DNA of 64,000 nucleotides from Streptomyces katrae. Lineage in GTDB: Bacteria > Actinomycetota > Actinomycetes > Streptomycetales > Streptomycetaceae. Positions 1 through 64,000 of the stretch are shown here, piece after piece (the first letter of the stretch is position 1; each line of letters opens with the position of its first letter). The notes beneath the pieces were generated by a model that was not told the DNA's origin, did no database searches, and was given only the letters and a program-made list of their open reading frames with translations. The stretch is taken from assembly GCF_002028425.1 (NCBI RefSeq), contig NZ_CP020042.1:6857560-6921559 (forward strand), read 5' to 3'. Position numbers and translations under genes: made by a program.

Positions 1-249
1 ACCGAACTGCCCGACGGGGCCGTCCTGGCCCTGTACACCGACGGCCTGGTCGAGACGCGCGGCCGGGACATCGACGCGGGCCTCGACGCCCTGCGCGCCG
101 AACTGGCCCGGGCGGCCGGACCGCTGGAGCAGGAGGCCGACCGGATCCTGGCGGCCCTGCTGCCCGACGGGGCGACCGACGACACGGTCCTCGTCCTCGC
201 CCGGCTCGGCCGGGCGGGCGACGAGGACAGGGAACCGTACGAGGACTGA
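1..249 (+). CDS. PP2C/SpoIIE-type serine phosphatase, C-terminal end (5' end outside window)
   Basis: Reading from base 1 in frame 1 gives 82 residues ending at TGA. The fragment contains LYTDGLVETR and, near the end, DDTVLVLAR. These are the last conserved blocks of bacterial PP2C (SpoIIE-type) phosphatase domains: the first Asp-Gly block helps to bind metal, and the DD of the second is a metal ligand. Such enzymes usually act on anti-anti-sigma factors or other phosphoproteins. N-terminal sensor domains lie upstream and cannot be seen. The stop is only 9 bases before the next ATG, so the two genes are probably co-transcribed. Confidence 0.85.
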   Translation, partial: TELPDGAVLALYTDGLVETRGRDIDAGLDALRAELARAAGPLEQEADRILAALLPDGATDDTVLVLARLGRAGDEDREPYED

Positions 250-258
250 GAGGCGGAC

Positions 259-1143
259 ATGGAATTCCTTCGCCCCGCGCAGTGGCGGGAGGCGCTCGCC
301 GCCAAGGCGGAACACCCGTCGGCCGTGCCGATCGCCGGAGGCACCGATGTGATGGTCGAGATCAACTTCGACCTCCGCAGGCCCGAGTACCTCCTGGACC
401 TCAACCGGATCGCCCTCCTCCAGGCATGGGAGACCGACGGGGACGCCGTCCGCCTGGGCGCCTGCGTCCCCTACACCCGGATCATCGAGGAGCTTCGCGG
501 CCCCCTGCCCGGCCTCGCGCTCGCCTCGCGCACCGTCGCCTCCCCGCAGATCCGCAACCGCGGCAGCGTCGGCGGCAACCTGGGCTGCGCCTCGCCCGCC
601 GGGGACGCCCACCCGGCGCTGCTCGCCGCCGGCGCCGAGGTCGAGGCCGAGTCCGTACGCGGCACGCGCATGATCCCGGTCGACGCGTTCTACACCGGTG
701 TCAAACGCAACGCCCTCGCCCCCGACGAACTGATCAAGACCATCCGCGTCCCCGTCGCCGACGGCCCCCAGCAGTTCTCCAAGGTGGGCACCCGCAACGC
801 GATGGTCATCGCCGTGTGCGCCTTCGGCCTGGCCCTCCACCCGCGCACCCGCTCGGTCCGCACCGGCATCGGCTCGGCCGCCCCCACCCCGGTCCGGGCC
901 CGCGCCGCCGAGGAGTTCCTGGAGGCGGTGCTGGCGGAGGAGGGCCTCTGGGACTCCCGTACGGCCCTCGGCCCCTCGGTGGTGAAGCAGTTCGGCGACC
1001 TCGCGGCCGCCTCCTGCAACCCCATCGACGACGTCCGCGGCACCGCGCGGTACCGCCGCCACGCGGTCGGCGTCATGGCCCGCCGCCAGCTCCTGTGGAC
1101 CTGGGACGAGTTCCGCGCCGACCGCTCCCGCTACTCCTGCTAG
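259..1143 (+). CDS. FAD-binding subunit of a xanthine dehydrogenase/CO dehydrogenase-type molybdenum hydroxylase
   Basis: The 294-residue protein matches the FAD-binding medium subunit (XdhB/CoxM type). AGGTDVMVE near residue 26 and RNRGSVGGNLGCASPAGD near residue 97 are the two FAD/pyrophosphate-binding loops of the family. The subunit normally passes electrons from a 2Fe-2S subunit to NAD or oxygen, next to a molybdopterin catalytic subunit. The start has an SD (GAGGCGG) and follows the phosphatase gene by 9 bases. Oddly, neither partner subunit lies downstream. They may be upstream of the window, or the gene may be an orphan. The family is clear; the substrate cannot be told. Confidence 0.85.
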   Translation: MEFLRPAQWREALAAKAEHPSAVPIAGGTDVMVEINFDLRRPEYLLDLNRIALLQAWETDGDAVRLGACVPYTRIIEELRGPLPGLALASRTVASPQIRNRGSVGGNLGCASPAGDAHPALLAAGAEVEAESVRGTRMIPVDAFYTGVKRNALAPDELIKTIRVPVADGPQQFSKVGTRNAMVIAVCAFGLALHPRTRSVRTGIGSAAPTPVRARAAEEFLEAVLAEEGLWDSRTALGPSVVKQFGDLAAASCNPIDDVRGTARYRRHAVGVMARRQLLWTWDEFRADRSRYSC

Positions 1144-1147
1144 CTCC

Positions 1148-2773
1148 TCAGCCCTGCTCCAGCAGGCGGGTGGCCATCGCGCGCATCTCCACCTTGCGGA
1201 TCTTGCCCGTGACGGTCATGGGGAACTCGTCCACCACGTGCACGTAGCGCGGGATCTTGAAGTGGGCGAGCCGGCCTTCGCAGTACGCGCGCACCGACTC
1301 GGCGGTCAGCGGCTCGGCCCCCTCCCGCATCCGCACCCAGGCCATCAGCTCCTCCCCGTACTTGGCGTCGGGGACGCCGACGACCTGGACGTCGAGGACG
1401 TCCGGGTGGGCGTGCAGGAACTCCTCGATCTCGCGCGGGTAGAGGTTCTCACCGCCCCGGATCACCATGTCCTTGATCCGCCCGGTGATGCTCAGGTAGC
1501 CGTCGGCGTCCATGACCGCGAGGTCGCCGGTGTGCATCCAGCCCTCCCGGTCCACGGCCTCGGCGGTCTTGTCCGGCTCCCCCCAGTAACCGATCATCAC
1601 CGAGTAGCCGCGGGTGCACAGCTCGCCCGGGGTGCCGCGGGGGACCGTCCGGCCCGTCGCCGGATCCACCACCTTGACCTCCAGGTGCGGGCCCACCCGC
1701 CCGACGGTGGAAACCCGCCGCTCGACCGAGTCGTCCGCGCGGGTCTGCGTGGACACCGGCGAGGTCTCCGTCATGCCGTAACAGATGGACACTTCGGTCA
1801 TCCCCATCCGCTCGATGACCTCGTTCATCACCTCCACCGGGCACGGCGAGCCCGCCATGATCCCCGTCCGCAGGCTCGACAGGTCGTAGCCGTCGAAGCC
1901 GGGCGCGGCCAGCTCGGCGATGAACATGGTGGGCACCCCGTACAACGAGGTGCAGGCCTCTGCCTCGACCGCCGCCAGGGTGGCGCCCGGGTCGAAGGAC
2001 GGCGCCGGGATCACCATCGCCGCGCCGTGGCTCGTGCAGGCCAGTGCGCCCATGACCATGCCGAAGCAGTGGTAGAAGGGCACCGGTACGCACACCCGGT
2101 CCGCCTCGGTGTAGCCGCACAGCTCGCCCACGAAGAACCCGTTGTTGAGGATGTTGCGGTGGGAGAGGGTGGCGCCCTTCGGGAAGCCCGTGGTGCCCGA
2201 GGTGTACTGGATGTTGATCGGGTCGTCCGGGTGCAGGCCCGCCCGGGCCCGCGCCAGCACCGCGGGATCCCCGTGGCGCCCGCGCTCCAGCAGGGACTCC
2301 CACTGCGGCCCGTCGAACAGGACCGTGAACTCCAGGTCGGGGCAGCGGGGCCGGACCTCCTCGACCATCCCCGCGTAGTCGGAGGCCTTGAAGCGCTCCG
2401 CCGCGACCAGCAGCCGGATCCCGGACTGGTTCAGCACGTACTCCAGCTCGTGCGAGCGGTACGCCGGGTTGACCGTGACCAGGATGGCCCCGATCTTCGC
2501 GGTGGCGTACTGCACGAGCGTCCACTCGCCGCGGTTGGGCGCCCAGATGCCGACGCGGTCCCCCTGGACGATCCCGAGGTCCAGCAGCCCGAGGGCGAGG
2601 GCGTCCACGTCGGCGGCCAGCTCCCGGTAGGTCCAGCGGCGGCCCGCGGCCACGTCCACGAGGGCGTCGCGGCCGGGGAAGGTCCGCGCGGTCCGGTCGA
2701 GGTTGTCCCCGATCGTCTCCTCCAGGAGCGGGACCTCCGTGCTCCCGGAAGCAGAACTCGACGCGACGGACAC
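1148..2773 (-). CDS. AMP-binding acyl-CoA synthetase (FadD-like)
   Basis: This is an ANL-superfamily enzyme that activates a carboxylic acid with ATP and forms the CoA thioester. Visible motifs are the phosphate loop [11 protein letters not shown] at about residue 190, [10 protein letters not shown] (A5), [13 protein letters not shown] (A7), the hinge [16 protein letters not shown] (A8) and the C-terminal VTGKIRK lysine motif (A10). The frame is open back to 2944. GTG at 2773 was chosen because a near-perfect AGGAGGT lies just upstream, and because the 541-residue product has the usual family length and leaves room for the divergent alkB-like promoter. Medium- or long-chain fatty acid is the likely substrate, but this is inferred. 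Confidence 0.9.
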
Positions 2774-2784
2774 ACGTACCTCCT
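2774..2784 (-). promoter_or_regulatory. Strong ribosome binding site that fixes the acyl-CoA synthetase start
   Basis: On the minus strand AGGAGGTACGT runs directly into GTG at 2773. The complementarity to 16S rRNA is far better than at any upstream in-frame start, so the 57-residue N-terminal extension of the open frame is rejected. Confidence 0.8.
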
Positions 2785-2934
2785 GGGCGGATGGCCGGGA
2801 CGGCGGGAACGCCCGGCTGGTGGCCCGGCGCCCGCCCATGATCGCCTCCCCGGGCCCGTCCCGCCAGATCCCCACCCGGTATTCACGCGCCGGTAAATCG
2901 AGCATCCGTTCGAGTGGAGGGGTAGGCTGGAACC

Positions 2935-3561
2935 ATGCACGCACTCCAGGGCTCCCTCTTCGACCAGACCGACGAGATCCGCCTCGGCCCCCTCTCGCCG
3001 CTGGAGCGCACCGGACTCGGGGCCGGGGCCTGGGTCGACCGGCTCCCCGGCTGGCTGACCGGAGCCGACGCCCTGTTCGAACACCTCGCCGCCGAGGTGC
3101 CCTGGCGCGCCGAGCGGCGCCAGATGTACGAGCGCGAGGTGGAGGTGCCCCGGCTGCTGGCCTTCTACGGGGCCGGCGACCCCCTGCCGCACCCCGTCCT
3201 CACCGAGGCCCGCGAGAGACTCGGCGCCCACTACGCCCCCGAACTCGGCGAACCCTTCGTCACCGCCGGGCTCTGCCTCTACCGCGACGGCCGCGACAGC
3301 GTCGCCTGGCACGGCGACCGCCACGGCCGCTCCGCCACCGAGGACACCCTCGTCGCGATCCTCTCCGTCGGCGACCCCCGCGACCTCGTCCTGCGCCCCC
3401 GCGACGGCGGCCCCACCCTGCTGCGCCTCCCCCTCGGCCACGGCGACCTCGTCGTGATGGGCGGCTCCTGCCAGCGCACCATGGAGCACGCCGTCCCCAA
3501 GACGGCACGCGCCGTCGGGCCCCGCATCAGCGTCCAGTTCCGCACCCGCGGCGTACTGTGA
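2935..3561 (+). CDS. AlkB-like 2-oxoglutarate/Fe(II) dioxygenase
   Basis: The 208-residue protein has the AlkB fold signature: WHGDRHGR near residue 123 gives the H-x-D iron ligands, MEHAVPK near residue 182 gives the distal His, and RISVQFR near the C-terminus carries the Arg that binds 2-oxoglutarate. Family members oxidatively remove alkyl groups from nucleic acid bases; some act on RNA or protein. A TAGGCT hexamer sits 7 bases before the ATG, so the mRNA may be leaderless. The gene diverges from the acyl-CoA synthetase, and the RNA-repair cassette lies about 1 kb downstream, which makes a nucleic-acid repair role attractive. Confidence 0.88.
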
Positions 3562-3565
3562 GGCC

Positions 3566-4522
3566 ATGCGCAGCCGGAGCCCCCTGCGGAACCGGTGGGC
3601 CGACCTCCCACCCGCCGCGGGCGGAGCCGTCATGGCCGCCGGGATCCTCTCCGCCGGCCTGGAACTGACCGGCCACAGCCTCCTCTCCCTCGCCGCGCTG
3701 GCCGTCTCCGCCGCCCTCTGGCTGTTCCTGGCCGCCGACTTCACCGTCCGGCTCGCCGAAGACCGGGGCCGCTTCCGCGCCGACGCCGACACCCCGGCCG
3801 CCCTCACCGCCGTCGCCGCCACCACCGTCCTCGGAACCCGGCTGTCCCAGCTCGGCCGGCAGGACGCGGCCGCCGCCCTGCTGGTCCTGGCCGCCCTGCT
3901 CTGGCCCGGGCTGCTCCTGTCCGTCGTACGGCACTGGCGGCGCCGGATGCCCGGAGTGGTCTTCCTCGGCTGCGTCGCCACCCAGGGCCTCGCCGTCCTG
4001 TCGGCGGCGCTCGCCGCCGTCCACGGCCTCGACTGGCTCGCCGCCGCCGCGCTGGCCTGCTTCTGCCTGGGCGTCCTGCTGTACGTCCTCGCCCTGCGGC
4101 GCTTCGACTTCCGCGAGGTGCTCCGGGGAGCGGGCGACCACTGGGTCGCGGGCGGCTCCCTGGCCATCACCGCCCTCGCCGGGGCCAGGCTCACGGCCTC
4201 GCCCGTGGGGGCCGCCGGCCCGGTGCACACGGCCCTGCGCGCCGCCACCCTGACCGCCCTCGGCCTCTCGCTCGTCTGGTACGCCGTCCTGCTCGTCGCC
4301 GAGGTCCGCAGCCCCCGCCCCCGCTACGACATCCGGCGCTGGTCCACGGTCTTCCCCCTCGGCATGACCGCCACCGCCTGCCTCACCATCGCCGCCACCA
4401 CCGGCCCCGAACGGCTCCGCCCGCTGGGGGAGGTGCTGCTGTGGATCGCGGTCGCCGCCTGGGCCCTCACGTCCGCCGCCTTCCTGCTCTCGCGCCGCCC
4501 GGGCCGCCGCGGGTCCGCCTGA
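3566..4522 (+). CDS. TDT-family membrane transporter (tellurite resistance/C4-dicarboxylate type)
   Basis: The 318-residue protein is almost entirely hydrophobic, with about ten predicted membrane segments separated by short Arg-rich loops. The late RWSTVFPLGMTATACL segment resembles the conserved last third of the TDT family (TehA, Mae1, SLAC1), where a pore helix carries anions or dicarboxylates. The gene starts 4 bases after the AlkB-like stop and is probably co-transcribed with it. The substrate is unknown. A generic ten-helix membrane protein is the fallback call. Confidence 0.65.
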   Translation: MRSRSPLRNRWADLPPAAGGAVMAAGILSAGLELTGHSLLSLAALAVSAALWLFLAADFTVRLAEDRGRFRADADTPAALTAVAATTVLGTRLSQLGRQDAAAALLVLAALLWPGLLLSVVRHWRRRMPGVVFLGCVATQGLAVLSAALAAVHGLDWLAAAALACFCLGVLLYVLALRRFDFREVLRGAGDHWVAGGSLAITALAGARLTASPVGAAGPVHTALRAATLTALGLSLVWYAVLLVAEVRSPRPRYDIRRWSTVFPLGMTATACLTIAATTGPERLRPLGEVLLWIAVAAWALTSAAFLLSRRPGRRGSA

Positions 4523-4523
4523 C

Positions 4524-4549
4524 GCCGCGGCCCCTCCGCTCGCCGCGGC
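4524..4549. terminator. GC-rich hairpin after the TDT transporter
   Basis: GCCGCGGC is repeated 10 bases apart; each copy is self-complementary, so they can pair as an 8-bp stem. It sits just after the stop at 4522 and before the RNA ligase gene. There is no T-run, as is usual for Streptomyces terminators. Confidence 0.4.
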
Positions 4550-4649
4550 CGTGTCACAGCCCCGCTACAGGCCGGTGACCAGTCCTAATTGAGTACCGGC
4601 AGGCCCCTCCCGCACGTGAGAATGAGCCGTCTCGAACCGGGAGGAACCC

Positions 4650-5867
4650 ATGAGCCAGGACCGCCTGACTCTCCATGACCTGCTGCCCGCACAGGCACTT
4701 GCGGAAGCCGTCGACGCCGGGTACGTGACCCGCAAGCGGCACCCCGAACTGCCGCTGTCCATCTACACGTACACGCGCACCGCGCAGTACGAGCAGGTCT
4801 GGAACCAGGTCACCGTGCGCTGCCGCGGCCTCGTCGCCGACGACGCCACGGGAGCCGTCGTCGCGCTGCCGCTGCCGAAGTTCTTCAACGTCGGCGAGCA
4901 CGCATCGGGCCGGCCGTACGCCCCCGCCCTGCCCGACGAGCCGTTCGAGGTCTACGACAAGGTCGACGGCAGCCTCGCCGTCGTCTTCCACTACGCGGGC
5001 CGCTGGCACGTCGCCTCCAAGGGCTCCTTCGTCAGCACCCAGGCCTCCTGGGCGCAGCGCCGCCTCGACGCCTGCGACACCGGGGCGCTCGTCCCCGGCA
5101 CCACCTACCTCGCCGAGATCCTGTACCCGCAGAACCGGATCGTCGTCGACTACGGCGACCGCCGGGACCTCGTCCTGCTCGCGGCCTTCGGCCCGACCGG
5201 GGCCGAGGTGCCGCTCGCCGAGGCCGCCGCCCACTGGGAGGGCATCGGTTCCGTGGTCCGGGTGTGGCCCGCCATGCCGCTGTCCGAACTCCTCGCGCTG
5301 ACCGAGTCCAACACCCTGCCCGGCGGCGCCTCCGCGACCGGCATGGACGCCGAGGGCTTCGTCCTGCGGTTCGCCTCCGGCGTCCGCGCCAAGGCCAAGC
5401 TCTCCGAGTACGTACGCCTGCACAAGCTGCTCACCGGCGTCACCGAGCGGGACGTCTGGCGCAGCCACGGCATCCAGCGCTTCGCGGGGACCTCCGCCAA
5501 GCGCCTCGCCCAGGGCCTGGGCCTCTCCCTCGCCGAACTCGGCGGCATCCGCTCCCGGGGCGGCCGGCCCCTGGACGCGCTGCTGGAGCAGGTGCCCGAC
5601 GAGTTCGACACCTGGGTGCGCGAGGTGATCGCGGGCCTGGAGGAGGAGTTCGAGCGCCGGGAGCGGGCCGTCGACGAGACCTACAAGCGGTTCGAGCACC
5701 TGGCGGACGACCGGGGCGCCTTCGCCCGCGCCGTGCGCGAGATCCCCGACGGCGACCTGCGGGCCGCCATGTTCATGCGGCTCGACGGCCGCACCACCGA
5801 GCTCGTCACCTGGCGGGCCGTACGGCCGGCGACGGCCGATCCCTTCACCACCGACGAGGAGAACTGA
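4650..5867 (+). CDS. T4 Rnl1-type RNA ligase
   Basis: The 405-residue protein has the nucleotidyltransferase motifs of ATP-dependent RNA ligases in order: KVDGS at 104-108 with Lys104 as the expected AMP-attachment residue, SKGS at 123-126 (motif Ia), a motif III-like YLAEILYPQNRIVVDY, EGFVLRF (motif IV) and KAKLSEYVRLHK (motif V). The arrangement and the C-terminal EYVRLHK block resemble phage T4 RnlA more than Rnl2. It would seal 3'-OH and 5'-phosphate RNA ends. A GGGAGGA ribosome site precedes the ATG. The kinase/phosphatase gene follows 4 bases after the stop, forming a two-gene end-healing and sealing operon. Confidence 0.88.
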   Translation: MSQDRLTLHDLLPAQALAEAVDAGYVTRKRHPELPLSIYTYTRTAQYEQVWNQVTVRCRGLVADDATGAVVALPLPKFFNVGEHASGRPYAPALPDEPFEVYDKVDGSLAVVFHYAGRWHVASKGSFVSTQASWAQRRLDACDTGALVPGTTYLAEILYPQNRIVVDYGDRRDLVLLAAFGPTGAEVPLAEAAAHWEGIGSVVRVWPAMPLSELLALTESNTLPGGASATGMDAEGFVLRFASGVRAKAKLSEYVRLHKLLTGVTERDVWRSHGIQRFAGTSAKRLAQGLGLSLAELGGIRSRGGRPLDALLEQVPDEFDTWVREVIAGLEEEFERRERAVDETYKRFEHLADDRGAFARAVREIPDGDLRAAMFMRLDGRTTELVTWRAVRPATADPFTTDEEN

Positions 5868-5871
5868 CACC

Positions 5872-6801
5872 GTGTCCGAAGAGCCCGAACTCCCCGTGGT
5901 CCACGTCATGACGGGGTTGCCGGCCTCGGGCAAGACCACCGCCGCCCGCGCCCTCCAGGCCGAGGCCGCCGGCCGGATCCGCCGGGTCAACCTCGACGAC
6001 CTGCGGGCCATGCTCGACGTGCCCGACCCGGAGCGGCGCCGCTCGTACCGGCACGAGCAGACCGTGCTCGCCGTCCAGGACGCCGCGGTCGCCGCGGCCG
6101 TCGCCGACGGCTTCGACGTGGTCGTCGACAACACCCACCTGACCTCGCACATCCCCAAGCGGCTCAAGGCGGCGGTGGCCGGCCGGGCCCGGTTCGTCGT
6201 GCACGACTTCACGGACGTGCCCGTGGAGGAGTGCCTGCGCCGGGACGCCGCGCGGGAGCGGCCGGTGGGCGAGGAGATCATCCGGATCCTGGCCGACAAG
6301 CACGCCAAGGCCCGCAAGGGCGGCTGGCGGCTGACCGCCGAATGGCTCAACGACCAGCCGCCGGTACGGCCGTACGTCGCGGACCCGGCGCTGCCGGACG
6401 CCGTGATGTGCGACATCGACGGGACGCTGGCCCTCACCGGGGACCGGGGCCCGTACGACTTCTCGCGCTGCGAGACCGACCTGCTGAACGAGCCGGTGCG
6501 GCACGCCCTGGAGGCGTTCCGGCGCGCGGGGGACCGGCTCGTGCTGCTGTCGGGGCGCAGCGAGGAGCACCGGCCGCAGACCGAGTCCTGGCTGCGGGCG
6601 CACGAAGTGCCGTACGACGAACTGTGGATGCGCGCGGCGGGGGACACGCGCCGCGACGACGTGGTCAAGGCCGAGCTGTTCGACGCGCACGTGCGCGAGC
6701 GCTACGCGGTCCGGGTGTCGCTCGACGACCGGGACCGGGTGGTCGCCATCTGGCGCCGGATGGGCCTGCCCACCTGGCAGGTCAACTACGGGGACTTCTG
6801 A
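5872..6801 (+). CDS. Polynucleotide kinase-phosphatase (T4 PseT-like), RNA end healing
   Basis: The 309-residue protein has a kinase domain with P-loop GLPASGKT at residues 15-22, then a HAD phosphatase domain opening with CDIDGTLAL and GPYDFSRC, the same order and wording as T4 polynucleotide kinase-phosphatase. It would phosphorylate 5'-OH and remove 3' or 2',3'-cyclic phosphate, producing ends for the ligase encoded just upstream. The start is GTG at 5872, coupled to the ligase stop. In phage T4 the pair repairs tRNAs cut by host anticodon nucleases; the target here is not known. Confidence 0.9.
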   Translation: MSEEPELPVVHVMTGLPASGKTTAARALQAEAAGRIRRVNLDDLRAMLDVPDPERRRSYRHEQTVLAVQDAAVAAAVADGFDVVVDNTHLTSHIPKRLKAAVAGRARFVVHDFTDVPVEECLRRDAARERPVGEEIIRILADKHAKARKGGWRLTAEWLNDQPPVRPYVADPALPDAVMCDIDGTLALTGDRGPYDFSRCETDLLNEPVRHALEAFRRAGDRLVLLSGRSEEHRPQTESWLRAHEVPYDELWMRAAGDTRRDDVVKAELFDAHVRERYAVRVSLDDRDRVVAIWRRMGLPTWQVNYGDF

Positions 6802-6819
6802 CGCGGGACCCCGCGCACG

Positions 6820-6858
6820 CCGCCGCGCACGCCGGCAGGGGAGCGGCGTGCGCGGCGG
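6820..6858. terminator. Bidirectional terminator between convergent genes
   Basis: A 15-bp perfect inverted repeat (6820-6834 and 6844-6858, 9-base loop; core CCGCGCACGCCG) lies between the converging kinase-phosphatase and SH3-like genes. It has no T-run, as is common for GC-rich actinomycete terminators. Confidence 0.75.
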
Positions 6859-6885
6859 GCCGGGACGTGGGGCCCGGGAGCGCGG

Positions 6886-7401
6886 TCAGTCGCGGCACCA
6901 GCGGACGCGCTTGAGGTCCTTGACGTAGCGGGCCGAGACCCAGTCGTGCTCGTAGCCGTCGCGGTCCTTGCCGATGCGGGCCTTCTTGCGGCCCTCTCCG
7001 TCGGTGCCGTCCGCCCAGTCGTCGCGGTCGTCGCGGTCGTCGTCACCCGGGTCGATGAGGTACCACAGGTCGTTCCCGGCGACGTTCTCACCGCGCGTCT
7101 TGCACTTCAGGGCGAGCGTCTCGTGCGGGTACACCTTGTACTGCAGGTGCGAGTGGGTGGTCGGCTTGCTGCGCACGCTCAGCGGACCGCGCGAGACGAC
7201 CTTCCCCAGGGAGTAGTGGTGGCTGCCGTAGCCGTCCTCGTCGTAGTCGTCGTGGCCGTCCCTCCCGTCCCCGGGAGCGTGGTGCCGGGCCGTGCCCTGG
7301 GCCGCCGGGCCCTGGTCCGCGACGGCGGCGCCCCCGCCGACCAGGCCGAGCGCCAGGCTTCCGGCGGCCAGGGCGAGGATGGTCCTGGTGGGCTTGAGCA
7401 T
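6886..7401 (-). CDS. Secreted SH3-like (SH3b) domain protein
   Basis: The 171-residue product starts with a Sec signal peptide (ILALAAGSLALGLVGGGAAVADQ). A His/Asp-rich low-complexity stretch follows, then an SH3b-like part containing GPLSVRSKPTTHS, LKCKTRGENV and NDLWYLI, with VSARYVKDL near the end. The SH3b portion is interrupted by a very acidic Asp-rich insertion (GDDDRDDRDDW). Such proteins usually bind cell wall or act outside the cell. ATG at 7401 has a GAGGAG ribosome site. The open frame upstream of it is ignored. The acidic segments could bind divalent metal; this is inference. Confidence 0.75.
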   Translation of the reverse strand: MLKPTRTILALAAGSLALGLVGGGAAVADQGPAAQGTARHHAPGDGRDGHDDYDEDGYGSHHYSLGKVVSRGPLSVRSKPTTHSHLQYKVYPHETLALKCKTRGENVAGNDLWYLIDPGDDDRDDRDDWADGTDGEGRKKARIGKDRDGYEHDWVSARYVKDLKRVRWCRD

Positions 7402-7629
7402 GTGCGGCTCCTCTGGAAAAGACTCCCGCCCCGGCCGCGATGCGCGGAGGGGCGCGGCGGCCCGGCGGCCGCCAGGGACGACTATGACCAGGGGGACCGC
7501 GCGGGCTCCCGGCGGCGCGCCGCTGTTTAGCCCGATATGCCCAACCTGTCCCCGGGCTGTGGGGTCGGTCCGCGCGGCGGGACGGCCCAGCGGATGCGGG
7601 GGGCAGCGCCCGGAGCCACAGTGGGGCGC

Positions 7630-8010
7630 ATGGGTATCGAAGACTACGGCGGCGGCCCCGGCGCCCAGCAGACCGGAGTCCTGGTCGTCACGACCAACGA
7701 CGTGCCCGGCTACCGGGTCGAGCAGGTCATCGGGGAGGTGTTCGGGCTCACCGTGCGCTCCCGGCACCTCGGCAGTCAGATCGGCGCCGGTCTGAAGTCC
7801 ATGATCGGCGGCGAGCTGAAGGGCCTCACCAAGACCCTGGTGCAGACCCGCAACCAGGCCATGGACCGGCTCATCGAACAGGCCAGGGCGCGCGGCGCCA
7901 ACGCCGTGCTGATGATGCGCTTCGACGTCACGGACGCGGCCGACGTCGGGACCGAGGTGTGCGCGTACGGCACGGCCGTCGTCCTGGTGCCCGCCGGGAC
8001 CGACCGGTAA
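7630..8010 (+). CDS. YbjQ/UPF0145 family protein
   Basis: The 126-residue protein carries GVLVVTTNDVPGYRVEQVIGE, the start of the YbjQ fold, and ends with ARGANAVLMMRFDVTDAADVG followed by YGTAVVLVP, also typical. YbjQ proteins form pentameric rings; some relatives are annotated as heavy-metal binding, but the function is unsettled. ATG at 7630 was preferred over an upstream in-frame start because the family begins close to the VVTT strand. It stands alone between a divergent secreted protein and the GH101 gene. Confidence 0.85.
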   Translation: MGIEDYGGGPGAQQTGVLVVTTNDVPGYRVEQVIGEVFGLTVRSRHLGSQIGAGLKSMIGGELKGLTKTLVQTRNQAMDRLIEQARARGANAVLMMRFDVTDAADVGTEVCAYGTAVVLVPAGTDR

Positions 8011-8151
8011 GTCCAGGAGGCGGCGGCGGTTTGTCCATGGGCCCGGGCGCCCGGGGTCCGCAAGCTGGCAGGCCAGTGAGCGGACCGCCGCGCTCCGCAG
8101 GGAGTCGTGCGGTCTTCCCGTACGTGCCAAGCGCCGACTCCCGGAGGCCCG

Positions 8152-11100
8152 ATGCGCACCCCCCTCTGGCCGGCCGCAGCCGCGGTGTCCGGTCTCCTCG
8201 CCGCCCTCTTGGCGCCCTGGCCGGCCGCGGCGGTCCCGGCCGCGGCGGCACCCGTGACGATCACCTCACCCGAGCTGTCCGTCCGCGTGGACCCCGCCTT
8301 CCCCCGCGTCCTCGACTACACCCGGCGCGCGACCGGGGACGTGCTCCACGGCAACGAGGACCCCCTGAGCTCCGTCCTCGTCAACGGCACCGCGTACACC
8401 CCCGCCGTCACCTCCACCCCCTCCGCCTCCGGGGTGGACTACGCGATGGCCTTCTCCGGGGTGACCGTCCGGTCCCGGATCTCGGTGACGGGCTCGGTCG
8501 TGGAGTTCCGGGTCACCGCCGTCGAGGACACCCCCGCCCTGCGCGTGCACAGCTTCGAGATCCCGGAGCACACCCTCGTCAGCGTCCGCAGCGACCAGCC
8601 GGGAGCCGCGCTGGCCACCGCCACGATGCACACCGCCACCACCGGCACCGGCGACACCTTCACACCGGTCACCGCCTCCACCCCGGTGGACCCCGCCGCG
8701 ACGACCGTGATGTACGGGCTCCTGAGCACGGGCCGGCTGGCCGCCGCCATCGCCTCCAACTCCCTCTACGACACCCCCTCCGGCGGCACCGCCCGCGACA
8801 ACGGCCGGATCGGCAAACGGGTGACCGACCACGGCTCCTACCGCCGGGCCGGGCTGTGGAGCGGGGCCTGGCTCTACCGGGCCCAGGGCGCCGCCGACAC
8901 CGACACCGAACCGCTGCCCTACGTCCGGGTCGCCGTCACCGGCGACCGCAACGCCGACTCGGTGGTCGACTGGCAGGACGCCGCCGTGGCCTACCGGGAC
9001 ATCTGGACCCCGCCCACCGGCTGGCAGGACACCGCCCGCCGGGTGGTCCAGCGGATCCCGTTCAACTTCGCCTCCCAGGCCACCCACCCCTTCGCCCAGA
9101 CCCTCGACGAGACCAAGCGGGTCAGCCTCGCCACCGACGGCCTCGGCCAGTTCGTCCTGCTCAAGGGCTACGCCTCCGAGGGCCACGACTCCGCGCACAT
9201 GGACTACAAGAACATCGGCGCCAAACTCGGCGGCGCCGAGGGCCTGAACGCCCTCACCACCGCCGGCCACGCCTACAACGCCGACTTCGGCGTGCACGTC
9301 AACGCCACCGAGGAGTACCCGGTCTCCGCCACCTTCGACCCCGCCCACCAGAGCGGCGGCCTCGGCTGGGACTGGCTCGACCAGTCCTACTACGTCGACA
9401 CCCGCAAGGACGGCCAGTCGGGCGGGCGGCTCAAGCGCCTGGCGGACCTCAAGGCGGCCGCGCCCGGCCTCGACTTCCTCTACGTCGACGTCTGGTACGG
9501 CGACGGCTACGTCTCCCGCAAGCTCCAGCGCGAGGTCTCCGGCCTCGGCCTCCAGCTCGCCACCGAGTTCCCGAACACCCTCACCGAGCAGTCCCTGTGG
9601 CACCACTGGGCGGCCGACGTCGACTACGGCGGCAGCGACCTCAAGGGCGTGAACTCCACCATCGCCCGGTTCATCGCCAACCACGCCAAGGACGACTGGA
9701 TCGCCCGCCACCCCCTCCTCGGCGGCGCCGAACTCACCGCCTACGAGGGCTGGCAGGGCAAGGCGGACTACCCCGCCTTCCTGAACACCACCTTCGGCAC
9801 CGACCTGCCGACCAAGTACCTCCAGCAGTCCCCGATCGTGAAGTGGACCGCCGACACCATCACCCTCGCCGACGGCACCTCCGTCACCGACGCGGGGGGC
9901 ACCCGCCGCATCACCACCGGCGGCCGCACCGTCCTCGACGGTTCCGCCTACCTGCTCCCGCGCGACGGCAAGCTCTACCACTGGAACGACACCGGCGGCC
10001 CCACCACCTGGACGCTGCCCGACGGCTGGCGCAGCCCCACCCTCTACCGGCTCACCGACACCGGCCGGCAGCTCGTCGGACCCCTGACCCCGGGAGCCGG
10101 AAACCGGGTCACCATCGACGCCGCCGCCCGGACCGCGTACGTGGTCACCGACGGCGCCGCCCCCGCGCAGCCCGACCCCCGCTGGGGCGAGGGCACCCCG
10201 GTAGCGGACCCCTCCTTCAACTCCGGCGATCTCGCGGCCTGGACCGTCACCGGGGCCGGCGCCGCCGTCACCCGCAACGACCGCGGCCAGAACGAGCTCA
10301 CCTTCGCCCCGCAGACCGCCCCGGCCGTCTCCCAGCGGCTCACCGGCCTGAGCCCCGGCACCTACGCGGCCTCCGTCTGGGTCTCCACCCCGGCCGGCCG
10401 GGCCGCCACCCTCGCCGTCACCCCGGCGGGCGCCGCCGGCCCGGAATCCGTGTACGCCGACTCCTCCCCGCTGGCCGACGCTCTGGGCGGCAGCGAGAAG
10501 AACGGCACCACCATGCAGCGGATGAAGGTGCTCTTCGACGTCCCGGCCGGAGCGTCCACCGCCCTCCTCACGCTGTCCGCCGCCACCGGACCCGGCACGG
10601 TCCGGCTGGACGACGTACGCGTGGTGCGCTCCGCCCGCACCCCGCTGAACGGGCACACCTACGCCGAGGACTTCGAGAACGTGGACGCCGGCTGGGGCCC
10701 CTTCGCCTTCGGCGGCGCCGGCGGACCGGCCACCGACCCCCGTACGCACATCGCCCAGCGCAACGCCCCCTACACCCAGGCCGGCTGGAACGGAAAACTC
10801 GTCGACGACGTGATCGGCGGACAGAACTCCCTCAAATCGCACGAGGAACGCCCCGGCCTGGTCTACCGCACCCTCCCGCAGACCCTCCGGCTCACCCCGG
10901 GGCACGCCTACCGGGTCGGCTTCCGCTACGAGAACGGCTTCGCCGGGGACTACCGGTTCGTCACCGGCTCCGGCTCGGCGGAGACCGCCACCGCCCTCGG
11001 CCAGGCCCGCACGGCCACCGCCTTCACCCAGACCTTCACCGCCGGCGCCGACGCCTGGATCGGCGTCCGCAAGGTCAGCGCCGAGGACTCCCACAACGAG

Positions 11101-11598
11101 GCCGACCTCGTCCTCGACGACCTCACCGTGGACGACCTCGGCCCGGCCGGAGGCGGCGAACTCCTCGTCCCGCAGAACAAGATGAGGGTCAGCGCCGTCG
11201 ACAGCCAGGAGACGGCGGGGGAGAACGGCAGCGCCGCGAACGTCCTCGACGGCAAGCCCGCCACCATCTGGCACACCCAGTGGTACGCGGCCACCGCGCC
11301 GATGCCGCACGAGATCACCCTCGACCTCGGCGCCTCCTACCCCGTCTCGGCCCTGCACGTCCTGCCCCGCCAGACGCAGAGCAACGGGCGCATCGCCGAC
11401 TATCAGGTGTTCACCTCCGCCGACGGGGTCACCTGGGGCCCGGCCGCCGCCTCCGGGACCTGGCCCGACGGTACGGCCCAGCAGGACGCTGCCTTCACCC
11501 CCCGGGCCGCCCGCTACGTGAAGCTCCGGGCCACGCGGGAGGTGAACGGCAACCCCTGGACCTCGGTGGCCGAGCTCAACGTCGGCTACCGGCCCTGA
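8152..11598 (+). CDS. Secreted endo-alpha-N-acetylgalactosaminidase, GH101
   Basis: The 1,148-residue protein has a signal peptide (residues 1 to about 34, ending AAAVPAAAA). A GH101-type beta-sandwich and catalytic barrel follow. DFLYVDVWYGDGYVSRK includes Asp446, the likely nucleophile, and LATEF contains Glu472, the likely acid/base. Two galactose-binding-like modules come next (from about 685 and 840), then a C-terminal F5/8 type C (CBM32-like) module at about 1010-1145. GH101 enzymes release the Gal-GalNAc core disaccharide from O-glycosylated Ser/Thr. ATG at 8152 was chosen for GGAGG upstream and the signal peptide immediately after. Together with GH20 and PNGase A-like genes it suggests a glycoprotein-degrading lifestyle. 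Confidence 0.88.
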   Translation: MRTPLWPAAAAVSGLLAALLAPWPAAAVPAAAAPVTITSPELSVRVDPAFPRVLDYTRRATGDVLHGNEDPLSSVLVNGTAYTPAVTSTPSASGVDYAMAFSGVTVRSRISVTGSVVEFRVTAVEDTPALRVHSFEIPEHTLVSVRSDQPGAALATATMHTATTGTGDTFTPVTASTPVDPAATTVMYGLLSTGRLAAAIASNSLYDTPSGGTARDNGRIGKRVTDHGSYRRAGLWSGAWLYRAQGAADTDTEPLPYVRVAVTGDRNADSVVDWQDAAVAYRDIWTPPTGWQDTARRVVQRIPFNFASQATHPFAQTLDETKRVSLATDGLGQFVLLKGYASEGHDSAHMDYKNIGAKLGGAEGLNALTTAGHAYNADFGVHVNATEEYPVSATFDPAHQSGGLGWDWLDQSYYVDTRKDGQSGGRLKRLADLKAAAPGLDFLYVDVWYGDGYVSRKLQREVSGLGLQLATEFPNTLTEQSLWHHWAADVDYGGSDLKGVNSTIARFIANHAKDDWIARHPLLGGAELTAYEGWQGKADYPAFLNTTFGTDLPTKYLQQSPIVKWTADTITLADGTSVTDAGGTRRITTGGRTVLDGSAYLLPRDGKLYHWNDTGGPTTWTLPDGWRSPTLYRLTDTGRQLVGPLTPGAGNRVTIDAAARTAYVVTDGAAPAQPDPRWGEGTPVADPSFNSGDLAAWTVTGAGAAVTRNDRGQNELTFAPQTAPAVSQRLTGLSPGTYAASVWVSTPAGRAATLAVTPAGAAGPESVYADSSPLADALGGSEKNGTTMQRMKVLFDVPAGASTALLTLSAATGPGTVRLDDVRVVRSARTPLNGHTYAEDFENVDAGWGPFAFGGAGGPATDPRTHIAQRNAPYTQAGWNGKLVDDVIGGQNSLKSHEERPGLVYRTLPQTLRLTPGHAYRVGFRYENGFAGDYRFVTGSGSAETATALGQARTATAFTQTFTAGADAWIGVRKVSAEDSHNEADLVLDDLTVDDLGPAGGGELLVPQNKMRVSAVDSQETAGENGSAANVLDGKPATIWHTQWYAATAPMPHEITLDLGASYPVSALHVLPRQTQSNGRIADYQVFTSADGVTWGPAAASGTWPDGTAQQDAAFTPRAARYVKLRATREVNGNPWTSVAELNVGYRP

Positions 11599-11640
11599 GG
11601 CCCGGGCCCGCCTCACCCGTCCCGCCTCGCCGGGCCCGCC

Positions 11641-12240
11641 TCAGTGGAGCCGGTAGACCTGCCCCGTCTGCGCGCCCTCGACCGACCGCACGTAGGCCGC
11701 CGCCGCCCGGGCCGCGGGGACGGCCTCCATCCCGGCGAAGAAGGGACCGTAGGCGGGCAGGGACTCCTCCAGCACCGTCGGGCTCACCGCGTTGATCCGC
11801 TGCGGCGGCAGCTCGATCGCCGCCGCGCGCACGAAGGCCTCCACCGCGCCGTTCGCCGCCGAGGCGGCCGCCCCGGCCACGATCGGCTGCTCCGTGAGGA
11901 TGCCGCTGACCAGGGTGAACGAGCCGGTCGGGGCCACGTGCCGGGCACCCTGGCGGACCAGTTCGACCTGGCTCAGCGCCTTGCCGCGCAGCGTCGCCCC
12001 GAAGTCGTCGGCGCTCAGCTCGGACAGCGGGCGGAACACCGCGTCACCCGCCGCGACCGCCACCGCGTCCAGCGGGCCCGCCTCGGCGTACAGGCGGGCC
12101 ACCTGCTCCGGGTCCGTGACGTCGGCCACCAGGTCGCCGCCGGAGCGGCCCACCGCGACCACCTCGTGCCCGCGCCCCGCGAGCGCCTTGTGCACCGCGG
12201 TGCCCAGCGTGCCGCCCGCGCCGACCAGCAGAATCCTCAT
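11641..12240 (-). CDS. Short SDR-family oxidoreductase lacking the catalytic Tyr motif
   Basis: The 199-residue protein has a Rossmann nucleotide motif GAGGTLG at residues 7-13 and later SDR landmarks (VSGIL, RINAVSPTV). At the catalytic position the usual Y-x-x-x-K is absent, replaced by an Ala-rich stretch (AGAAASAANGAVEAF). It may be a non-classical reductase or act as a binding protein. The ribosome site GGAGGT precedes the ATG. It diverges from the LysR gene at 12354, which is the likely regulator. Confidence 0.8.
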   Translation of the reverse strand: MRILLVGAGGTLGTAVHKALAGRGHEVVAVGRSGGDLVADVTDPEQVARLYAEAGPLDAVAVAAGDAVFRPLSELSADDFGATLRGKALSQVELVRQGARHVAPTGSFTLVSGILTEQPIVAGAAASAANGAVEAFVRAAAIELPPQRINAVSPTVLEESLPAYGPFFAGMEAVPAARAAAAYVRSVEGAQTGQVYRLH

Positions 12241-12353
12241 CCCGACCTCCGGAGATCCGTCGCCCGGGGGAACCTCCCCCGCACACCTCCGACGTTATGG
12301 ACCGCGCCGCCCGTCCGGAAATGCCGTCTGGGCAGCGACTATGCTCCACAGGC

Positions 12354-13220
12354 ATGGACGATGTGGAACTGCGGCACCTCCGGGCCCTGGACGCCGTGGC
12401 CGAAGCGGGCACGATCACCGCCGCCGCGGCCCGCCTGCACATGACACAGCCGGCCCTCTCCCGGACCCTGGCCCAGCTGGAGGCCCGCGTCGGCGTCCGG
12501 CTGGTGGACCGCTCGTCCCGGCACCTGGCCCTCACCGAGGCCGGCAGCACCCTGCTGGGACACGGCCGCGCCATCCTCTCCCGCCTGGAAGCCGCCCTCG
12601 CCGACACCCGGGCGGTTTCCCGCCCGCTGCGGCTCGGCTACACGTGCGCCGTGCTCGGGCAGCAGACCGTACCGCTGCTGCGCAACTGGCGCCGGACCCA
12701 CCCCGGCACCCCGCTCGACGTGGTCCGGCGCGACAACGGCACCGCGGGCCTGGCCACCGGCGAGACCGACGTCGCCGTGCTGCGCACCCTCCCCGGTGAC
12801 CCGCGCATCCGCAGCGAGGCCCTCTACACGGAGGACCGGGTCGCCGCCCTCCCCGACGACCACCCGCTCGCCGGCCGGGACGCCGTCCTGCTGGCCGAAC
12901 TCACCGCCGCCCCGCAACTGCCCCTGGCCGTATGGCCCGAGGCCGGCACCGCCTCCCCGGAGCTGTGGCCGCCGCAGGCCCGCCCCGCCCGGACGGTGGA
13001 GGTCGGCAACGTCGACGAGTGGCTGAACCTCATCGCCACCGGCGGCGCCTTCGGGCTCGCGGCGGCCGGCACCGCCGAGAGCCACGGCCACCCGGGCGTC
13101 CGCTTCCTCCCGGTCTCCGACGCCCCGCCGGCCACCGTCTACGTCTCCTACCCGCACCACCCGACGCACCCGGGGACACCCGAGTTCCTGACGGCGGTCC
13201 GGGAGGCGGTCTCCGGCTGA
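12354..13220 (+). CDS. LysR-family transcriptional regulator
   Basis: The 288-residue protein has an N-terminal winged helix-turn-helix (residues 1-60; AAARLHMTQPALSRTLAQLE) and a periplasmic-binding-type effector domain from about residue 85. ATG at 12354 starts directly at MDDVELRHLRAL, the usual LysR N-terminus. LysR regulators normally control the divergent neighbour, here the SDR-like gene 113 bases away, in response to a small ligand. Bases 12297-12340 may hold the operator, but no convincing T-N11-A dyad was found. Confidence 0.9.
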   Translation: MDDVELRHLRALDAVAEAGTITAAAARLHMTQPALSRTLAQLEARVGVRLVDRSSRHLALTEAGSTLLGHGRAILSRLEAALADTRAVSRPLRLGYTCAVLGQQTVPLLRNWRRTHPGTPLDVVRRDNGTAGLATGETDVAVLRTLPGDPRIRSEALYTEDRVAALPDDHPLAGRDAVLLAELTAAPQLPLAVWPEAGTASPELWPPQARPARTVEVGNVDEWLNLIATGGAFGLAAAGTAESHGHPGVRFLPVSDAPPATVYVSYPHHPTHPGTPEFLTAVREAVSG

Positions 13221-13247
13221 CGCCCTCCCCGCCTCCCCGGCTTCCTC

Positions 13248-13320
13248 CTCCCCGGGTTCCTCTCCCGGGTTTCCTCCGTCCCGGGTTCCTCCTCCCGGAT
13301 TTCCGCGGTCCCGGATTTCG
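13248..13320. repeat. Imperfect tandem repeat, unit near TCCCGGGTTCCTC
   Basis: Five degenerate copies of a 13-16 base unit (cccgggttcc, tcccgggtttcctc, tcccgggttcctcc, tcccggatttcc, tcccggatttcg) follow each other between the LysR stop and the methyltransferase. The CCCGGG cores are self-complementary, so the array could form alternative hairpins and may act as a terminator. Confidence 0.6.
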
Positions 13321-13410
13321 ACGTTCCCCGGTACGGGCGGCTCGCGCGGCGGCATCCTGCGCCGAGAGGCCCGGAAGCACCGGGGAGGACGATGAGAGGC
13401 AGGCCGCACG

Positions 13411-14046
13411 ATGACGGGTCGCAAGACCGCCGCAGAGGTGTTCGACGCGCTCGCGGGGCGCTACGAGGAGGCCTTCGGTACCATCCCCGCGCAGCGGGAG
13501 GCCCTGGAATGGCTCACCGGGCGGCTGCCCCGGGGCGCCCGTGTGCTCGACGTCGGCAGCGGCACGGGCCGCCCCACCGCCGAGACCCTGGCCCGCGCGG
13601 GCTGCGCCGTGACCGGCATCGACGTCTCGGCGGAGATGGTCGCCCTCGCGCGTTCCCGGGTCCCCGGTGCCCGTTTCGAACAGGCCGACGTCCGCACGTA
13701 CGCACCGCCCGGAGCCGGGGGCTTCGACGCGGTCTGCGCCTTCTTCCCGCTGCTGATGATGGACCAGCGGGAGGTCGCCGCCTCACTGGAGCGGCTGGCC
13801 TCCTGGACCGCGCCCGGCGGCTACCTCGTCGTCGCCACGGTCCCCGGCGACATCGACGCCCTCGACATCGAGTTCATGGGCCACCGGGTCGCCGTCAGCA
13901 GCCTCTCGGCCGAGGAGTACCTGCACCGGATCGAGGCCGCCGGGCTGGAGGTCCTGCACCACGAGACCACCCTCTACCACCCCGCCGGCGGGCTCGCCGA
14001 CCCGGAGGAACACCTCTTCTGCTACGCCCGGCGGCCCGTGGCCTGA
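13411..14046 (+). CDS. Class I SAM-dependent methyltransferase
   Basis: The 211-residue protein has the Rossmann methyltransferase motifs: VLDVGSGTGRPT (motif I, SAM binding), GIDVSAEMVALAR (motif II with the acidic residue that contacts SAM ribose), FEQADVRTY and a later APGGYLVVATVP. It belongs to the broad Methyltransf_11/25 type and the substrate cannot be predicted. The final 264 bases overlap the AraC-family reading frame on the other strand. Confidence 0.85.
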   Translation: MTGRKTAAEVFDALAGRYEEAFGTIPAQREALEWLTGRLPRGARVLDVGSGTGRPTAETLARAGCAVTGIDVSAEMVALARSRVPGARFEQADVRTYAPPGAGGFDAVCAFFPLLMMDQREVAASLERLASWTAPGGYLVVATVPGDIDALDIEFMGHRVAVSSLSAEEYLHRIEAAGLEVLHHETTLYHPAGGLADPEEHLFCYARRPVA

Positions 14047-14907
14047 GACCCCCACCGCCTGCTGGGCACGGAACCGCACCGGGGGCATGCCCACCCGGCG
14101 GCTGAACAGCCGGCTGAAGTAGGCGGGGTCCTCGTACCCGACCCGCCGGGCTATCCCCGCCACCGGCAGATCGGTCCGGGCCAGCAGCTCCTTGGCCCGG
14201 CTCACCCGGATCCCGAGCAGGTACTCCTTGACCCCCTCGCCGGTGCTGCGCCGCACCGCCCCGCGCAGCTCCGGCAGGGGCATGCCCAGCCGTGCGGCGT
14301 GCTCGGCCACCGAGATCGGCAGCAGCGCGTCCCGGGCCAGCGCGTCCACCACCGCCTCCCCGTCCCGGGACACCTCCGCCCGGGCGTAGCGCAGCGCCAC
14401 CAGCAGCCCGTGCACCTGCGCCGCGGCCTCCACCTCCAGCAGCGGCCCGCCGCGCCGGGCGGCCCGCGCGATCCCGTCGACCACGTGCCGCACGCCGGTG
14501 GTCCCGCTCAGCGGCACCACGGGCCGGTCCGGGGTGATGTACCCGAGGTCGGTGTACGCGCCGACGGCGGCGCCCGTGAAATCGACGAAGCACTCGTCCC
14601 AGCCGCCGCCCTCCGGGTCGGGGGCGTAGTGGTGCTCGACCCCCGGCACCAGCCACAGCAGGGCGGGCGCGGCCACCGGCTGCGGCGCCCGCCCGCCGTG
14701 GCCGAACCAGCCGCGGCCCCGGGTGAGGACGACGGCCACGTGGTGGTCGAGGACCCGGGGCCCGACCACCGGCAGCGCCCCCTGCTGCACGCCCACCCCC
14801 AGGCAGACCAGGCCGAGCCGGCGGTGGACCGGGGCGGGGGAGAAGTACCGCATCCAGCTGCTGTACGCGGGCTGCCGGCCCGGGGGAGTGCGCGGCTGCG
14901 TCGGCAT
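13783..14907 (-). CDS. AraC-family transcriptional regulator with antisense 3' extension
   Basis: The N-terminal part is a cupin-like sensor (HHVAVVLTRGRGWFG, WLVPGVEHHY). The C-terminal DNA-binding domain follows, with two helix-turn-helix units (ISVAEHAARLGMPLPELRGA and VAGIARRVGYEDPAYFSRLF). ATG at 14907 gives 374 residues. AraC proteins normally end shortly after MPPVRFRAQ; here no stop follows and the frame continues about 85 residues into the antisense of the methyltransferase gene. The tail has no recognisable domain. Either the overlap is genuine or a stop has been lost through mutation or sequence error. A shorter start at 14853 is possible. Confidence 0.75.
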   Translation of the reverse strand: MPTQPRTPPGRQPAYSSWMRYFSPAPVHRRLGLVCLGVGVQQGALPVVGPRVLDHHVAVVLTRGRGWFGHGGRAPQPVAAPALLWLVPGVEHHYAPDPEGGGWDECFVDFTGAAVGAYTDLGYITPDRPVVPLSGTTGVRHVVDGIARAARRGGPLLEVEAAAQVHGLLVALRYARAEVSRDGEAVVDALARDALLPISVAEHAARLGMPLPELRGAVRRSTGEGVKEYLLGIRVSRAKELLARTDLPVAGIARRVGYEDPAYFSRLFSRRVGMPPVRFRAQQAVGVSGHGPPGVAEEVFLRVGEPAGGVVEGGLVVQDLQPGGLDPVQVLLGREAADGDPVAHELDVEGVDVAGDRGDDEVAAGRGPGGQPLQ

Positions 14908-14975
14908 CTGCGGATTGTGATCCACGACGACGCCCCCATCAAGAGGCCGCCGCAGGCCCATCGGGCCCGGGCCGT

Positions 14976-15932
14976 TCAGAAGCCGGCCGGCTTCGGGCCG
15001 ACGCGCAGCCCCGCCGTCAGCCCGGCGATCACCACCACCAGGCCCAGCCACACCGCCGGGCCGGGCACCCCGCCGCCCGTCAGCGCCCCCGCCCCGGCCG
15101 CCGCGAGCGGGGCGACCCCCGTCAGCAGCCCCGCCCGGCCGGAGCCCACGGCCGCCACCGTGCGGTACCAGAGCAGGAACGCCACCGCCGTGACCAGTAC
15201 CGCGAGGTAGCCCACCGCCGCCCACTGCGCCGCCCCCAGCTCCGTCACCGCGGACGGCGGCTCCGTGCACACTGCCAGCCCCGCCAGCATCACGGCTCCC
15301 ATCCACACGGCGTGCACGGACACCCCCCACGCCCCGTGCCTCCCCAGCACCGGCACCGCGAGCAGGGTGAACCCCGTCTCGCAGCCCAGCGCCAGCGCGG
15401 CCCAGCCCACCCCGGCGGCGTCCGTGCGCCCGCTCCCCTCGACCAGCGCCGCCCCCGCGACCACCACCGGCGCCGCCAGCAGCACCCGGCGGCTGGGCCG
15501 GCGCCCCTCCAGCAGGGGGCCGACCACCCCGAGCAGGACCGGAGCGGACGCCATGGCCACGGCGATCACCGCCGGCTCGGCATGCGCGACCCCCCGTACG
15601 ACGGCCACGTTGAACAGCACCAGACCGGTCGCCGCGATCCCCGCCAGCCACAGCCACTCCCGCCCCCGGGGACGCAGCAGCGGGACCCCGGTGGCCCGCG
15701 CCAGGAGGACGAGGATCAGCGCCGCGGCCGCGTAGCGCGCCGCCTGGGCGGTGAACAGCGGGGCCTCGGCCAGGGACCGCGAGACGGTGACGCTGCTGCC
15801 GACCAGGACCATGGCGGCCACGCCCGGCGCCAGCTCGCGGACGGAGACGGGGAGGAGGGACGGGCGTACCGGCGGGGCGGAACGCGAGGGAGAGGGGGAG
15901 GGAGACGTGGAAGGAGGGGTGGAGGCGCTCAT
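14976..15932 (-). CDS. EamA/RhaT (DMT) family transporter
   Basis: The 318-residue protein begins with a Ser/Pro-rich cytoplasmic tail (residues 1-25). About ten membrane segments follow in two EamA repeats, including HAEPAVIAVAMASAPVLLGVVGPLLEGRRPSRR at the end of the first half and VAFLLWYRTVAAVG in the second. Family members export amino acids or small metabolites. ATG at 15932 is 29 bases from the divergent MocR start, and such pairs usually mean that the MocR protein controls the exporter. Confidence 0.85.
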   Translation of the reverse strand: MSASTPPSTSPSPSPSRSAPPVRPSLLPVSVRELAPGVAAMVLVGSSVTVSRSLAEAPLFTAQAARYAAAALILVLLARATGVPLLRPRGREWLWLAGIAATGLVLFNVAVVRGVAHAEPAVIAVAMASAPVLLGVVGPLLEGRRPSRRVLLAAPVVVAGAALVEGSGRTDAAGVGWAALALGCETGFTLLAVPVLGRHGAWGVSVHAVWMGAVMLAGLAVCTEPPSAVTELGAAQWAAVGYLAVLVTAVAFLLWYRTVAAVGSGRAGLLTGVAPLAAAGAGALTGGGVPGPAVWLGLVVVIAGLTAGLRVGPKPAGF

Positions 15933-15961
15933 ACGGACCAGCCTGGAGGCACAATGGTCCG

Positions 15962-17446
15962 GTGAGCAGGTCCAAAGAAACCCCTGAGGACAGGTCCATA
16001 GCGGCGCTCCCGGCCCATCCGGCCGGCTCCGACTTCCTCCAGCTCGACATCGGCCGCGCCCCCGCCGGCGGCCGCACGGAATGGCTCGCCGGCCGGCTGC
16101 GCGCCGCCATCGCCGACGGCACCCTGCCCGTCGGCAGCCGGCTGCCCGCCAGCCGGGTCCTCGCCGCCGAACTGCGCGTCTCGCGCGGCCTGGTGACGGA
16201 GGCCTACCAGCGGCTCGCCGAGACGGGACAGGTGGCCGGCCGCGGCCGGGGCGGCACGGTGGTCGTCGCGGCCCCGCCACCCGCCCCCGCCGCCCCGGCC
16301 GGGGCCGCCCCGCGCGGCGGACCGGTGGACGCGCTGCGTGCCGTGCCCTGCCGGATCGACCTCTCGCCCGGGGTGCCCGACCTCACCGCCTTCCCCCGCA
16401 CCGCCTGGCTCCAGGCCGAGCGGCGGGTGCTCGCCGGCCTCACCGCCGCCGACTTCGGCTACGGGGACCCGCAGGGCGCGCCCGCCCTGCGCGCGGCCGT
16501 CGCCGGATGGCTGGCCCGCAACCGCGGTGTCCGCGCCGACCCCGGCGAGGTGGTCGTCGTCGCCGGGGTCGCCCAGGCCCTCTGGTTGCTGGCGGGGGTA
16601 CTGCCGCGCGCGGGCGTGCGCCGGGTGGCCGTGGAGGACCCCGGCTCGCTCGGGGCCCGGCAGCAGCTGGAGCACGGCGGGCTGGAGACCGTGGGGGTGC
16701 CCGTGGACGGGGCGGGGCTCGACGTGGCCGCGCTGCTGGCGAGCGGAGCCGGGGCGGTCCTGCTGACCCCGGCGCACCAGTTCCCGACCGGGGTGGTGCT
16801 CGACGGCGAGCGCCGCCGGGAGCTGCTGGCCTGGGCGGCGGCCGGCGGGCTGGTCCTGGAGGACGACTACGACGCCGAACACCGCTACGACCGCGCCCCC
16901 GTGCCCGCGCTGCGGGCCCTGGCCCCGGAGTCGGTCGCCTACGCGGGCAGCGTCTCCAAACTGCTCGCGCCCGCGCTGCGGCTGGGCTGGCTGCTGGTGC
17001 CGCGCCGGCTGCGCGACGAGGTGGTGGAGGCCAAGCGCCACGCCGACCTCGGCAACCCGGTCCTCGCCCAGCTCGTGCTCGCCCGGCTCATGGACACGGG
17101 CGAACTGGAACGCCACCTGCGCTTTGTACGCCGCCGCCACCGCCGCCGCAGGGACGCGATGCTCGACGCGATCGCCCGTCACCTCCCCGGCGCCCGCGTG
17201 CACGGCGCGGCGGCGGGCCTGCACCTGATGGTCACCTTCGACGGCGCGGACTTCTCCGACACCGCCCTGGCCACCGGCGCACTGGCCCTCGGCGTCAAGA
17301 CCCACCCCCTCTCCTGGCACCGGCTGACCCCCGGCCCGCCCGGCCTGATCCTCGGCTACGCGGCCGGCCCGGCCGGCGAGACGGAGGAGGGCGTCGCCCT
17401 GCTGGGCCGGGCCCTGCGCACCCTCGCCCAAGATCAACGGCGTTGA
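15962..17446 (+). CDS. MocR-type GntR/aminotransferase fusion regulator
   Basis: The 494-residue protein joins an N-terminal GntR winged helix (PVGSRLPASRVLAAELRVSR, about residues 50-75) to an aminotransferase fold I domain. The PLP site is recognisable: ILEDDYDAEHRYDR-type motif near residue 300 and YAGSVSKLLAPALRLGW, whose Lys should hold PLP. MocR regulators sense PLP or an amino compound and control a divergent gene, here the EamA transporter. The start is GTG at 15962; an ATG at 15954 is out of frame and ends after three codons. The stop codon overlaps a promoter -35 box. Confidence 0.88.
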   Translation: MSRSKETPEDRSIAALPAHPAGSDFLQLDIGRAPAGGRTEWLAGRLRAAIADGTLPVGSRLPASRVLAAELRVSRGLVTEAYQRLAETGQVAGRGRGGTVVVAAPPPAPAAPAGAAPRGGPVDALRAVPCRIDLSPGVPDLTAFPRTAWLQAERRVLAGLTAADFGYGDPQGAPALRAAVAGWLARNRGVRADPGEVVVVAGVAQALWLLAGVLPRAGVRRVAVEDPGSLGARQQLEHGGLETVGVPVDGAGLDVAALLASGAGAVLLTPAHQFPTGVVLDGERRRELLAWAAAGGLVLEDDYDAEHRYDRAPVPALRALAPESVAYAGSVSKLLAPALRLGWLLVPRRLRDEVVEAKRHADLGNPVLAQLVLARLMDTGELERHLRFVRRRHRRRRDAMLDAIARHLPGARVHGAAAGLHLMVTFDGADFSDTALATGALALGVKTHPLSWHRLTPGPPGLILGYAAGPAGETEEGVALLGRALRTLAQDQRR

Positions 17447-17470
17447 CACCGCGGCGCCGGACGCGTCTAA
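17442..17470 (+). promoter_or_regulatory. Consensus housekeeping-type promoter
   Basis: TTGACA (17442-17447) and TCTAAT (17465-17470) are separated by exactly 17 bases, close to the vegetative sigma consensus. It would start transcription near 17477, giving a leader of about 265 bases before the GTG at 17744. Confidence 0.75.
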
Positions 17471-17556
17471 TAGCGGGCGGTGTCGCGTGACTCCGGCCAA
17501 AGAGCAGTGGGCCGGCCGGAGATCGGGCGAAACACCCTTCACTTCAGGGGACCGCC

Positions 17557-17586
17557 ATGAACAGGCCATCCACACCCCGCAGTTGA
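17557..17586 (+). CDS. Possible nine-codon leader peptide
   Basis: ATG at 17557 follows an AGGGGA ribosome site with good spacing and encodes MNRPSTPRS before TGA. It lies in the leader between the consensus promoter and the F420-reductase/hemerythrin gene. It does not match the cysteine-leader peptides known from streptomycetes. A role in attenuation or coupling is speculative. The rest of the leader (17587-17743) is C-rich with no other gene seen. Confidence 0.35.
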   Translation: MNRPSTPRS

Positions 17587-17743
17587 CGTAGCGCAGCCGT
17601 ACGCACGGCTCCCGCGCCGCTCCGGCCCCTCGCGCCGCAGCACCCCTTTCCTCTCCGCGCACCCGCGCGTTCCCGCGTACGCCCGCCGGCGCCTCCCCAG
17701 GAGGTGCCCGCAGGCGTGCCCAGCCCTGCCTGGAGACACACCC

Positions 17744-18655
17744 GTGCCCACGCCCCTTTCCTTCAACCAGTCCGTCATCGAGGAGTTCCGGGCCCGCCGG
17801 GGCAAGGTCGGCGGCCCCTTCGAGGGCGCCGACCTGCTCCTGCTGACCACCACCGGCGCCAGGTCCGGCGCCCCGCACACCACCCCGCTCGGCTACGTCC
17901 GCCACGGCGACGCCCTGCTGGTGGTGGGCTCCAACCTCGGAGCACCCCGCCACCCCGCCTGGTACCACAACCTCCTCGCCCACCCCCAGGTCCGCGTGGA
18001 GCTCGGCGCCGACGCCTTCGACGCCCTCGCCGTCCCCGCCGAAGGGGCCCGGCGCGAGGAACTCTTCGCGAAGGTCCTGCGCACGGCCCCCGGATTCGCC
18101 GAATACCAGGCCCGTACCGACCGCCTCCTCCCCGTCGTCGCCCTGGAGCCCGCCGCCCCCGACGGATGGCGGTCCCCGGGCGAGGTCCGCACCCTGGCCG
18201 ACAAGATCCTTGAGGTCCACACCTGGCTGCGGGCGCAACTCGGCCACGTCAGCGCCGAGACCGAGGCCCACTTCGCGGCCCGCGCCGCCCACACCGGACC
18301 CGGCCGGCCGCCCGCACCCGGGCTCGGACTCCAGATCCGCCAGCGCTGCCTGGCCTTCTGCCAGGCCCTCGCCTTCCACCACGCCGGCGAGGACGGGCAC
18401 ATCTTCCCCGGGACCCTCGCGCACCACCCGCACCTGGCGGGCACGTTCGAGCGGCTGCGCGAGGAACACCGCACGGTCGCCCGGATCCAGGAGGAGCTCG
18501 TCACCCTGCTGGCCGGGGTGGAGATCGCCGACCCCGAGCGGTTCCGCGCCGGACTGGCCCGGATGACGGCCGAGCTGACGGCCCATCTCGACCACGAGGA
18601 GGAGACCCTGCTGCCCCTGCTGGCCGAGGTCCCGTGGCCGCCGCCGCGCCCCTGA
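17744..18655 (+). CDS. F420-dependent nitroreductase (Ddn-like) fused to a hemerythrin domain
   Basis: Residues 1 to about 140 form a Ddn-type split beta-barrel (LTTTGARSGAPHTTPLGY, PRHPAWYHNLLAHPQVRVE), a family that uses deazaflavin F420 to reduce quinones or nitro compounds. Residues from about 150 to the end are a hemerythrin-like four-helix bundle with His/Glu iron ligands in VHTWLR, FHHAGEDGHIF, LREEHRTV and HLDHEEETLLP. The 303-residue protein therefore pairs a low-potential reductase with a di-iron oxygen- or NO-sensing module. GTG at 17744 has GGAG upstream. A redox-sensing or oxygen-protection role is inferred. Confidence 0.85.
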   Translation: MPTPLSFNQSVIEEFRARRGKVGGPFEGADLLLLTTTGARSGAPHTTPLGYVRHGDALLVVGSNLGAPRHPAWYHNLLAHPQVRVELGADAFDALAVPAEGARREELFAKVLRTAPGFAEYQARTDRLLPVVALEPAAPDGWRSPGEVRTLADKILEVHTWLRAQLGHVSAETEAHFAARAAHTGPGRPPAPGLGLQIRQRCLAFCQALAFHHAGEDGHIFPGTLAHHPHLAGTFERLREEHRTVARIQEELVTLLAGVEIADPERFRAGLARMTAELTAHLDHEEETLLPLLAEVPWPPPRP

Positions 18656-18662
18656 CGGAGGG

Positions 18663-18681
18663 CCCGGAAAAAATTTCCGGG
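18663..18681. terminator. Palindrome CCCGGAAA-aaa-TTTCCGGG
   Basis: Perfect 8-bp arms with a 3-base A loop, directly after the fusion gene stop. It could end that transcript; it also abuts the putative ECF promoter and could be an operator. Confidence 0.5.
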
Positions 18682-18706
18682 AACGGCGGCAACCGATCGG
18701 GCGGTC
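18679..18706 (+). promoter_or_regulatory. Putative ECF-sigma promoter for the LAxTG/sigma operon
   Basis: GGGAAC (18679-18684) and CGGTC (18702-18706), 17 bases apart, resemble the ECF -35/-10 pattern (GGAAC and a GTC-type -10). It lies about 60 bases upstream of the surface-protein start, so the sigma factor encoded in the operon could regulate itself. Confidence 0.45.
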
Positions 18707-18768
18707 GCGCGTCGTGCGGGGGTGAAGGGCGAAGTTCCGCGCCCTCGAACCGACCGTGGAGATGCACC

Positions 18769-19251
18769 GTGAAGAACCTGAAGCGCATTCCCCAGTCCGC
18801 CCGCCGGGCGGCCGCCGTCGCTGCCGCCGCCGGGGCGGTCGTCGCCCTCGGCGGGCCGGCCTTCGCCGCGCAGGGGGCTTCCGCCACGCCGGCGCCGCCC
18901 GCCACCTCCGCGGCGCCGCACCCGGTCCCCTCGCAGTCGGCCAACGGGCAGCCCACCCCCGTGCCCTCGCACCCCGGCAGCGCCAAGCCGAGCCCGGTCC
19001 CGACCCACCCGGGCGGCGGCAGCGGCCGGCCCTCGGCCGTGCCCACGCTGCCGCCGGGCGCCCAGCCCAGCCCGTCCGTCTCGCAGCCCGGCAGCGCACA
19101 GCCGTCGGCGGCGCCCGGTTCCGGCGAGGGCTCCGAGCTCGCGCATACTGGCTCCTCGGCGACCACCGTCGCCCTCGGCGCCGGAGCGGCCGGGCTCGTC
19201 GCCGTGGGCGCGGGAGCCCTCTACACCGTGCGGCGCCGCGCCGGCAACTGA
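18769..19251 (+). CDS. Sortase-anchored (LAxTG) Pro/Ser-rich surface protein
   Basis: The 160-residue product has a signal peptide (KRIPQSARRAAAVAAAAGAV, cleaved near AFA-AQ), a central extended region rich in Pro, Ser and Gly with repeated PVPSHPGS-type units, then LAHTG at about residue 124, a hydrophobic helix and an RRRAGN tail. This is the cell-wall sorting signal recognised by class E sortases in streptomycetes. GTG at 18769 has GGAGA upstream. The rod-like middle should span the wall. It is the first gene of an operon with an ECF sigma factor and its membrane partner. Confidence 0.8.
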   Translation: MKNLKRIPQSARRAAAVAAAAGAVVALGGPAFAAQGASATPAPPATSAAPHPVPSQSANGQPTPVPSHPGSAKPSPVPTHPGGGSGRPSAVPTLPPGAQPSPSVSQPGSAQPSAAPGSGEGSELAHTGSSATTVALGAGAAGLVAVGAGALYTVRRRAGN

Positions 19252-19259
19252 GGAACCCC

Positions 19260-19922
19260 GTGCTCGCACTCGCACCGTCCGCCGGCCCCGCCGTGCCCGT
19301 ATCCCCTCGGGCACGGCGGGGCTTGTGGTGGTGGCTCACCCGCCGCGAAACCCCCGCCCCGCCGGCCGGCCCCGGCGCGCGCCCCTACCCGTACACCTAC
19401 GGCCCGGCCGGCCGGGACCCGGGCGACACCGCGCCCGCGCCGACCGTCAGCGAGCTGTACCACGCCCACCGGCTGTCCATGGTCCGTCTCGCGGTGCTCC
19501 TCGTCGACGACCTGGGCACCGCCGAGGACGTGGTCCAGGACGCCTTCACCGCCCTCTACCGCCGGTACGGAGAGCAGATCGCGGAGGTGGACAACGCGCT
19601 CGGCTACCTGCGCACCGCCGTGGTGAACACCGCGCGCTCCGTGCTGCGCCGCCGCCGCACGGCCCGCGCCTGGGTCCCCCCGGTCACGGCCGACGTCCCC
19701 TCCGCCGAGGCGTCCGTCGTCCTGGACGAGGCCCACCGCGAGGTCCTGGCGGCGCTGGGCCGGCTGACGCCGCGGCGGCGCCAGGTCCTGGTGCTCCGGT
19801 ACTGGGCCGACCTCAGCGAGGCGGAGATCGCCGAGACCCTCGGCATCAGCCGGGGCTCGGTGAAGTCGAACGCCAGCCGCGCCCTGGACGCGCTGGAACG
19901 GATTCTGGAGGGACGGGTATGA
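19260..19922 (+). CDS. ECF RNA polymerase sigma factor (SigE/SigM type)
   Basis: The 220-residue protein has a Pro-rich N-terminal extension (about 60 residues), then sigma region 2 (VSELYHAHRLSMVRLAVLLV, EDVVQDAFTALYRR) and region 4 (LTPRRRQVLVLRYWADLSEAEIAETL, ISRGSVKSNASRAL). GTG at 19260 has GAGGAA just upstream and sits 8 bases after the surface-protein stop. The downstream membrane protein overlaps by ATGA, the usual arrangement for a sigma/anti-sigma pair. An extracytoplasmic or cell-wall stress role is inferred from the neighbours. Confidence 0.88.
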   Translation: MLALAPSAGPAVPVSPRARRGLWWWLTRRETPAPPAGPGARPYPYTYGPAGRDPGDTAPAPTVSELYHAHRLSMVRLAVLLVDDLGTAEDVVQDAFTALYRRYGEQIAEVDNALGYLRTAVVNTARSVLRRRRTARAWVPPVTADVPSAEASVVLDEAHREVLAALGRLTPRRRQVLVLRYWADLSEAEIAETLGISRGSVKSNASRALDALERILEGRV

Positions 19923-20434
19923 CCGGCGAACGCCCCGTGGAGCGCCGGCTCCGGGAGGCCCTGGAGGCCCGGGCCGAGGAGGTGACCGTGCGCTCGCTGC
20001 GCCCGGCCGACCCGCCCGGCCCGCACCTCGCGGCGCCCCGCGTCTGGCTGCGCCGCTCGGCCTGGGCCTTCGCGGGCCTGTCCGGACTGGCGGCGGCGGC
20101 GCTGGCCGGCTACCTGGTCCTCGGCCCCGACGGGGCGCCGGTGCGCCCGGTCCCGCCCGCCGCGCCGCCGGAGCTCACCCCCGTGCCGGCCCCGACCCCG
20201 AGCGCGCCGTCGAGTCCGTCGCCCTCGGCGGTGCCGTCGGTGCCTCCGTCGCAGAGCCCGGGCCCCCGCGTCACACCGACGCCGACCCCGAGCCCGCCGC
20301 CGTCCTCGGGCCGTCCGGCCCCTCCGACGTCACCGGGCACGCACGGCCCGGTGCAGGGCCCGGCCATGCCCTCCCAGGGCCCGGGCGCCGGCCGGCCCCC
20401 GGTCACGGCGGCCCCTTCGGCATCCAAGGGGTAG
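19919..20434 (+). CDS. Single-pass membrane protein, likely partner (anti-sigma-like) of the ECF sigma factor
   Basis: The 171-residue protein has a short charged cytoplasmic part (residues 1-45), one membrane helix (SAWAFAGLSGLAAAALAGYLVL, split by Gly) and an extracellular tail made almost wholly of Pro, Ser and Thr. Its ATG overlaps the sigma stop (ATGA). No zinc-binding HxxxCxxC motif is present, so it is not a classical ZAS anti-sigma. Position and topology support regulation of the sigma factor. The gene ends directly at the left end of the IS701 remnant. Confidence 0.7.
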   Translation: MTGERPVERRLREALEARAEEVTVRSLRPADPPGPHLAAPRVWLRRSAWAFAGLSGLAAAALAGYLVLGPDGAPVRPVPPAAPPELTPVPAPTPSAPSSPSPSAVPSVPPSQSPGPRVTPTPTPSPPPSSGRPAPPTSPGTHGPVQGPAMPSQGPGAGRPPVTAAPSASKG

Positions 20435-20437
20435 TAG

Positions 20438-21320
20438 TGCTTTGTTATCCGGTCTTGTCACGTCGGGTGTCTGGTAGTTCGCTGGCTGTATGAGGGCTGG
20501 GGAGCTTGCGGCGGTGCGGGTCCGGTTGGAGGGGTTCCCTTCCGAGGTGTTCGCGCCGTTGGTGCGGCGGGACTGGCTGGAGAAGGGCCAGTTGTATCTG
20601 CGGGGTCTGCTGCTGGACGGCCGACGCAAGTCGATGCAGCCGATGGCCGAGCGTCTTGGGGTTGACCATCAGCGGTTGCAGCAGTTCATGACGTCCTCGA
20701 CCTGGCCGGTCGCTGGCGTGCGGGACCGGCTGGCCTGGCGGGCGGTGGCCGGGGTCCGCCCTGAGGTGTGGGTGGTGGACGACACCGGTTTCCCCAAGGA
20801 CGGCACTGCCTCGCCCGGGGTGGCCCGCCAGTACTCGGGCACGCTGGGCAAGGTCGGCAACTGCCAGATCGGTGTCAGCGTCCACGCCGCCTCGGACACG
20901 GCTTCGTGCCCGCTGTCATGGCGGCTGTTCCTGCCACAGTCGTGGGACGGGCCCGAAGCGGCCGCACGCCGGGCTGCCTGCCGGATCCCCGACAGCGAAC
21001 ATCACCGCCCGAAGCGGCAGCTCGCGCTGGAGATGCTCGACGAACTCGCCGCCACCGGCCTGCGGCCCGCCGCCCTGGTCGCAGACACGGGCTACGGCGC
21101 GAACGCCGACTTCCGTCACGGCCTGGAGGACCGGGGTCTGGCCTACGTCCTGCAGGCCAAGGGCGAGATGACCGCCCACGGTGAGGATGCCGAGCCGCAT
21201 CAGCCCGCCTACAGCGGGCTCGCGCCCCGCCCTCTGGTGCGGCTGGCGAAGGCCCGGTGACGGATCGAGCACGACTACCGCGAGCTGAAGACCTGCCTGG
21301 GCCTGGAGCACCGCATCCCC
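20438..21320 (+). pseudogene. IS701-family transposase remnant
   Basis: From ATG at 20490 the frame encodes the N-terminal two thirds of an IS701-type transposase (KSMQPMAERLGVDHQRLQQF, WVVDDTGFPKDG with the first catalytic Asp, VADTGYG with the second). It then jumps from LVRLAKAR to a TGA at 21258, followed in the same frame by RIEHDYRELKTCLGLEH, which holds the catalytic Glu. About 100 residues between these blocks and the normal C-terminus are missing. The left end appears to be TGCTTTGTTATCC at 20438, right after the stop of the membrane protein gene. The right end is lost. Confidence 0.8.
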
Positions 21321-21459
21321 TCGGCCGAGGCCCGGCTGCACCTGCCCGGGCCCGACGAACTCGCCGCGTACGAGCGGCTGCCGGCCGCTACGAGACGCGC
21401 GGCGGCCGGGACGCCGAACGGCGGGTCGCCGGGAGCAGGGGAGGGGCGGCGCCCCTCGG

Positions 21460-21490
21460 TTGACCTCAACCGCAGTTGATGTTCGAGACT
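21460..21490 (+). promoter_or_regulatory. MerR/SoxR-type promoter with CCTCAA-N6-TTGATG dyad
   Basis: TTGACC (-35, 21460-21465) and a weak -10 GAGACT (21485-21490) are 19 bases apart, the long spacing used by MerR-family activators. The spacer contains CCTCAA (21464-21469), six bases, then TTGATG (21476-21481), one base off the SoxR dyad CCTCAA-N6-TTGAGG. It precedes the quinone oxidoreductase gene by about 50 bases. Confidence 0.55.
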
Positions 21491-21540
21491 CACGGCACGG
21501 CCGCCGGAGGGTCCGGCGGCCGAGGTGAGGGGTGGGTGCC

Positions 21541-22512
21541 ATGCGCGCGACACAGGCGATCGCGTTCGGCGGTCCGGAGGTACTGGTTCCGGTGGAGGTG
21601 CCCGAGCCGGTGGTGGGACCGGGGCAGGTGCTGGTCGCCGTCGCCGCCGTGGACACGATCTACGTGGAAACCCAGGTGCGCAGCGGCTGGGGCCGGGCGT
21701 TCTTCCCGGTGGTCCCCCCGTACGTCCCCGGTGGCGGTATCGCCGGCACCGTCCGCTCGACCGGCGAGGGTGTGGACCCGGCGTGGACCGGACGCCGTGT
21801 CGTCGCCTCGATCGGCTCCACCGGCGGCTACGCGGAGCTGGCCGTGGCCCGGGCCGAGGCGCTGGCCGTCGTGCCCGACGGGGTCTCCTTCACGGACGCA
21901 GCGGCCCTGGTGCACGACGGGGTGACGGCGGCCAGGCTGCTGGCCACCACGGCTGTCGGGCCGGGCGAGCAGGTCCTGATCGTGGGCGCCTCCGGCGGCA
22001 TGGGCACCGTACTGGTCCAGCTCGCGAAGGCCGCGGGCGCCCGGGTGATCGGTGTGGCACGTGGTGACCGCAAGACCGCCCTGGTCCGGGAACTGGGCGC
22101 GGACGTCGTCGTCGACGCGGCCGGCCCGGACTGGGTGGAGCGGGCCCGCGAGGCACTGGGCCGCGCGGGTGCTGACGTCGTTCTGGACGGGGTGGGCGGG
22201 GAGGTCGGCCTGGCCGCGTTCGCCCTGGTCGCCCAGGGCGGCCGGTTCTCGGCCCACGGCGCCCCCACGGGCGGCTTCGCCCAGGTGGACCCGGCGGACG
22301 CGGCAGCCCGGGGTGTTCGCCTGCTCGGCATAGGGGACGTCCAGCTGACCGCCCCCGAACACGCCGAGCTCGCGGGGCAGGCTCTCCGTACGGCAGCGGA
22401 GGGCGCCCTCCGCCCGGTGATCGGCGGCACCTTCCCCCTCGAACGCGCGGCGTCGGCGCACCAGGCGATCGAGTCCCGCGAGCTCGTGGGCAAGGCGGTG
22501 CTCACCGTCTGA
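21541..22512 (+). CDS. NADPH:quinone oxidoreductase-type zinc-free MDR dehydrogenase
   Basis: The protein (323 residues from ATG 21541; GTG 21532 would add three) is a medium-chain reductase of the quinone oxidoreductase branch: VPEPVVGPGQVLV, PYVPGGGIAGTV, and the nucleotide loop VLIVGASGGMGTVLVQLAK. The Cys/His zinc ligands of alcohol dehydrogenases are missing, as expected for zeta-crystallin-like enzymes. Such proteins reduce quinones or enones and protect from redox cyclers. The SoxR-like box upstream fits induction by redox-active compounds. Confidence 0.85.
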   Translation: MRATQAIAFGGPEVLVPVEVPEPVVGPGQVLVAVAAVDTIYVETQVRSGWGRAFFPVVPPYVPGGGIAGTVRSTGEGVDPAWTGRRVVASIGSTGGYAELAVARAEALAVVPDGVSFTDAAALVHDGVTAARLLATTAVGPGEQVLIVGASGGMGTVLVQLAKAAGARVIGVARGDRKTALVRELGADVVVDAAGPDWVERAREALGRAGADVVLDGVGGEVGLAAFALVAQGGRFSAHGAPTGGFAQVDPADAAARGVRLLGIGDVQLTAPEHAELAGQALRTAAEGALRPVIGGTFPLERAASAHQAIESRELVGKAVLTV

Positions 22513-22576
22513 CGCGGCAGGCAGACCCGCCGCGCCCCCGGCTCACCCAGCCGCCCGGCCCGGCCCGGTTCGCCGA

Positions 22577-22637
22577 CCGGGCGTGGCCGGTCCACTGCCC
22601 GGGCGTGGCCGGTTCACTGCCCGGCCCGGTTCACCGC
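22577..22637. repeat. Tandem repeat, 22-base unit
   Basis: CCGGGCGTGGCCGGTC/TCACTGC occurs twice in direct tandem (22577-22598, 22599-22620; one mismatch) with a shortened third copy to 22637. It lies between converging genes and covers the end of the PRC-barrel gene. Confidence 0.75.
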
Positions 22638-23080
22638 CCGGGCCGGGCCGGCCGTAGACGTGACAGGGTGCTCTCGTGGCCGGCCGTGCCCTCGTGAATG
22701 GCCTGCGCCCGGTCCATCTGCCCCCAGCCCGCGCCCGCCTCGGCGTTGACCTCCTCGCGCACGTCCCGCAGGTCGTAGTGGCCGAACAGCTGCTGCTCCT
22801 CCGCCACGGAAAGCACGCTGCCGCAGTCCAGCGCCGCACACGGAGCCTCCTCGATCACTGCCACCGGATACGGGAGGACCAGGCGCCCCTCCTCCAGCAC
22901 CGCGTGCCGCAGCGGGACGAAGACCCCGCCCAGCCCCGAGGCCCGGTCGGTGATGCGTACCCATTCGGGCCTGCCGGTGGTGTCGTCCACCAGGACGTAC
23001 TCCACCCCGCCCACGCGCTGGCCCTCGCTCGTGTAAGCCGTGCAGCCGGCCATGGCTGCGAGCTGCTCCGGAGTGATCAC
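22631..23080 (-). CDS. PRC-barrel domain protein
   Basis: The 149-residue protein begins with a PRC-barrel half: MAGCTAYTSEGQRVGGVEYVLVDDTTGRPEWVRI, then FVPLRHAVLEEGRLVLPYP. The rest (SVLSVAEEQQLFGHYDL) resembles the C-terminal half of actinobacterial PRC proteins tied to stress responses. GTG at 23080 has AGGAG six bases upstream. The last residues are encoded by a repeated DNA tract (GHESTLSRLRPARPGR). No enzymatic function is expected; it probably binds a protein or RNA partner. Confidence 0.8.
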   Translation of the reverse strand: MITPEQLAAMAGCTAYTSEGQRVGGVEYVLVDDTTGRPEWVRITDRASGLGGVFVPLRHAVLEEGRLVLPYPVAVIEEAPCAALDCGSVLSVAEEQQLFGHYDLRDVREEVNAEAGAGWGQMDRAQAIHEGTAGHESTLSRLRPARPGR

Positions 23081-23173
23081 CGTTGCTCCTCGTCTGTCCT
23101 GGCGCGCTCCCTTTCCCTGGTCGGCTACCCCGTCGCGGGCCTGCGAAAAGCCTTGACGGGTCCGCACGCCGGT

Positions 23174-23863
23174 TCACGGCTCCGGGGTGGCCAGCCCCGT
23201 CTTCCAGGCCCATGCCGCGATGCCGACACGGTTCGCGGTCTTCAGCTTGGTCTGGATGTTGGCGATGTGGGTCTTCGCGGTTCCCGGCGAGATGAAGAGC
23301 TCGGCGGCTATCCGGGCATTGGTGTGGCCGCGGGCGATGAGACGGACGATCTGTCGCTCGCGGTCGGTCAGCGGATCCGCCGCGCGTGCCTCCGCCGGCG
23401 GGGAGGCGGTGGCCGGGAGTGACGGGGCCGTGGTGAGCCGGCGCAGGAGGCGGACGGTGATCTGCGGGCTGATCAGCGCGTCACCGGCCATGGCCGCCCG
23501 GACGCCCTCGATCAGCAGGGTGGGCCCGGAGCGTTTGAGGAGGAAACCGCTGGCGCCGTGGTGGAGGGCGGTATGCACGTACTCGTCCAGGTCGAAGGTG
23601 GTCACGACGATGACCCGGGTGGGATGCGGGGCGTCAGGACCGGCGAGGCGGCGGGTGAGCTCAAGGCCGTCGAGCCGCGGCATGCGGATGTCGGCCAGGA
23701 CGACGTCCGGCCGCAGGCTCCGGGCCAGCTCCAGGGCCGTGGCTCCGTCGGCGGCCTCGCCGACCACGGTCATGTCGGGCTGTGAGTCCAGGACGAGACG
23801 GAAGCCGCTGCGGACGTCGTCCTGGTCGTCGGCCAGCAGGATGCGGATGGGGGCGTGGTTCAC
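23174..23863 (-). CDS. NarL/LuxR-family response regulator
   Basis: The 229-residue protein has a receiver domain (ADD at 11-13, phospho-acceptor Asp58 in VLADIRMPRLDG, Thr/Lys switch in VVTTFDL and LLKRSG) and a C-terminal LuxR helix-turn-helix (LTDRERQIVRLIARGHTNARIA). GTG at 23863 overlaps the kinase stop (GTGA), so translation is coupled. The protein is the partner of the kinase encoded upstream. A likely operator is the palindrome at 25192-25213. Confidence 0.92.
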   Translation of the reverse strand: MNHAPIRILLADDQDDVRSGFRLVLDSQPDMTVVGEAADGATALELARSLRPDVVLADIRMPRLDGLELTRRLAGPDAPHPTRVIVVTTFDLDEYVHTALHHGASGFLLKRSGPTLLIEGVRAAMAGDALISPQITVRLLRRLTTAPSLPATASPPAEARAADPLTDRERQIVRLIARGHTNARIAAELFISPGTAKTHIANIQTKLKTANRVGIAAWAWKTGLATPEP

Positions 23864-25158
23864 GACGGGGTCTCCGCCGCCACGAGGTCGCCTGTCGGCT
23901 CCGACGCCTGGGACTCCGATGCCAGGGGCAGCACGGCGACGAGCCGCCAACCGCCCTTGCCGCAGCGCCCGTACGTCAGCTTGCCACCCGTGGCCCGTAC
24001 GCGCTCGCGCATACCGCTCAGGCCGCGTCCGCCGTGGCCGTCCCCCGGCCGCCGCATGCTCGTACGCGGGCCGGACCGCTCTGCGTTCCGCCCGCTGCCG
24101 CCGTCGTCGCACACCTCGACCTGGAGCGCGGGCGCGCCGTCGAGGGTACGGGCGGGGGTGAGGGACACCTCGACCCGCGAGGCGCCGGGGGCGTGGCGGC
24201 GGACGTTGGTGAGGGCTTCGACGACCACCCGGTAGGCCGTCGAACCGGCGGCCCGCGAGAGCCCGTCCGTGGCTCCGGGCGCCACGTGCAGGTGCGCCAC
24301 CGGGGCCGCGCCCGCGGAGGAGAACTGCGCGACGAGAGCGGGCAGCCCGTCCACGCCGGGCAGCGGCTCGACACCGCCGGCGCCCGGCGGCCGGGCATCA
24401 CCGCCGTCCGCTTCGTGGAGTGTCTTCACCATCCGGTCCATCGACGCCAGCGCGCTGAGCCCGGCCGCCTCGATGCGCTCCAGCGCCGACAGCGCCTGGC
24501 CGGGATCCGCCTGCGCCACGAAACGTGCCGCCTGCGCCTGCGCCACGATCCCGCTGACGTCGTGAGCGACGAAGTCATGGAGGTCACGGGCGAGTTCGAG
24601 CCGCTGGGAGCGACGGGTCTCGACGACCAGGCGCTGCCGCCGGTGCTCCATCAGCCGTGGATAGCCCCCGATGACAACCGCACCCAGTACGGGCAGGGAC
24701 CAGAACGCCGCCGCGCCGGCCAGCGAGAGCAGCGAGGGCTCCGGAAGCAGGGGCAGGGTCCACGCCGCCACCGCCGCACCCGCCGGTACGACCGCCCCCA
24801 CCGCCTGCCGCAAGGGGACCCAGCGGGCCGCGACGACGAGAAGCACCAGCAGGAGGACCGCTTCCACCAGTCGCGCCCATGACGCGTCGGGTTCCGTGGG
24901 CGGGGTCGCGACGGCGGTGGTGGCCAGGGAGAGGACTCCGGCGAACGCGAGGGGCGGGGCGAGGCGTTCGCGTGAGCGGGGCCAGCCGGCCAGGACCCAC
25001 AGCAACGTCGTGGCGGTCGCGATCGCCGACGTGGCCCCGTAGGGCCCCGACAGGCCGCCGTGCACGACGGCGACGGCCCCGAGCGCCGTACACCCCGTCA
25101 CAACGGCGGCCGCGGTCAGGATGACGTCTCGGTGCCCGAAGTCCTTGATCTTCCCCAC
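23860..25158 (-). CDS. NarL-type sensor histidine kinase
   Basis: The 432-residue protein has about five membrane helices in its first 170 residues and little extracellular sequence. A HisKA_3 dimerisation domain follows with the phospho-acceptor His194 in ARDLHDFVAHDVSG, then an HATPase domain (VVVEALTNVRRHAPG as N box, GGRGLSGMRERVRATGG as G box). The insert between the N and G boxes, with NAERSGPRTSMRRPGDG, is long. GTG at 25158 is chosen since it gives a normal membrane start. It forms an operon with the response regulator. Confidence 0.9.
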   Translation of the reverse strand: MGKIKDFGHRDVILTAAAVVTGCTALGAVAVVHGGLSGPYGATSAIATATTLLWVLAGWPRSRERLAPPLAFAGVLSLATTAVATPPTEPDASWARLVEAVLLLVLLVVAARWVPLRQAVGAVVPAGAAVAAWTLPLLPEPSLLSLAGAAAFWSLPVLGAVVIGGYPRLMEHRRQRLVVETRRSQRLELARDLHDFVAHDVSGIVAQAQAARFVAQADPGQALSALERIEAAGLSALASMDRMVKTLHEADGGDARPPGAGGVEPLPGVDGLPALVAQFSSAGAAPVAHLHVAPGATDGLSRAAGSTAYRVVVEALTNVRRHAPGASRVEVSLTPARTLDGAPALQVEVCDDGGSGRNAERSGPRTSMRRPGDGHGGRGLSGMRERVRATGGKLTYGRCGKGGWRLVAVLPLASESQASEPTGDLVAAETPS

Positions 25159-25191
25159 GTCTTGATCCTACGGGTGGGGTGCAGGGCCGGT

Positions 25192-25256
25192 CCCTCTGCC
25201 GAACGGCAGAGGGGGAAGGACCTGCCGGGGCGGGAGATCCGCTGATCGGCAGATGG
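25192..25256. promoter_or_regulatory. Palindromic operator plus half-site in front of the two-component genes
   Basis: CCCTCTGCCG-aa-CGGCAGAGGG (25192-25213) is a perfect 22-bp palindrome. A half-site CGGCAGATGG (25247-25256) lies 43 bases on, about four helical turns. It sits between the kinase start (25158) and the divergent secreted-protein gene (25342), as expected for the binding site of a NarL-type regulator. Confidence 0.6.
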
Positions 25257-25341
25257 TCCGCCCGCCGCCACCGCGGCGAGGGTGGATCCCGTCACCGAAA
25301 CCACGGCCGCCGTCGGGCGGTCGCCGACCAAGGAGCCCTGT

Positions 25342-26022
25342 ATGCCCGCCCTCCTCTCCACCCCGCGCCGCCGGATCGCCGGCGGGGCGGTCGCCGCCGC
25401 GACGGTTTTCGCCGCGCTGAGCGGACCGTCCTCCTTCGCCTCGGCCACGGATGCGGCCTCCTCATCCGGCTCCGCACCGGCATCCGCGTCCGCGAACAAG
25501 CCGGACGGCCCGGCCAAGGTCAGCGGGCAGGGACGGATCTTCTACACCTACGCGCCCGACGACGACATCCGTTTCACGGTGGATGCGACCGCGGCGCCCT
25601 TCAGCCGCCCCGTCGACACGTTGCCGAAGGGCATGCCCACCGACGCCCGGGGCACGGTCACCATCTCCCACTGGGTGGCCGAGACGAACGAGACCCGGAC
25701 GGCGGAGGCGGCCGTGGACTGCCTGGTCACGGGCGGCGATACGGCGACGCTCACCGCTGTGATCACCAAGTCGGTCGACCCCGAAGAGATCGGCACCCGT
25801 TACGGGTTCAGCGTCAAGAGCGGAGGCCCGGGCCGCGGCCGGTTCTCCTTCAGCTGGGGCGTCGGCAATCTCGACGTCGTCGACGGCAAGCCCGTCATGC
25901 CCAGGGTCGGCACCTGCATGGCCCCTGCCCCCTTCGCACCGGTCACCGAAGGAGGCTTCAAGGTCACGCACGCGGACCTGCCCGCACTGCCGGCCGGATG
26001 GCAGCCCGGCGCGGGCCGGTGA
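25342..26022 (+). CDS. Secreted protein of unknown function
   Basis: The 226-residue product has a signal peptide (RRRIAGGAVAAATVFAALSG, cleavage near ASA-TD), a Ser/Ala-rich linker, then a domain with FYTYAPDDDIRFTVDATAAP, TVTISHWVAETNETRTAEAAVDC, and two Cys residues (AVDC and GTC) that could form a disulfide. AAGGAG precedes the ATG. I do not recognise the family, although the beta-rich pattern is like small secreted streptomycete proteins. It diverges from the sensor kinase across a palindromic operator, so it may be the main target of that two-component system. Confidence 0.6.
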   Translation: MPALLSTPRRRIAGGAVAAATVFAALSGPSSFASATDAASSSGSAPASASANKPDGPAKVSGQGRIFYTYAPDDDIRFTVDATAAPFSRPVDTLPKGMPTDARGTVTISHWVAETNETRTAEAAVDCLVTGGDTATLTAVITKSVDPEEIGTRYGFSVKSGGPGRGRFSFSWGVGNLDVVDGKPVMPRVGTCMAPAPFAPVTEGGFKVTHADLPALPAGWQPGAGR

Positions 26023-26088
26023 CAGCACGGAAAGACGGTCCGGAAAACGGCACGGAACAGACAGCAGAGGCAGAGGATCACAGACGTC

Positions 26089-26643
26089 ATGGCACTTCCG
26101 ACGACGGCCCGCCCCCCGTCCACGAGACCGGACCGGCCGGTGGTTTCCCGTCCGATCCGGTGGGCAGCGCACGCTGCCGCCCTGAGCCTGGTGCCTTCGG
26201 GCCTGTGGCGGTGCGCGGTGGCCCTCGGCATGCCCTCCGGATTCGGCGAGGGAAATGAGCTGCACGAGGGCAACTTCCCGGGGTGGACGTCCCTCTACCT
26301 GATCGCGCTGAGCGTGTTCGCCGAATGCCTGGGACTGCTCACCCTCGGCCTTATCCGGCCGTGGGGCGAGAGAGTGCCCCGCTGGATACCGGTTCTCGGG
26401 GGCCGGCGGATCCCCGCCCTGGCAGCGGTGGTCCCGGCCTCGGCGGGAGCGGCGGTGCTCACCGCGATCACGACCCTGGCGGCGTGTGGCGGGTGGAACG
26501 AGGAGATGCGTGCCGCCGATGCACCCAAGGGCGCGTCCGCCTGGCTGATGACCGCCTGCTACCTCCCGCTGCTGGCCTGGGGCCCGCTCCTGGCCGTGGT
26601 CACGATCGCCTACTACCGTCGTCGGCGCAGGGAGGAAGACTGA
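26089..26643 (+). CDS. Four-helix membrane protein, conserved hypothetical
   Basis: The 184-residue protein has four predicted membrane helices (residues about 24-45, 67-90, 108-132, 150-172). The loop WRCAVALGMPSGF-xGEG-NELHEGNFPGW between helices one and two, and an Arg-rich C-terminus, look like a small family common in streptomycetes but of unknown function. It follows the secreted protein by 66 bases and is likely in the same transcript, ending at the hairpin 26654-26695. Confidence 0.65.
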   Translation: MALPTTARPPSTRPDRPVVSRPIRWAAHAAALSLVPSGLWRCAVALGMPSGFGEGNELHEGNFPGWTSLYLIALSVFAECLGLLTLGLIRPWGERVPRWIPVLGGRRIPALAAVVPASAGAAVLTAITTLAACGGWNEEMRAADAPKGASAWLMTACYLPLLAWGPLLAVVTIAYYRRRRREED

Positions 26644-26653
26644 CGGCGGCGTA

Positions 26654-26695
26654 CGGGCCGGTGCCGACCCCAGCCAGGGGGACGGCACCGGCCCG
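26654..26695. terminator. Strong hairpin terminator
   Basis: A 13-bp perfect inverted repeat (CGGGCCGGTGCCG / CGGCACCGGCCCG, 26654-26666 and 26683-26695) follows the membrane protein stop by 10 bases. Confidence 0.75.
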
Positions 26696-27128
26696 CGGTC
26701 GGGGGACCTCAGCCGTGCCCGCTTGGCCTCCACCACGGCGCCCGTGCCCAGGAGTTCCGTCCGGACCTCCGCGTGCCGCTTCGTCGACCAGCCGTTCCAC
26801 CGCCTCGTACGCCCCCGCCGGCACAGCCTCCGAACGGGCCCGCAGCATCATCCGCCGGCGGCGGTGGCCGACCCGGAGGAGCCGCCGGGCGCGCACACCA
26901 CCAGCGGACCCGAGTCGTACGCGGTCACCGGAACCGGCCCTCCTCCGCGCCGAGCGGTCCATTGCCACCGGCAGCCGCTCCGGCCCGATCCGCGCCGAGG
27001 TGTCCTGCACCCGCCCGCCGGACAGCTCCTAGCCGCTCCTGGGTGACGCCCCCGGGCTCAGACCCCAGAGCCCAAGCCCCGGACCCCAAGCCCAACGGCT
27101 CACGCCCCAGGCGCAAGCCTCCTGGCAC
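26696..27128. other. Gene-free interval of about 430 bases
   Basis: No frame here has a credible start, domain or family match. Open frames exist on both strands but have irregular composition. The second half holds short repeats of the form CCCCAAGCCC. It may be a decayed gene; no similarity could be named. Confidence 0.5.
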
Positions 27129-27156
27129 AGGCCCCCGGCCCTCCGGCCGGGGGCCT
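27129..27156. terminator. Hairpin terminator at the end of marR
   Basis: AGGCCCCCGGCC-ctcc-GGCCGGGGGCCT is a perfect 12-bp stem with a 4-base loop. It overlaps the stop codon of the MarR gene on the minus strand. Confidence 0.75.
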
Positions 27157-27607
27157 ACGCGCGCAGGTTCTCGACCGCCGTGACCAGCGGGGCCAGTTCC
27201 GGGCGGCCGGCCGCCTCGTCCAGGGCCTCGCGCAGGGCGGCGGCGTTGGTGGGGCGGGCCTCGGCCAGGAGGTCGAGGCCCGCCTGGCTGACGTCGGTGT
27301 AGATGCCGCGCCGGTCGGTGTCGCACAGGTAGCGGTTGAGCAGGCCCCGGTCCTCCAGCCTGCTGACCAGCCGGGTCGTCGCGCTCTGGCTGAGCGCCAC
27401 CGACTCCGCGACCTGGTGCATCCGCAGGTGCCCGCCCGGGCCGTCGTGCTGGCGGCTGAGCACGTCCAGCAGGGAGTACTCGCGCACGCTCAGCCCGTGG
27501 CCCGCCTGGAGGGCCCGCTCCAGGTGCGCCTCGATCCGGCCGTGGAGGAGGGAGAGGGCGCACCAGCCCTGGGTGAGGGGGGTCGGGGCGCTGTCCGTGG
27601 CCGTCAT
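27155..27607 (-). CDS. MarR-family transcriptional regulator
   Basis: The 150-residue protein has the MarR winged helix: LSVREYSLLDVLSR, then RMHQVAESVALSQSATTRLVSRLEDRG and the wing RYLCDTDRRGIYTDVSQAG. It is divergent from an MFS exporter gene with 192 bases between, the usual layout in which MarR represses both. Direct repeats at 27686-27718 are the likely operator. The C-terminal effector/dimerisation helix is complete. Confidence 0.9.
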   Translation of the reverse strand: MTATDSAPTPLTQGWCALSLLHGRIEAHLERALQAGHGLSVREYSLLDVLSRQHDGPGGHLRMHQVAESVALSQSATTRLVSRLEDRGLLNRYLCDTDRRGIYTDVSQAGLDLLAEARPTNAAALREALDEAAGRPELAPLVTAVENLRA

Positions 27608-27685
27608 GGGGTCCCTCCGTCGTCAAGACATGCGCGTACCGCTTGCGCGTGCGCGTACTCCCAGGATAGGCGACCCGCGCAATAG

Positions 27686-27718
27686 CCCGCGTTTGCAACT
27701 ATCCCGCGTCTGCAATTA
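27686..27718. promoter_or_regulatory. Direct repeat operator in the marR/MFS intergenic region
   Basis: CCCGCGTTTGCAACTA (27686-27701) and CCCGCGTCTGCAATTA (27703-27718) match at 14 of 16 positions and are offset by 17 bases. Each contains a TGCAA core. They lie about 80 bases from both divergent starts. Confidence 0.55.
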
Positions 27719-27799
27719 ATGTGGACGACTGTAAACGGCTGGCGCAACGTTCCGGCCGCTTCTCCGCACTGACCCCCCACCCCCGAAAGGCCGCACGTC

Positions 27800-29026
27800 A
27801 TGCCTCTCGCGCTCCTCGCCCTCGCCATCGGAGCCTTCGGGATCGGCACCACCGAGTTCGTGATCATGGGCCTGCTGCCCGAGGTCGCCGCCGGGTACGG
27901 CGTCTCGATCCCGACCGCGGGCCTCCTGGTCACCGGCTACGCCCTCGGCGTCGTCCTCGGGGCCCCCGTGATGACCGTCCTCGGCACCCGCGTCCCCCGC
28001 AAGCGGATGCTGATGCTGCTCATGGTCCTGTTCGTCGCCGGCAACGTGCTGTCCGCGCTCGCCCCCGCCTTCGGGGTGATGCTGGCCGGCCGGGTCGTCG
28101 CCTCCCTCGCCCACGGCGCCTTCTTCGGCATCGGCGCGGTCGTCGCCGCCGGACTCGTGGCGCCCGAGCGCAAGGCCGGCGCCATCGCGATGATGTTCAC
28201 CGGGCTGACCGTGGCCAACGTGATCGGCGTCCCGCTCGGCACCCTCGTCGGCCAGCACCTCGGCTGGCGCGTCACCTTCCTGATCGTCGCCGCCCTCGGC
28301 CTCCTCGGCCTGCTCGGCATCGCCCGCCTGGTCCCCGAGCCGCCCCGTCCCGAGGGCGTACGGATCCGCCACGAACTGGCCGCCTTCCGCAACGTCCAGG
28401 TGCTGCTCGCGATGGCCATGACCGTCCTCGGCTTCGGCGGCGTCTTCGCGGCGATCACCTACATCACCCCGATGCTCACGAACGTCGCCGGCTTCGCCGA
28501 CACCTCCGTGACCTGGCTGCTCGTCCTCTTCGGGCTCGGCATGGTCGCCGGCAACCTCGTCGGGGGCCGGTTCGCCGACCGGGCGCTGATGCCGATGCTG
28601 TACGTGTCCCTCGGCTCCCTGGCCGTGGTCCTGGCCGCCTTCACCCTCACGGCCCACAGCAAGGCGGGCGCCGCCGTGACCGTCGCCCTCATCGGCGCCC
28701 TCGGCTTCGCGACCGTGCCGCCGCTGCAGAAGCGCGTCCTCGACCAGGCCTCCGGCGCCCCCACGCTGGCCTCCGCCGTCAACATCGGCGCCTTCAACCT
28801 GGGCAACGCCCTCGCCGCCTGGCTCGGCGGCCTGGTCATCAGCTCCGGCCTCGGCTGGACCGCCCCGAACTGGGTCGGCGCCGCCCTCGCCGCCTCCGCC
28901 CTGGTCCTGGCGCTCGTCTCCGGCGCGCTGGAACGCCGTACGGACCGCCGCGCCGCGGCCGGGGCCCGTGTCGTCGCGGCCGCAGCCCCCTCGGCCGCCC
29001 CCGCCCCGGCCGCCGTCCACCACTGA
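27800..29026 (+). CDS. MFS transporter, DHA1-type drug exporter (AraJ/YdhP-like)
   Basis: The 408-residue protein has twelve predicted membrane helices. FGIGTTEFVIMGLLPEVA at the start and LGTRVPRKRMLMLLM in the loop between helices two and three are typical of the AraJ/YdhP/YtbD branch. The last 35 residues form an Ala-rich cytoplasmic tail. The neighbouring divergent MarR protein probably controls it. The substrate (drug, sugar or other) cannot be read from sequence. Confidence 0.88.
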   Translation: MPLALLALAIGAFGIGTTEFVIMGLLPEVAAGYGVSIPTAGLLVTGYALGVVLGAPVMTVLGTRVPRKRMLMLLMVLFVAGNVLSALAPAFGVMLAGRVVASLAHGAFFGIGAVVAAGLVAPERKAGAIAMMFTGLTVANVIGVPLGTLVGQHLGWRVTFLIVAALGLLGLLGIARLVPEPPRPEGVRIRHELAAFRNVQVLLAMAMTVLGFGGVFAAITYITPMLTNVAGFADTSVTWLLVLFGLGMVAGNLVGGRFADRALMPMLYVSLGSLAVVLAAFTLTAHSKAGAAVTVALIGALGFATVPPLQKRVLDQASGAPTLASAVNIGAFNLGNALAAWLGGLVISSGLGWTAPNWVGAALAASALVLALVSGALERRTDRRAAAGARVVAAAAPSAAPAPAAVHH

Positions 29027-29062
29027 CCCCCACCGATCCCCCCGCAACAGGAGCACACCGCC

Positions 29063-29500
29063 ATGTCCCGCACCACCGCCCGCACCGCCGTCTCCCCGCT
29101 GACCACCGAGGACGCCGAACTGCTCGTCAGCGCAGCCCGCACCGCCGCCGGGGCGGCCGGCGTCGCGGTCAGCGTCACCGTCCTGGACGCGGGCGGCCAC
29201 CCGCTGGCCTTCCGCCGCGACGACCGGGCCGTCCTGATCTCCGGCGAGACCAGCACCCGCAAGGCCTACACGGCCCTCCAGCTGAACGCCCCCACCGCCG
29301 CCCTCACCGAGGCCGTCCTGCCCGGCGGCCCCTTCCACTCCCTGCCCACCGCCCTCGACCGGCCGCTGCTGTTCATCGCGGGCGGCCTCCCCGTCCACCG
29401 CGGCGGCCACCTCATCGGAGCCGTGGGTGTCGGCGGCGGCGCGCCCGAGCAGGACCACGGCTTCGGCGAGGCCGCCCTGGAGGCCCTCGCCCGCGCCTGA
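29063..29500 (+). CDS. GlcG/HbpS-family heme-binding-type protein
   Basis: The 145-residue protein has the family pattern: VSVTVLDAGGHPLAFRRDD near residue 37, STRKAYTAL and a final GGLPVHRGGHLIGAVGVGGG. HbpS in streptomycetes binds heme and senses redox stress, but there it is exported; here no signal peptide is seen, so the protein should be cytoplasmic. ATG at 29063 has CAGGAG upstream. It follows the MFS gene by 36 bases and is probably in the same transcript. Confidence 0.8.
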   Translation: MSRTTARTAVSPLTTEDAELLVSAARTAAGAAGVAVSVTVLDAGGHPLAFRRDDRAVLISGETSTRKAYTALQLNAPTAALTEAVLPGGPFHSLPTALDRPLLFIAGGLPVHRGGHLIGAVGVGGGAPEQDHGFGEAALEALARA

Positions 29501-29542
29501 GCCCGCCGGCCCGGGGCACCCCCTTCCGCTCCGGGTCGCGCC

Positions 29543-29581
29543 CACCGGTCCCCCGTGCCAGCTTGGTACGGGGGACCGGTG
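29543..29581 (+). promoter_or_regulatory. Long hairpin overlapping the ribosome site of the GH20 gene
   Basis: CACCGGTCCCCCGT (29543-29556) and ACGGGGGACCGGTG (29568-29581) form a perfect 14-bp stem; the 11-base loop can add CCA/TGG pairs. The right arm contains the GGGGGA ribosome site of the GH20 gene, whose ATG is at 29586. It may also end the upstream transcript. Confidence 0.6.
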
Positions 29582-29585
29582 CATC

Positions 29586-31223
29586 ATGCGGCAGACGAAC
29601 AGCAGGCTCCGAAGAGGACGGACCATCGCGACGGCAGCGGCCGCCGCCCTGGTCTCCTTCGCCGTGCCGGCGTGCTCCGCCGGGGCCGAGCAGCACGGCG
29701 CCGCTCCCAGCGCCACCGCCCCGCAGGGCACCCGGGCGCCCGCCACCGGGGCCTCCGCCACCCCGACCCCGCCGCCGGCCTCCCCGTACCCGCTCTCCAG
29801 CGCCCCGCGCACCGTCCCGTCCGTCCGGGAGCACACGCCCGCCCGGGGCCCCGGCTGGAAGCCCGCTCCCGCCGCGCGGGTCCTCGTATCGCCCGCCGAC
29901 AGCGCCGCCCTCGCCGACGAGGGCAGGCTGCTGGCCGGTGAACTCCACCTCGGGTACGCCGAATCCGACCAGACGCAGCCGGGGGACGTGCGGCTCGCCC
30001 TCGGCGCGAAGGACTCCGGCCCGCCCGAGTCGTACACCCTCACCGTCGCGGGCGGCCGGGTCACCGTCACCGGCCCCGACGAGGCGGGCGTCTTCTACGG
30101 CACCCGCACCCTCAAACAGGAGATACGCGGCGCCGGTTCGGCCCCCGAGGGCACGGTGAAGGACGCCCCGGCCAAACCGCAGCGCGGACTCAACCTCGAC
30201 ATCGCCCGCAAGAACTTCACCCCCGCCTGGATAGAGGACCGGCTGCGCGAGATGGCCGACCTCAAACTCAACCAGCTCGGCCTGCACTTCTCCGACGACC
30301 AGGCCTTCCGGATCGAGTCGGACACCCACCCCGAGATCGTCTCCACCCCGCACCTCGGCAAGGCCGACGTACGGGAGATCACCGCCCTCGCCGCCCGGCT
30401 GCACATCGCGGTCGTCCCCGAGATCGACTCGCCCGGCCACCTCGGCGCCGTCCTGCGCGCCCACCCGGAGCTCCAGCTGCGCGACGCGGCGGGCCGGGCC
30501 GTCAAGGGGGCCGTGGACATATCGAACCCGGCGTCCGCGAAGCTCGTGGACGACCTGCTGCGCGAGTACCTGCCGCTGTTCCCGGCCGGGGCCTGGCACC
30601 TGGGCGCCGACGAGTACCAGGCCCTGGTGGTCAAGGACCCGCAGGCCTCCTTCCCGCAGCTCGCGAGCGCCGCGCGCGCCCGCTACGGGGCCACGGCCCG
30701 GGTGCGGGACCTGGCGACGGGCTGGCTCAACGACCGGGCGGCGGTGGTCCGCCCGTCGGGCAAGGCCCTCAAGGCGTGGAACGACGGGATCTTCAAGGAC
30801 GGGGTCGCCCAGGCCGCCGCCGACATCCAGGCCGAGTACTGGACCGGCAAGGAGTACGGAGCCCGGCCGCCGGCCGAGTATCTGAGCACGGGCCGCAAGG
30901 TGGTCAACCTCAACGACGATTACCTCTACTACGTCCTCGGCGAGCCCAACCAGTTCACCTATCCCACCGGCAAGCGGATCTACGAACAGTGGACCCCGCT
31001 CGTCCTGCGCGGCACCACCCCCGTCCCGGCCTCGTACGACGCCCAGATCCTCGGCGCCCGCCTCGCCGTCTGGTGCGACCTGGCCGGCTCCCAGACCCCG
31101 GCCCAGGTGGCCGCCGGCATCCGGATGCCCCTGGCCGCGCTCTCCCAGAAGCTCTGGGACCCCCGCCCGCCGCAGGCGGCCTGGTCCGAGTTCCAGGCCC
31201 TCGCCGGGCGCCTGGCCCCCTGA
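29586..31223 (+). CDS. Secreted GH20 beta-N-acetylhexosaminidase
   Basis: The 545-residue protein has an N-terminal signal (TIATAAAAALVSFAVPACSAG, with a near-lipobox VPAC), a Pro/Ala/Thr-rich linker to about residue 75, a GH20b-like domain (about 95-200) and the GH20 barrel from about 205. The barrel opens with GLNLDIARKNF and carries HLGADEY with Asp342-Glu343, the catalytic pair for substrate-assisted hydrolysis. WTGKEYG and the final AVWCD are also family blocks. It removes terminal GlcNAc or GalNAc from chitin fragments or glycans. If Cys32 is lipid-modified the enzyme would stay on the cell surface. Confidence 0.88.
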   Translation: MRQTNSRLRRGRTIATAAAAALVSFAVPACSAGAEQHGAAPSATAPQGTRAPATGASATPTPPPASPYPLSSAPRTVPSVREHTPARGPGWKPAPAARVLVSPADSAALADEGRLLAGELHLGYAESDQTQPGDVRLALGAKDSGPPESYTLTVAGGRVTVTGPDEAGVFYGTRTLKQEIRGAGSAPEGTVKDAPAKPQRGLNLDIARKNFTPAWIEDRLREMADLKLNQLGLHFSDDQAFRIESDTHPEIVSTPHLGKADVREITALAARLHIAVVPEIDSPGHLGAVLRAHPELQLRDAAGRAVKGAVDISNPASAKLVDDLLREYLPLFPAGAWHLGADEYQALVVKDPQASFPQLASAARARYGATARVRDLATGWLNDRAAVVRPSGKALKAWNDGIFKDGVAQAAADIQAEYWTGKEYGARPPAEYLSTGRKVVNLNDDYLYYVLGEPNQFTYPTGKRIYEQWTPLVLRGTTPVPASYDAQILGARLAVWCDLAGSQTPAQVAAGIRMPLAALSQKLWDPRPPQAAWSEFQALAGRLAP

Positions 31224-31390
31224 GCGGTGACCGCCGAGCGGTCGCGGGCGTCCGCCGAACGGGGCCGGAAGTCCCCGCTCCGCAACAAGCCGATCCCGGC
31301 CCGGTGACGAAACGCATCCGGCCGTCGCCCCGGCCGGATCCCGGCGGCTACGGTCTGGCCCGACGCAGGAACGCGCAGAGGGAGAAGACC

Positions 31391-32010
31391 ATGGGAGCGG
31401 TACGGGGGCAGGCGGCCGCGGCCGTCCTCGCGGTGTGCGGGATACTGGCGCTGAGCGCCTGTCAGAACGGCGACGACCCGGCCGCCGCGCCGGACGCGAA
31501 GCCCAGCGCGGCCGCACCGGCCGCGCCCTCCGGCGGGGCCGAGCCTTCCGCCGGCGCCACGGCCGCCGTGCCGGCCCCCTCGAAGACCGGCGCGGCGCCC
31601 AAGCCCTCGGCGACCGCCACCCCGGCGGGGAAGAATCCCCCTGCCCCGGCCCCGCCCCCGCGCCGTCCTGCGGCGCCGACCACCGGATGCCGGTCTCGCC
31701 CGACACGATCGCCGTGCAGCGCTACACGCCCGAGGGCGGCATGACCAGCCTCATCGTCCAGCACGGCACGTACGGCTGCCCCGGGCGATTCGAACCGTCG
31801 GGCCCGTGGACGTACATCCCGATCTCGGAGAAGGCCAAGATCACCGCGACGGCGCCGATCCTCGGGCCCGGCACGGTGATGGGCAAGCCGATCTCCACCA
31901 GCGAGCTGACCGGGTGGCTGGACACCCACCCGGACAAGGGGCTCCCCTTCCACTACCACCTGAACGCGGAAGGGGTCATCGACACCCTCGACGAGATCTA
32001 CGTCAAGTAG
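31391..32010 (+). pseudogene. Lipoprotein gene interrupted by a one-base frameshift
   Basis: ATG at 31391 (GGGAG upstream) encodes a lipoprotein signal (LAVCGILALSACQNG, lipobox LSAC) and a Pro/Ala-rich linker, then runs out of sense at about 31660. The other frame carries the rest, starting PAPSCGADHRMPVSPDTIA and including QRYTPEGGMTSLIVQHGTYG and FHYHLNAEGVIDTL, to TAG at 32010. The frames meet in the C-rich tract around 31645-31670; one extra base there would give a single protein of about 206 residues. The C-terminal domain is well preserved, so sequence error or a very recent mutation is likely. Confidence 0.7.
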
Positions 32011-32023
32011 TCCACCGGGACCG

Positions 32024-32839
32024 CTACCAGATGGAGTTGACCCACTCCGGGTGGTCGATGAACGGGTTCCGGTTGTGCTGGTAGGTGTCGAAGATGACCT
32101 GGTTGCGCCGCTGCTCGAAGGCGTCCGGCGGGTCCATCTGGTTCCACTGCTTCAGCAGGCTGAGCCGGCCGAAGAGCGGGGCCGTGCCGTTGTTGACCTT
32201 GTCGTTCATCTCCAGGTCGGGGAAGCCGTCCCCGCCCTCGTAGCGCACGGCCATGTAGAGCAGCATGCGCGCGACGTCGCCCTTGACCGCGTCCCGCGGC
32301 TCGAAGGAGTCGGCGTCGGTGTAGCTGCCGGGGGCCTCGGCGACCGGGCTGCCGCCCATGTCGAAGTCCTTGTTGCCGCGGGTGCTGTTGACCGTGACGT
32401 CCTCGGGACGCAGGTGGTGCAGGTCGGTGCCCGGGCCCGTGACGGTGCCGAAGTCTCCGTGGCTCTTGGCCCAGACGTGCTCGCGGTTCCAGTCGTTGAC
32501 CCCGCCGCCGTTGGAGTTCTTGGACTGGGAGCGGCCCGAGTACACCAGGATGACGTTGTTCGGGTTGGCGGGGTCCTGGTCGGTGACCTTCAGCGCGTTC
32601 CACACGCCGTCGTACGTGACGGTGGACTGGTTCTTGATGATGTCGTGCAGCGCCGTCTTCAGCGCGGCGCCGGTCTTGCCCGCGGCGGGCGCGTAGTAGT
32701 CGTCGACGCTGGTCGTGGCGGCCGCGGCGCGGGGAGCCGCCGCCGTCCGCTGCGGGCCCGCCGTGGCGGTGGCCGGTATGAGGAACAGCGCGGCGGCCGC
32801 GAGACCGGCGGCCCAGGGGGCCGTACGGGAGATTCTCAT
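32024..32839 (-). CDS. Secreted endonuclease I family nuclease
   Basis: The 271-residue protein has a signal peptide (ISRTAPWAAGLAAAALFLIP, cleavage near ATA-GP), then an endonuclease I domain with DDYYAPAAGKTGAALKTAL, WNREHVWAKSHG (the His-metal beta-beta-alpha active site) and DLHHLRPEDVTVNSTRGN. EndA/NucM enzymes cut DNA and RNA outside the cell for nutrition. ATG at 32839 was used because the signal peptide starts there. A TTG 24 bases upstream is also open. The gene converges with the frameshifted lipoprotein, 13 bases between stops. Confidence 0.9.
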   Translation of the reverse strand: MRISRTAPWAAGLAAAALFLIPATATAGPQRTAAAPRAAAATTSVDDYYAPAAGKTGAALKTALHDIIKNQSTVTYDGVWNALKVTDQDPANPNNVILVYSGRSQSKNSNGGGVNDWNREHVWAKSHGDFGTVTGPGTDLHHLRPEDVTVNSTRGNKDFDMGGSPVAEAPGSYTDADSFEPRDAVKGDVARMLLYMAVRYEGGDGFPDLEMNDKVNNGTAPLFGRLSLLKQWNQMDPPDAFEQRRNQVIFDTYQHNRNPFIDHPEWVNSIW

Positions 32840-33056
32840 GACGTGGGGGATACCTCTCCACAAGCACCGTCCCCGCCCTGGCAGTTGGCGGGGTGTCGGG
32901 TGGCGAAGCGAGGCTCACATTGTCATGTATCGAACAGGTTAAAACCACGTGTCGGACAGGCACGCCGCAAGGGTTTCCCGGTGGGCGGCCCTGGGCACGG
33001 TAGGCGGTGCCCGGACGGCCTCCGACCGGCCGTCACCAGCGCCCCTGGAGCAGCCC

Positions 33057-33623
33057 ATGGCAGTGAAGATCCTCATCGTGACCGGTGACGCCGCGGAGTC
33101 CCTGGAGGTCCTCTACCCCTATCAGCGCCTCCGGGAGGAGGGGTACGAGGTCCACATCGCGGCCCCCGCGCGCAAGAAGCTGCGCTTCGTCGTGCACGAC
33201 TTCGAGGAGGGCTTCGACACCTACACGGAGAAGCCCGGCTACACCTGGCCCGCCGACCTCGCCTTCGCCGAGGTGGTCCCGGAGGAGTACGCCGCGGTGG
33301 TCGTCCCGGGCGGGCGCGCCCCCGAGTACCTGCGCAACGACCCGGAGGTGCGCCGGATCCTGGCCTCCTTCGCCGGGGCCGACAAGCCCATCGCCCAGAT
33401 CTGCCACGGCCCGCTGATCACCGCCGCGAGCGGCTCCCTCGCCGGGCGCACGGTCACCGCCTATCCGGCGCTGGAGCCGGACATGCGGGCGGCCGGGGCC
33501 GAGTTCCGGGACTCCGAGGCCGTGGTCGACGGCACCCTGGTCTCCGCCCGGGCCTGGCCCGACCACTCCGCCTGGATGCGGGAGTTCCTGACGGTGCTGC
33601 GCGCCAAGGCGCCGCTGGCGTAG
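33057..33623 (+). CDS. DJ-1/PfpI family protein
   Basis: The 188-residue protein shows the class I amidotransferase-like fold: KILIVTGDAAESLEVLYPYQRL at the start, AAVVVPGGRAPEYLR and AQICHGPLITAAS, where the Cys of ICHG is the nucleophile elbow residue. Family members act as proteases, glyoxalases or redox chaperones. ATG at 33057 has CTGGAG upstream. The stop is followed by a strong bidirectional terminator. The exact activity is not predictable. Confidence 0.88.
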   Translation: MAVKILIVTGDAAESLEVLYPYQRLREEGYEVHIAAPARKKLRFVVHDFEEGFDTYTEKPGYTWPADLAFAEVVPEEYAAVVVPGGRAPEYLRNDPEVRRILASFAGADKPIAQICHGPLITAASGSLAGRTVTAYPALEPDMRAAGAEFRDSEAVVDGTLVSARAWPDHSAWMREFLTVLRAKAPLA

Positions 33624-33639
33624 GGGGGTGCGGGCATGC

Positions 33640-33674
33640 CCGAGGGGCCCCGCCGGTCCGGCGGGGCCCCTCGG
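33640..33674. terminator. Bidirectional terminator
   Basis: A perfect 16-bp stem (CCGAGGGGCCCCGCCG / CGGCGGGGCCCCTCGG) with a 3-base loop lies between the converging DJ-1 and solute-binding protein genes. Confidence 0.85.
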
Positions 33675-33695
33675 TGTGCGTGCGGGACCGCCGGG

Positions 33696-34508
33696 TCAGC
33701 TGCCCGTGGTGACGCGCGGGGCCGGCTCGTACTTGTAGTTCGCCTGGCCGAAGTTCTTCTTCACGGCCGCGTCCCAGGAACCGTCCGAGACCATCTTGGT
33801 GAGCGCCGCGTTGATCTTCTTCTGGAGCGCGGAGTCGCCCTTCTTGATGCCGATGCCGTAGTTCTCGTTGCTCAGGTTCAGCCCGACCAGCTTGAACTTG
33901 CCCTCGTTGCCCTTGCGGGCCGCGTACCCGGCGAGGATCGAGTTGTCCGTGGTCATGGCGTCGACCAGGTTGTCCTGGAGGGCGACCAGGCACTCCGAGT
34001 ACCCGCCGAGCTCCAGCACGCTCGCCTTCGGGGCCAGCTTGCTGCGCACGTTCTCCGCGGAGGTGGACCCCGACACCGAGCACAGCCGCTTGGTGTTGAG
34101 GTCCTCCGCCTTGGTGATCGTGGTGTCGTCGGCGCGGACCAGCAGGTCCTGGTGGGCCACGAAGTAGGGGCCGGCGAAGTCGACCTTCTCGCGGCGCTTG
34201 TCGTTGATCGTGTAGCTGGCCGCGACGAACTTGACCTCGTTGTACTGGATCAGCAGTTCCCGGTCGTTGCTGTAGACCTGCTTGAACTCGATCTCGTTCG
34301 GCTTGTACCCGAGCTCCTTGGCGACGTACGTGGCCACGTCGACGTCGAAACCGGTGAACGTTCCGTCGGGCTCGCGCATGCCGATGCCGGGCTGGTCGAA
34401 CTTGATGCCGACCGGGATGGGCTCCTTCTTGGCTTCACCGCCACAGCCGGAGGCAGTGGCGGCGAGGGCGATCACTGCGGCGACCGCACCGGCCTTGGGA
34501 ACCTTCAT
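33696..34508 (-). CDS. Glutamate/polar amino acid-binding lipoprotein (GluB-like), orphan
   Basis: The 270-residue protein has a lipoprotein signal (GAVAAVIALAATASGCGG, Cys at residue 22) and a solute-binding protein family 3 domain: IGMREPDGTFTGFDVDVATYVAKELG, KRREKVDFAGPYFVAHQ, VDAMTTDNSILAGYA and NYGIGIKKGDSAL. It would bind acidic amino acids outside the membrane and deliver them to an ABC permease. No permease or ATPase genes are adjacent, unlike the usual gluABCD operon, so it must share a transporter. A PHO-box-like direct repeat lies 136-157 bases upstream of the start. Confidence 0.88.
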   Translation of the reverse strand: MKVPKAGAVAAVIALAATASGCGGEAKKEPIPVGIKFDQPGIGMREPDGTFTGFDVDVATYVAKELGYKPNEIEFKQVYSNDRELLIQYNEVKFVAASYTINDKRREKVDFAGPYFVAHQDLLVRADDTTITKAEDLNTKRLCSVSGSTSAENVRSKLAPKASVLELGGYSECLVALQDNLVDAMTTDNSILAGYAARKGNEGKFKLVGLNLSNENYGIGIKKGDSALQKKINAALTKMVSDGSWDAAVKKNFGQANYKYEPAPRVTTGS

Positions 34509-34643
34509 GTGCTGCTCTTTCCTCGGGAACGCGGAACCACAGGAAGGGCCTCGCGGAAACGTGGGGGGACGTGCGGAACCGCGGGGGCGCGTGGGCACGT
34601 GTATGAGGAAGCTAGGAGGGTGACGGGCGCAGCGTCACTGCAT

Positions 34644-34665
34644 CTGAGGAAAACTTGAGGATAAC
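34644..34665 (-). promoter_or_regulatory. PHO-box-like 11-base tandem direct repeat
   Basis: On the minus strand GTTATCCTCAA and GTTTTCCTCAG are directly adjacent. Eleven-base direct repeats beginning GTTC/GTT are the form of PhoP-binding sites in streptomycetes, and other OmpR-type regulators use similar spacing. The match to the GTTCACC core is partial. Confidence 0.4.
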
Positions 34666-34728
34666 GATCCGGTTCCGTCGGAGATCCTGCGGCGGCTGTG
34701 CTCCGGAGCCGAAGAAGGGGGCTGGTGC

Positions 34729-35808
34729 ATGGCAACGGGCGGGACGACGGGCGCGGCGCGGGTCGAGGGGAACACCCTGCTGCTGGGCGACGGGGTACGA
34801 ATCAGGTTCATCCGGACACTGCGCCTCCCGGAGTCGGGGACGCACGCGCTCCCGCCGGGGCTCGGGGAGTTCCCGCTGCGCCGCGTCGAGGACTATCCGG
34901 ACACCGTCCCCGCGGAATGGCGGGCCAAGGGCGGCGTGATGCTGCCGGTGTACCTGCGCGAGGCGATGTGGCTGGCCTTCGGCGGCTCGACCGAGCCGGC
35001 CGCGCTCCAGGTCGGGGTCGGCAAGGTGTGCGCCGTGTCGGGGAAGCCGTGGACCGGCCGGCTGGCGCGCGACCCGCAGAACTACGTGGTGCTGCCCCGT
35101 CAGCCGTGGCTGGACGGGATCAACTCGGGCGACGGGACGGTCCGCCAGTTCGTCGCCGTCCCGCTCGGCCTCGGTGCCACGGTCGAGGGGCAGGTCTCCG
35201 GCGAGGAGACCATGGGCGGGGTGCAGCTCCAGGCGTTCCCGCTGGAACCGGACGCCCTGGCCGCGTGGCGCGACGCGAACCGCCCGCGTCCCGCGCGTCC
35301 CGTGTTCGGCGGGGCGCCGCCCGCGCCCGGATCGGCGCCCGGCGGCTACGGGGCCCCGCCGCCCGCGCCGATGGCGATGGCCGCTCCGGGCGCCGCGCCG
35401 GCCCCGCCGGCCGCCCCGCGGGCCGCGGCCCCGGTGATGGGGCTCGGCGTCGGCGGGTCGATGCGCCAGGAGGTCTACCGCGACGAGCGCAAGCCCTCCG
35501 CCTGGGCGGACACCCCCGCCGCGCGGGTCTTCGTCCACCTGGTCACCCCGCCCGAGTGGCGCCGCATCACCGGCGAGGACTCCCCGCCCTCGCCCGTGGA
35601 CCGGGCCGCCTACACCAAGGCGGGACTGCCCTGGTACGACTACTACGACGAAAGCGGAACCGATCTGCCGGCCGCCGGACCGCTGGAGCAGGTCAAGCCG
35701 GTGGGCGACTGGCTCGGCGAGGACCACACGCCGTGGGCGCCCCCCGTGCCGGGACAGGTCAAGCACCTCGGGAAGGCGCCGCGCCCGGTGCAGGACGGGG
35801 ACTGGTAA
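34729..35808 (+). CDS. Conserved hypothetical protein with Ala/Pro linker
   Basis: The 359-residue protein has two ordered parts joined by a Pro/Ala/Gly linker (about residues 185-240). The N-terminal part contains EGNTLLLGDGVRIRFIRTLR and WLAFGGSTEPAALQVGVGKV. The C-terminal part holds VYRDERKPSAWADTPAARVF, WRRITGEDSPPSPVDRAAY and GLPWYDYYDE. No signal peptide or membrane helix is seen. I do not recognise an enzyme family; the acidic, aromatic C-terminal segment suggests a binding surface. The gene stands alone before the tRNA-like unit. Confidence 0.6.
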   Translation: MATGGTTGAARVEGNTLLLGDGVRIRFIRTLRLPESGTHALPPGLGEFPLRRVEDYPDTVPAEWRAKGGVMLPVYLREAMWLAFGGSTEPAALQVGVGKVCAVSGKPWTGRLARDPQNYVVLPRQPWLDGINSGDGTVRQFVAVPLGLGATVEGQVSGEETMGGVQLQAFPLEPDALAAWRDANRPRPARPVFGGAPPAPGSAPGGYGAPPPAPMAMAAPGAAPAPPAAPRAAAPVMGLGVGGSMRQEVYRDERKPSAWADTPAARVFVHLVTPPEWRRITGEDSPPSPVDRAAYTKAGLPWYDYYDESGTDLPAAGPLEQVKPVGDWLGEDHTPWAPPVPGQVKHLGKAPRPVQDGDW

Positions 35809-35870
35809 GCCGGGCGCGGCGGGACCCCAGGGCATTCAAACTGGTGATCGATTTCCGGCGGTACGGCCGC

Positions 35871-35876
35871 TATGAT
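35871..35876 (+). promoter_or_regulatory. -10 box TATGAT in front of the tRNA-like RNA
   Basis: TATGAT matches the vegetative -10 at five of six bases. Its expected start (about 35883) coincides with the first base of the extended acceptor stem. No clear -35 was found at 35848-35853. Confidence 0.55.
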
Positions 35877-35883
35877 CACCGCA

Positions 35884-35959
35884 GCAAGGCCGTAGCGCAG
35901 AGGTCGTCGCGCCCAAGCATCGAGCTGGAGGACGTCGGTTCGAATCCGACCGGTCTTGC
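35884..35959 (+). ncRNA. tRNA-like RNA with non-canonical anticodon arm
   Basis: The sequence folds into most of a tRNA. Acceptor stem: AAGGCCG (35886-35892) with CGGTCTT (35951-35957), extendable by GC at each outer end. T8 and A9 follow, then a D arm of GCGC/GCGC with GG in the loop, a 5-base variable loop AGGAC, and a perfect T arm GTCGG-TTCGAAT-CCGAC. The part between D arm and variable loop (35913-35928) is only 16 bases where 18 are expected. It pairs only with a bulged A and a 5-base loop ATCGA, and U33 is not in place. No CCA is encoded. It could be a tRNA pseudogene, a regulatory tRNA mimic or a very unusual tRNA. Confidence 0.6.
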
Positions 35960-35970
35960 GTCTTCTTTCC

Positions 35971-36015
35971 CGTCCTGACGGCCGGCGCGCACCGCCGTGC
36001 CGTGCCGTCAGGACG
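35971..36015 (+). terminator. Hairpin terminator of the tRNA-like unit
   Basis: CGTCCTGACGGC (35971-35982) and GCCGTCAGGACG (36004-36015) are perfectly complementary. The stem starts 11 bases after the tRNA-like element and ends 57 bases before the LRR gene. Confidence 0.65.
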
Positions 36016-36072
36016 CTCGTACCCGAAGTTGCTCGGTCGCCGGAAGCCGGCGAAGGAACCGGTGGAGTGGTG

Positions 36073-37224
36073 ATGACACGGCCGACGCCCGTACGGTGCC
36101 CCGCGATCGAGCACCCGGACCTGCCCCTCGCCGACCCGGCGGCCCTGGACCCGCTGCTCGCCCGCCTCGCGCAGGACCACCCGGTCGCCACCGACGAGAC
36201 CTTCCCCCTCGGCACCCTGCGCGCCGACGGCCGCGTCGACCTCTGCAAGCAGGGCCTCGGCCCCGCCGGAGCCGCCCGGCTGCTGCCCGCGGCCACCGCC
36301 TCCCCGCACGCCGCGCACCTCCTGCTCGGCACCAACTCCCTCGCCGACGAAGGCGCCCGCACCCTCGCCGCCGCCCTCACCGCGGCCGGCCCGGACCACG
36401 GGCTGCACACCCTCTACCTCGGCTGCAACCGCATCGGCCCCGACGGCCTCCTCGCCCTCGCCGGAGCCCTCGCCGAGGACACCGGCGTCCGCGCCCTCTG
36501 GCTCAAGCGGAACCCGCTGCACGAGGACGGCGCCCGGATCCTGGCCGCCCTGCTGCGCCGCAACACCGCGCTGCGCACCCTCGACCTCGTCAACACCGGC
36601 ATCACCGCCGACGGCGTACGCCTCCTCCTGGACGCGCTGCGCACCCGCGAGACCCCGCTCGAACGCATCTACCTCGGCGGCAACGGCCTCACCGCCGAAG
36701 CGGCCCCGCTGCTGGCCGCCCTCATCCGCGAGGCCGGGGTCCGCGAGCTGTACGTCCCCGCCAACCACCTCGGCGACGAGGGCGCCGCGATCCTGGCGGC
36801 CGCCGCCGCCGAAGCCGGACCTGGCCGCCCGGTGCGCCTGGGCCTCGGTGGCAACGGCATCGGCGTTCCCGGAGCCCGCGCCCTGGCCGCGGCCCTCGGC
36901 GGGATCGAGTCCCTGGACCTCGGCCGGGTCATGTCCGAGCGCAGCCTCGGCTCCACCGGCAACGCCACCGGCGACGAGGGCGCGTACGCCCTGGCCGACG
37001 CGCTGCCCGGCAGCGCGCTGCGCCGCCTCGAACTGCGCCACACCGGCATCACCGGCCGCGGCGCCAAGCGCCTGCTGGCCGCACTGCCGGACGGCAGCCC
37101 CCTGGAGCACGTCGGCCTCGGCCCCGGTACCCCCCGGCGCATCAAGCGCTCCTTCGCCGAACGGCTGCGCCCCGCCCGGCCCGGCCACCCGGACCTGCGG
37201 GCCATCGGCAGCGTGTACCGGTGA
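36073..37224 (+). CDS. Leucine-rich repeat (RNI-like) protein
   Basis: The 383-residue protein consists of about eight repeats of roughly 28 residues of ribonuclease-inhibitor type. Examples are LHTLYLGCNRIGPDGLLALAG, VRALWLKRNPLHEDGARIL, LRTLDLVNTGITADGVRLLL and LERIYLGGNGLTAEAAPLL, with the LxLxxNxL pattern. A curved protein-binding scaffold with no enzymatic residue is expected, and no signal peptide is seen, so it is cytoplasmic. ATG at 36073 follows GGTGGAG. It overlaps the ankyrin-type gene by GTGA and heads a five-gene operon with a MoxR ATPase and a VWA protein. Confidence 0.88.
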   Translation: MTRPTPVRCPAIEHPDLPLADPAALDPLLARLAQDHPVATDETFPLGTLRADGRVDLCKQGLGPAGAARLLPAATASPHAAHLLLGTNSLADEGARTLAAALTAAGPDHGLHTLYLGCNRIGPDGLLALAGALAEDTGVRALWLKRNPLHEDGARILAALLRRNTALRTLDLVNTGITADGVRLLLDALRTRETPLERIYLGGNGLTAEAAPLLAALIREAGVRELYVPANHLGDEGAAILAAAAAEAGPGRPVRLGLGGNGIGVPGARALAAALGGIESLDLGRVMSERSLGSTGNATGDEGAYALADALPGSALRRLELRHTGITGRGAKRLLAALPDGSPLEHVGLGPGTPRRIKRSFAERLRPARPGHPDLRAIGSVYR

Positions 37225-39068
37225 GCGCGTCCGGCGAGCAGCCCCTCGCCGACCTGCCGCCCGGCGCCCTGCCCGACGAGGACGCCGCCGCCTGGCAGCG
37301 CGTCCGCCGCTACGCGGTGCCCCGCTGGATGATCGAGCAGGCCACCGCGCACCGCCTGGCCGGGGACTGGCGCGCCGCCTGCGCCGCCGCCGGAGTCGAG
37401 GTCGCCTTCGACCTGCCCGCGCTCGCCTCCGCGTACGGGACCGCAGTCGCCCGCGAGGCGGAGGCCGACCTGCTCCACCTGGTCCCCGAGCTGCTGCGCT
37501 GGCACCTGCCCCGGGTCCTGGGCGGCCGCACCGTCCTGGCCCCCAACCGGCGCGTCGTACTGGCCCGTTACGGCCGGGACGGGGCCGCGCCCGTCCTGTA
37601 CGCCACCACCCGCGCCATGGTGGACGGCCCGCAGCGGCTGCGGCTGCACTGCGCGCCCGTCGACCCGGCGCGCAAGCGCCACGCCTACGCGGGCTGGGTC
37701 ACCGAGGACTGGACCGGCGCGCCCTGGTTCTGGGACTCCCGGCACACCGCCGCACTGCGCTCCTGCGCCGGCCCCGCCGGCCGTCTCCCCTTCTTCCACG
37801 CCGACGGCACCCCGCTCGGCGCCGACGCGCTGCCCTCCGCCGAACCCGCCCCCGGCGACCGTGCCGCCCGCACGGAGTGGGCCGCCGAGCTCTACCGGCG
37901 CGGCGACCTCGAGGCGGCCTTCGCCTCGGCCGGGATCGAGCTGGACTTCTCGCCCTTCGAACGGCGCGGCCGCCTCTACCCCACCCACGACGCCCGGCAA
38001 GCGCTGGAATCGGTCCCGCTGGAGCCGGTCCGGCTCGTGGAGGAGTTCCGCCGCCTGACCGCGGCGGGCGCGGGGGAGCGGTTCCGCTTCGCCCCGCACT
38101 GGCGCGCCCTGCTGCTGCTGGAGCCCGCCGGGGACGGGGCGGCGAGCGGCCTGCGGCTGCGGCTCGCCGACCCCCAGGCGGTGGGCGAAGTGACCCGGCT
38201 GCCCGACTACGTCTGGCAGCCGCTGCCCGACCCGTACCTCGTGCGCACCGGCCGGACCGCCCCGCACGAACTGCACCCGCTCGTCGCCGCCGCGCTGTTC
38301 CCCGGAGCAGGGCCGGCCGAGGGTCCGCCCGGCCCCGCCGCGCCCCGGCCCGTCCGGGTGCGCTGCGTCGGCGAGTGGCACGAGGTGCGCTCCCGGGACG
38401 GCGCACTCGAACTCCCGCACACCGCCGAGGAGCAGCAGCGCGAGCGCGCCCTGCGCGCCTTCGGCGGGGCCATCGCCGGCTGCTTCGCCGTGCGCGAGGC
38501 GTGGACCACCGGCAAGGGCCGCCTCCCGCGCGCCCTGCGCGCCGAGCGGCGCGAGCTGTTCGAACGCGTCCAGCACGGCGACACCCCCGGCGTCCTCGCG
38601 CTTCTCGACGCGGGCCTCGACCCCGGGGTGCGCAACGGCCGCGGCCAGGGCCTGCTGCACCTGCTGCCGTTCGTGCGCCACGAGGAGCTGCTGTCCCGGC
38701 TCCTGGAGGCCGGACTCGACCTGGAGCAGGCGGACGACGCCGACCGCACCCCGCTCCAGTGCGCCGTCCAGAACGGCGGCACCGCCGCCCTGGTCCGCGC
38801 GCTCCTCGCGGCCGGCGCGCGCACCGACGTGGTCGACACCATGGGCCTGGCGCTGGGCCAGGTGGTGCGCCGCTACAAGCGGACCGACCTCGCCTTCCTC
38901 AAGCAGCTGGTGGAGGAGCGCCACCCCGGCCTCGGCTTCGGCGAGTACGACGAGTTCATGGACGACCGCGAGGAGTGGGAGGAGGACCGGGAGTACGACG
39001 ACCACGACGGCTACGCGGTCCTCGGCGATCCCACGGGTCCGGTCGACGGCCAGGCAGGGAGAGCATGA
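37221..39068 (+). CDS. Large protein with C-terminal ankyrin repeats
   Basis: The 615-residue protein has a long N-terminal region (1 to about 435) with two similar blocks: residues 40-70 (AGDWRAACAAAGVEVAFDL) and 220-245 (RGDLEAAFASAGIELDFS). It may be an internal duplication. Ankyrin repeats occupy about 450-570 (VQHGDTPGVLALLDAGLDPG, LLEAGLDLEQADDADRTPL, LLAAGARTDVVDTMG). A very acidic tail (DREEWEEDREYDDHDG) ends the protein. GTG at 37221 overlaps the LRR stop. It is probably a protein-interaction or substrate-recognition factor for the MoxR/VWA pair downstream; the N-terminal domain is not recognised. Confidence 0.8.
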   Translation: MSASGEQPLADLPPGALPDEDAAAWQRVRRYAVPRWMIEQATAHRLAGDWRAACAAAGVEVAFDLPALASAYGTAVAREAEADLLHLVPELLRWHLPRVLGGRTVLAPNRRVVLARYGRDGAAPVLYATTRAMVDGPQRLRLHCAPVDPARKRHAYAGWVTEDWTGAPWFWDSRHTAALRSCAGPAGRLPFFHADGTPLGADALPSAEPAPGDRAARTEWAAELYRRGDLEAAFASAGIELDFSPFERRGRLYPTHDARQALESVPLEPVRLVEEFRRLTAAGAGERFRFAPHWRALLLLEPAGDGAASGLRLRLADPQAVGEVTRLPDYVWQPLPDPYLVRTGRTAPHELHPLVAAALFPGAGPAEGPPGPAAPRPVRVRCVGEWHEVRSRDGALELPHTAEEQQRERALRAFGGAIAGCFAVREAWTTGKGRLPRALRAERRELFERVQHGDTPGVLALLDAGLDPGVRNGRGQGLLHLLPFVRHEELLSRLLEAGLDLEQADDADRTPLQCAVQNGGTAALVRALLAAGARTDVVDTMGLALGQVVRRYKRTDLAFLKQLVEERHPGLGFGEYDEFMDDREEWEEDREYDDHDGYAVLGDPTGPVDGQAGRA

Positions 39069-40264
39069 CCACCGCACCGATGCGGCCCGCCCCCGCGCTG
39101 GCCGCCGCCGACGCCCTGGCCGCCCGGCTCGGCGCCACCCGCACCGAACCCGCGGCCAACCCCCAGCTGGAGGCCCTGGCCCTGGCGGTGACGGCCAATC
39201 AGCCCGTCCTGCTGTGGGGTGAGCCCGGCATCGGCAAGTCCGCCGGCATGGAGCGGCTCGCGGCCGCCCTCGGCGTCCGGCTGGAGACCGTCATCGCCAG
39301 CGTCCACGAGCCCTCCGACTTCGCCGGTCTGCCCATCGTCGGCGAGGACCCCGCCACCACCGGCGTGCCCATGGCGCCGCCGGACTGGGCGGTGCGCCTG
39401 GCCCGCACCGGGCACGGGCTGCTGTTCTTCGACGAGCTGTCCTCCGCCCCGCCCGCCGTCCAGGCCGCCCTCCTGCGCGTGGTCCTCGAACGCCGGGTCG
39501 GAAGCCTCGAACTGCCCGCCTCCGTACGGATCGTCGCGGCGGCCAACCCGCCCTCCAGCGCGGCCGACGGCTGGCACCTCAGCCCGCCCCTCGCCAACCG
39601 TTTCGTCCACCTCGACTGGACGCACGACGCCCGCACGGTCGCCCGCGGCATGGCCGGGATCTGGCCGGAGACGGCCCTGCCCGCCGTCGACCCCGCCCGG
39701 GCCGCCGGCGCGGCCGCCCGGGCCCGCGGCGTGATCTCCGGCTTCCTCACCGCCCGCCCCGGCCTCGTCCACCACATGCCGAACGACGCCGAGGGCCGCG
39801 GCCGGGCCTGGCCCTCCCCGCGCACCTGGGAGATGGCCCTGCGCATGCTGGCCACCGGCTACGCGTCCGGCGCGGGCCGGGAGGCGCTGTCGGCCGCGCT
39901 CACCGGGGCCGTCGGCGACGGCGCGGGCCTGGAGCTGCTGGCCTACCTGGAGAACCTCGACCTGCCCGACCCGGAGAAGGTGCTGGCCGACCCCGACGCC
40001 TTCGCCCTGCCCGGGCGCGGCGACCGGCAGCTGGCCTTCCTCATCGCGGTCGTGGCCGCCGTCCAGGGCGAACTCACCCGGCCCCGCTGGGAGGCGGGCT
40101 GGGCGGTGCTCGCCAAGGCCGTCGACGCGGGCGTGCCCGACGTGGCCGCGCGGGCCGCCGCCGACCTGGCCGCGATGCGCGACCCGTCCTGGCCCGTACC
40201 CGCCGGGATCGACGCCTTCGTGGAACTGCTCCAGCTGGCCGGGGCCCTCCCCGGCCCCCGCTGA
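39065..40264 (+). CDS. MoxR-type AAA+ ATPase
   Basis: The 399-residue protein has Walker A GEPGIGKS at residues 52-59, Walker B LLFFDELSSAPP, sensor-1 VAAANPPSSA and an arginine-containing LANRFVHLDW, all typical of MoxR. A C-terminal helical lid follows. MoxR ATPases remodel or activate partner proteins that usually carry VWA domains, and the next gene encodes such a protein. ATG at 39065 overlaps the ankyrin-protein stop (ATGA), so the operon is tightly coupled. Confidence 0.92.
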   Translation: MTTAPMRPAPALAAADALAARLGATRTEPAANPQLEALALAVTANQPVLLWGEPGIGKSAGMERLAAALGVRLETVIASVHEPSDFAGLPIVGEDPATTGVPMAPPDWAVRLARTGHGLLFFDELSSAPPAVQAALLRVVLERRVGSLELPASVRIVAAANPPSSAADGWHLSPPLANRFVHLDWTHDARTVARGMAGIWPETALPAVDPARAAGAAARARGVISGFLTARPGLVHHMPNDAEGRGRAWPSPRTWEMALRMLATGYASGAGREALSAALTGAVGDGAGLELLAYLENLDLPDPEKVLADPDAFALPGRGDRQLAFLIAVVAAVQGELTRPRWEAGWAVLAKAVDAGVPDVAARAAADLAAMRDPSWPVPAGIDAFVELLQLAGALPGPR

Positions 40265-40281
40265 CCGGGCCGGCCGCACCC

Positions 40282-41487
40282 GTGGACCGACCCCTGGACC
40301 GGGCCAAGCTGCTCGCCGCCCGCTACGCGGCTGCCGAGGCCCGGCCCTACCTGGCCTCGGCCCTGTACGCGCTGACCGTCGTCCCCTCCCCGGGGCCGAC
40401 GGGGGTGAGCACGATGGGCGTCGACCGGCACTGGCGCTGCTACGTCTCGCCCGCGTTCGTCGAGCGGACCCCCGTGCCCGAGCTCGCCGGCGTGTGGATC
40501 CACGAGGTCGCCCACCTGCTGCGCGACCACCACGGCCGGGCCGACCGGCTCCCCGCCGCCGACCAGCGCGATCCGCTGCGGATCAACATCGCCCAGGACT
40601 GCGAGATCAACGACGACCTCCTCGCCGACGGGCTCAGGCTCCCCGAGGGCCGGATGGAGCCGGGCCGTTTCGGCCTCCCCGCCGGCGGGCTGTTCGAGGG
40701 CTACCTGCCCGCCATCCCGCACACGCCCCCGCACGCGCACGTGGACTGCGGCTCGGGGGCGCACGGCGTCCCCGCGCCCTGGGAACTCGGCGCGGCGGAC
40801 GGCGCCGCCCGGATCGGCCCGGTGGAGGCGGAGGCCCTGCGCCGGACCACCGCCCAGGCCGTCCGCGCCCACCGGCGCACCCGGGGCCGCGGCAGCGTCC
40901 CGGCCGGCTGGGAACGCTGGGCGGAGCAGGTGCTGGAGCCGGTCGTGGACTGGCGGCGCGCCCTGCGCGGGGCGGTCCGGGAGGCCGCGGCCTGGGCCTG
41001 CGGCGCCGTGGACTACACCTACCGCCGCCCCTCGCGCCGCACCCCCGCGCTGGGCGGCCGGGTGGTGCTGCCGAGCCTGCGCAGGCCACTGCCCCGGGTC
41101 GCGATCGTCGTCGACACCTCCGGCTCCATGGGGGACGCGGAACTCGCCGCCGCGCTGGGCGAGGTGACCGGGGTGCTGCGGGAGGTCGGCGTCGGCGGCA
41201 ACCGGGTCGCGGTACTGGCCTGCGACGCCGACGTACAGGCCGTGAACCGGGTGACCAGCGCCGAGCAGGTGACCCTCGCCGGGGGCGGCGGCACCGACAT
41301 GCGGGTGGGCATCGCGGCCGCGCTGGACGTGCCGGACCGGCCGGGCATCGTCGTGGTCCTGACCGACGGCTTGACCCCCTGGCCGGAGGGCGCCCTGCCC
41401 TGCCGGGTGATCGCCGCACTGATCGGACCGGACGCCCCGCAGCCGCCGGACGGTGTGGAGACCGTACGGGTGACCCCCCTGGACTGA
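40282..41487 (+). CDS. VWA protein with HExxH metallopeptidase-like domain (DUF2201 type)
   Basis: The 401-residue protein has an N-terminal putative metallopeptidase region with HEVAH at residues 74-78 followed by LLRDHHGRAD and CEINDDLL. Its C-terminal VWA domain has a complete MIDAS (DTSGSM starting at Asp278, later GGGGTDM and LTDGLTPW). The combination is known in MoxR-linked DUF2201 proteins. The MoxR partner, encoded 17 bases upstream, should act on it. Whether the HExxH site is active is unknown. The start is GTG at 40282. Confidence 0.9.
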   Translation: MDRPLDRAKLLAARYAAAEARPYLASALYALTVVPSPGPTGVSTMGVDRHWRCYVSPAFVERTPVPELAGVWIHEVAHLLRDHHGRADRLPAADQRDPLRINIAQDCEINDDLLADGLRLPEGRMEPGRFGLPAGGLFEGYLPAIPHTPPHAHVDCGSGAHGVPAPWELGAADGAARIGPVEAEALRRTTAQAVRAHRRTRGRGSVPAGWERWAEQVLEPVVDWRRALRGAVREAAAWACGAVDYTYRRPSRRTPALGGRVVLPSLRRPLPRVAIVVDTSGSMGDAELAAALGEVTGVLREVGVGGNRVAVLACDADVQAVNRVTSAEQVTLAGGGGTDMRVGIAAALDVPDRPGIVVVLTDGLTPWPEGALPCRVIAALIGPDAPQPPDGVETVRVTPLD

Positions 41488-41604
41488 GCCGCGAACTGGC
41501 CGGTTGTGTACGGTGGTTCACCCGGTGATCGGCAACGCGTGGCAGCATGGCCGGGCCGGACGCGGGGGACACGGCCCGCGGCGGCCGAGCCGAGGGGGAG
41601 TCCG

Positions 41605-42150
41605 GTGACCGGAGTACGCAAGAGCCTGGCCAAGGTGGAGATAGCCCTGCGCTGGGACCCCAGCCCCGCCGGCACGCCCCCGCACGACCTCGACCTGGTC
41701 GCCGGGGTCTTCGGGGCCGGCGACCCGCACGGGCAGCCGGTCTACCTCGTCCACTTCGGCAGCCGTGCCCCCGACGGCACGATCACCCTCGACCGGGACA
41801 GCCGCAACGGCCAGGGCTTCGGCTGGGACGAGGTGATGACCCTCGAACTGGACCGGCTGGCCCCCGACCTGGTCCGCGTGGTGGTCGGGGTGGTGATCCA
41901 GGACCCGGGCCCGGCGGGCGCGCCCGGCCGTACGGTCTTCTCCGCCGTCGCGGGCACGGGCCTGCGGATCCGCGAGGGCCACACCGACCTCGCCACCGGC
42001 GACTTCACCGAGCTCGCCGGGGCCACGGCGGCCACCGTCGCCGAGTTCGTCCGCGACGGCGGGAGCGGCTGGACGCTGGACGCCCGGGCCCACGGCTTCG
42101 ACGCGGACCCGCAGGAGTACACCCGGCTGATGGGCGCGGCCCGGGACTGA
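41605..42150 (+). CDS. TerD-family protein
   Basis: The 181-residue protein begins VRKSLAKVEIALRWDPSPAG, then LDLVAGVFGAGDPHG and VHFGSRAPDGTITLDRDSRNG, and DEVMTLELDRLAPDLVRVVVGV. These are the TerD calcium-binding beta-sandwich blocks. Ter proteins work with VWA and MoxR-like factors in stress or phage-defence complexes. GTG at 41605 has GAGGGGGAG just upstream. It follows the VWA gene by 117 bases and precedes a terminator, so it may be the last gene of the operon or a separate unit. Confidence 0.85.
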   Translation: MTGVRKSLAKVEIALRWDPSPAGTPPHDLDLVAGVFGAGDPHGQPVYLVHFGSRAPDGTITLDRDSRNGQGFGWDEVMTLELDRLAPDLVRVVVGVVIQDPGPAGAPGRTVFSAVAGTGLRIREGHTDLATGDFTELAGATAATVAEFVRDGGSGWTLDARAHGFDADPQEYTRLMGAARD

Positions 42151-42162
42151 GGAGGGTCCGGA

Positions 42163-42212
42163 CCGGACGGGGCGGCGGTCCCCCTGCTCGGGAGGGCCGC
42201 CGACCCGTCCGG
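42163..42212. terminator. Hairpin terminator between TerD and TetR genes
   Basis: CCGGACGGGGCGGCGG (42163-42178) pairs with CCGCCGACCCGTCCGG (42197-42212) with one mismatch. It lies between converging genes. Confidence 0.65.
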
Positions 42213-42290
42213 GTGGCGCGCTGCCGCCGTCCCCACGAGGCAGCGCGAAGCGGGTCGCCGTCCGGTCATCGTGAACGGCGGCCCACCGGT

Positions 42291-42920
42291 TCAGGTGGCC
42301 GGATGGTCCCCCGGGCCGATGCCCAGGGCCGGCAGCAGGGCCGCGTCGACGAACCGGACCAGGTAGTCGGCGTCCGCGTAGCGGCCCTCCAGCACCGGCC
42401 GGATCCGCAGCACGCCCATCAGCTGAGCCGGCAGGAACTCCACGGCCGGGTGGTCCGCGGTGATCTCGCCCCGTGCCACGGCCCGCGCCACGATGGCGCC
42501 GAAGGCCGCCAGCTCCGGCTCGACCAGCGCCTCGCGCAGCGCGCGCTGGAGCTCCTCGTCGCTGAGCACGGCGTTGCCGAGGGCCTGGGTGAGCCGGGTG
42601 TCGCGCCCGGAGGTGCCGGCCGCGATCCGGGCGGCCTCGCGCAGGTCGTCCGCCAGGTTCCCGGTGTCCACGTCGGCCAGCGTCCGCTCGCCGCGCCGCG
42701 CACGGCCGGCGCGCAGGGCGGCGGCGACCAGCTGGGGCTTGGTCTTCCACTGCCGGTAGAGCGTCGACTTGCCGCAGCAGGCCCGCGCGGCCACGCCCTC
42801 CATGGTGAGGGCTTCGTAGCCGTGCTCGCGCAGCTGGTCCAGGACGGCGTCGTAGAACTCCTGCTCGCGCTCCGGGCTGATCTTGGAGCGGCGCACGGGG
42901 GCCTGCGGCGTCGACGTCAT
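42291..42920 (-). CDS. TetR-family transcriptional repressor
   Basis: The 209-residue protein has an N-terminal TetR helix-turn-helix (YEALTMEGVAARACCGKSTLYRQWKTK) and a helical C-terminal ligand and dimer domain. The motif normally reads A-x-x-S/A-G; here it has ACCGKST, with two adjacent Cys beside the recognition helix that could be redox- or metal-sensitive. ATG at 42920 has GAGGAG upstream. It diverges from the PAP2/DMT genes across two perfect copies of GTATCGATAC, the likely operator. Confidence 0.9.
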   Translation of the reverse strand: MTSTPQAPVRRSKISPEREQEFYDAVLDQLREHGYEALTMEGVAARACCGKSTLYRQWKTKPQLVAAALRAGRARRGERTLADVDTGNLADDLREAARIAAGTSGRDTRLTQALGNAVLSDEELQRALREALVEPELAAFGAIVARAVARGEITADHPAVEFLPAQLMGVLRIRPVLEGRYADADYLVRFVDAALLPALGIGPGDHPAT

Positions 42921-43003
42921 GGGGTGCGGCTCTCCTCGTGAGCTCACGGGCGGTGGGTCGTGCTCCCGAGTGTAAGGCCCCGGGGGCTTATCGCTACACC
43001 ATC

Positions 43004-43030
43004 GTATCGATACGCGAATGTATCGATACA
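43004..43030. promoter_or_regulatory. Double palindrome GTATCGATAC, putative TetR operator
   Basis: GTATCGATAC occurs at 43004-43013 and 43020-43029, 16 bases apart; the second extends to the 12-bp palindrome TGTATCGATACA (43019-43030). Degenerate copies flank it (TTATCGCTACAC, GTGTCGATCG). It is AT-richer than its surroundings and lies between divergent tetR and PAP2 starts. Confidence 0.75.
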
Positions 43031-43095
43031 CTGGCGTGTCGATCGGAATCGGTCCGACCGAAAGCCGCTGCACCCGAAAGAAGTGAGACCGGGGG

Positions 43096-44037
43096 ATGAC
43101 CTCCCACACCACACCCGGCCGGCCACCCGCCCCCGCGGGCGGGGCCCGGCGCCGGCTCATACGCGAGCTGCTGCTCGTCGCGGGCCTGTTCGCCGTGTAC
43201 AAGGCGGGCCGGATGCTCTCGACGGGCCGCACCGATGAGGCCCACCACAACGCCGTCCGGGTCTGGGACGCCGAGCGCGCCCTGCACCTGCCCGGCGAAG
43301 GGGCCGTACAGCGGCTGCTGCTCCACTCGGACGCCGCCGTCCACACCGCGAACACCTACTACGCGGCCGTGCACTTCCCGGCGACCGTGCTGTTCCTGGT
43401 CTGGCTGTACCTGCGCCGCCCGGGGCACTACCTGTGGACCCGGCGGGCGCTCGCCGTGCTCACCGGCGCCGCCCTCGCGCTGCACCTGTCCTTCCCGCTC
43501 GCCCCGCCGCGGATGCTGGAGTCCGCGCACCTGGTGGACACCGGGCAGGTCTACGGGCCCACCGTCTACCGGGCGGCCCCGGCGGCCGACACCATGGCCA
43601 ACCAGTTCGCCGCCATGCCCTCGCTGCACTTCGGCTGGGCGCTGATGCTGGCCCTGGGGATGATCGCCGCGACCCGCTCCCGGTGGCGGGCCCTGTGGCT
43701 GTTGCACCCCCTGGTCACGCTGCTGGTGGTCGTGGGCACCGCCAACCACTACTGGGCCGACGCGATCGTGGCCGCCCTGCTCCTGGGCGCGGCCCTCCTG
43801 GTCATCCCGCGCCCGGCGGCCCGGACGGACGCCGCCGCCGACGCGGTACGGAGCCTCCCGCACCCCCGCCGGACGGCCGCCCCGGCCGCCCCCTCGCCGG
43901 GGGACGCACCCGCCGCCGGGGCAGCCGCGCCGACGGCGCCGCACCCCGCGGCTCCCGCCTCCGTGCCGGCCGGGCGGGGCGCCGGGGAGCCGGACCCCGC
44001 CGCGACCCTGCCCGTCCCCGCCGGAGGCGAGCGGTGA
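43096..44037 (+). CDS. PAP2-family phosphatase/transferase membrane protein
   Basis: The 313-residue protein has six predicted membrane helices and the PAP2 motifs of the AUR1/inositol-phosphotransferase branch: PLAPPRML, AMPSLHFGWALML (C2, SLH) and ANHYWADAIVA (C3, with the catalytic His and Asp). About 70 C-terminal residues form a Pro/Ala-rich cytoplasmic tail. It probably removes or transfers a phosphate-linked lipid headgroup. The next gene overlaps by GTGA. TetR control is inferred from the operator upstream. Confidence 0.85.
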   Translation: MTSHTTPGRPPAPAGGARRRLIRELLLVAGLFAVYKAGRMLSTGRTDEAHHNAVRVWDAERALHLPGEGAVQRLLLHSDAAVHTANTYYAAVHFPATVLFLVWLYLRRPGHYLWTRRALAVLTGAALALHLSFPLAPPRMLESAHLVDTGQVYGPTVYRAAPAADTMANQFAAMPSLHFGWALMLALGMIAATRSRWRALWLLHPLVTLLVVVGTANHYWADAIVAALLLGAALLVIPRPAARTDAAADAVRSLPHPRRTAAPAAPSPGDAPAAGAAAPTAPHPAAPASVPAGRGAGEPDPAATLPVPAGGER

Positions 44038-44903
44038 ACGCCACCCTGCTCGCCGTCGCGCTCTGCCTCGCCTCGGCCGTCACGTACGCGGCCGCCGCCG
44101 TCGCCCAGGAACGGCTCGCCCGCCGGGCCGTCGCCCGCTCCGCCCGCGACCTCCTCGGCAACGGCGCCTGGTGGTGGTCGGCCGGACTGAACGCCGCCGC
44201 CGCCCTGCTGCACGCCGCCGCCCTGCGCTACGGCCCGCTCACCCTGGTCCAGCCCCTCGGCGCGCTCACCCTCGTCGCCGCCGTCCCGCTCGGGGCGCGC
44301 GGCGCCGGCCGGCGGGTCGCCGCCACCGAGTGGCGGGGCACCCTGGCCACCGTCGCCGGGCTCGGCCTGCTGCTGCTCCCCGCCTCCGGCCCGGCCCCCG
44401 ACGACACCCTGAGCGTCGCCGAGGCCCTCACCGTCTCCGGCGCCACCCTGGCCGTGATCGCGCTGCTCACCGCCCGCAAGGACCCCGGCCCCGGCCTGCG
44501 GCACGCCACCGCCTCCGGGCTGGCCTCCGCCGTCGCCTCCGCCCTGACCCAGACCGTCGCCGTCGCGGGCGGCCGCGGCGGCTCCCTGCTCAGCGTCCGG
44601 GTGGTCACCGTCGCGCTGCTCGTCGTGGTCTTCGCGGTCGGCGGGATGCTGCTCTCGCAGCGGGCCTACCGGGGCGGCCTCGGCGCCCCGCTCGCCGTGG
44701 TCAACCTCTCCAACCCGCTCGCCGCCGCCGTCATCGGCATGGTCCTGCTCGGCGAACGCCTCCAGGGCGGAGCCCTCGGCATCGTGCTCGCCGTCGCCGG
44801 AGCCCTCGCCGCCGCCCGGGGCGTCCTGCTGCTGACCCGGACGGCGCCCGGAGCCCGGACCGGCGAAAACCACCCCGTGCCGGCCGGGCATGTGGCAGCC
44901 TGA
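44034..44903 (+). CDS. DMT-superfamily multidrug/metabolite transporter-like protein
   Basis: The 289-residue protein has nine to ten predicted membrane helices in two repeats. LRYGPLTLVQPLGALTLVAAVPLG and VNLSNPLAAAVIGMVLLGERL are the two family blocks, the latter typical of EamA-like or NIPA-like proteins. GTG at 44034 overlaps the PAP2 stop. Translational coupling suggests a shared role, possibly lipid or cell-envelope metabolism. The substrate is unknown. Confidence 0.8.
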   Translation: MNATLLAVALCLASAVTYAAAAVAQERLARRAVARSARDLLGNGAWWWSAGLNAAAALLHAAALRYGPLTLVQPLGALTLVAAVPLGARGAGRRVAATEWRGTLATVAGLGLLLLPASGPAPDDTLSVAEALTVSGATLAVIALLTARKDPGPGLRHATASGLASAVASALTQTVAVAGGRGGSLLSVRVVTVALLVVVFAVGGMLLSQRAYRGGLGAPLAVVNLSNPLAAAVIGMVLLGERLQGGALGIVLAVAGALAAARGVLLLTRTAPGARTGENHPVPAGHVAA

Positions 44904-44907
44904 CGCC

Positions 44908-45204
44908 ATGGCCGACCGTTCGTACCTCTCCCTGTGGTCCCGGGACTCCGTGCTGTCCATCGGTTCGGTGGGTTCGGTGCTCTCCGTCGGCTCGGTGGGC
45001 AGCGTGCTCTCCGCCGGCTCCCTCGGCTCCGCCCTCTCCGTGGGCTCGGCGGCCTCCTGGCTGAGCGCGGGCTCCGCCTTCTCGGCCCGCTCCGTCTTCT
45101 CCCTCTTCTCCTACCGCTCCCGGGGCGGCCTCGCGGTGGCCGCAGTCGGCGCCGTGACGGCCGCCGCCCTGGCCACCGGCCTGCTGCGGACCCGCCGCGG
45201 CTGA
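44908..45204 (+). CDS. Small Ser/Gly/Val nonapeptide-repeat protein with membrane helix
   Basis: The 98-residue protein begins MADRSYLSLWSRDSVLS and then repeats a nine-residue unit, GSVGSVLSV (variants GSLGSALSV, GSAASWLSA, GSAFSARSV), about five times to residue 68. A membrane helix (GGLAVAAVGAVTAAALATGLL) and an RTRRG tail follow. No family is recognised. The Ser every third position suggests a beta-helical or stacked fold. The gene starts 4 bases after the DMT stop, so it belongs to the same operon. Confidence 0.7.
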   Translation: MADRSYLSLWSRDSVLSIGSVGSVLSVGSVGSVLSAGSLGSALSVGSAASWLSAGSAFSARSVFSLFSYRSRGGLAVAAVGAVTAAALATGLLRTRRG

Positions 45205-45273
45205 GAACCGCCGGGCCTGCGCCTGCGTCCTCCCCACCGTAGAGACGCGGACCAACGAGCGGAGTGAACGACC

Positions 45274-45540
45274 ATGGGCATCATCGGCTGGATCGTCCTG
45301 GGCCTGCTGGCCGGAGGCATCGCCAAGATCCTGCTGCCCGGCCGGGACCCCGGCGGCCTCATCGGAACCACCCTCATCGGCGTCGCGGGCGCCTTCACAG
45401 GCGGCTGGCTCTCCGCCAAGTTCCTGGACCGCCCCATCCAGAACCACTTCTTCGACCTCGCCACCTGGGGCTCCGCCATCGCGGGCTCCCTCGTCCTGCT
45501 CATCGGCTACCGCATCCTCTTCGGCAACTCCCGCGACTGA
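45274..45540 (+). CDS. GlsB/YeaQ/YmgE family stress-response membrane protein
   Basis: The 88-residue protein has three membrane helices and the family signature: IIGWIVLGLLAGGIAKILLPGRDPGGLI, then TTLIGVAGAFTGGWL and a C-terminal helix GSLVLLIGYRILFG. These proteins (also called transglycosylase-associated) are induced under envelope or general stress in many bacteria. CGGAG lies upstream of the ATG. The stop is 3 bases from the convergent DUF2182 stop. Confidence 0.88.
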   Translation: MGIIGWIVLGLLAGGIAKILLPGRDPGGLIGTTLIGVAGAFTGGWLSAKFLDRPIQNHFFDLATWGSAIAGSLVLLIGYRILFGNSRD

Positions 45541-45543
45541 CGG

Positions 45544-46317
45544 TCACATGGGCATGCCCGGCGCCATGTGCAGCCCCGGGACCAGGCCCGGATGCCAGGG
45601 GACGAAACAGGCGTAGCCGATCAGGGCCACGCCGAGCACCAGGCTGAAGGCCTTGCCGTGGCGCCAGACCTTCTCCAGGAAGACGGCGCCGGCCAGAGCG
45701 GCCATCCACGCCAGGTTCATCACGCCGACCGCGACCAGGACGACCATCAGGCCCCAGCAGCAGCCGACGCAGTAGCCGCCGTGGCAGAAGCCCACCCGCA
45801 GGTCGCGCAGCCGCCCCGAGCGGTTGCCGAAGTGCAGGAGGAAGCCGAGGGGCGAGCGGCAGTGGCTCAGGCAGCGGTCCTTGAGCGGGGTCACCTGGTA
45901 CAGCCCGGCCCCGGCCAGCACCAGGGCGCCGGCCCACGGCGCGGCGTCCGGCGCCCGGGCCGCGAGTTCGCCGCCCGCCCAGGCCGCGCCGAAGGCGACC
46001 AGGCCGAAGGCCTCCCAGGCGCAGAGGTATCCGAGGACCAGGCCGGTACTGCGGGCCGCGCGTACCCAGCCCGTCGAGCGGGCGCGCAGCGTCCGCAGGT
46101 ACAGCGAGACGAACGGGGCGACCGCGGGCAGCATCATCGCGGCCATCATCAGCCCCCACAGGACCAGGAATCCCCACAGGCCCCGCCCCATCGTGCCCGG
46201 TCCGGGCGTCATGCCGGACGCACCGCGGACCGTCAGCAGCCAGGCCAATGCCGCGGCCGCCAGCAAGGACGCCCAGCTCGCCGGGGCGACGGCCCGCCGA
46301 GTGAGCGGTGTCGCCAT
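45544..46317 (-). CDS. DUF2182 predicted metal-binding membrane protein
   Basis: The 257-residue protein has seven predicted membrane helices and conserved DUF2182 blocks: WGLMMAAMMLPAVAPFVSLYLR, YQVTPLKDRCLSHCRSPLGF (paired Cys), FCHGGYCVGCCWGLM (Cys/His cluster) and VWRHGKAF. The Cys/His pairs are likely metal ligands on one membrane face. The ATG directly follows the DUF1326 stop, so the two proteins are made from one message and probably act together, perhaps in copper or other metal handling. The function is not established. Confidence 0.85.
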   Translation of the reverse strand: MATPLTRRAVAPASWASLLAAAALAWLLTVRGASGMTPGPGTMGRGLWGFLVLWGLMMAAMMLPAVAPFVSLYLRTLRARSTGWVRAARSTGLVLGYLCAWEAFGLVAFGAAWAGGELAARAPDAAPWAGALVLAGAGLYQVTPLKDRCLSHCRSPLGFLLHFGNRSGRLRDLRVGFCHGGYCVGCCWGLMVVLVAVGVMNLAWMAALAGAVFLEKVWRHGKAFSLVLGVALIGYACFVPWHPGLVPGLHMAPGMPM

Positions 46318-46923
46318 TCAGGCCGCCCAGGAGAACGGTGCCGAGAAGGCGTTCTTCCCTTCGTTCCCGAACGAGAGGCCGAAGGCGTCCACCCGCGACC
46401 TGGTCGCGACCCCGGCCGCGAGGGTGTCCGCCGGGAATCCCACCCCGCTGACCCTGACGCCCTTGCCGGTCGCGTCCAGAGGAGAGACGAAGTCCTCGAC
46501 CTCCATGTCGATCGCGTCGCCGATCCTCACCCGGTGGCGCCGGCCGTCATCGACGTATTCGATCCTGGCGGACTCCATCCCGAGCATCTCGCCGACCAGC
46601 GGGCTGAGACCCTCCATCGGGCCGCCCCGCTGACCGGAGAAGACCGCCCCGAGCGCCTCCGCCTGCTCCGGCGAGGCCGCCTCGTCCATGAACATGCCCA
46701 TCCGCCAGCCGCCCTCGCTCATGAGCTGCGGGGTGTCGGCCACGACGGCGACCGTCAGGCCGTTGACGGCGACGTCGTCGACCTGGCCGGAATCGATGTG
46801 GAAGGCCAGGACCACCCGGCAGCGGTCGGAGTCCGCCGGAGCCGTGAGGCCGGAGGTGGAGCAGGGGCACACCATGTCGCAACTGCAGTTCTCGAAATAC
46901 GTCCCCTCGATTTGCCATGCCAT
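46318..46923 (-). CDS. DUF1326 protein
   Basis: The 201-residue protein begins [21 protein letters not shown], the hallmark of DUF1326, with a CxC...CxC cluster likely to bind metal. A beta-rich domain follows ([46 protein letters not shown]). ATG at 46923 has AGGAAGGAG upstream. It is the first gene of the DUF1326-DUF2182 pair, found together in many genomes. Its promoter occupies the place where the start of the truncated rraA should be. Confidence 0.85.
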
Positions 46924-46972
46924 CGGAAGCTCCTTCCTGAGGCATACCACTGAGATCCATTGTCCGCTCACG

Positions 46973-47317
46973 GCAGACACCCGGCAACGCCGGGCCTCCC
47001 ACACCCCCGGCGAAGGCGCCGTCCTCGTCATCGACGGCGGCGGCTCGCTGCGCACCGCCCTCGTCGGCGACCTCATCGCCGGCGCAGCGGAGCGCTCCGG
47101 CCGGGCCGGACTGATCGTCAACGGCGCGGTCCGCGACAGCGTGGCGCTGGGCGGGCTCGACCTCGGCGTCCAGGCGCTCGGCACCTGCCCCCGCAAGAGC
47201 GGCAAGACCGGTGCGGGCGCCGTGGACGAGCCCGTCACCATCGGCGGGGTCACCTTCCGCCCCGGCGACACCGTGTACGCGGACGAGGACGGCGTCGCGG
47301 TCCTGCCCGCCGGCTGA
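46973..47317 (+). pseudogene. 5'-truncated rraA-type gene (RraA/HMG aldolase family)
   Basis: The frame encodes [76 protein letters not shown] and then [20 protein letters not shown]. That is the C-terminal two thirds of an RraA-family protein (regulator of RNase E or HMG/CHA aldolase), complete to its stop. The first 50 or so residues are missing: the region upstream belongs to the DUF1326 promoter and no in-frame start with a ribosome site is seen. The active-site Arg of the IVNGAVRD block is intact, so decay is recent. An insertion of the DUF pair may have cut the gene. Confidence 0.75.
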
Positions 47318-47400
47318 CCCGCCCCTGGGGGCGAGATCGCGCCAGGACCGGACCACGGGCCCTGGCGGCCGGGACGGGTGAGCCGCTTCACTGCGGGCCC

Positions 47401-49032
47401 ATGAGACGACACAGGATCATGGCCCTGCTCGGCGCGCTCACCCTCGCCGCAGGCACCCTGGCCGCGGCCGCGGGACCCGCGGGCGCCACTCCGGCGGCGG
47501 CCGCGGACACCCCGCCCGCCGAGTTCGGCACCGACTGGCACGACCCCCTCACCGCCGCCCCGCCCGTCGAACACCCCGCCACCACCTCCTGCCGGGTGAC
47601 CCTCGCCGAGGCCCAGTTCCGCGACTTCACCCCCTACCGGGGCGACTACACCCCGCCCGCGGGCTGCGGCCGCGCCGACTGGGCCAAGGTGGTGCTGCGC
47701 CTCGACGGCAAGGTCAAGGGCCGCCAGTACGACCGCCTCGGCCACCTCACCGTCGGAGGCGTGGAGGTCCTGAGCACCTCCACCCCCGAACCCTCGCCCG
47801 AGGGCATCGAGTGGTCCGTGGAGAAGGACGTCACCCGCTACCGCGATACCCTCAGCCGCCCGCAGCCCGTCGAGATGCTGATCGGCAACGTCGTGGACGA
47901 CACCTACACCGGGGTCATCGACGTCAAGGTCACCCTCACCTTCTACGCAGCCGAGGGCCGCACCCGCCCGGCCGCCGCCCCCGACCGCGTCCTCCCGCTC
48001 ACCACCCCGGCCGTCACCACCCCGCGCAACACCGAACGGGTCCTCGCCGAGGTCTACGCCACCGGCTCCGGCGGCGGCTGCGAGGAGTACTGGTACATGA
48101 CCGTCCCCGACGCGGCCCCCTACTCCTGCAAGGCCGCCGACGGCCCCTACCGCGAGGTCCGCGTCTCCGTCGACGGACAGCTCGCCGGGCTGGCCGCCCC
48201 CTTCCCGACCGTCTGGACCGGCGGCTGGTCCAACCCCTTCCTCTGGTACGTCACCCCCGGCCCGCGCGCCTTCGACGTCCAGCCGGCCGTCTACGACCTC
48301 ACCCCCTACGCCGCCCTCCTCGACGACGGCCGCCCCCACCGCATCGAGGTGGCCGTCGCCGGGGTCCCGGCCGGCCAGAGCGGCTGGAGCACCCCCGCCA
48401 ACCTGCTGCTGTGGCAGGACCGGGGCCGCGAGGTGGTCACCGGCGCCCTGACCCGCCACGAGGAGGCGGCCCCCACCGGTTCCTCCCGCTGGACGCCCGC
48501 CACCCCCGGCGGCGAACACCGCCTGGACACCGACGGCGCCCACCGCCTCACCACCGCCGGATACCTCGACACCTCCCACGGCCGCGTCACCACCACCGTC
48601 ACCCGGGCCGTGCGGGCCACCTCCGTCCACCGCTGGACCGACGGCGAGAACCGCGACGCCCTCACCGCCTCCTGGAACGACGAGGAGAGCGTCACCCGGG
48701 GCGCCACCACCACCCGCACCACCCGCGTCTACACCATGGACGGCGAGACCACCCTCGGCGCCGGCGACCGGCTGCGCACCGTCTTGTCACTGGGCGACCG
48801 CGCCGACACCGTCACCCTGCGCGGCGGCCGGCAGACCGGCCGGACCCGCCTGGACGACCGGTACACGGGCGACGCCTCGTACACCGCCAACGTCCCGCGC
48901 GACCAGCGCCACGCCGTCGGCACCACCACCGCCCGCTACCAGCTGTACGGGACCGCAACAGCAGGCGGCTGTTACGACCGGACGGTGTCCACCGCGCAGG
49001 GCGCCCTGACGGCGGACCGCCGCCGCTGCTGA
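47401..49032 (+). CDS. Secreted peptide-N4-asparagine amidase A-like protein (PNGase A family)
   Basis: The 543-residue protein has a signal peptide (RIMALLGALTLAAGTLAAAAG) and two beta-rich halves. Family-like blocks include WAKVVLRLDGKVKGRQYDRLG, VEVLSTSTPEPSPEGIEWSV, VTRYRDTLSRPQPVEMLIGN, GGCEEYWYMTVP and GGWSNPFLWYV. These recall plant and fungal PNGase A, which removes whole N-glycans from glycopeptides. Six Cys residues suggest disulfides. No sequencing-independent proof of activity is possible here. With GH101 and GH20 in the window it fits a glycoprotein-foraging set. Confidence 0.75.
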   Translation: MRRHRIMALLGALTLAAGTLAAAAGPAGATPAAAADTPPAEFGTDWHDPLTAAPPVEHPATTSCRVTLAEAQFRDFTPYRGDYTPPAGCGRADWAKVVLRLDGKVKGRQYDRLGHLTVGGVEVLSTSTPEPSPEGIEWSVEKDVTRYRDTLSRPQPVEMLIGNVVDDTYTGVIDVKVTLTFYAAEGRTRPAAAPDRVLPLTTPAVTTPRNTERVLAEVYATGSGGGCEEYWYMTVPDAAPYSCKAADGPYREVRVSVDGQLAGLAAPFPTVWTGGWSNPFLWYVTPGPRAFDVQPAVYDLTPYAALLDDGRPHRIEVAVAGVPAGQSGWSTPANLLLWQDRGREVVTGALTRHEEAAPTGSSRWTPATPGGEHRLDTDGAHRLTTAGYLDTSHGRVTTTVTRAVRATSVHRWTDGENRDALTASWNDEESVTRGATTTRTTRVYTMDGETTLGAGDRLRTVLSLGDRADTVTLRGGRQTGRTRLDDRYTGDASYTANVPRDQRHAVGTTTARYQLYGTATAGGCYDRTVSTAQGALTADRRRC

Positions 49033-49059
49033 CACAGGCGCCCTCTACGATGACCGGCC

Positions 49060-50733
49060 ATGGACACGAGTGAGGCCGGCAGACGGCTGGTCGACGGCCG
49101 TTTCGAACTGATCGCACCCCTGGGCGCCGGAGGCATGGGAACGGTGTGGCGCGCCCGCGACATCGCCCTGCACCGTGAGGTCGCCCTCAAGGAGGTGCGC
49201 CCGCCGGACCCGGCCTCCGAGGCCGCCAACCCCGGGCTCTCCGCCGAGATGCGCGAACGCGCCGTGCGCGAGGCCCGGGCCCTGGCCCGCCTCGCGCACC
49301 CCGGCGTGGTGACGATCCACCACATCGTGGAGCCCGCGCCCGGCACCGACGGCCACCCGTGGATCGTGATGGAGCTGGTCAAGGGCGGCTCCCTGCACGA
49401 CCGGCTGGCCGAAGGCCCCCTGCCCGTCGCCGACGTGCTGCGGCTCGGGCTCGACGTGCTGTCGGCGCTGCGCGCCGCGCACGCCGAAGGGGTCCTGCAC
49501 CGGGACGTGAAACCGGCCAACGTGCTGCTGCGGCCCGACGGAGCCGCCGTGCTCACCGACTTCGGCATCGCCGCGCTGGGCGGGGCCACCGCCCTCACCT
49601 CCACCGGCGTCCTGATCGGCTCGCCCGAGTACATCGCCCCCGAACGGGCCCGGGGCGAGGAGGGGCTGGCCGCCTCCGACCTCTGGTCGCTGGGCATGAT
49701 GCTGTACGTGGCCGCCGAGGGCACCCACCCGCTGCGCCGGGCCACCAGCCTCGCCACCGTCGTCGCCGTCCTCGACGAACCGATCCCGGCCCCGGTGCGC
49801 TCCGGCCCGCTGGGCCCCGTACTGGAACGGCTGCTCGTCCGGGACCCGGCCGTACGGCCCGACGGCGCCGCACTGGAAGCCCTGCTCCGCGCCGCGAGCA
49901 CCGCTCTCACCACCGGCGGGACCCCGGGCGCCCCCGTCGCCCCGGCGGTCCCGCCCGCGTACGCACCCGCGCCCCCGGCGTCCGGCACCCGGCCCTTCGC
50001 CCCCGGCGGCGGCTCCCCGTACGACGCCACGGCCCCCGTCACCCCGCCCCGCGGCCGCCTCCGGCCGGTCCTGATCGGCGCCCTCCTCGCCGTGACCCTC
50101 ACCGGCGGCGCCATCGGCCTCGTCCAGGCCCTCCCCGACGGCGGTTCCGGCTCGGCCGGCACGAACGCCAAGGGCCCCACCACCACCGCCCCCGCCACGA
50201 CCGGCGGCGCGACCCCCGCCTCCGGCGGCCGGGCCACCCCGGCCGCCCTCCCGTCGCCACAGCAGAACGGCCCCGCCGGCGAGGCCAAGGGCAGCATGCT
50301 CACCCCGGACCGGGTCCGCACCGCCCTCGCGGCGTTCAAGCAGCTGTCCGGCACCACCACCTTCGTGGAGATGACCGTCTACGAGGGGTACGTGCTCGCC
50401 TCCATCCCCACCGCCGACGACGCCGGGACCTACGACCGCTACGAATACCGCGACGGCCGGGCCACGCGGACGGGCCCCGGCGGCCGGATCGACGGCGACA
50501 AGCCGCTCATCGACATGGCGGCCGTGAACTGGGACGCCCTGCCCGGCCTCCTCGACAAGGCCCGGCAGGAACTCGGCGTGACCAAGCCGACCTCCCGCTA
50601 CGTCATCGTCGAACCCTGGCTCTTCGACACCGGCGCCACCTCCGTGCGGCCCTACCTCAGCGACGAGTACGGCCGGGGCGGCTACCTGTACGCCGACGCC
50701 CAGGGCAACGTCAAGAAGGTCTACCGCTCCTGA
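49060..50733 (+). CDS. Membrane serine/threonine protein kinase (PknB-like)
   Basis: The 557-residue protein has a Hanks-type kinase domain (about 14-270) with glycine loop LGAGGMG at 21-27, catalytic HRDVKPAN (Asp149), DFG in LTDFGIAALGG, and GSPEYIAPERARG (activation segment). A Pro/Ala-rich juxtamembrane stretch (about 285-335) follows, then one membrane helix near 340-362 and a C-terminal extracellular domain of about 140 residues (LDKARQELGVTKPTSRYVIVEPWLF). No PASTA repeats are present. A TACGAT hexamer lies 8 bases before the ATG, so the message may be leaderless. The extracellular ligand is not known. Confidence 0.9.
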   Translation: MDTSEAGRRLVDGRFELIAPLGAGGMGTVWRARDIALHREVALKEVRPPDPASEAANPGLSAEMRERAVREARALARLAHPGVVTIHHIVEPAPGTDGHPWIVMELVKGGSLHDRLAEGPLPVADVLRLGLDVLSALRAAHAEGVLHRDVKPANVLLRPDGAAVLTDFGIAALGGATALTSTGVLIGSPEYIAPERARGEEGLAASDLWSLGMMLYVAAEGTHPLRRATSLATVVAVLDEPIPAPVRSGPLGPVLERLLVRDPAVRPDGAALEALLRAASTALTTGGTPGAPVAPAVPPAYAPAPPASGTRPFAPGGGSPYDATAPVTPPRGRLRPVLIGALLAVTLTGGAIGLVQALPDGGSGSAGTNAKGPTTTAPATTGGATPASGGRATPAALPSPQQNGPAGEAKGSMLTPDRVRTALAAFKQLSGTTTFVEMTVYEGYVLASIPTADDAGTYDRYEYRDGRATRTGPGGRIDGDKPLIDMAAVNWDALPGLLDKARQELGVTKPTSRYVIVEPWLFDTGATSVRPYLSDEYGRGGYLYADAQGNVKKVYRS

Positions 50734-50792
50734 CATCGTGTCCCCGTACCACCTCACCCGGTACGCGGACGGTCCAAGGGAGCACGCACACC

Positions 50793-51704
50793 ATGCCCAG
50801 CTGGCGCACCACCCTGACCCGGGCCGGGATCACCGGCCCCGGGCTGCGGGACGACTACACCCGGGCCGCGCGCGGAGTGCTGCGCCGCGACCCCGCACGG
50901 TTCGTCACCCTGCGCCTGCTGGCCGCACCACCCCTGGTACCCCGGCTCGCCGCGGGCCTGGCCTTCATGAACCTCGTCGACGACGTGGCCGAGACCGGCA
51001 CCCCCGGGCAGCGGACGGCCGGCCTCGCCGCGCTGACCGCCCGCACCACCGAGGCCCTGGAGACCGGCGACAGCCCCGACCCGCTGCTGCGCGCGTACGC
51101 CCACGCCGTCCGCTCCACCGGGCTGCCCGCCCACTGGATCACCCGCTTCCTCGACGGCGCCGCCACCGCCGAGGCAGGGTTCGACGGGTTCGGGACCGAG
51201 GAGGACTTCCAGGCCTACCTCGACGCCTACGCCTGGCCCGGGGTCCTGGTCTTCACCGGACTCCAGTACCAGGGCGGGCCGGACGCCGCTCAGGCAGCCG
51301 GCTGGCGCACCTTCGTGGACGCCGCCCAGCGCGTCGACTTCCTCGCCGACCTGGCCGGCGACCTCGCCGAGGGCCGGCTGTGCCTGCCGCGCGCCCGGCT
51401 CGCCGAGCACTCCGTCACCCGCGCCGACCTCGAAGGCGCCCGCGACACCCCGGCCGTCCGCGCCCTCCTCGCCGCCGAATGCCGGCTCGCCCGCACTGCC
51501 CTGGCCGCCGCCGACGACGGGATCCTCCACCTCACCGAACCCGGACTGCGTCCGGTGGTCGCCGCCATGGCGGAGCTGATGGGCCACCAGCTGGCCGCGG
51601 TGGAGCGGGCCGGGGCGGGCGTGCTGCGCAAGGACGTCGGCTACGGCCTCACGGCCCCGGCCGGCACCCTGCTGCGCGCACTGCGCCGCCGCCGGGCGTG
51701 GTGA
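50793..51704 (+). CDS. Squalene/phytoene synthase-family prenyltransferase
   Basis: The 303-residue protein has both Asp-rich motifs of the family, in altered form: NLVDDVAETG near residue 54 (normally DDxxD) and DFLADLAGDLAEGRLCLP near residue 177 (normally DxxxD with GRxYxP). All conserved acidic residues needed for Mg-diphosphate binding seem present. No other carotenoid or hopanoid genes lie next to it, so it is orphan here. Activity as a head-to-head prenyl synthase is likely but the product is unknown. Confidence 0.8.
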   Translation: MPSWRTTLTRAGITGPGLRDDYTRAARGVLRRDPARFVTLRLLAAPPLVPRLAAGLAFMNLVDDVAETGTPGQRTAGLAALTARTTEALETGDSPDPLLRAYAHAVRSTGLPAHWITRFLDGAATAEAGFDGFGTEEDFQAYLDAYAWPGVLVFTGLQYQGGPDAAQAAGWRTFVDAAQRVDFLADLAGDLAEGRLCLPRARLAEHSVTRADLEGARDTPAVRALLAAECRLARTALAAADDGILHLTEPGLRPVVAAMAELMGHQLAAVERAGAGVLRKDVGYGLTAPAGTLLRALRRRRAW

Positions 51705-51774
51705 CATTCGTACTGCCCGGGACCGTACGGGCGGCTCTGCCACCGGCCCCGTCCCGGTCCCTAACGTGGTGGTC

Positions 51775-53085
51775 ATGACAGAACAGCTCTCCCCGCCGGC
51801 CCTCCTCCCGGACGGCGCGGTGGTGGAACGGGAAGCGGGAACGGACATGCGGGAACAGTGCCGGAGCAAGGCCGACTGGAAGGCCGAGTGGAAGGCCGAG
51901 TGGCCCGCCCGCAAGGCCGCGTGGCGCGCGTCCGAGAAGGCCCGCAAGGCGCGTGGTGACGCCCCCGACTACGGCCGCGGCCCCATGGGCCCGCCCAACG
52001 CCTTCGCCCTCCTGCCCTGGCTGCTTCTCGGCATGGGCGCCGTCTCCAACCTGGTCCACGGCCAGACACCCAACCCGTGGATCGGGGTCCTGGGCCTGCT
52101 GGCCTTCAACTCCCTCTACGTCACCCTGGCGTTCCGGGCCTTCGACCAGCGCGCCCGGCAGGCGCCCGCCACCCGCTGGTGCCTGGTCGCCCTCGGCGCC
52201 GTCACCTGCACCCTGGCCGGCGCGTACGGGGACAGCTGGCTGCTGTTCTTCCCGCTGCTGGGCCTGGCCGCGGGCGCGGTGATCCGGGGCCGGCGGCTCG
52301 CCCAGGTGATGTTCGCCATCAGCGCCCTCGCCGGGGTGATCGGGGAAATGCGGGAGGGCTGGGACGCCATCGGCATCGTCTACGGGACCTTCCTGTCCGG
52401 CATGGTCACCGCGTCCATCCTCGCCCTGTCCGAGACCGTGCGGGAGCTGCGCGACACCCGCCAGGAGCTGGCCCGGGCCGCGGTGGACCAGGAGCGGCTG
52501 CGCTTCTCCCGCGACCTGCACGACCTGCTCGGCCACACCCTCTCGGTGATCGTCGTGAAGTCGGAGGCTGCCCGGCGCATCGCCCCCCGCGACATGGAGG
52601 CCGCCATCGGCCAGGTCCGCGACATCGAGACCGTCGGCCGCCAGGCCCTCACCGAGATCCGGGAAGCCGTCACCGGCTACCGGGAGGCCAGCCTGGCCGC
52701 CGAACTGGACCGGGCCCGGGTCGCGTTGAGCGCGGCCGGCATCGAGCCCCGGGTACACCGGTCCGGCCCCCCGCTGCCCCCGCAGACCGCCGCCCTGCTG
52801 GGCTGGGTGGTGCGCGAGGCGGCCACCAACGCGGTCCGCCACAGTGGGGCCGCCACCTGCGACATCGAGGTGCAGGGTGCGGCGGAACGGGTCCGGCTGG
52901 TGATCACCGATGACGGCCGGGGCGTAGGCTCGACCCCGCCGGGCAGCGGACTGACCGGCCTCGGAGAACGCCTCGCGGCCGCGGGCGGCACGCTCACCAG
53001 CGGCCCCGTACCGGGCGGCGGCTTCCGGGTCACCGCCGAACTCCCCGTGGAGGCAGGCGCGGAAGGGGACGAGAGGACCGGATGA
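51775..53085 (+). CDS. DesK-like sensor histidine kinase with Trp/Lys-rich N-terminus
   Basis: The 436-residue protein begins with a 75-residue charged cytoplasmic tail containing WKAEWKAEWPARKAAWRAS, an amphipathic repeat. About five membrane helices follow (80-220), then HisKA_3 with the phospho-acceptor His249 in SRDLHDLLGHTLS. The HATPase domain has VVREAATNAVRHSG (N box) and DDGRGVG, then SGLTGLGERLAAAGG (G box). The stop overlaps the response-regulator start (ATGA). It resembles DesK, a membrane-thickness sensor; the signal here is not known. Confidence 0.9.
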   Translation: MTEQLSPPALLPDGAVVEREAGTDMREQCRSKADWKAEWKAEWPARKAAWRASEKARKARGDAPDYGRGPMGPPNAFALLPWLLLGMGAVSNLVHGQTPNPWIGVLGLLAFNSLYVTLAFRAFDQRARQAPATRWCLVALGAVTCTLAGAYGDSWLLFFPLLGLAAGAVIRGRRLAQVMFAISALAGVIGEMREGWDAIGIVYGTFLSGMVTASILALSETVRELRDTRQELARAAVDQERLRFSRDLHDLLGHTLSVIVVKSEAARRIAPRDMEAAIGQVRDIETVGRQALTEIREAVTGYREASLAAELDRARVALSAAGIEPRVHRSGPPLPPQTAALLGWVVREAATNAVRHSGAATCDIEVQGAAERVRLVITDDGRGVGSTPPGSGLTGLGERLAAAGGTLTSGPVPGGGFRVTAELPVEAGAEGDERTG

Positions 53086-53687
53086 TCAGGCTGCTGCTGG
53101 CCGAGGACCAGGGGATGATGCGCGGCGCCCTGGCCCTGCTGCTCGGGCTGGAGGAGGACATCGAGGTCGTGGCGCAGGTGGCCGCCGGGGACGAGATCGT
53201 GCCCGCCGCCCTCGAATCCCGGCCCGACGTGGCCCTCCTCGACATCGAACTCCCGGGGCGCAGCGGCCTCGACGCCGCCGCCGAGCTGCGTACGGCCTGC
53301 CCCGGCACCCGGGTGCTGATCCTGACCACCTTCGGCCGCCCCGGCTACCTGCGCCGGGCGATGGAGGCGGGGGCCGCCGGGTTCCTCGTCAAGGACGGGC
53401 CGGTGGAGGAGCTGGCCGCCGCGGTCCGCCGGGTGCTGGCGGGGGAGACCGTGATCGACCCCGCCCTCGCGGCGGCAGCGCTCAGCGCCGGCCCGAACCC
53501 GCTGACCCCGCGCGAGGCGGACGTGCTGAACGCCGCCGTCGACGGAGCCACGGTCGCCGACATCGCGGCCCGGGTGCACCTGTCGGAGTCGACCGTGCGC
53601 AACTACCTCTCGGCGGCCATCGGCAAGACCGGCACCCGCAACCGCATGGAGGCCGTCCGCGCCGCCCGCCGCCAGGGCTGGCTGTGA
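53082..53687 (+). CDS. NarL/DesR-like response regulator
   Basis: The 201-residue protein has a receiver domain with acidic pocket Glu8-Asp9, phospho-acceptor Asp54 (VALLDIELPGRSG), Thr in LILTTFGR and Lys in FLVKDGP. The LuxR helix-turn-helix follows (LTPREADVLNAAVDGATVADIA, LSESTVRNYLSAAIGKTG). Its ATG overlaps the kinase stop, so it is the cognate partner. Target genes are not visible; the divergent operator of the first two-component system is different. Confidence 0.92.
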   Translation: MIRLLLAEDQGMMRGALALLLGLEEDIEVVAQVAAGDEIVPAALESRPDVALLDIELPGRSGLDAAAELRTACPGTRVLILTTFGRPGYLRRAMEAGAAGFLVKDGPVEELAAAVRRVLAGETVIDPALAAAALSAGPNPLTPREADVLNAAVDGATVADIAARVHLSESTVRNYLSAAIGKTGTRNRMEAVRAARRQGWL

Positions 53688-53814
53688 CCGGCGGCGGGCC
53701 CTCGGGGCCGCCGAGGCCGCTGGGTAGGGTGGGGGCGACACACACCGTCGAACGGAACGCGACCCCCGCGGACGGCGCGGACGGCGCGGACACCGCCGAG
53801 AACGAGGAGCAGAC

Positions 53815-54663
53815 GTGAGCGAGCCGGCGTCCATCGCCCTGCAGCAGGAGATCGCCCGTGACCTGGAGGTCGCCGAGACCTTCGACGCCGAGCGGGAGAT
53901 CGAGCGCCGGGTGGCCTTCCTCGCCGAGCGGCTGACCTCGACCGGTCTGCGCTCCCTCGTCCTCGGCATCAGCGGCGGGGTCGACTCGACCACCGCGGGC
54001 CGGCTGTGCCAGCTCGCCGTCGAGCGGGCCCGCGCGGCCGGGCACGAGGCCCGCTTCCACGCGATGCGGCTGCCCTACGGGGTCCAGGCCGACGAGCACG
54101 ACGCCCAGCTCGCCCTGTCCTTCATCCGCGCCGACCAGGTCCTGACCGTGGACGTCAAGCCGGCGAGCGACGCGGCCCTGGAGGCCGCGCGGGCCGCCGG
54201 GGTGGAGTTCCGCGACGCCCATCACCAGGACTTCGTCCACGGCAACATCAAGGCGCGCCAGCGCATGATCGCCCAGTACGCGGTGGCCGGCGCCCACGAC
54301 GGCCTGGTGGTCGGCACCGACCACGCCGCCGAGGCGGTCTCCGGCTTCTTCACCAAGTTCGGTGACGGGGCGGCCGACCTGGTCCCGCTGACCGGCCTGA
54401 CCAAGCGCCGGGTGCGCGCGGTCGCCGACGCCCTGGGCGCGCCCGCCGAGCTGGTGTGGAAGGTCCCCACCGCCGACCTGGAGACCCTGGACCCGGGCAA
54501 GGCCGACGAGGACGCCCTCGGGGTCACCTACGACGACATCGACGACTTCCTGGAGGGCAAGCCGGTCGACGCGCGGGCCTTCGAGACGATCGTGCGCCGC
54601 TACCGGCTCACCGACCACAAGCGCCGGCTGCCGATCGCCCCGGGGCACCTTCCGGCTCAGTAG
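53815..54663 (+). CDS. nadE: NH3-dependent NAD+ synthetase
   Basis: The 282-residue protein has the PP-loop ATPase motif SGGVDS at residues 53-58 and family blocks AMRLPYGVQADEHDAQLAL, DFVHGNIKARQRMIAQY, VVGTDHAAEAVSGFFTKFGDG and LVPLTGLTKRRVRAV. It catalyses the last step of NAD biosynthesis, using ammonia because no glutaminase domain is attached. GTG at 53815 has GAGGAG upstream. The last codons overlap the convergent LysM gene by 7 bases. Confidence 0.95.
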   Translation: MSEPASIALQQEIARDLEVAETFDAEREIERRVAFLAERLTSTGLRSLVLGISGGVDSTTAGRLCQLAVERARAAGHEARFHAMRLPYGVQADEHDAQLALSFIRADQVLTVDVKPASDAALEAARAAGVEFRDAHHQDFVHGNIKARQRMIAQYAVAGAHDGLVVGTDHAAEAVSGFFTKFGDGAADLVPLTGLTKRRVRAVADALGAPAELVWKVPTADLETLDPGKADEDALGVTYDDIDDFLEGKPVDARAFETIVRRYRLTDHKRRLPIAPGHLPAQ

Positions 54664-55433
54664 GCGCCGTTGACGTTGTCGATCGAGCCGTAGCGGGCGG
54701 CCGCGTAGTTGCAGGCGGCCGTGATGTTCGCGACGGGGTCGTAGGAGTCCATCGCCGTGCCCGGCACGTGGTAGGCCCGGAAGGTCGGGTCGATGACCTG
54801 GAGCAGCCCCTTGGAGGGGATGCCGGCCGCGGCGTTGGAGTCCCAGTTGTTGATGGCGAGGGGGTTGCCGGAGGACTCCCGCATCACGTTGCGGTGGATT
54901 CCGGCGTAGGTGCCGGGGATCCCGTGCGCGGCCATGATGTCCAGCGACTGCCGGATCCAGCCGTCCAGGTTGTTCCCGTACGTCTTCACGGCGGCGGGCG
55001 CCGCGGCGGGCTTGGCGGCGAGGGCGGTGGCCCGGGCGGCGGCGGCCTTCGCGGCCCCGCCCAGCGCCAGCTTGAGGCCCGGGCGGATGACGGACGGGTT
55101 GCTGCCGATGGCCTCGCGGTTGGCGGCGTAGAGGGCCTGCCAGCCGCCGCTCACGGAATGCTCCGCCGCGATCTTCACGAGGGTGTCGCCGCCGACCACG
55201 GAATAGGTCACGGGAGCCGCCGCCTTTTCCGCGGCCGGTTTGGCGGCCGGCTCTCCGGCGGGAAGTGCCACGGTGTGCGCGGCGGGCGCCGCGGCCGGCT
55301 GCGCGACGGCCGCCCCGGCCGTGGTCGCGCTGATCAGGGGGAGGGCGAGGGCCGCTCCGCCCGTGCCGGCGAAGGCCAGCCTGCGGGCGGTCTTGTGCTG
55401 CTTCGGCCGACGGTGCTTACCCGATGCGGGCAT
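54657..55433 (-). CDS. LysM and transglycosylase-type (SLT-like) secreted cell-wall protein
   Basis: The 258-residue protein has a signal peptide (TARRLAFAGTGGAALALPLI), a LysM domain (VTYSVVGGDTLVKIAAEHSV through IRPGLKLAL), an Ala-rich linker and a lytic-transglycosylase-like domain (about 170-258). The last includes GIHRNVMRESSGNPLAINNWDS, with the Glu of RESSGNP as the expected catalytic residue, then GLLQVIDPTFRAYH and ITAACNYAAARYGSI. It should bind and cut peptidoglycan. ATG at 55433 has GAGGAA upstream. It is similar in layout to the Swl/RpfA-type wall hydrolases of streptomycetes. A long structured leader precedes it. Confidence 0.9.
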   Translation of the reverse strand: MPASGKHRRPKQHKTARRLAFAGTGGAALALPLISATTAGAAVAQPAAAPAAHTVALPAGEPAAKPAAEKAAAPVTYSVVGGDTLVKIAAEHSVSGGWQALYAANREAIGSNPSVIRPGLKLALGGAAKAAAARATALAAKPAAAPAAVKTYGNNLDGWIRQSLDIMAAHGIPGTYAGIHRNVMRESSGNPLAINNWDSNAAAGIPSKGLLQVIDPTFRAYHVPGTAMDSYDPVANITAACNYAAARYGSIDNVNGAY

Positions 55434-55836
55434 GGCGCATTTCCTCACGTGGGGGTACGGGAGAGCCCCGGCGGCGGCCGGATTCGGCATTCGGCCGCCG
55501 GGAATGAGGGTGACCGTAGGCGAGCGCGAGGGGCCGAACAAGACGCGAATTCACTCCGGAGATCGACTTCCCGCCGGGCCCCCGGTAAATGACCTTGGAA
55601 AACTTCTCCGGAAATCGAGGTTTTCCTTTCCGGGAAAAGGGAATCGACCCTTCCGGGGAAATTGATGTTGGCCCGGCGGGTGTGGCTCACATCACGGCCC
55701 CGCCGGTCCCCTCGTCCCCTTGCTCATTCCGGCCAATTCGCGGGCCGATGCCGCTGATTGGGGCGACTCGTGCGAGAGTGCTGAATCCCAATGAAAAGGG
55801 AGGAATCGGGCGCGCTTTCGTGGGGCTGCGCCCGGA
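55434..55836 (-). other. Long AT-richer, hairpin-rich leader upstream of the LysM/SLT gene
   Basis: About 400 bases without a gene separate the LysM start (55433) from the DapA-like stop. Base composition is clearly less GC-rich than the rest of the window. Hairpins can be drawn, for example ATTGGG...CCCAAT with an inner CTCG/CGAG (55757-55794), and complementary TTTTCC/GGAAAA tracts around 55618-55640. Several streptomycete wall-hydrolase genes carry c-di-AMP (ydaO) riboswitches in such leaders, but I could not locate the conserved ydaO core here, so no riboswitch is called. Confidence 0.5.
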
Positions 55837-56781
55837 TCAGAGTCCCGCCAGCTCCTTGAGGGCGGCCGTCACCGCCGCCTCGGACGCCGGCAGCATCGGA
55901 AGACGTACGTCGGGCGTCGGGATCCGCCCCTGCGCGTACAGCACCCCCTTGACCACCCCCGGGTTCGGTTCCGCGAAGAGCGCCGCCGAAAGCCGCGCCA
56001 GCCGGTGCCCGAGCACCCGGGCCCGTGCCGCGTCGCCGTCCCGCCAGGCCCCGGCCAGCTCCGCGAACCGCTCCGTCGCCAGGTGCGCCGACGCCAGGAT
56101 CCCGCCCGAGGCCCCGAGGGCGAGCAGCGGGGACGCGTACACGTCGTCCCCGGCCAGCACCGCGAACCCGTCCGGCAGATCACCCAGCAGCGCCACCGTC
56201 TCCTGGTCGATCCCGCCGCCCGCGTACTTCACCCCGGCCACTGCGGGCAGCGAACCCAGCTCCCGCAGCGCCGCCGCGTCCAGCGGCTGCCCTGTCCGGT
56301 ACGGGATGTGATAGACGATCAGCGGAACCGGGCTCGTCCGGGCCAGCCGCGCGAAATGCGCCAGCACCCCCGCCGCCGAGGGCCGGACGAACGCGGGCAC
56401 GGTCACCAGCGCGGCCCGCGCCTCGGGCCACCGCGCCAGCCGCGCCAGCGCGACCTCGCTCGCCCGGGTCCCGCTCGCCCCCGCCCCCACCGTGAGCAGC
56501 GCGCCCCGCTCCCGGCAGACCCGCGCGCAGACGCCGGTGACCAGGTCGCGCTCGTCCTCCTCCAGCGCGGCCGCCTCGGCGGTGGTGCCCAGGGCGACGA
56601 TCCCGGCGGCGCCCGCGTCGATCACCTCGTGCGCCAGGGCCTCCAGGGCCCCGGCGGCGACCTCCCCGCCACGGGTGAAGGGGGTGACGAGCGGGACGTG
56701 GATCCCGTTCAGGGAGAGCCCCGCCGCCGTGTCCGCCGTCCGGCCGGTGTCCTGCTCGGTGTGGTTCGTGTCCTGTCGCAT
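55837..56781 (-). CDS. DapA-family aldolase/synthase
   Basis: The 314-residue protein is a class I aldolase of the dihydrodipicolinate synthase family: GIHVPLVTPFTRGGEV, GIVALGTTAEAAALEEDER (pyruvate-binding T-T), IVYHIPYRTG (the Tyr) and GVKYAGG with the Schiff-base Lys. It may be a genuine DapA or one of the many paralogues acting on other keto acids. ATG at 56781 was chosen over an open extension. It diverges from a LysR gene 71 bases away, so it is probably under its control, unlike a housekeeping dapA. Confidence 0.85.
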   Translation of the reverse strand: MRQDTNHTEQDTGRTADTAAGLSLNGIHVPLVTPFTRGGEVAAGALEALAHEVIDAGAAGIVALGTTAEAAALEEDERDLVTGVCARVCRERGALLTVGAGASGTRASEVALARLARWPEARAALVTVPAFVRPSAAGVLAHFARLARTSPVPLIVYHIPYRTGQPLDAAALRELGSLPAVAGVKYAGGGIDQETVALLGDLPDGFAVLAGDDVYASPLLALGASGGILASAHLATERFAELAGAWRDGDAARARVLGHRLARLSAALFAEPNPGVVKGVLYAQGRIPTPDVRLPMLPASEAAVTAALKELAGL

Positions 56782-56828
56782 GCGTAAGAGCGTCGCCCGC
56801 CCCGAGCGCCGAATCCAGTTCACGTTCC

Positions 56829-56843
56829 TTACGTGATCCGTAA
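56829..56843. promoter_or_regulatory. LysR box TTACG-N5-CGTAA
   Basis: TTACGTGATCCGTAA is a perfect 5-bp dyad with a 5-base centre and the T-N11-A form of LysR sites. It lies between the divergent DapA-like and LysR genes, 9 bases before the LysR ATG. Confidence 0.75.
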
Positions 56844-56852
56844 GCTGAGCCG

Positions 56853-57875
56853 ATGCTCGACGTACGCCGTCTGCGGCTCCTGCGCGAACTCGCCCGCCGC
56901 GGCACCATCGCCGCCGTGGCCGAAGCCCTTGCCTACAGCCCCTCCGCCGTCTCCCAGCAACTCGCCGTCCTGGAACGCGAGGCCGGACTGCCCCTGCTGG
57001 AGCGCACCGGCCGCCGGGTCCGGCTCACCCCGGCCGCCCAGAACCTGGTGGGGCACGCCGAGGCGGTCCTGAAGCGGCTCGAACAGGCCGACGCCGAGCT
57101 CGCCGAGGCCCGCAGCGGCCTCGCCGGGGTGCTGCGCATCGGGGCCTTCCCCACCGCCACCCGCGCCCTCGTCCCCGCCGCCCTCCTCCACCTGGCCCGG
57201 CGCCATCCGGCGCTGGAGCCGATGGTCCACGAGACCGACCCTGCGGCGGTCGCGCACGCGCTGCGGGCCGGGGAGCTGGACGTGGCCCTGGTCCACGAGT
57301 ACGACTTCGTCCCCGCGCCCCCCGAGCCGGGGCTGGACACCCGGCCGCTGTACGGGGAGGCGATGTACCTGGCGGCCCCGGCGACGACGGCCCGGCCGGG
57401 CCCGCAGCCGGAGCCGGCCCCGGGGGCGGCTCCGGCTCCGGAAGCGGACACGCACCCGCGGCCGGACCCCGCGCCCGCACCGGCCGCGCCCGCCCCGGCC
57501 CCCGACCAGGGCGCGGTGCTGCGGGCCCACCGGGACGCGCCCTGGATCACCGCCACCCCCGGCACCCTCTGCCACGCCATGACCCTGCGCGCCTGCCAGG
57601 CCGCCGGGTTCACCCCGCGCGTCCGCCACCGCATCGACGAGTTCGCCACCGTCCTCGCGCTGGTCGCCGCCGGACAGGGAGTGGCCGTCGTACCGCAGCT
57701 CGGGATGACCGGCCCCCCGGACCCCGCCGTCGCGCTGACCCGCCTCCACATGGAACGCCGCACCAAGATCGCCTTCCGCAGCGGGGCCGGCGCCCATCCC
57801 GCCGTGGCCGCCTTCGCGGCCTCCCTCCGGGCCGCCGTACCGCGGGATCTGGCCGAGTCGCCCGCCGGTGGGTGA
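56853..57875 (+). CDS. LysR-family regulator with Pro/Ala-rich insertion
   Basis: The 340-residue protein has the LysR helix-turn-helix ([22 protein letters not shown]) and effector domain ([21 protein letters not shown], and later [21 protein letters not shown]). Between effector strands, about residues 176-217 are an insertion made of Pro, Ala, Glu and Gly. The usual length is near 300, so the insert accounts for the excess. It is probably a surface loop and the fold should remain intact. Control of the divergent DapA-like gene is inferred from the dyad between them. Confidence 0.88.
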
Positions 57876-57960
57876 CACAGCTCGTGACACAACTCCCGTA
57901 CCGCGTCCCGCCCGTGTACGTTCGGTGATCCAGACCGATCCGATCAGAACGGGGTACGAC

Positions 57961-59046
57961 GTGACACATCGCGTACGAGGAGTCATCGCGCGGAGCAAGG
58001 GCGCACCGGTGGAGACGACCACGATCCTCGTGCCCGACCCGGGGCCGGGCGAAGCCCTGGTCAAGGTCCAGGCCTGCGGGGTCTGTCACACCGACCTGCA
58101 CTACCGCGAGGGCGGCATCAACGACGAGTTCCCCTTCCTCCTCGGCCACGAGGCGGCCGGCGTCGTCGAGTCCGTCGGCCCCGGCGTCACCTCCGTCGCC
58201 CCCGGCGACTTCGTCGTCCTCAACTGGCGCGCGGTGTGCGGCACCTGCCGGGCCTGCAAGCGCGGACGCCCCTGGTACTGCTTCGCCACGCACAACGCCA
58301 CCCAGCCCATGACCCTGGAGGACGGCACCCCGCTCTCCCCGGCGCTGGGCATCGGGGCCTTCGCGGAGAAGACCCTCGTCGCCGCCGGCCAGTGCACCAA
58401 GGTCGACCCGGCCGCCTCGCCCGCCGCCGCCGGGCTCCTGGGCTGCGGGGTGATGGCCGGCCTCGGCGCCGCCCTGAACACCGGCAACGTCGGACGCGGC
58501 GACTCGGTGGCCGTCATCGGCTGCGGGGGAGTGGGCAACGCGGCGGTCGCCGGCGCCCGGCTGGCCGGCGCATCGAAGATCATCGCCGTGGACCTGGACG
58601 ACCGGAAGCTGGAGTGGGCGCGCGGACTCGGCGCCACCCACACCGTCAACGGGCGCGCGCAGGACGTGGTCAAGGCGATCCAGGAGCTGACCGGCGGCAA
58701 CGGCGCCGACGTCGTCATCGAGGCCGTCGGCCGCCCCGAGACCTACCAGCAGGCCTTCTACGCCCGGGACCTGGCCGGAACCGTGGTCCTGGTCGGCGTT
58801 CCCACACCGGAGATGAAGCTCGAACTCCCGCTCCTCGACGTCTTCGGCCGCGGCGGCGCCCTGAAGTCCTCCTGGTACGGCGACTGCCTGCCCGAACGGG
58901 ACTTCCCCCTGCTGATCGACCTCTACCTCCAGGGCCGGCTCGACCTCGACGCCTTCGTCTCCGAGACCATCCCGCTCGACGGGGTCGAGGAGGCCTTCGC
59001 CCGCATGGAGCGCGGCGAGGTGCTGCGCTCGGTGGTGCAGTTCTGA
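57961..59046 (+). CDS. S-(hydroxymethyl)mycothiol dehydrogenase (mycothiol-dependent formaldehyde dehydrogenase)
   Basis: The 361-residue protein is a zinc-dependent class III alcohol dehydrogenase. Catalytic zinc ligands are Cys39 in QACGVCHTD and GHE in [10 protein letters not shown]. The structural zinc has four Cys in [16 protein letters not shown]. The NAD site is [17 protein letters not shown]. Length and sequence such as [12 protein letters not shown] and [15 protein letters not shown] agree with the mycothiol-specific subfamily (MscR type), which detoxifies formaldehyde and S-nitrosomycothiol. GTG at 57961 has GGGG upstream. An in-frame extension to 57868 is open but is not needed. 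Confidence 0.88.
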
Positions 59047-59160
59047 GCGGGTGACCCGCGGAAGGTTCCGTAGACTCGGCCGGACCACACCTCCGCCCAC
59101 CCCGGCCGCGACCCGGCCGGGGCCGGGGCGGGGCCCGCACCCAGACCCCAGGGGCCGTCC

Positions 59161-60471
59161 GTGACCCGCCAGCGCAGCCACAGCTACCGCCAGCCCGGTG
59201 TCGTCCTGACCGACCACCACTTCACCGTGCCGCTCGACCACTCCCGCCCCGACGGGGAGCGGATCGAGCTCTACGCGCGCGAGGCCGTGGCCACCGGCAA
59301 GGACCCCGAGCGGCTGCCCTGGCTGCTCTACCTGGAGGGCGGCCCCGGTTTCGGGGCCCGGCGCTTCACCGGACGGCAGGCCTGGCTGGAACGGGCCCTC
59401 GCCGACTACCGCGTCCTGCTCCTCGACCAGCGCGGCACCGGCCGCTCCACCCCCGCCGGCCGGCAGACCCTGCCCCTGCGCGGCACCCCGGAGCAGCAGT
59501 CCGCGTACCTCGCCCACTTCCGCGCCGACTCCATCGTCCGCGACGCCGAGCACATCCGCCTCGCCCTGACCGGCGGCGCCCCCTGGACCGTACTCGGCCA
59601 GAGCTTCGGCGGGTTCTGCACCACCCACTACCTCTCCACCGCCCCCGACGGACTCACCGCCGCCCTGATCACCGGCGGCCTGCCCTCCCTCGACGCCACC
59701 GCGACCCAGGTGTACGAGGCCGCCTACCCCCGCGTCGAGCGCAAGAACCTCGCCCACTACGCCCGCTACCCGATGGACGTGGAACGCGCCCGGCGCATCG
59801 CCGCCCACCTCGCCGAGCGGCCCGCCGAACTCCCGGGCGGCTACCGGCTCACCGCCGAGGCCTTCCAGTCCCTCGGCCTGCTCCTGGGCACCGGCGACGG
59901 CAGCCACCAGCTCCACTACCTCCTCGAGGACGCCTTCGTCACCACCCCGTCCGGCCCGGCGCTCTCGGACGCCTTCCTCGAAGCGGTCCGCTCCCACCTC
60001 TCCTTCGCCGGCCACCCGCTCTACGCCCTCCTCCACGAGGCCATCTACGCCCAGGATCCGGCCACCCCCACCGGCTGGGCCGCCGAACGGGTCCGCGCCG
60101 CCCACCCGCGCTTCGACGCCGCGAAGACCCTCGGGGGCACGGACCCCCTCCTGTTCACCGGCGAGACCATCCACCCCTGGCACTTCACCGTGGACCCCGC
60201 CCTGGCCCCCCTGCGCGACACCGCCGAACTCCTTGCGGCCCGCACCGGCTGGCAGCCCCTCTACGATCCGGCGCGCCTGGCCGCCAACGAGGTCCCGGTG
60301 GCGGCGGCCGTCTACCACGACGACATGTACGTCGACACCGACCACTCCCTGCGCACGGCCCGCTCGATCCGCGGCCTGCGCACCTGGGTGACGGACGAGT
60401 ACGAACACGACGGCGTCCGCGCGGGCGGCCCGCGGGTGCTGGACCGCCTGCTCACCCTCCTGGAGGACTGA
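59161..60471 (+). CDS. Alpha/beta hydrolase, proline iminopeptidase-like (S33)
   Basis: The 436-residue protein has the nucleophile elbow GQSFGG with Ser148, an oxyanion YLEGGPGFGARR and a late HDDMYVD that could supply the acid or His. LLDQRGTGRST is the classic start of the S33 (PIP) family. Family members cut N-terminal Pro or Ala residues from peptides. The long middle segment (about 190-330) is the helical cap domain. The start is GTG at 59161, 114 bases from the dehydrogenase stop. Confidence 0.88.
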   Translation: MTRQRSHSYRQPGVVLTDHHFTVPLDHSRPDGERIELYAREAVATGKDPERLPWLLYLEGGPGFGARRFTGRQAWLERALADYRVLLLDQRGTGRSTPAGRQTLPLRGTPEQQSAYLAHFRADSIVRDAEHIRLALTGGAPWTVLGQSFGGFCTTHYLSTAPDGLTAALITGGLPSLDATATQVYEAAYPRVERKNLAHYARYPMDVERARRIAAHLAERPAELPGGYRLTAEAFQSLGLLLGTGDGSHQLHYLLEDAFVTTPSGPALSDAFLEAVRSHLSFAGHPLYALLHEAIYAQDPATPTGWAAERVRAAHPRFDAAKTLGGTDPLLFTGETIHPWHFTVDPALAPLRDTAELLAARTGWQPLYDPARLAANEVPVAAAVYHDDMYVDTDHSLRTARSIRGLRTWVTDEYEHDGVRAGGPRVLDRLLTLLED

Positions 60472-60505
60472 GAGGACGACGGTCCCTTCGCCTATTGTGC
60501 GACGC

Positions 60506-61270
60506 ATGACCGAACAAGCTGATCAGCAGGCGCCCTTGCAGCCGATGCCCACCGAATGGAAGCGCGCGCTCGCGGTGGTCGCCCACCCCGACGACCTGGA
60601 GTACGGCTGCGCGGCGGCCATCGCCCACTGGACGGACGGCGGCCGCGAGGTCGCCTACGTGCTCGCCACCCGCGGCGAGGCCGGGATCGACGGGGTCGCC
60701 CCGGACGAGTGCGGCGCGCTGCGCGAGGCCGAACAGCGCGCCAGCGCGGCCGTCGTCGGGGTCTCGGCCGTGGAGTTCCTCGACCACCGCGACGGCGTCA
60801 TCGAGTACGGCCCGGCCCTGCGGCGGGACATCGCCGCCGCCATCCGGCGCCACCGCCCCGAGCTGGTGATCACCCTCAACCACCGGGACACCTGGGGTGG
60901 AGCGGACGGCGGCGGGAACTGGAACAGCCCCGACCACAAGGCCGTCGGCCGGGCCGTCCTGGACGCCGCAGGCGACGCGGGCAACCGGTGGATCTTCCCC
61001 GAGCTCATCTCCGAGCAGGGCCTGGAGCCCTGGGACGGAGTGCGCTGGGTCGCGGTGTCGGGCACCACCACCCCCACGCACGCGGTCGAGGCCGGACCCG
61101 GGCTGGAGCGCGCCGTGCACTCCCTGCTGGAACACAAGGCCTACATCGCCGCGCTGACCGACCAGGACCCGCAGGAGTACGTCCGGGACTTCCTGACCGG
61201 TAACGTCCAGCAGGCGGCGGCCCGCTTCGGCGGCACCCCGGCGGTCGCTTTCGAGGTCTTCCCCCGTTGA
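60506..61270 (+). CDS. PIG-L/LmbE-family deacetylase
   Basis: The 254-residue protein carries the zinc-binding AHPDD motif at residues 26-30, EFLDHRDG and HRDTWGGADGG-type third-ligand region, then SPDHKAVGRAVLDAAG. The family removes acetyl groups from N-acetylglucosaminyl compounds and includes MshB and Mca of mycothiol metabolism. A TATTGT hexamer is 8 bases before the ATG, so the message may be leaderless. The neighbouring mycothiol-dependent dehydrogenase makes a mycothiol link attractive, but it is not proven. Confidence 0.85.
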   Translation: MTEQADQQAPLQPMPTEWKRALAVVAHPDDLEYGCAAAIAHWTDGGREVAYVLATRGEAGIDGVAPDECGALREAEQRASAAVVGVSAVEFLDHRDGVIEYGPALRRDIAAAIRRHRPELVITLNHRDTWGGADGGGNWNSPDHKAVGRAVLDAAGDAGNRWIFPELISEQGLEPWDGVRWVAVSGTTTPTHAVEAGPGLERAVHSLLEHKAYIAALTDQDPQEYVRDFLTGNVQQAAARFGGTPAVAFEVFPR

Positions 61271-61325
61271 CCCGGTAACCACCCCCGCCTAACCTGACGA
61301 GCCGTCAGCTCTGCTCGGTCCGGGG

Positions 61326-62168
61326 GTGGTTCAGGTGATCGACACGATCGGCACGGACATCGGGGAGGGTGAGGAGCGCCTTCGGCTGGAGGTCGAGGAC
61401 GGGCTGGCGATCCTGACCCTCTGCCGCCCCGGCAAGCTCAACGGCTGGAGCTGGGAGTCCACCCGCCAGCTGGGCCTCCTCGCCGACCGGATCCGCTTCG
61501 ACCCGGAGGTGCGCGCGGTCCTGCTGCGGGCGGAGGGCCGGGCCTTCTGCGCCGGCATCGACGTGAGCGCCCCCGGCGGAGCCATCGCGGGCGACTCCGC
61601 CGCCCAGCGGACCCGTAACTACTACGAGGGCATCCGCTGGGTCCACGAGCGCTTCGCGGTCCTCTCCCGCCTCCCGCAGCCCGTCGTCGCGGCCGTCCAG
61701 GGCTACTGCCTCGGCTTCGGCTTCGAACTGGCCCTGATGGCGGACATCCGGGTGGCCGCCGACGACGCGGTCTTCGCGCTGCCCGAGGCGCGGCTGGGGG
61801 TGGCGGTGGACGCCGGCGGGGACCTGCGCATCGCCCGGGAGGCGGGCGCGGGCTGGGCCAAGCTGCTGGCGCTGACCGGCCGGCGGATCGACGCCGCGAC
61901 CGCCGAGCGGCTGGGCCTCGTCCAGCTGGTGGTGCCCCCGGCCGAGCTGGACACGGCTGCCCGCGCCCTGGCGGCGGAGATCGCGGCGAACGCCCCGCTC
62001 GCCGTCCAGGGGATCAAGCGCGCGGTCGACGCCTACGCCGACGCCGCCCTGGCGCCGGCCCTCGACCGCGTCGCGATGACCGCCGCCCTCACCCTGACCT
62101 CCGAGGACGCCCGCGAGGGCTACTCCGCCCAGGCCGCCCGCCGGCCCCCGCACTTCGGCGGTGTCTAG
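61326..62168 (+). CDS. Enoyl-CoA hydratase/isomerase-family protein
   Basis: The 280-residue protein has the crotonase fold: AILTLCRPGKLNGWSWEST, AFCAGIDVSAPGG (oxyanion hole), VAAVQGYCLGFGFELALMADI with the conserved Glu, and PEARLGVAVDAGG. It probably acts on a CoA thioester in beta-oxidation or a related pathway. GTG at 61326 is used; GTG 61335 is also possible. The TAG stop lies in the CTAG that forms the left target duplication of the inverted-repeat element at 62165-62328. Confidence 0.88.
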   Translation: MVQVIDTIGTDIGEGEERLRLEVEDGLAILTLCRPGKLNGWSWESTRQLGLLADRIRFDPEVRAVLLRAEGRAFCAGIDVSAPGGAIAGDSAAQRTRNYYEGIRWVHERFAVLSRLPQPVVAAVQGYCLGFGFELALMADIRVAADDAVFALPEARLGVAVDAGGDLRIAREAGAGWAKLLALTGRRIDAATAERLGLVQLVVPPAELDTAARALAAEIAANAPLAVQGIKRAVDAYADAALAPALDRVAMTAALTLTSEDAREGYSAQAARRPPHFGGV

Positions 62169-62328
62169 TGCTGTGACCGGAAAGGTTCACCGCCTCACGG
62201 CGCCCGGCACGGCACCTCGCTGCGTTGTCGGACCGCGCAAGTACGTCCAGTACGAGCCGCGGCCCTCCGCCTTGCGATGCCCGCACCGGACACCGCGAAC
62301 CGGCAAACCTTTCCGGCCACAGCACTAG
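62165..62328. mobile_element. 156-bp MITE-like element with CTAG target duplication
   Basis: TGCTGTGACCGGAAAGGTT (62169-62187) and AACCTTTCCGGCCACAGCA (62306-62324) are 19-base terminal inverted repeats with one mismatch. CTAG flanks both ends (62165-62168, 62325-62328). No frame inside is long enough for a transposase. The CTAG target and the TGCT ends resemble the IS701-family copy at 20438. Each CTAG provides the stop codon of the gene next to it, so the insertion harms neither gene. Confidence 0.75.
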
Positions 62329-62957
62329 GAGGCGGCCCCCGGTATGCGCAGGGCGCGGAAGCCCTCGTACTCGGCCCGCATCAGGTCGGCGAACGAGTCG
62401 TGGCGCACGGGTCCGCAGCCGCTCCAGGCGGAGTACCGGTACGCCGCCCACTCGCCGTCGGCGCCGATGTCACCGGGGTCGAGGAGCAGCCAGGTCTGGT
62501 CCCCCCAGAGGGAGATCTGGACGGCCCGGTTCCACCTCGCGCTCCCGTACTCCTCGTCCCCGTCCCCGTCCCCTTCTTCGTTTTCTGCCTCGTCTTCGTC
62601 CTCCTCTTCGTCCTCCTCCTCGTCCTCCTCCTCGTCCAGGTCCTCCTGTTCCCACAGGGTGAGGTCCTGGTGGACGGAGGGCGTCATCTCCCGCAGCAGG
62701 CCCACCTCTGCCGCCGACGCGAGCAGTTCCACGAACTCCCCGGCCCACCGCCACCCGTCGGTGACCTCCAGGAACGAGCGGTAGGAGGGGGGCAGCGGGG
62801 CCCCGAGCCGGGCCTCGAGCGCGGCGATCCGCTCCGGCGGGGCCGGATCGAAGCCCAGCCGGCCGAGCGGCGGCTCCGAGGGGTCCTCGGCCTGCCGGGC
62901 GGCGTCGCGCTCGGCGCTCCAGGTGCGCAGGAAGGGTTTCCAGTCGTGGATCTTCAT
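62325..62957 (-). CDS. SMI1/KNR4-family protein with acidic insertion
   Basis: The 210-residue protein has the SMI1/KNR4 pattern: PPERIAALEARLGAPLPPSYRSFLEVTDGWRWAG at about 40-70 and a final ISLWGDQTWLLLDPGDIGADGEWAAYRYSAW. Between them lies a run of about 30 almost purely Asp/Glu residues (DLDEEEDEEEDEEEDEDEAE). SMI1/KNR4 proteins often act as immunity or nuclease-toxin partners and bind other proteins. ATG at 62957 starts the usual N-terminus (MKIHDWKPFLRTW). The TAG stop lies inside the right CTAG of the element. Confidence 0.85.
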   Translation of the reverse strand: MKIHDWKPFLRTWSAERDAARQAEDPSEPPLGRLGFDPAPPERIAALEARLGAPLPPSYRSFLEVTDGWRWAGEFVELLASAAEVGLLREMTPSVHQDLTLWEQEDLDEEEDEEEDEEEDEDEAENEEGDGDGDEEYGSARWNRAVQISLWGDQTWLLLDPGDIGADGEWAAYRYSAWSGCGPVRHDSFADLMRAEYEGFRALRIPGAAS

Positions 62958-63025
62958 GCTCCCGATGCTGCCCCACGCCACTGACAACGCCCCGCGCAGG
63001 GGCCCGGGTCCGTCCCGCCGCCCGT

Positions 63026-63925
63026 TCACAGGGTGAAGGGGCCCCGCCCCAGCTGCTCGCGCACCGGTACCACCTCCGGCTGGACCAGGGACCGCCGTTG
63101 CCAGTTCGCCCCGTCGACCACCAGGGTGTGGCCGGTGATGAAGGCGGCGTAGGGGGAGGCCAGGAAGGTGGCCGCCCAGCCGAGTTCGCGCGGCGCCCCC
63201 ACCCTGAGCGCGGGCTGCAGGCCGTCCCGGCCCTGCGGCGCGGCCCGTTCCAGCCCGCCCCGGATGTCCCGGGTCATGTCGGTGTGCGGGAACAGCCCCG
63301 GCACGAGGCCGTTGATCCGGATCCCGTACGGGCCCCACTCCACGGCAAGGGTCTCGACCAGGTTCTTCACCCCGGCCTTCGCCGCGGCGCTGTGTGCGAA
63401 GCCGGGGCCACCGGTCCACGCGTACGAGGCGCCGATGCTGACGATCGCGCCGGGGGCGCCCGCGGCGAGGTGGCGCCGGCCGAACTCGCGGGTCATGAAC
63501 CAGGTGCCGGTGAGGGTGGTGTCCACCACCGCCCGCCAGGCGTTGGGGGAGAGGTCCTCGGCGGGGCAGGGGAAGTTGGCCGCGGCGTTGTTGACCAGGA
63601 CGTCCGGCGGCCCGAGCGCCGCCTCGGCCGCGTCGAAGACCTCCGCGACCCTTTCGGGGTCGCGGATGTCGCAGACGGCGGCCGCCGTCCGGCCCGCACC
63701 GGGTACCGCCGCAAGCTCCTCCCGGGCCGCCGCCAGCTGCTCGGCGCGGCGGCCGGCGATCACCACATCGGCGCCGAGCCGTGCGAACTCGGCGGCGATG
63801 GCCTTGCCCAGCCCGGTGCCGCCGCCCGTCACGAGGACCACCCGCCCCCCGTACGTACCGGGGGGCAGGGCGCTCGCGCCGAGCGGCGGGGGCGCGGGCA
63901 GCCCGCGCCTGGTCTCGTCCGTCAT
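63026..63925 (-). CDS. SDR-family oxidoreductase, 2,4-dienoyl-CoA reductase-like
   Basis: The 299-residue protein has the Rossmann GGGTGLG motif near residue 34, DVLVNNAAANF, SIGASYAW and HSAAAKAGVKNLVETLAVEWG. The Lys of AKAGV and the missing classic Tyr-x-x-x-Lys agree with the DECR/PECR branch. The enzyme may reduce enoyl- or dienoyl-CoA, a good fit with the nearby enoyl-CoA hydratase. ATG at 63925 begins MTDETRRGLPAPPPLG. No gene is seen from 63926 to the end apart from a possible stop. Confidence 0.85.
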   Translation of the reverse strand: MTDETRRGLPAPPPLGASALPPGTYGGRVVLVTGGGTGLGKAIAAEFARLGADVVIAGRRAEQLAAAREELAAVPGAGRTAAAVCDIRDPERVAEVFDAAEAALGPPDVLVNNAAANFPCPAEDLSPNAWRAVVDTTLTGTWFMTREFGRRHLAAGAPGAIVSIGASYAWTGGPGFAHSAAAKAGVKNLVETLAVEWGPYGIRINGLVPGLFPHTDMTRDIRGGLERAAPQGRDGLQPALRVGAPRELGWAATFLASPYAAFITGHTLVVDGANWQRRSLVQPEVVPVREQLGRGPFTL

Positions 63926-64000
63926 GGGGCATCGATAGCGCGTGGGCCCTCGGATGACCAGGCCCGCGCGGCCGCCGGCTACTCGGGCAGGTACGCCTGC

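Follow-up and report, generated by a model that had tools for sequence, protein, structure and literature searches.

A predicted mobile LRR-ANK-MoxR-VWA cassette in Streptomyces katrae with its own tRNA-like RNA gene, a candidate surveillance system

Gene content and distribution of the cassette

The stretch of Streptomyces katrae DNA analyzed here (64,000 nt; GCF_002028425.1, NZ_CP020042.1, positions 6,857,560 to 6,921,559, forward strand; hereafter, the window) contains five genes on the (+) strand, at the positions given in a preliminary description of this DNA. The LRR gene (36073–37224; ATG start) encodes a 383-aa protein with Pfam LRR_6 repeats and overlaps by 4 bases with the ANK gene (37221–39068; GTG start; 615 aa), whose product we refer to as the third component. 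The MoxR gene (39065–40264; ATG start; 399 aa; Pfam AAA_5) overlaps the ANK gene by another 4 bases, and 17 bases past it begins the VWA gene (40282–41487; GTG start; 401 aa), which encodes a DUF2201 protein. A TerD gene (41605–42150; GTG start), whose product scores 53.8 bits against Pfam TerD (cut-off, 25.3 bits), follows 117 bases past the VWA gene and lies outside the system, as discussed below.

The MoxR-class AAA+ ATPase possesses the motifs GEPGIGKS, LLFFDE, and ANPP, which we take to be Walker A, Walker B, and sensor 1, respectively. Analysis of the VWA protein revealed an N-terminal metallopeptidase domain (DUF2201_N, E = 1.5e-29) with HEVAH, an HExxH motif, at residues 74–78 and a C-terminal VWA-like domain (DUF2201, E = 1.9e-17), which bears out the earlier proposal of a VWA protein with a metallopeptidase motif next to MoxR. 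The MIDAS-type residues D278/S280/S282/T338/D362 are identical in all 42 aligned sequences, and of the 41 sequences covering the HExxH site, 40 retain the motif and one, L049, has HHxxH. The Pfam VWA domain spans residues 273–387, with no domain after it, and the structure model of the protein has a pLDDT of 84.8.

In the third component, the N-terminal region (residues ~1–430) has no Pfam match and is duplicated, while ankyrin repeats occupy the C-terminal part (Pfam Ank_2 at 450–537). The internal duplication suspected previously was recovered by hhalign between residues 15–160 and 206–330 (probability of 93%, E = 2.8e-7, 28% identity over 75 columns), with a control comparison of residues 15–205 and the ankyrin tail giving 0.3%. 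The structure model has a pLDDT of 89.8, and the ankyrin part filled both match lists in the structure searches made with it.

The LRR-ANK-MoxR-VWA block recurs in Streptomyces and in other actinomycete genera, with the genes arranged in this order in 64 of 80 named loci. Among 11 relative loci examined within the genus, 10 contain all four genes, and the remaining one (L066) is a remnant that has lost LRR, ANK, the RNA described below, and most of MoxR. LRR orthologues of at least 71% identity were found in 11 of 101 congeneric genomes (that of S. katrae included), every one inside the cassette, and five further congeneric genomes have LRR relatives of 43–46% identity outside it. The VWA protein of the close branch is patchily distributed (12 of 101 congeneric genomes), and 12 congeneric loci display seven different flanking settings, with no gene family beyond those of the cassette found to be common to all close-branch loci. 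The window's own site also occurs in reduced forms, namely with a tRNA-like gene and ANK alone (L111) or with a tRNA-like gene and ANK-MoxR-VWA but without LRR (L142), and six named loci (L168, L190, L193, L195, L196, and L214) contain ANK-MoxR-VWA but lack both LRR and the RNA. As judged from these genome comparisons, the four-gene cassette is mobile and is found in one piece at various positions in the chromosome. Characterized MoxR-VWA pairs do perform maturation or assembly, as set out in the available portions of PMC7159879 and PMC9976466, and the proteins could by that token be a housekeeping chaperone or cofactor-insertion pair of the CoxD-CoxE or NorQ-NorD type, with repeat-protein adaptors and no conflict role. 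The patchy distribution, the different chromosomal settings, and the incomplete or decayed versions of the cassette at one site argue against this explanation, which we regard as quite improbable.

The preliminary description had included TerD in a five-gene unit and regarded it as a component of the system. The search for co-occurrence upheld the first four genes, which are conserved and move together, and showed TerD to be independent of the cassette. A close TerD homologue is present in 99 of 101 congeneric genomes, TerD and the cassette are neighbors at just 6 of the 80 named loci, and at six empty sites in relatives the flanking genes and TerD are kept where the cassette is absent. Upstream of TerD and outside the cassette, we read by eye a block, ACTGGCCGG...TACGGT.GTTC, on the (+) strand at 41495–41519. 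The ACTGGCCGG block is present in similar form at five of the six empty sites, with L110 and L113 differing in parts and L109 having no block; to judge by this comparison, it is the right edge of the insertion. The position of TerD on the same strand only 117 bases downstream, together with the adjacent homologues in the six named loci and in L059, L060, and L066, would fit a five-gene complex with TerD as sensor or effector, but its near-ubiquity, its persistence without the cassette, the rarity of the adjacency, and the block at the empty sites make such a complex very improbable and led us to reject TerD as a member of the unit. TerD looks like a pre-existing chromosomal neighbor, i.e., a bystander.

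A tRNA-like RNA gene at the head of the cassette

Upstream of the LRR gene, the window contains a tRNA-like gene on the (+) strand (35886–35961), which the preliminary description had missed. ARAGORN calls it tRNA-Arg TCG (35886–35959), and it scores 38.8 bits against the Rfam tRNA model and 86 bits against our own model R1, for which 44 of 95 cassette copies were in the building set and 51 were not used. A −10 box, TATGAT (35871–35876, + strand), lies 9 nt upstream of the 5′ end. Among the 95 cassette tRNA-likes, 93 have TAnnnT at a distance of 8–12 nt; at randomly chosen positions within these loci, the count averages 0.3 of 95, with a maximum of 3. The box is a predicted sigma-70-type promoter of the tRNA-like gene. 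Between this gene and LRR is a strong GC-rich hairpin (35971–36015, + strand), folded for the window only, which is possibly a terminator or processing element; the folding energy of the region 35960–36072 is −60.1 kcal/mol (z = −3.34).

The tRNA-like RNA has the acceptor, D, and T arms of the canonical tRNA cloverleaf, and these arms are conserved, with compensatory changes, in the window copy and the cassette copies. The acceptor stem is 98.4% paired, with changes on both sides in 6 of 7 pairs, and not one of 500 shuffles equaled it on any of the five measures applied. The D arm hardly varies (mean entropy of 0.08 bits). The folding energy of the tRNA-like itself is no better than that of shuffles (z = 0.13); the case for the RNA rests on covariation and conservation, by which its body is evidently under selection. 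In the Streptomyces set, the anticodon arm is degenerate: only 114 of 225 anticodon-stem pairs are formed, 44 of 45 copies form merely 2–3 of the 5 pairs, and T33, the T before the anticodon, occurs in 2 of 45 (ARAGORN register). In either register, the canonical 5-bp stem with U33 is missing from no fewer than 43 of the 45 Streptomyces copies and from that of the window. In other genera, the arm often looks canonical, with 4–5 of 5 pairs in 30 of 50 copies and T33 in 12 of 50 (model register) or 27 of 50 (ARAGORN register), and many of these copies could therefore be real tRNAs.

The RNA is closely linked to the cassette. A tRNA-like lies no more than 2.5 kb upstream on the same strand in 62 of 69 named LRR loci; of the others, five run off the end of a contig, the usual place in L204 is occupied by a decayed copy of 44 bits, and L216 has a copy 2.9 kb away. 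Of 61 congeneric genomes, 11 have a match to LRR, and in each of these the RNA occurs at that locus; no tRNA-like was found at the six empty sites or in 29 examined loci of relatives without LRR. In one group of loci, the RNA is located 24–111 nt upstream of LRR, and in others it directly precedes an SDR-like or ANK-type gene, at times by as little as ~20 nt. Several loci contain repeated units with a tRNA-like at the head of each. The SDR motif gave 30 matches in 25 distinct genes, and SDR-like paralogues are found in 91 of 101 congeneric genomes, with no tRNA-like beside them in the two loci inspected (L274 and L276); the SDR-like gene is therefore no marker of the system by itself. Taken together, sequence comparisons provide good support for a unit composed of tRNA-like RNA, LRR, ANK-type third component, MoxR, and metallopeptidase-VWA.

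The RNA family is not exclusive to the cassette. In the 61 congeneric genomes, 25 of 38 model matches lie off LRR loci, nine genomes have model matches but no LRR match, and three further matches in the S. katrae genome have no cassette gene in their vicinity. In four loci (L050, L072, L075, and L078) of a sister system described below, ARAGORN likewise predicts tRNAs, none of which is matched by R1. In viral contigs, no exact match to one tRNA-like core pattern was found.

Three alternative roles of the tRNA-like gene have to be weighed against this background. First, it may be a genuine extra tRNA hitchhiking on the cassette, i.e., a charged tRNA for stress translation or an aminoacyl donor, with the proteins acting independently. 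The Rfam matches of the copies tested (RF00005 tRNA only, 38.8–55.6 bits), the T33 counts and varied anticodons in other genera, the GCCA tail at the 3′ end of 22 of 95 cassette copies, and the related free-standing genes without cassette, many of which are Trp(CCA), point in this direction. However, in Streptomyces the anticodon stem is degraded in 44 of 45 copies and T33 is missing from 43 of 45 (ARAGORN register) with the other arms intact, and loci can have multiple copies, each heading a different unit; we consider a genuine tRNA doubtful, though it still carries appreciable weight. Second, the short distances to the gene behind (24–111 nt to LRR, or sometimes ~20 nt to the SDR-like or ANK-type gene) would be expected of a cis-acting leader or a processing signal for RNase P/Z. 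The −10 box is positioned 8–12 nt before the 5′ end, as in a free tRNA gene, the strong hairpin separates the RNA from LRR in the window, and the D arm is more invariant than a processing signal should need, which together render a cis-acting role unlikely. Third, tRNA genes are used by many mobile elements, and the tRNA-like could by analogy be the integration site of the cassette. The six empty sites have no tRNA, and the tRNA-like gene lies inside cassettes at different places, so that this explanation is ruled out here, or very nearly so.

Sister and previously described MoxR-VWA systems

A commoner sister system consists of X, MoxR, and VWA and is also present in the S. katrae genome (G000:C1:161087). 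Its third gene is homologous to the N-terminal part of ANK (32–36% identity in eight aligned proteins, in which the ankyrin region is mostly missing), and MoxR and VWA share mostly ~60% and mostly 46–54% identity, respectively, with those of the cassette. In contrast to the cassette, neither an LRR gene nor a tRNA-like RNA turned up at the 29 loci examined; X was not found in four of these, and the sister protein of L039 gave no Pfam match, ankyrin included, at E-values up to 1. Ankyrin and LRR are therefore not part of a constant core, and, as indicated by the sister system and the six named ANK-MoxR-VWA loci without tRNA-like, MoxR-VWA can do without the RNA.

MoxR together with a metallopeptidase-VWA protein proved to be a known kind of pair. 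In group 2.2 jumbo phages, as far as the consulted sections of PMC7824862 describe them, a MoxR AAA+ protein is likewise paired with a vWA domain fused to an N-terminal metallopeptidase and is proposed to act in virion assembly, with no LRR, ANK, or tRNA-like RNA described there. Phage records with related proteins turned up for our VWA query, and all relatives on plasmids and phages are below 60% identity. The ternary conflict systems share with the cassette linked MoxR AAA+ and vWA genes and an adjacent third component, and, according to the available portions of PMC7159879 and PMC8195603, they are enriched in multicellular prokaryotes, including actinobacteria, with VMAP, iSTAND, FtsH, beta-propeller, iSTAND2, and TERNS3 as third components. 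The cassette differs in that its VWA domain is preceded by a metallopeptidase and followed by no other domain, and its third component matches only ankyrin in Pfam (E-values up to 1), although some of the described components may be outside Pfam. The same portions of these papers contain no mention of an RNA component (searched as tRNA, ncRNA, and DUF2201 in PMC7159879 and as tRNA in PMC8195603). With PADLOC-DB 2.0.0, no family matched LRR, VWA, or TerD, the third component hit PDC-M72A (E = 8.8e-9) in the ankyrin part only, and MoxR hit an RtcR/PspF-type family (E = 8.9e-6) in part of the AAA domain only. Because these are just ankyrin and AAA cross-matches, a defense role rests on analogy.

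Ro60 contains a VWA domain and was the best Foldseek match to the VWA model (E = 5.3e-4, TMq of 0.26); the VIA-align list covered mainly residues 241–401, with many VWA domains tied. The cassette protein differs from Ro60 in having a metallopeptidase domain and no TROVE (HEAT-ring) domain, as Pfam at E-values up to 1 returned only DUF2201_N, DUF2201, VWA_2, VWA_CoxE, and VWA, and in the presence of MoxR. The likeness lies in a linked tRNA-like non-coding RNA gene, predicted for the cassette from its sequence: Ro60/Rsr is genetically linked to Y RNA, of which YrlA is a kind that contains a tRNA-like domain, in the consulted part of PMC7790460. In the open literature, a scope that leaves out most subscription papers and bioRxiv preprints, we found no publication on a tRNA-like RNA combined with a MoxR-VWA cassette.

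A possible RNA-protein surveillance switch

We tentatively propose, as a possibility somewhat short of probable, that the cassette and its own tRNA-like RNA form an RNA-protein surveillance switch in which the RNA serves as bait or mimic. The third component, the LRR protein, or both would bind the tRNA-like RNA as a stand-in for cellular tRNA, and a tRNA-directed attack (by an anticodon nuclease, a phage or competitor RNase, or loss of modification) would bind, cut, or displace this RNA. The MoxR ring, with the VWA protein as its co-chaperone, would then remodel the complex and thereby expose or activate the HExxH domain, which may cleave a target or release an effector. RNA binding, sensing, and proteolysis are all steps that we infer. 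Of the sensor-activated complex envisaged in the preliminary description, the conserved four-gene unit stands and TerD does not; the complex itself is still conjectural and would now include the RNA.

A broader and rather doubtful extension is that these loci represent a new class of actinomycete surveillance systems that contain an RNA. A dedicated tRNA mimic would be a replaceable bait, each mimic would head a unit that has a particular adaptor, either ANK-type or pseudo-SDR together with LRR, and the units would share a MoxR-VWA/metalloprotease executioner. If the executioner is indeed shared and the baits replaceable, the cell would measure the attack on tRNA rather than a part of the phage. 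The ARAGORN labels given to such RNAs (Arg, Asp, SeC, and Cys) imply that tRNA-like RNAs of this kind escape notice when annotated as ordinary tRNAs.

MoxR-VWA systems occur widely. In one branch, a covarying tRNA-like gene travels with the proteins, and this gene offers a concrete candidate for the trigger that can be tested. Such a link would join MoxR-VWA conflict systems with tRNA-mimicking RNAs such as YrlA, which have so far been separate subjects in the sections of the literature consulted. The mobile four-gene block with its own tRNA-like RNA suggests a previously undescribed RNA-and-protein surveillance machine.

Gene content of the cassette and its insertion site

The five genes of the preliminary description lie at the positions and with the spacing it gave, and Pfam bore out their domains: LRR (36073–37224), ankyrin-type (ANK; 37221–39068), MoxR (39065–40264), VWA (40282–41487) and TerD (41605–42150). 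The internal duplication proposed for the N-terminus of the ANK protein is present, as is the metallopeptidase motif of the VWA protein, which carries DUF2201_N and DUF2201 (Pfam) with HEVAH at residues 74–78. All 42 aligned VWA sequences have the MIDAS-type residues, and of the 41 that extend over the HExxH site, 40 retain this motif. Named relatives of the ANK protein are from Streptomyces.

VWA relatives occurred in 62 of 101 congeneric genomes, weak or partial matches among them, with a close branch (74–83% identity; 11 genomes plus the window's own) and a commoner one (about 41–56%). LRR-ANK-MoxR-VWA was complete in 10 of the 11 fetched close-branch loci; in the eleventh, the remnant L066, VWA and a fragment of MoxR are left. 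The suggested co-occurrence of all five genes held for these four and was not supported for TerD, a close homologue of which (E 1e-20 or better) was found in 99/101 congeneric genomes, making it far commoner than the cassette. The window's TerD is the sole one of its own genome's twelve TerD matches to pass this threshold. Among the twelve TerD-domain matches there, it scores lowest (53 bits).

In the commoner, sister branch (X-MoxR-VWA), the 29 fetched loci comprised VWA in 29, MoxR in 28, the ANK homologue X in 25 and LRR in none. Eight aligned X proteins showed 32–36% identity to the ANK protein, with most of the ankyrin region absent. Sister-branch VWA genes occur in about half of the 101 congeneric genomes (n = 53). 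The window's own genome (G000) has such a locus (L039; G000:C1:161087–162232), without LRR or tRNA-like RNA, and Pfam found no ankyrin in its X. Among the best 80 of more than 550 loci from named actinomycete genomes, at least two of which overlap the genus loci (judged by length, L153 shares a contig with L066, and L171 with L063), the order LRR-ANK-MoxR-VWA was seen in 64; the best ANK match preceded LRR in 5, ANK lacked an LRR match in 9, and MoxR-VWA stood alone in 2.

Comparison of called genes gave seven distinct flanking sets around the window and the 11 close-branch loci (the window, L059, L060 and L066; L067–L069; and L061, L062, L063, L064 and L065 singly). At six empty sites (L109, L110 and L112–L115), TerD and the flanking genes on both sides stand in order with the cassette absent between them; the immediate left neighbour (34729–35808) is present in three (L112, L114 and L115), and the block directly upstream of TerD has a similar form in five. 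The genome of L114 carries the cassette at another place (L061). Comparison of these empty sites with L111 (tRNA-like RNA and ANK only), L142 (tRNA-like RNA and ANK-MoxR-VWA), full cassettes (the window, L059, L060 and named loci) and the L066 remnant therefore reveals that one site displays a series. The 359-aa protein encoded at 34729–35808, which borders the insertion site on the left in several relatives, had no match in Pfam, NCBIfam or PADLOC.

A tRNA-like RNA linked to LRR genes

ARAGORN called a tRNA-Arg(TCG) at 35886–35959. In other cassettes it assigned odd types to the corresponding position (Asp-ATC, SeC-TCA, Ala-AGC and Cys-GCA), and it called no tRNA in the six empty sites. A search model for this RNA (R1), whose build set excluded 51 of 95 cassette copies, including all copies of 47 loci, scored the window copy at 86 bits; the window's 8.06-Mb genome had four matches at 72–86 bits, the next best reaching 62. 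R1 matched in the window, all 10 intact genus loci, L111 and L119–L123, and in 0/29 relatives without LRR and 0/6 empty sites. The RNA lay within 2.5 kb upstream of LRR on the same strand in 62 of 69 named LRR loci; of the other seven, five are truncated where the contig stops, the copy in L204 is decayed (44 bits), and that in L216 lies 2.9 kb off. An LRR match was missing from 11 named loci; three of them (L142, L202 and L213) had the RNA and eight had none, six of these eight having ANK-MoxR-VWA.

At 1e-13, R1 gave 38 matches in the 61 congeneric genomes searched (roughly 0.5 Gb), spread over 20 of them. LRR loci accounted for 13 matches, with all 11 genomes that have an LRR match represented, and the other 25 lay elsewhere. 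Since this density is one match per about 14 Mb, the RNA-LRR linkage is far beyond chance. In a class-wide sample with stricter filters, 6 of 148 genomes (own included) had a match. The family extends beyond the cassette: many non-LRR matches are free-standing Trp(CCA)-type genes, and at least one precedes a solitary ANK gene (L275). The window's genome has a free-standing tRNA-Trp(CCA)-like gene of 78 nt whose D arm is the same (G000:C1:345142–345219, i.e., L219:8143–8220; 81.9 bits) and two more R1-like tRNA genes about 600 nt apart (L220; G000:C1:2129689–2129762 and 2130365–2130439), with no cassette gene within the 16 kb examined at either locus. Ten similar CCA calls occur in other congeneric genomes (L234, L235, L237, L238, L244–L247, L249 and L251).

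Across 53 aligned copies, the acceptor stem was 98.4% paired, with both sides changed in 6 of 7 pairs, and on all five measures the alignment beat 500/500 shuffles as well as every slid control. Pairing in the anticodon stem reached only 72.7%. TAnnnT stood 8–12 nt upstream of the RNA 5′ end in 93 of 95 copies, versus 0.3 at random positions. In the Streptomyces set (45 copies, including L140, named only Actinobacteria bacterium), 314/315 acceptor, 135/135 D, 225/225 T and 114/225 anticodon-stem cells were paired, compared with 184/247 anticodon-stem cells in the 50 copies of other genera. T33 was found in 0/45 Streptomyces and 12/50 other copies (model's register, near-canonical loops), or 2/45 and 27/50 in ARAGORN's register. 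In Streptomyces, the RNA body is conserved and decoding has apparently been lost; for the copies of other genera, decoding is possible.

Modular arrangements of the RNA and putative adaptor genes

RNA-to-LRR distances formed two groups (24–111 nt and 1,356–1,867 nt), and in loci of the second with genes called, a zinc-ribbon/SDR-like gene sits between RNA and LRR. SDR enzymes have YxxxK at a position where 30/30 matches (25 distinct genes) have HTNMAK; because of this replacement, the product is, judged from sequence, probably not a functional dehydrogenase. A chromosomal SDR-like paralogue (L274; G000:C1:6673882–6675312), with no tRNA-like gene found near it, belongs to a family present in 91/101 congeneric genomes.

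The RNA precedes a single ANK gene in L111 and L275. Loci L119–L123 combine one or two tRNA-like genes with a zinc-ribbon/SDR-like gene and LRR, with no nearby MoxR-VWA. Repeated units headed by the RNA (ANK-type, SDR-like or LRR) lie upstream of MoxR-VWA in L174, L186, L207, L210, L216 and L217. A 1,121–1,127-aa protein (49–58% identity) is common to L120, L121 and L123, and its L120 copy had no Pfam match. In L121 and L122, a third tRNA-like gene, which ARAGORN called as Trp CCA, has a distant DUF2201_N protein next to it (L121:5166–6578 and L122:12050–13417).

Known relatives and a possible mechanism

Known MoxR-VWA pairs are described as remodelling a partner to which the VWA domain binds (PMC7159879), and the cassette's MoxR and VWA match the layout of the jumbo-phage MoxR and metallopeptidase-vWA pair (PMC7824862). 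The individual parts are already known, MoxR with metallopeptidase-VWA being already published; our search of the open literature found no paper combining a tRNA-like RNA with LRR/ANK/MoxR-VWA genes. DUF2201-like VWA proteins also occurred on phages and plasmids, always below 60% identity: there were 97 phage records, 64 of them Vibrio, and 65 plasmid records, 32 of them Rhodococcus. An AAA ATPase gene lay nearby in both regions examined (n = 2).

Because the RNA accompanies LRR/SDR- and ANK-type units and not MoxR-VWA generally, we infer that these adaptors may bind the tRNA-like RNA, with MoxR-VWA/protease as their common executor. The RNA could be a tRNA mimic that acts as bait for tRNA-directed attack, a notion akin to the suggestion by Hughes et al. 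(PMC7790460) that YrlA is a possible competitive inhibitor of an anticodon nuclease. Such a role would fit the conserved RNA body and variable anticodon arm seen in the alignments.
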